A stretch of DNA of 9,227 bases from Candidatus Brocadiaceae bacterium (GTDB lineage: Bacteria; Planctomycetota; Brocadiia; SM23-32): positions 1 to 9,227 of the forward strand of contig PUNP01000366.1 in NCBI GenBank assembly GCA_003551785.1, written 5' to 3'. The translations under genes and the position numbers were made by a program. Of the stretch, positions 1-9,227 are shown piece by piece (position 1 is the stretch's first letter; each line of letters begins with the position of its first letter). Under the pieces are notes generated by a model. The model was given only the letters and a program-made list of their open reading frames with translations. It was not told the DNA's origin and did no database searches.

Positions 1-96
1 AATGCTGTTTTATCAGAATTCTATAAATGGGCTTATGATATTTTTTCTAATAAACAAAAAATAGAATCAGTAACTAATTGGATTATGGAACAATAA
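1..96 (+). CDS. C-terminal tail of an unrecognised gene (cut by window edge)
   Basis: Frame 1 is open from the first base to a TAA at 94-96 and encodes 31 residues ending in TNWIMEQ. The composition is protein-like (aromatics, mixed charge), and the frame differs from that of the metallo-hydrolase remnant that follows, so it is probably the end of a separate gene entering from the left. I recognise no family. With only 31 codons visible, a chance open frame in AT-rich DNA cannot be excluded. Confidence 0.35.
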   Translation, partial: NAVLSEFYKWAYDIFSNKQKIESVTNWIMEQ

Positions 97-130
97 ACTG
101 GTATTCAAAGATGTGACTGCCGATAGTTGA

Positions 131-442
131 AAAGAACTTGGGGGAAAGAAAGACCTGCAAAAAATTGAAACTGATGGTGGCAACCTTATATATTCGATGT
201 GGTCAGGATATAAAAATCAGGAAACAACAAAGAAATTTCTTGACTGGCTGATAAGCAAAAATTTTGCTGTTCATGATATCCATACCAGCGGACATGCAAA
301 CAGGGAAACATTAAAACAATTGGCAGATGCACTCAACCCAAAATCAATAATACCTGTTCATACCTTCGAGAAGAAGCGCTATAAAGAAGTTTTTGACCAA
401 AAGGTGATTGAAGCGAATGATAATGAAGTGATAGGGATTTGA
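131..442 (+). pseudogene. C-terminal remnant of a beta-CASP / metallo-beta-lactamase-fold hydrolase
   Basis: Immediately after an in-frame TGA (128-130), the frame reads KELGGKKDLQKIETDGGNLI and on through YSMWSGY to a TGA at 440-442. About 100 residues are open. The visible motifs are those at the C-terminal end of RNA-processing metallo-beta-lactamase (RNase J/CPSF-like, beta-CASP) proteins: IHTSGHA, whose His is a metal or active-site residue in the family, followed about 20 residues later by NPKSIIPVHT, with the last conserved His. Complete family members are several hundred residues long and need an N-terminal HxHxDH metal site, which is absent here. The only internal ATG, at 197 (MWSGY), lies within a conserved segment and is not a credible start. 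I infer a decayed or truncated gene, perhaps broken when the restriction operon arrived or rearranged. The alternative is a functional gene with a sequencing error at the TGA, but the upstream sequence does not obviously continue the family. Confidence 0.7.
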
Positions 443-459
443 ATTCGCGAATTGCGAAT
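442..459. terminator. Small palindrome between convergent genes, possible bidirectional terminator or junction scar
   Basis: The 16 bases between the stop of the metallo-hydrolase remnant (440-442) and the stop of hsdR (459-461) are almost entirely symmetric. Bases 442-453 form the perfect 12-bp palindrome AATTCGCGAATT. Alternatively, ATTCGC at 443-448 pairs with GCGAAT at 454-459 around a 5-base loop. The unit GCGAATT is also repeated directly as GCGAATC. The position between converging genes suits a terminator, but the stem is short and no T-run follows on either strand, so it could equally be a scar of the rearrangement that truncated the remnant. Confidence 0.3.
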
Positions 460-3400
460 CATGCACTAGTCATTATGCTTGGATTATCTATCATTCGCCG
501 CATTAAATCGAACATGCCCTGATAATAGGCTTCGTCTTTTGCATAGCGTTTATATTCCTCTACATTTGCTTTACGCCTTTTCAGCATTGTTTCATCCATA
601 ATCCGTTTCAATGCCAGGTCACTGTTTTGTTTGTCTGCATTATCGGCCACTTTCTCCTTGAAATCCGGATGCGCCATTACATTTTTGGCTATGGATATGA
701 ATTTAACTCGTGCTTCTTCAGGAGTTTCTTCCCAGCCTGAATAGAAGCGATCATTAAATGTCCTGATTATTTCATCAAGTGGGTCTTTTTCTTCTTCTCC
801 CCCATGTGCGCTTCTTGGATTTGGGTTTTGCGGGTCCAATTCTGAATCTGAACTATCCAGACCAATGGAATGGTTAACTTTTGTACGTTCTAATCCGTAG
901 GTCGATAAATCTACAGAGTTCAGTAAACCATCAATTAACTCATCTTCTTTGGTTTTTACAATAAGTTTGGGGATTAAGAACTTCAGGAACCAGTATAGTT
1001 TCTCCCAATCCAAGATCTCATAAGTCATGATAGAAGCCATCTGACCATATATTTTAACGAACTGTTTGGCTTTGATTTTAAAATCAGCTTTATCTTTATC
1101 TTCAAGTTCCAGTTCCTGGTTAAATCTGTTGGCAGCAATATCAATAATAGGGCTTAATTGCTGTGCATCAACACCCTCAAAATATTTTATCGTAAAATCT
1201 TCTACTTCGCTCCATTCATAAACACCTAAATCGCCTAATGCGCTTTTTAATTCATGAAGTACGTTTATATCCGTTTCTTTTGTAAGGCTGGTGGATGTAT
1301 AAAACGGATCGAATGCTTCTTTAATATCATCGGTTGAATTAAAGAAATCGAGAATAAACAGGTCTTCAGTTTTCTTACCCAATTTATCAGCAGCACGATT
1401 TAGGCGTGACAAAGCCTGTACAGCCAATACACCTTGCAATTTCTTATCAACATACATGGTGCAAAGTTTAGGTTGGTCAAATCCGGCAAGATATTTATTA
1501 GCAACAACCAAAATGCGATATTCGTCTTCATTAAACTTGTCGCGGGTATCTTTTTCGGCAAAACCGTTTATGTCCGGCTCGGTAAAATCTATGCCATCCA
1601 CCTTTTTTTTCCCTGAAAAGGCAACAACAATTTTAAAAGGACTGCCCTTATCATTTAGGATTTGTTTTAGCGCCCGGTAATATCGAATAGCTGATTCAAT
1701 ATTTTGAGTAACCACCATAGCCTTGCCCTTTGCTTTAAGTATTTTGGTGTTATACACCTTTGTGATAAAATGCTCCATTATGATTTCGGCTTTAGTGGAA
1801 ATTGTCCTTTTATCACGCTCTACAAAAGCACGAAGCTTTTTCTGTGCTTTTTTACTATCAAACAACGGATTTTCCTGAATAGACTTTTCAATTTCATAAT
1901 AGCTCTTGTAGGTGGTATAATTTGCCAGCACATCCAGGATAAAACCTTCCTCTATAGCTTGCTTCATTGAGTACAGGTGAAAGGGTTTAAATGAGCCATC
2001 TTCCTGTTTGTTGCCGAATTTTTCCAACGTAGCGTTTTTTGGTGTCGCAGTAAAAGCCAAATAAGATGCATTGCCCTTCATTTTGCGAGCCTGCATGGCT
2101 TTTAGTATTTTATCCTGCGCATCTTCTTCGTCTTCTTCAATATCAGATTTACCCATGGATTGGTTCATTTTCCCTGCCGCTGTGCCACTTTGAGAACTAT
2201 GGGCTTCATCAATAATTACCGCAAAGGCTTTATCCGACAAATCGGCAATACCGTCAACAATAAAAGGAAATTTCTGAATGGTGGTAATGATGATTTTCTT
2301 GCCTTGTTCCAGGCTGGTTTGCAATTCACGAGAAGAATACGCCGGAGCAATTATGTTTTTTACTTCGGAAAATTCTTTGATGTTTTCCCTTAATTGTTTA
2401 TCAAGCAAACGACGGTCGGTAACTACAATTACCGAATCAAATAATGGTTTGTCAATAGCCTTTGCCCCGCGAGTATTTTGGTTTTCGGGGTAAGTTTCAA
2501 TCAGTTGATAAGCCGCCCATGTTATAGAATTAGATTTACCCGAACCTGCACTGTGCTGAATCAGGTAGGTCTGACCTACACCTTTAGCAGAAGCATCTGC
2601 CAGTATTTTACGTACCACATCCATTTGATGGTAGCGGGGGAAAAACAGGGTGCGTTTGCTTAAAGCATCATTAGGTTTACCATCGAATCGAACAAAATGC
2701 TGAATGATATTGGCTAAGCTTTCACGGGTAAACACTTCTTCCCACAGGTATTCTGTTTTGTGTCCGAATGGATTGGGCGGGTTACCCTTACCGTTGTTAT
2801 GTCCTTTATTGAACGGTAAAAAGAATGAATCTTTCCCGTTTAATTTGGTACACATATACACCTCGTCAGTGTCCACGGCAAAATGCACCAGGCAACGGCC
2901 AAAATTCAACAGGGGCTGGCGGATATCGCGGTCGTATTTGTATTGCCTGATACCGTGCACTTTGGCATTTTGCCCTGTCCAATGATTTTTAAGTTCGAGT
3001 GTTGCAAGTGGTAAACCATTCACAAACACAACCATATCAATTTCTTCCCGCAGGTTTTCCTGATTGTAGCGTACCTGCCGGGTAACACTAAACTCGTTGT
3101 TGTCAAAATTGTCTTTAGCCGTTTGGCTACTACTTTCTAAAGGCATAGGGTACAGCATGGTAAAAAAAGCATCTTCTACTTCCAGTCCCTTTTTGAGAAT
3201 ACGCAATAAGCCATATTTTTTGACCATACGGTCGTAGCGTTCTAGTATTTTCAGTTTCCAATCGGAAGAACGCTGCAGTTTTTCCAGTTCATCCTTTTGG
3301 GTGTTTTCGAGAAAATGCCAAAATCGGGTTTTATCAATGGCATATTTAGGGTCGAAATCAATGGCATTACCCATAAAAAAGCCATTACCGGAGCGGTATA

Positions 3401-3524
3401 GTTCGGTAGGGTCAGCAACCTGACCTTCGGCTTCCTTCAAACTAAGTTCTTCTTGTGTATAGCCTGTCAGTATTTTTTCTATTGCGGCTTCGAGGGCGGC
3501 TTCATTTGTTTGGGATTTATTCAT
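459..3524 (-). CDS. hsdR: Type I restriction endonuclease, R (translocase/nuclease) subunit HsdR
   Basis: HsdR is the motor and nuclease subunit of the HsdR-HsdM-HsdS complex: it translocates DNA using ATP and cuts away from unmethylated target sites. Numbered from the ATG at 3524 (1021 aa), the N-terminal PD-(D/E)xK nuclease has D163 and ELK at 177-179. The helicase core has Walker A HSAGSGKS (324-331), the DEAH box (439-442), TAT motif III (492-494), KYLAGFDQP (677-685) and motif VI QALSRLNR (703-710). The C-terminal part is helical and charged. Length and domain order are normal and all key residues are present, so it looks intact. It is the last gene of the operon. The ATG at 3524 overlaps the upstream stop within ATGAATAA, which suits translational coupling. 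An ATG at 3545 would add seven residues and a longer overlap. Base composition is clearly less AT-rich than the two DUF262 genes before it. Confidence 0.97.
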   Translation of the reverse strand: MNKSQTNEAALEAAIEKILTGYTQEELSLKEAEGQVADPTELYRSGNGFFMGNAIDFDPKYAIDKTRFWHFLENTQKDELEKLQRSSDWKLKILERYDRMVKKYGLLRILKKGLEVEDAFFTMLYPMPLESSSQTAKDNFDNNEFSVTRQVRYNQENLREEIDMVVFVNGLPLATLELKNHWTGQNAKVHGIRQYKYDRDIRQPLLNFGRCLVHFAVDTDEVYMCTKLNGKDSFFLPFNKGHNNGKGNPPNPFGHKTEYLWEEVFTRESLANIIQHFVRFDGKPNDALSKRTLFFPRYHQMDVVRKILADASAKGVGQTYLIQHSAGSGKSNSITWAAYQLIETYPENQNTRGAKAIDKPLFDSVIVVTDRRLLDKQLRENIKEFSEVKNIIAPAYSSRELQTSLEQGKKIIITTIQKFPFIVDGIADLSDKAFAVIIDEAHSSQSGTAAGKMNQSMGKSDIEEDEEDAQDKILKAMQARKMKGNASYLAFTATPKNATLEKFGNKQEDGSFKPFHLYSMKQAIEEGFILDVLANYTTYKSYYEIEKSIQENPLFDSKKAQKKLRAFVERDKRTISTKAEIIMEHFITKVYNTKILKAKGKAMVVTQNIESAIRYYRALKQILNDKGSPFKIVVAFSGKKKVDGIDFTEPDINGFAEKDTRDKFNEDEYRILVVANKYLAGFDQPKLCTMYVDKKLQGVLAVQALSRLNRAADKLGKKTEDLFILDFFNSTDDIKEAFDPFYTSTSLTKETDINVLHELKSALGDLGVYEWSEVEDFTIKYFEGVDAQQLSPIIDIAANRFNQELELEDKDKADFKIKAKQFVKIYGQMASIMTYEILDWEKLYWFLKFLIPKLIVKTKEDELIDGLLNSVDLSTYGLERTKVNHSIGLDSSDSELDPQNPNPRSAHGGEEEKDPLDEIIRTFNDRFYSGWEETPEEARVKFISIAKNVMAHPDFKEKVADNADKQNSDLALKRIMDETMLKRRKANVEEYKRYAKDEAYYQGMFDLMRRMIDNPSIMTSA

Positions 3525-5502
3525 TGAAAGTGGTTTTTGTTTCATTCATGTAAGTATTAATAAGGTTTGTCATTTCTTCATGATGTGCTTCTATTTCTTT
3601 TTTATTCCACTTCTCCATATCGTTTTTTGCATTTTCATTAAAAGACTCAAACATTATTAACTGCTTCAAACTCTCATTTTTATTTTTATTTTTGCAATCA
3701 TTTTTTTTCTGTATTGGCATATTTTTCCCAAAAAACGAATTACTGCTTCTGCTTACTAGGCATAGGTTGCCAAAAGAATCAAGAGTTATCTTTTTTTCTA
3801 TATCATCATTGCCAATTAACTCATTAATTCTTCCTTGTGGAAATAAATGTTCTACTGAAGAACGTTGGACAAATTTAAAATTGATAAATTCATCTTTATT
3901 AGCAAAAATTTTTTCAATATATATTCCTTTATATTCTAAAGGCATTTGTTTTTCTCCCTGAACGATGTCATAATATTTTTCCCATAATATATAATCCAAT
4001 AGGTTAAATAAAAATCTAGGAGTATGAGTTCCTAGGGTAAAAAATTTAATGTTTTCATTTACATTTTTATTGTAATAATTTTCAACATACTCTTTAAGAG
4101 AATCAATAAGAATTTCTTCAATGTTTTCTGCCTTATCAAGAGTTTTTAATATGTGTTGTAACCAATTTTTGTAATTGTTAGTTGTAAATGTTACATGCAT
4201 CATTGATTGCAAAACTCTGGTTTTATGCCTTTTTTCATCATCTTTTATAGACACTTCATAGTAATTATCCTTATTTATGCATTTTCTTAACCTCCAGTTC
4301 CAGTCTTTACCATCTTCATCTTCCTCTTTTCTTTTAATAACAAACCTATCAAACAAAACTCTTAAGCGTAAAAGTTGCTCTATGAAATCTATTGAATCCG
4401 GCAATTTATCCGGATAACCAAAGTCCTGCAACAGAAATTTATCATCTAATCTAATAGTGGATTCAATTTCTAATTTTTCCTTTGATATACTTAATACTTG
4501 CAGTAAAAAATTTGGAAAATCAATAATTGAAGTAAACTCAACCTTGTTTGTCTCTATTTGTTCTTGTTTAAAAACTTTTTCTATCTTAAAATATTTTATT
4601 ATATCTAATATTGAATTACTGTTTGAATCTTTACTTTTATCACTAGTGTTTTCAGCCTTTTCATTTTTTATATGTTTTTCTATAAATTTGCTTATATTCC
4701 CTTGTATCTGTGTGGATGTCCAATCTTCTCCAAAAAGTACACTTCTTTCTGAAGGGTCAAAATTCATTTGTATATGTGAGTTCATAATTGAACAAGCATC
4801 CCATATTTTAGCAAAAGCTTTTTCCTTTGCCAGGCAATTAATTTTTGAAATAAAAGCCGCTTTCAAAATTTCATGCATTTCAAGCTGCTCACCCCTGTTG
4901 TTCATTATTTCAAAATAATGGTTCAAATCAGTATGTTTCGGCAATTCAGCTCTAAATAGCAAAACATTCTTGTAAAAATACTTTATAAAATTATCATAAT
5001 TGTCGGGTTTTATATTTTCAAAAAAATAAGTTTCGATAATGTTTACAGCCTCTAAAATATTTAAGATTCCTATGTCATCTGTGTCAATTTCTTTAATTTT
5101 TTGATATGTCTTAAAATCTTTATGTAATTGGTCTATAACATGCCTTGTTTTTTCGCGTGCTTCAAAATAAAGATTACTATCACTTATATAGTTTTTGCTT
5201 TCACAAAAATTTTTAATTATGGCATTTATTAATGATAATACTGTAAATCTTTGCTGCCCATCAGTTATGACATAGAAGCCTTCGTTTTCTTTTTTAGAAA
5301 CGACCAAAGTTCCAAGATAGTAATTTGAATGGTTTGTGTTGTTTGGTAATGCATTACTCCTTATATCGTCAAGTAATTGTTTTATTTCTGGCTCTTTCCA
5401 CGCAAAGTTTCTTTGGTACAAAGGTATTAAGTACTTCTCCGATTTTAGTAATTCTTTAATATTTGTTTTTTTAACATTTTTGTTTTTTTCGTAACCAGTC
5501 AT
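3517..5502 (-). CDS. DUF262-DUF1524 (GmrSD-like) protein, putative type IV-like restriction enzyme
   Basis: This 661-residue protein has the layout of fused GmrS-GmrD enzymes. The N-terminal DUF262 domain (ParB/Srx-like fold, NTP-using in studied members) shows IPLYQRNFAW (26-35), YYLGTLVV (61-68), DGQQR (81-85) and the NNRGEQL...LKA block (201-215). A helical middle follows, with a polar low-complexity linker at about 280-298. The C-terminal DUF1524/HNH-type nuclease shows SVEHLFPQ (549-556, His552 and Pro555), FGNLCLVS (577-584) with the following N...F...N block, and a closing W...KEIEAHHEEM helix (633-644). Relatives (GmrSD, BrxU, SspE) cleave modified phage DNA, but the modification sensed here cannot be read from the sequence. 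It starts 11 bases after the upstream DUF262 gene and its stop overlaps the hsdR start. The DNA is very AT-rich (8 G+C in 4561-4620). A7 runs near the start codon and an A8 run at 3701-3708 may be prone to slippage. The family call is firm; the target is unknown. Confidence 0.93.
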   Translation of the reverse strand: MTGYEKNKNVKKTNIKELLKSEKYLIPLYQRNFAWKEPEIKQLLDDIRSNALPNNTNHSNYYLGTLVVSKKENEGFYVITDGQQRFTVLSLINAIIKNFCESKNYISDSNLYFEAREKTRHVIDQLHKDFKTYQKIKEIDTDDIGILNILEAVNIIETYFFENIKPDNYDNFIKYFYKNVLLFRAELPKHTDLNHYFEIMNNRGEQLEMHEILKAAFISKINCLAKEKAFAKIWDACSIMNSHIQMNFDPSERSVLFGEDWTSTQIQGNISKFIEKHIKNEKAENTSDKSKDSNSNSILDIIKYFKIEKVFKQEQIETNKVEFTSIIDFPNFLLQVLSISKEKLEIESTIRLDDKFLLQDFGYPDKLPDSIDFIEQLLRLRVLFDRFVIKRKEEDEDGKDWNWRLRKCINKDNYYEVSIKDDEKRHKTRVLQSMMHVTFTTNNYKNWLQHILKTLDKAENIEEILIDSLKEYVENYYNKNVNENIKFFTLGTHTPRFLFNLLDYILWEKYYDIVQGEKQMPLEYKGIYIEKIFANKDEFINFKFVQRSSVEHLFPQGRINELIGNDDIEKKITLDSFGNLCLVSRSSNSFFGKNMPIQKKNDCKNKNKNESLKQLIMFESFNENAKNDMEKWNKKEIEAHHEEMTNLINTYMNETKTTFNE

Positions 5503-5513
5503 TATTCTGTTTT

Positions 5514-6899
5514 TTATGGTTCTAGCTGTTCTAGCTTTTCAATAAATTTCTTGATATTATTCCCATCTTTTATAGAAATATTACCCTTTTGATCTTTAAC
5601 AATTTCAATTTCATTAAGTGGTTTTATTTGACTTCTAAACCATAATATATCAGGTTCGTTCCATTTATCAAGAAAGTTTAATGGCATAAGATGGTCATTT
5701 GCCTTAACTATATTTAAAATAGATTCGTATCGTATCATTTTTTTCTCTAGCCTTTTCTGATATGCCCACCTGTAAAGCTCTTTTGCAAAGTCTTCAAATT
5801 TATCATCGCTTGACCCAAATTTGTCAACATAACACATAAGCATAATCTGATACATTGTTCTTATTCTTCTATCACCTATTCTCCCAGAATAACTATAGTT
5901 AAAGATTCCTATTTTATCACCGTCCAGATCAATAGTATAATTATTCGTAAAGTCAATAATTTTGCTGTATAGTTTCACATAATTATTAACAAATTCAAAA
6001 AATCTTTTTCCATTTACTATCGGTTCATCTAACTGAAAAACTGAACTCATACTATTCTGATGAGCACGCAAAAGATAGGGATATATTTTTCCACTTTGAA
6101 TGATACGAAAAATGTTAATTCCTTTAAAATCATCAACTTTTTCTTTAGTAAAATAATACTCCCAATTCTTTTGCTTCCAGTTTCTAATTCTGAACAAATA
6201 CTTATTTATAACTTCATTTAAAAGTCCCTGGTCTATTGATTCTTCCCAACTCTGCACACATTCTCTCTTTTCTTCATAAGTGTTTTCATACATTTCTCTC
6301 AAATGAAATGCTTTTAGCAAGTCTGCCGGGTCTAAATCTTTACCTCTTGCATTTTGTGAATCAAAAAGCTGAAATGCTTCTGGTATATCATCTAATTCAA
6401 TAACAACAAAAGAGCAATGCTCTAGTAGATAACTTCTTACTTTTTGAGCATCTTCTTTACTTATTGCGTGAAAATATTTCGTGATAAATTCAAAATTGTA
6501 TTTAATATTATTCTTAGAAATTTTATATGGAAATTTCTGTTTTAATAACTCATGAAAGTTTTCTTTTGAAGTTTCTATATTTATTATTCTGTTTAAAACC
6601 TCAAAAATAAGAGAGAGTGTAACTAACCTTTGTTGTCCATCAACAATATTATAGGTTTTATCTTTAACATGAAAAATTATGGACCCTATTCGGTATTCAA
6701 CATTTTCTTCATTTTCAGATCTTTTAGATTCTCTAATGATATCCTCTATTAATTGACGTACATGTTTATTGGCTTTCCACTTATAAGGTCTTTGGTATGT
6801 TGGTATACACAAATCATAACATAATAAATCTTTTATTAATTTGATTTCTGCTTTCGGATATACTTCTTTCTCTTGATGATTGTTAGGATATGAATTCAT
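5514..6899 (-). CDS. DUF262-only protein (GmrS-like), no nuclease domain
   Basis: The gene encodes a 461-residue protein with a complete DUF262 signature: IPTYQRPYKW (32-41), IGSIIF (71-76), DGQQRLVTLSLI (87-98) and FDSQNARGKDLDPADLLKA (179-197). These line up motif for motif with the next gene in the operon. The remaining ~260 residues look helical, with several aromatic and charged stretches. I find no EHxxP/HNH-type DUF1524 motif; the protein ends in a short charged tail (about 425-461). It therefore carries the putative NTP-using and sensing half of GmrSD without a cutting half, and may partner the DUF262-DUF1524 protein encoded 11 bases downstream. Such a partnership is inference from adjacency. 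The ATG at 6899 is 8 bases beyond the stop of the repeat-protein gene. The DNA is strongly AT-rich, like its two neighbours in the insert. The alternative is a diverged nuclease domain that I cannot recognise by eye. Confidence 0.92.
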   Translation of the reverse strand: MNSYPNNHQEKEVYPKAEIKLIKDLLCYDLCIPTYQRPYKWKANKHVRQLIEDIIRESKRSENEENVEYRIGSIIFHVKDKTYNIVDGQQRLVTLSLIFEVLNRIINIETSKENFHELLKQKFPYKISKNNIKYNFEFITKYFHAISKEDAQKVRSYLLEHCSFVVIELDDIPEAFQLFDSQNARGKDLDPADLLKAFHLREMYENTYEEKRECVQSWEESIDQGLLNEVINKYLFRIRNWKQKNWEYYFTKEKVDDFKGINIFRIIQSGKIYPYLLRAHQNSMSSVFQLDEPIVNGKRFFEFVNNYVKLYSKIIDFTNNYTIDLDGDKIGIFNYSYSGRIGDRRIRTMYQIMLMCYVDKFGSSDDKFEDFAKELYRWAYQKRLEKKMIRYESILNIVKANDHLMPLNFLDKWNEPDILWFRSQIKPLNEIEIVKDQKGNISIKDGNNIKKFIEKLEQLEP

Positions 6900-6907
6900 T
6901 GATAAAA

Positions 6908-7858
6908 TTATTTATTATTCATTTTTCCTTTTATTTCGATGTAACGATTATACTCCTCTAAGGCTAAATTAATTGCAAATTTTTCAATTTTTTCAATGCC
7001 TACCCAATATTTTTCATTGTCAGAATAGTACATATTCATAAATATTCTTTCAAAGATTTTAATAAATTTATGTCTGTCAAAATCAATATTATTTCTCGCA
7101 TAATCCCATCCTTTTATATAAGCATGAGCTTTAATTTTTTTATATTCTAAATGTTCTTCATCATCACACAATCCATATCTCCTTTTGGCATCAACCAATT
7201 CAGATGCATAAACATCTGCATACTCAATTGCATATGATTCATCTTTACCTTCAAGAATTGACTTTTCGTATGCAAATGCATAATCTTCAATATATATTTC
7301 GTGGTACTCATCCAATGCAGTTAAATATGCAAATTTTTCTGCATAGATTTCTGTTTTACCTTCTTTAATTAAATCTTTATATGTTTCTGAATAAAGTTTT
7401 GCTCTCTCTTCAGAATCCGGTTTAAAATAAATCTCTCCTGCTTCAACACTTTCAATAAAATATTTTGTAAAACGTTCATCTGCTCCTCTAAGTTCACAAT
7501 ACAATAACAAGTCATTTTGAGCCTGGTCTGGATCTGCATTTTTGGATGCATCATAGCATAAGCCAAGCAGCTGATAATCATCATTATAACACATTGCACG
7601 AGCATATTGCTTACTCCATGCATGACTAAAGCCTTCCTTTCTTTTTTCTAAAAAAAGAACTGCATATTTTTCTCCATACTTTAATATGTGTTTATCAAAA
7701 TCTTCTTCCTGCCAATCGTCGGCACATTCCTCTTCATCTCTCAAATTTTCATCAAGATATCTAATAAATTCTTCGTAGGTTTCTTTATCAAAATTATGCT
7801 TCTTAACAATTCCGCTAAGTACTTCTTTTTTAAAATATTTCTCTATTAATGGTGTCAT
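6908..7858 (-). CDS. Acidic, tyrosine-rich helical-repeat protein of unknown function
   Basis: I do not recognise this family. From the ATG at 7858 it is 316 residues, with about 70 Asp/Glu against about 48 Lys/Arg and around 10% tyrosine; no signal peptide, membrane segment or catalytic motif is evident. It carries a degenerate repeat of the form Y(A/S)xx(Y/F)xxxxxEG(K/F)xxx(Y/W)xxx(Y/F)A. The clearest copies start near residues 65, 156 and 193, with weaker ones near 114 and 239. EGKTEIYAEKFA and EGKDESYAIEYA are the best-matched pair. The pattern suggests paired helices with a turn at the glycine, so a repeat scaffold is likely. An in-frame TTG at 7882 would add eight residues and overlap the hsdS stop as TTGA; I prefer the ATG because TTG starts are rare in this kind of genome, but both are possible. 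It stands between hsdS and the first DUF262 gene, 8 bases from the latter, which makes it a candidate partner, regulator or DNA-mimic protein (inference only). Confidence 0.88.
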   Translation of the reverse strand: MTPLIEKYFKKEVLSGIVKKHNFDKETYEEFIRYLDENLRDEEECADDWQEEDFDKHILKYGEKYAVLFLEKRKEGFSHAWSKQYARAMCYNDDYQLLGLCYDASKNADPDQAQNDLLLYCELRGADERFTKYFIESVEAGEIYFKPDSEERAKLYSETYKDLIKEGKTEIYAEKFAYLTALDEYHEIYIEDYAFAYEKSILEGKDESYAIEYADVYASELVDAKRRYGLCDDEEHLEYKKIKAHAYIKGWDYARNNIDFDRHKFIKIFERIFMNMYYSDNEKYWVGIEKIEKFAINLALEEYNRYIEIKGKMNNK

Positions 7859-7878
7859 AATATATGTTTTTTGTTTTT

Positions 7879-9153
7879 TCAACTAATTTTCACCTTCCCC
7901 CTCACCGCACTATCTATCAAAACCGATTTATATTCCTTTAATTTTTCTATTTGGGTTTGCTGTAAGGTAATGGCTTTGTCTATTTTGGTGGATTGGGTTT
8001 GGATGTAGGAAACGATGTCGTTTTGTTCTGTTTGAGGTGGAACTACAATTAATCTGTTTCCAATCCATTCAGAACTTGCTCTTGGCATTTTTGCTCCATA
8101 AGTCGAGGAGTCAACCATTGATATAAAAGCATTTGAAAGCATTAATTTTTGAAAATAAGCAGAATTATTAATGCGATAAACCAGAAACTCAGTTGAACAT
8201 AAACCTTCAAATTCTGCCAAATAAACTTTAGCTAGATAAGGCCTAAGTTTTCCAAATAAAATATCATTTTCTTGAAACTTATTAGCTAAACCTTCTACTT
8301 CGCCAGATGTATGAATAAATCTACCAGTATGAGATTCAACATTCTCCATTCCTACATAAACCATTGGAGAATCTTTACTTGATTCCTTTTCGTTGGTGAG
8401 ATTTAAAACGTACTTCAGTTTCTTCACCTCCCACTCCTCCGGAACCTCCCCAATCCATTCCACACCGCTATCCTTGACTTTTGCAGGCGCAGTCCAGACA
8501 TTTTCTTTTTCGTTCCATACCACTTTGCCTGTTACCGCATTTTGAATCAAAATTTGCTTGCGCTCTTTGAGCAGGGCAATGAACTTTTCTTTCTGGGCAA
8601 TGGCTTTTTCTATTTTGGCGGTTTTGTTGTCGAGGAATGCGGCGATGGCGGTTTGTTCTTCAGTTGGAGGAATAGGTATTTTAATGTTTTTCATTTCATC
8701 ATACCTTGTAGTCCATAAATCGGCAACAATACCATGCCCGTTTCTGTAGAATTCTTCTATAAAAGAATTTCCTTTTAGTAAATAGTTAGTATAACCACGT
8801 TTAAAGCTTTTTGGCTTCATTACAATATTTATTAATGAAACCGAACCGTTTTTGTTAGCAATACCACTTGAACCTTTTCTGTCTGACCGACTATTTATAA
8901 CAAAATCACCTTCTTTAACTAATTTTCTATTATCGCCATCATTGCTTTTTGCTGCATTATCAAGTTGAGGTAAAATGCCTTGTTTTGTGACTGATAAAGG
9001 TGGATAATTTTTATCAGAGACTTTATTTTTGCGTTCAATAAATTGTGTTCCAAGTCTTTTTGATTCCCAATGTTTTGGCACTAATCCCAACCACTCCACG
9101 CCGGAATCTTTATAAGCAGGGTATCTCTTGTATTTTAATTCTACTGTTTCCAT
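7879..9153 (-). CDS. hsdS: Type I restriction-modification specificity subunit HsdS
   Basis: HsdS recognises the bipartite DNA target for both methylation (with HsdM) and cleavage (with HsdR). The 424-residue protein shows the classic two-fold layout. An entry box, KDSGVEWLGLVPKHWE (15-30), leads into target recognition domain 1 (about 30-157). A central spacer follows (about 158-211: IPIPPTEEQTAIAAFLD, then KIEKAI and a long helix to NAVTGKV). A second entry box, KDSGVEWIGEVPEEWE (227-242), leads into recognition domain 2 (about 243-370). The distal spacer (about 371-424) has VPPQTEQNDIVSYIQ, KIDKAI and a helix to SAVRGKV. Both halves are complete, so a full asymmetric site is expected; its sequence cannot be read from the protein. 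The ATG at 9153 shares a base with the TAA of the upstream gene. The recognition-domain DNA is visibly more AT-rich than the spacers, which fits domain exchange. Confidence 0.97.
   Translation of the reverse strand: METVELKYKRYPAYKDSGVEWLGLVPKHWESKRLGTQFIERKNKVSDKNYPPLSVTKQGILPQLDNAAKSNDGDNRKLVKEGDFVINSRSDRKGSSGIANKNGSVSLINIVMKPKSFKRGYTNYLLKGNSFIEEFYRNGHGIVADLWTTRYDEMKNIKIPIPPTEEQTAIAAFLDNKTAKIEKAIAQKEKFIALLKERKQILIQNAVTGKVVWNEKENVWTAPAKVKDSGVEWIGEVPEEWEVKKLKYVLNLTNEKESSKDSPMVYVGMENVESHTGRFIHTSGEVEGLANKFQENDILFGKLRPYLAKVYLAEFEGLCSTEFLVYRINNSAYFQKLMLSNAFISMVDSSTYGAKMPRASSEWIGNRLIVVPPQTEQNDIVSYIQTQSTKIDKAITLQQTQIEKLKEYKSVLIDSAVRGKVKIS
7969..7992 (-). repeat. Direct repeat, distal copy inside hsdS
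   Basis: This 24-base segment matches 8599-8622 at 21 positions. It encodes the KIDKAI start of the distal spacer helix. The two copies are 630 bases (210 codons) apart and in the same frame, so recombination between them would remove or swap one recognition domain without breaking the reading frame. Confidence 0.65.
8599..8622 (-). repeat. Direct repeat, central copy inside hsdS
   Basis: This is the partner of the 24-base segment at 7969-7992 (21 of 24 identical). It encodes the KIEKAI start of the central spacer helix. The similarity reflects the duplicated half-subunit structure of HsdS, and may also act as a crossover point. Confidence 0.65.
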
Positions 9154-9227
9154 TAGTCCATTAGTTTTTTAAGGGTTTCGGCATCGGGTAGTTGGTCCTT
9201 TAATTGGGGAGGCAGTGTTTCGCTGGT
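9153..9227 (-). CDS. 3' end of the upstream operon gene, possibly a PDDEXK/DUF1016 (YhcG-like) nuclease
   Basis: The frame is open from the right edge of the window and encodes 24 residues: TSETLPPQLKDQLP followed by DAETLKKLMD, ending in a TAA whose last base is the first base of the hsdS ATG. The TAATG junction argues that this is a real coding end, coupled to hsdS. The tail resembles the LPxxLxxxLPxxExL ending I associate with DUF1016/YhcG-type PDDEXK nuclease-domain proteins, which often sit inside Bacteroidota type I operons. This is recognition from a very short segment; a diverged HsdM or another accessory protein remains possible. Confidence 0.6.
   Translation of the reverse strand, partial: TSETLPPQLKDQLPDAETLKKLMD

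Follow-up and report, generated by a model that had tools for sequence, protein, structure and literature searches.

TgvAB of Vibrio cholerae is described as a two-protein, GmrSD-like type IV system located between hsdS and hsdR (PMC11411939). According to that description its targets are T-even-type phages whose cytosines are modified, protection has been shown against phages whose hydroxymethylcytosine is glucosylated or arabinosylated, both proteins are needed, and substitutions in the DGQQR motif or in the DUF1524 catalytic residues abolish activity. Against several phages, the protection given by the tgvAB genes alone is lower by a factor of 10 to 100 than that given by the complete cluster, which the authors put down to expression balance, and a cluster carrying an HsdR active-site mutant is reported to be as protective as the unmodified cluster. 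In 41,142 genomes, the same paper counts 79 five-gene operons and 1,341 tgvAB pairs. A study from 2015 had noted GmrSD-like genes in the neighbourhood of type I loci, along with an enrichment of TPR_15 repeats nearby (PMC4619093), and another study suggests that the hsdS-hsdR site may be a recombination hot spot where defence systems settle (PMC12255303). How exactly GmrSD-like enzymes recognise modified DNA is unknown according to a 2025 review, which also states that the two-protein need of TgvAB and of GrwAB warrants investigation (PMC12409362).

The window (the whole 9,227-nt stretch analysed here) resembles V. cholerae TgvAB in carrying a DUF262 gene followed by a DUF262-DUF1524 gene in the hsdS-hsdR seam of a type I operon, with the same motifs; the likeness is one of layout and motifs as given in the published description (PMC11411939). 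TgvAB is described as two genes, whereas the window has a further gene, here called ORFX, upstream of tgvA. GrwAB of V. cholerae WASA strains is likewise a DUF262 system of two proteins, one of them a DUF1524 partner, but that partner is set apart from the window pair by its description as having an extended C-terminus with unknown domains, and GrwAB is described on a VSP-II variant, outside an hsd operon (PMC12409362). The single-chain type IV enzymes GmrSD, BrxU and SspE combine DUF262 and DUF1524 as the TgvB-like protein of the window does, but in one chain rather than two. RloF of Campylobacter jejuni is encoded by a DUF262 gene that also lies between hsdS and hsdR (PMC4619093, PMC11411939), although as a single gene rather than a pair with ORFX. 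Unrelated defence genes occupy the same seam in EPEC, where the cargo is the toxin-antitoxin system DarTG2 rather than type IV restriction (PMC12255303).

All genes of the window operon are on the minus strand. The specificity subunit gene hsdS (7879-9153; 424 aa; Pfam Methylase_S, PADLOC Specificity_I) is followed by ORFX (6908-7858), which encodes 316 aa from ATG 7858, the start position matched by three homologues, or 324 aa if translation begins at TTG 7882 (6908-7882). Next come the tgvA-like gene (5514-6899; 461 aa), assigned by Pfam to DUF262 (GmrSD_N) and DUF7834, and the tgvB-like gene (3517-5502; 661 aa), assigned to DUF262 and DUF1524 (GmrSD_C). The restriction subunit gene hsdR (459-3524; 1021 aa; Pfam HSDR_N, SWI2_SNF2 and T1R_D3-like) comes after tgvB and starts at ATG 3524 or, alternatively, at 3545. 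The junctions measure 20 nt from the hsdS stop to the ORFX ATG, 8 nt from ORFX to tgvA and 11 nt from tgvA to tgvB, and tgvB overlaps hsdR by 8 nt if the latter starts at 3524. A preliminary description of three same-strand genes with short junctions between hsdS and hsdR is thus correct in order, strand and coordinates, and from the spacing the three cassette genes are very probably carried on the hsd transcript.

Although the window holds hsdS and hsdR as identified by Pfam, the position of hsdM would fall outside it; in L003, the locus of a Bacteroidales MAG, one gene was taken for hsdM by eye and position. The end of another minus-strand gene (9153-9227), which overlaps the hsdS start by 1 nt and runs past the window edge, probably encodes the C-terminus of a YhcG/DUF1016-type PD-(D/E)XK nuclease. 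This assignment draws on 24 residues and gene order: the end resembles by eye that of the L003 gene at 6569-7663 (YhcG_C, DUF1016_N), and a gene of this type lies 5' of hsdS in both L003 and L126. At the other edge, a plus-strand frame at positions 2-442, convergent with hsdR, encodes the C-terminal portion of a metallo-beta-lactamase-fold protein (RMMBL); this gene looks broken or mis-sequenced because in-frame stops lie just upstream of the listed ORF.

Both DUF262 proteins match GmrSD_N in Pfam (E = 1.1e-31 and 1.3e-27). The first lacks DUF1524, and the second matches GmrSD_C at E = 3.4e-07. The QR, DGQQR and FxxxN motifs are present in both, as PTYQR at 33, DGQQR at 87 and FDSQN at 179 in the TgvA-like protein and as PLYQR at 27, DGQQR at 81 and FEIMN at 197 in the TgvB-like protein; DGQQR occurs in both proteins of all 82 full-length pairs. 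The DUF1524 part of the TgvB-like protein has likely His-Me finger residues, by pattern, at H552, N579 and N588, but a simple EH pattern matched only 36 of the 82 TgvB proteins and is therefore no general test for a His-Me finger. Both ends of this protein weakly match the sequence of the solved DUF262 protein 20yv. The AlphaFold model of the TgvA-like protein (pLDDT 86.5) gave partial Foldseek matches to solved entries of two phosphorothioate-linked proteins, DndI (E = 8e-7, TM-score 0.40 by query length) and SspE (E = 2e-6, TM-score 0.29 by query length), and a weak row for BrxU (E = 0.61). Among the 86 loci with a labelled tgvA, tgvB follows in 83 and the remaining three end at tgvA. The window pair groups with Bacteroidota sequences in the TgvAB tree, which also holds the Vibrio pairs L002 and L039 (not V. 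cholerae's own proteins).

Judged by its sequence, the window pair is thus very probably a working TgvAB-like type IV system. There is a small chance that the cassette does not function in defence, its TgvAB having decayed or taken on another role: Pfam matches the DUF1524 part only weakly (30.7 bits, with the cut-off at 23). However, the frames are open, the NTPase and nuclease motif residues are present and the operon spacing is tight. The reading of the pair as GmrSD-like and of the hsd operon as its host, both put forward in the preliminary description, therefore stands. The further suggestion that the trio could be a self-contained defence module needs changing in that the two DUF262 genes by themselves already make up the known system, which means that the trio is no new kind as such; the new element of the cassette is ORFX.

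The cassette is AT-rich relative to its host operon. Whole-gene G+C contents are 29.4% for ORFX, 28.3% for the DUF262 gene and 27.4% for the DUF262-DUF1524 gene, giving 28.1% for the cassette versus 35.9% for hsdS and 39.8% for hsdR; these values agree with four earlier 60-base G+C counts (8, 12, 32 and 28), which are exact. Codon usage of ORFX correlates best with that of the DUF262 gene (0.90) and least with that of hsdR (0.64). Of 22 TgvAB loci embedded in hsd operons, 16 have a pair that is richer in A+T than the accompanying hsd genes; the other six do not, and they include three Hymenobacter loci with an hsdR close to that of the window. Low G+C content, although true of the window as first described, therefore marks the cassettes of the window and L003 rather than TgvAB cassettes in general.

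We surveyed the hsdS-hsdR seam in 11 loci with a readable upstream side and an HsdR at least 62% identical to that of the window. The seam is empty in three (L124, L125 and L126, with 3, 4 and 9 nt), contains a DUF4268 gene in two (L127 and L128; Pfam was run on the L127 protein, and L128 was counted on the strength of its seam ORF, which starts in the same way as the one in L127), holds a different TgvAB alone in three (Hymenobacter L032, L043 and L076) and carries ORFX with TgvAB in two (the window and L003). In the seam of the remaining locus, L123, two small genes precede a third, distant TgvAB, and a gene for a DUF4062 protein follows it. A further relative, L108 (HsdR 77% identical), begins at a contig end, and its seam is outside the 11 loci counted. 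The hsdS-hsdR seam is thus an exchangeable slot.

Phylogenetic comparison points the same way. HsdR of L003 (70%), the three Hymenobacter loci and L123 is 66-70% identical to that of the window, whereas TgvA identity to the window falls from 51% in L003 to 35% in Hymenobacter and 26% in L123. The window, L003 and Hymenobacter form one clade in the HsdR tree (SH-aLRT 100). A single TgvAB clade for the same five rows was rejected (AU p = 0.00014), a value that is indicative because the five were picked by HsdR kinship after a first TgvAB tree had been seen and because the test tree held 36 of the 79 rows of that first tree, chosen by us with long branches left out. HsdR proteins forming one clade while their TgvAB proteins do not indicates that the cargo was replaced and the hsd backbone stayed.

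Contexts of tgvAB vary beyond this hsd lineage. The tgvAB genes lie beside or inside hsd genes in at least 24 of 88 TgvA loci, the window included, in at least five gene orders; these counts, like the seam contents given above, follow our own labels on gene maps made with our own ORF caller and locally iterated profiles rather than curated annotation, and L058 and L074 carry no TgvA label in the maps yet are rows in the TgvAB tree. Aliarcobacter tgvAB is found between genes annotated as a PD-(D/E)XK nuclease and a UvrD helicase, and large genes whose identity is unchecked flank tgvAB at the same places in Arcobacter and Sphingobacterium. Loci in this setting, which may amount to another type of host operon for tgvAB, are L001 (7675-16344), L018, L067 and L079. 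As for the host operon itself, three of the 46 plasmid records with an HsdR at 60-80% identity were read, and the enterobacterial plasmids L127 and L128, with the DUF4268 protein in the seam, encode an HsdR 69% identical to that of the window, indicating that this hsd lineage crosses phyla on plasmids. The locus with the third TgvAB (L123 3392-10068) combines an HsdR 70% identical to that of the window with two small uncharacterised genes and a DUF4062/Fic-like-C protein.

Five full-length ORFX members were found, a number that is a lower bound: the window protein, P0002, P0003, L003:9058-9984 and L012:4464-5306. Besides the window protein itself, protein searches with ORFX listed just two relatives, at 49% and 32% identity; those of L003 (39% identical, phmmer E = 5e-56) and L012 (31.5% identical over 165 residues, phmmer E = 4e-18), both from Bacteroidales MAGs, were absent from these listings and were found by reading around TgvA relatives. 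ORFX had no sequence match in Pfam, PHROG or PDB, and it showed no clear match to a known family or a solved fold. Compared with Pfam up to E = 1, the five members hit seven families, each with one member and at best with E = 0.025, none of which is a repeat family (TPR, ankyrin or other). The protein is acidic, with a pI of 5.0 in the window and of 4.5-5.0 across all five members. Its AlphaFold model, made from a three-row alignment (pLDDT 86.6), is all-helical with 15 helices and resembles a helical-repeat arrangement.

The preliminary description of ORFX as a repeat protein holds in part. Helical-hairpin motif units of the form G-K-[ST/D]-x-x-Y-A-x-x-[YF]-A lie at 84, 175 and 212, a spacing that four of the five members share, and self-match offsets of 37, 91 or 128 are among the best, again in four of five. 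Nevertheless, the repeats are weak: in single-sequence comparisons the best self-match of the five members was reached by 8, 19, 3, 0 and 11 of 200 shuffles. Of the 20 invariant alignment columns, 14 are glycine, alanine or aromatic, and no obvious catalytic set was seen among them by eye.

ORFX adjoins tgvAB in all three of the contexts that are visible among the five members, an adjacency that is partly ascertained because the two cases other than the window were found by searching beside TgvA. L003 shares the window order hsdS-ORFX-tgvA-tgvB-hsdR, with ORFX 1 nt upstream of tgvA rather than 8 nt, whereas the order in L012 is tgvA-tgvB-ORFX, with ORFX 3 nt downstream of tgvB. The 8-kb contig of L012 has no labelled hsd gene, and HsdS was undetected in its genome bin, for which completeness is not given. 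The repeat protein therefore co-occurs with the DUF262 pair both inside hsd operons and outside them. In about 970 other genomes, no full-length homologue without the pair was found, although one partial relative of 168 aa was. ORFX-bearing TgvAB pairs fall into two subclades of one TgvAB clade. Of the TgvA loci retrieved (L001-L087, 87 in all and including short ones), 85 show no ORFX, and six relatives in the L012 TgvAB clade are without it, the upstream side being cut by the contig end in L006 and L008; one of these relatives, L009, is 65% and 64% identical.

Profile searches for ORFX in Bacteroidota gave any match in 3 of 393, 2 of 199, 1 of 395, 1 of 11 and 1 of 395 genomes, and full-length ORFX in the L003 and L012 genomes only. 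Of the other three matches, one was a partial relative of 168 aa and two appear to be chance hits. About 970 of the searched genomes (G007-G976) were drawn without regard to TgvAB, and none of these contained full-length ORFX; a TgvA-like protein was found at E = 1e-60 in 10 of 393 genomes. The comparison of two ORFX among 80 TgvA-selected loci with none in about 970 genomes gives a rough Fisher p of 0.006, which is indicative given that the search methods differed between the two sets.

The partial relative (L093 8959-9462; E = 9e-7) lies beside a gene that by eye resembles a WYL-type regulator, and the 20-kb region around it contains no TgvA or TgvB match. It is possibly a free-standing relative of ORFX.

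ORFX may instead be a passenger with no relation to TgvAB, or a one-gene defence function of its own that landed in a hot spot by chance, in which case only TgvAB is a system. This reading is a serious one, if somewhat less than probable. The gap between hsdS and tgvA holds other genes elsewhere (PDDEXK_3 in L023 9451-9870, SIR2_2 in L053 8665-9756 and a protein without assignment in L056 9121-9783), so that ORFX could be another passenger, and the proposal of the seam as a recombination hot spot and defence-system site (PMC12255303) and the scarcity of ORFX among TgvA loci also favour this reading. TgvAB without ORFX also occurs in hsd operons related to that of the window (Hymenobacter L032, L043 and L076; L123), which partly shows the trio genes to be separable and weakens the earlier picture of the trio as a unit, although the TgvAB lineages in those operons are different and distant ones. 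However, ORFX lies beside tgvAB again at a second position where no hsd genes are labelled, in a second subclade of the same TgvAB clade, and its full-length form turned up nowhere else in about 970 genomes. On balance, and given small numbers, we think it somewhat probable that ORFX functionally belongs to TgvAB as an optional accessory subunit or regulator. It is not generally required, because V. cholerae TgvAB works without it, and no third gene of this sort beside TgvAB was described in the titles and abstracts listed by literature searches.

Its place directly after hsdS in the window and L003, together with its acidity, might instead suggest that ORFX regulates the type I system or inhibits it as a DNA mimic, acting on HsdR or HsdS and not on TgvAB. 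We regard this as very improbable, since the L012 ORFX accompanies tgvAB on a contig without labelled hsd genes and in a bin without detectable HsdS, since ORFX is missing from hsd relatives with an HsdR 62-70% identical (Hymenobacter, L123-L126), and since its predicted structure looks like a helical repeat.

Our overall explanation, which we hold to be evenly poised between right and wrong, is that of a TgvAB module in an exchangeable slot with ORFX as an optional third component. A TgvAB-type type IV module would occupy the hsdS-hsdR slot and would be expressed from the hsd operon or its promoter. The host type I system would cut unmethylated foreign DNA and the embedded pair DNA with modified bases; restriction of T-even-type phages is presumed here by analogy with published V. 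cholerae TgvAB. ORFX, travelling with some members of one TgvAB sub-lineage, may be an acidic adaptor of helical-repeat type without enzymatic activity, with TgvA as its most likely binding partner. It would tune the nuclease, by holding it back until DNA with modified bases appears or by providing an additional surface for recognition. This role is suggested by fold type, charge and optional presence, and its operation through direct TgvA binding is tentative and rather doubtful. TgvA of the three ORFX loci has a pI of 7.99, 9.21 and 8.83, but basic values are usual for TgvA (median 8.0), and charge is therefore compatible with binding without being a special sign of it. The stronger claim that ORFX is a dedicated third subunit of a three-component type IV system, holding the DUF262 heterodimer inactive or bringing in a new target modification, is on the unlikely side, as is the accompanying idea that ORFX stayed with TgvAB while operon position and host operon both changed.

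One hsd backbone is thus found with an empty seam, with DUF4268, with three distant TgvAB lineages or with TgvAB plus ORFX, a series that makes a clean case of defence-gene swapping at a fixed operon point. If the association of ORFX with TgvAB is real, a natural third component, optional and confined to one TgvAB lineage, would offer a handle on recognition or control in these systems.
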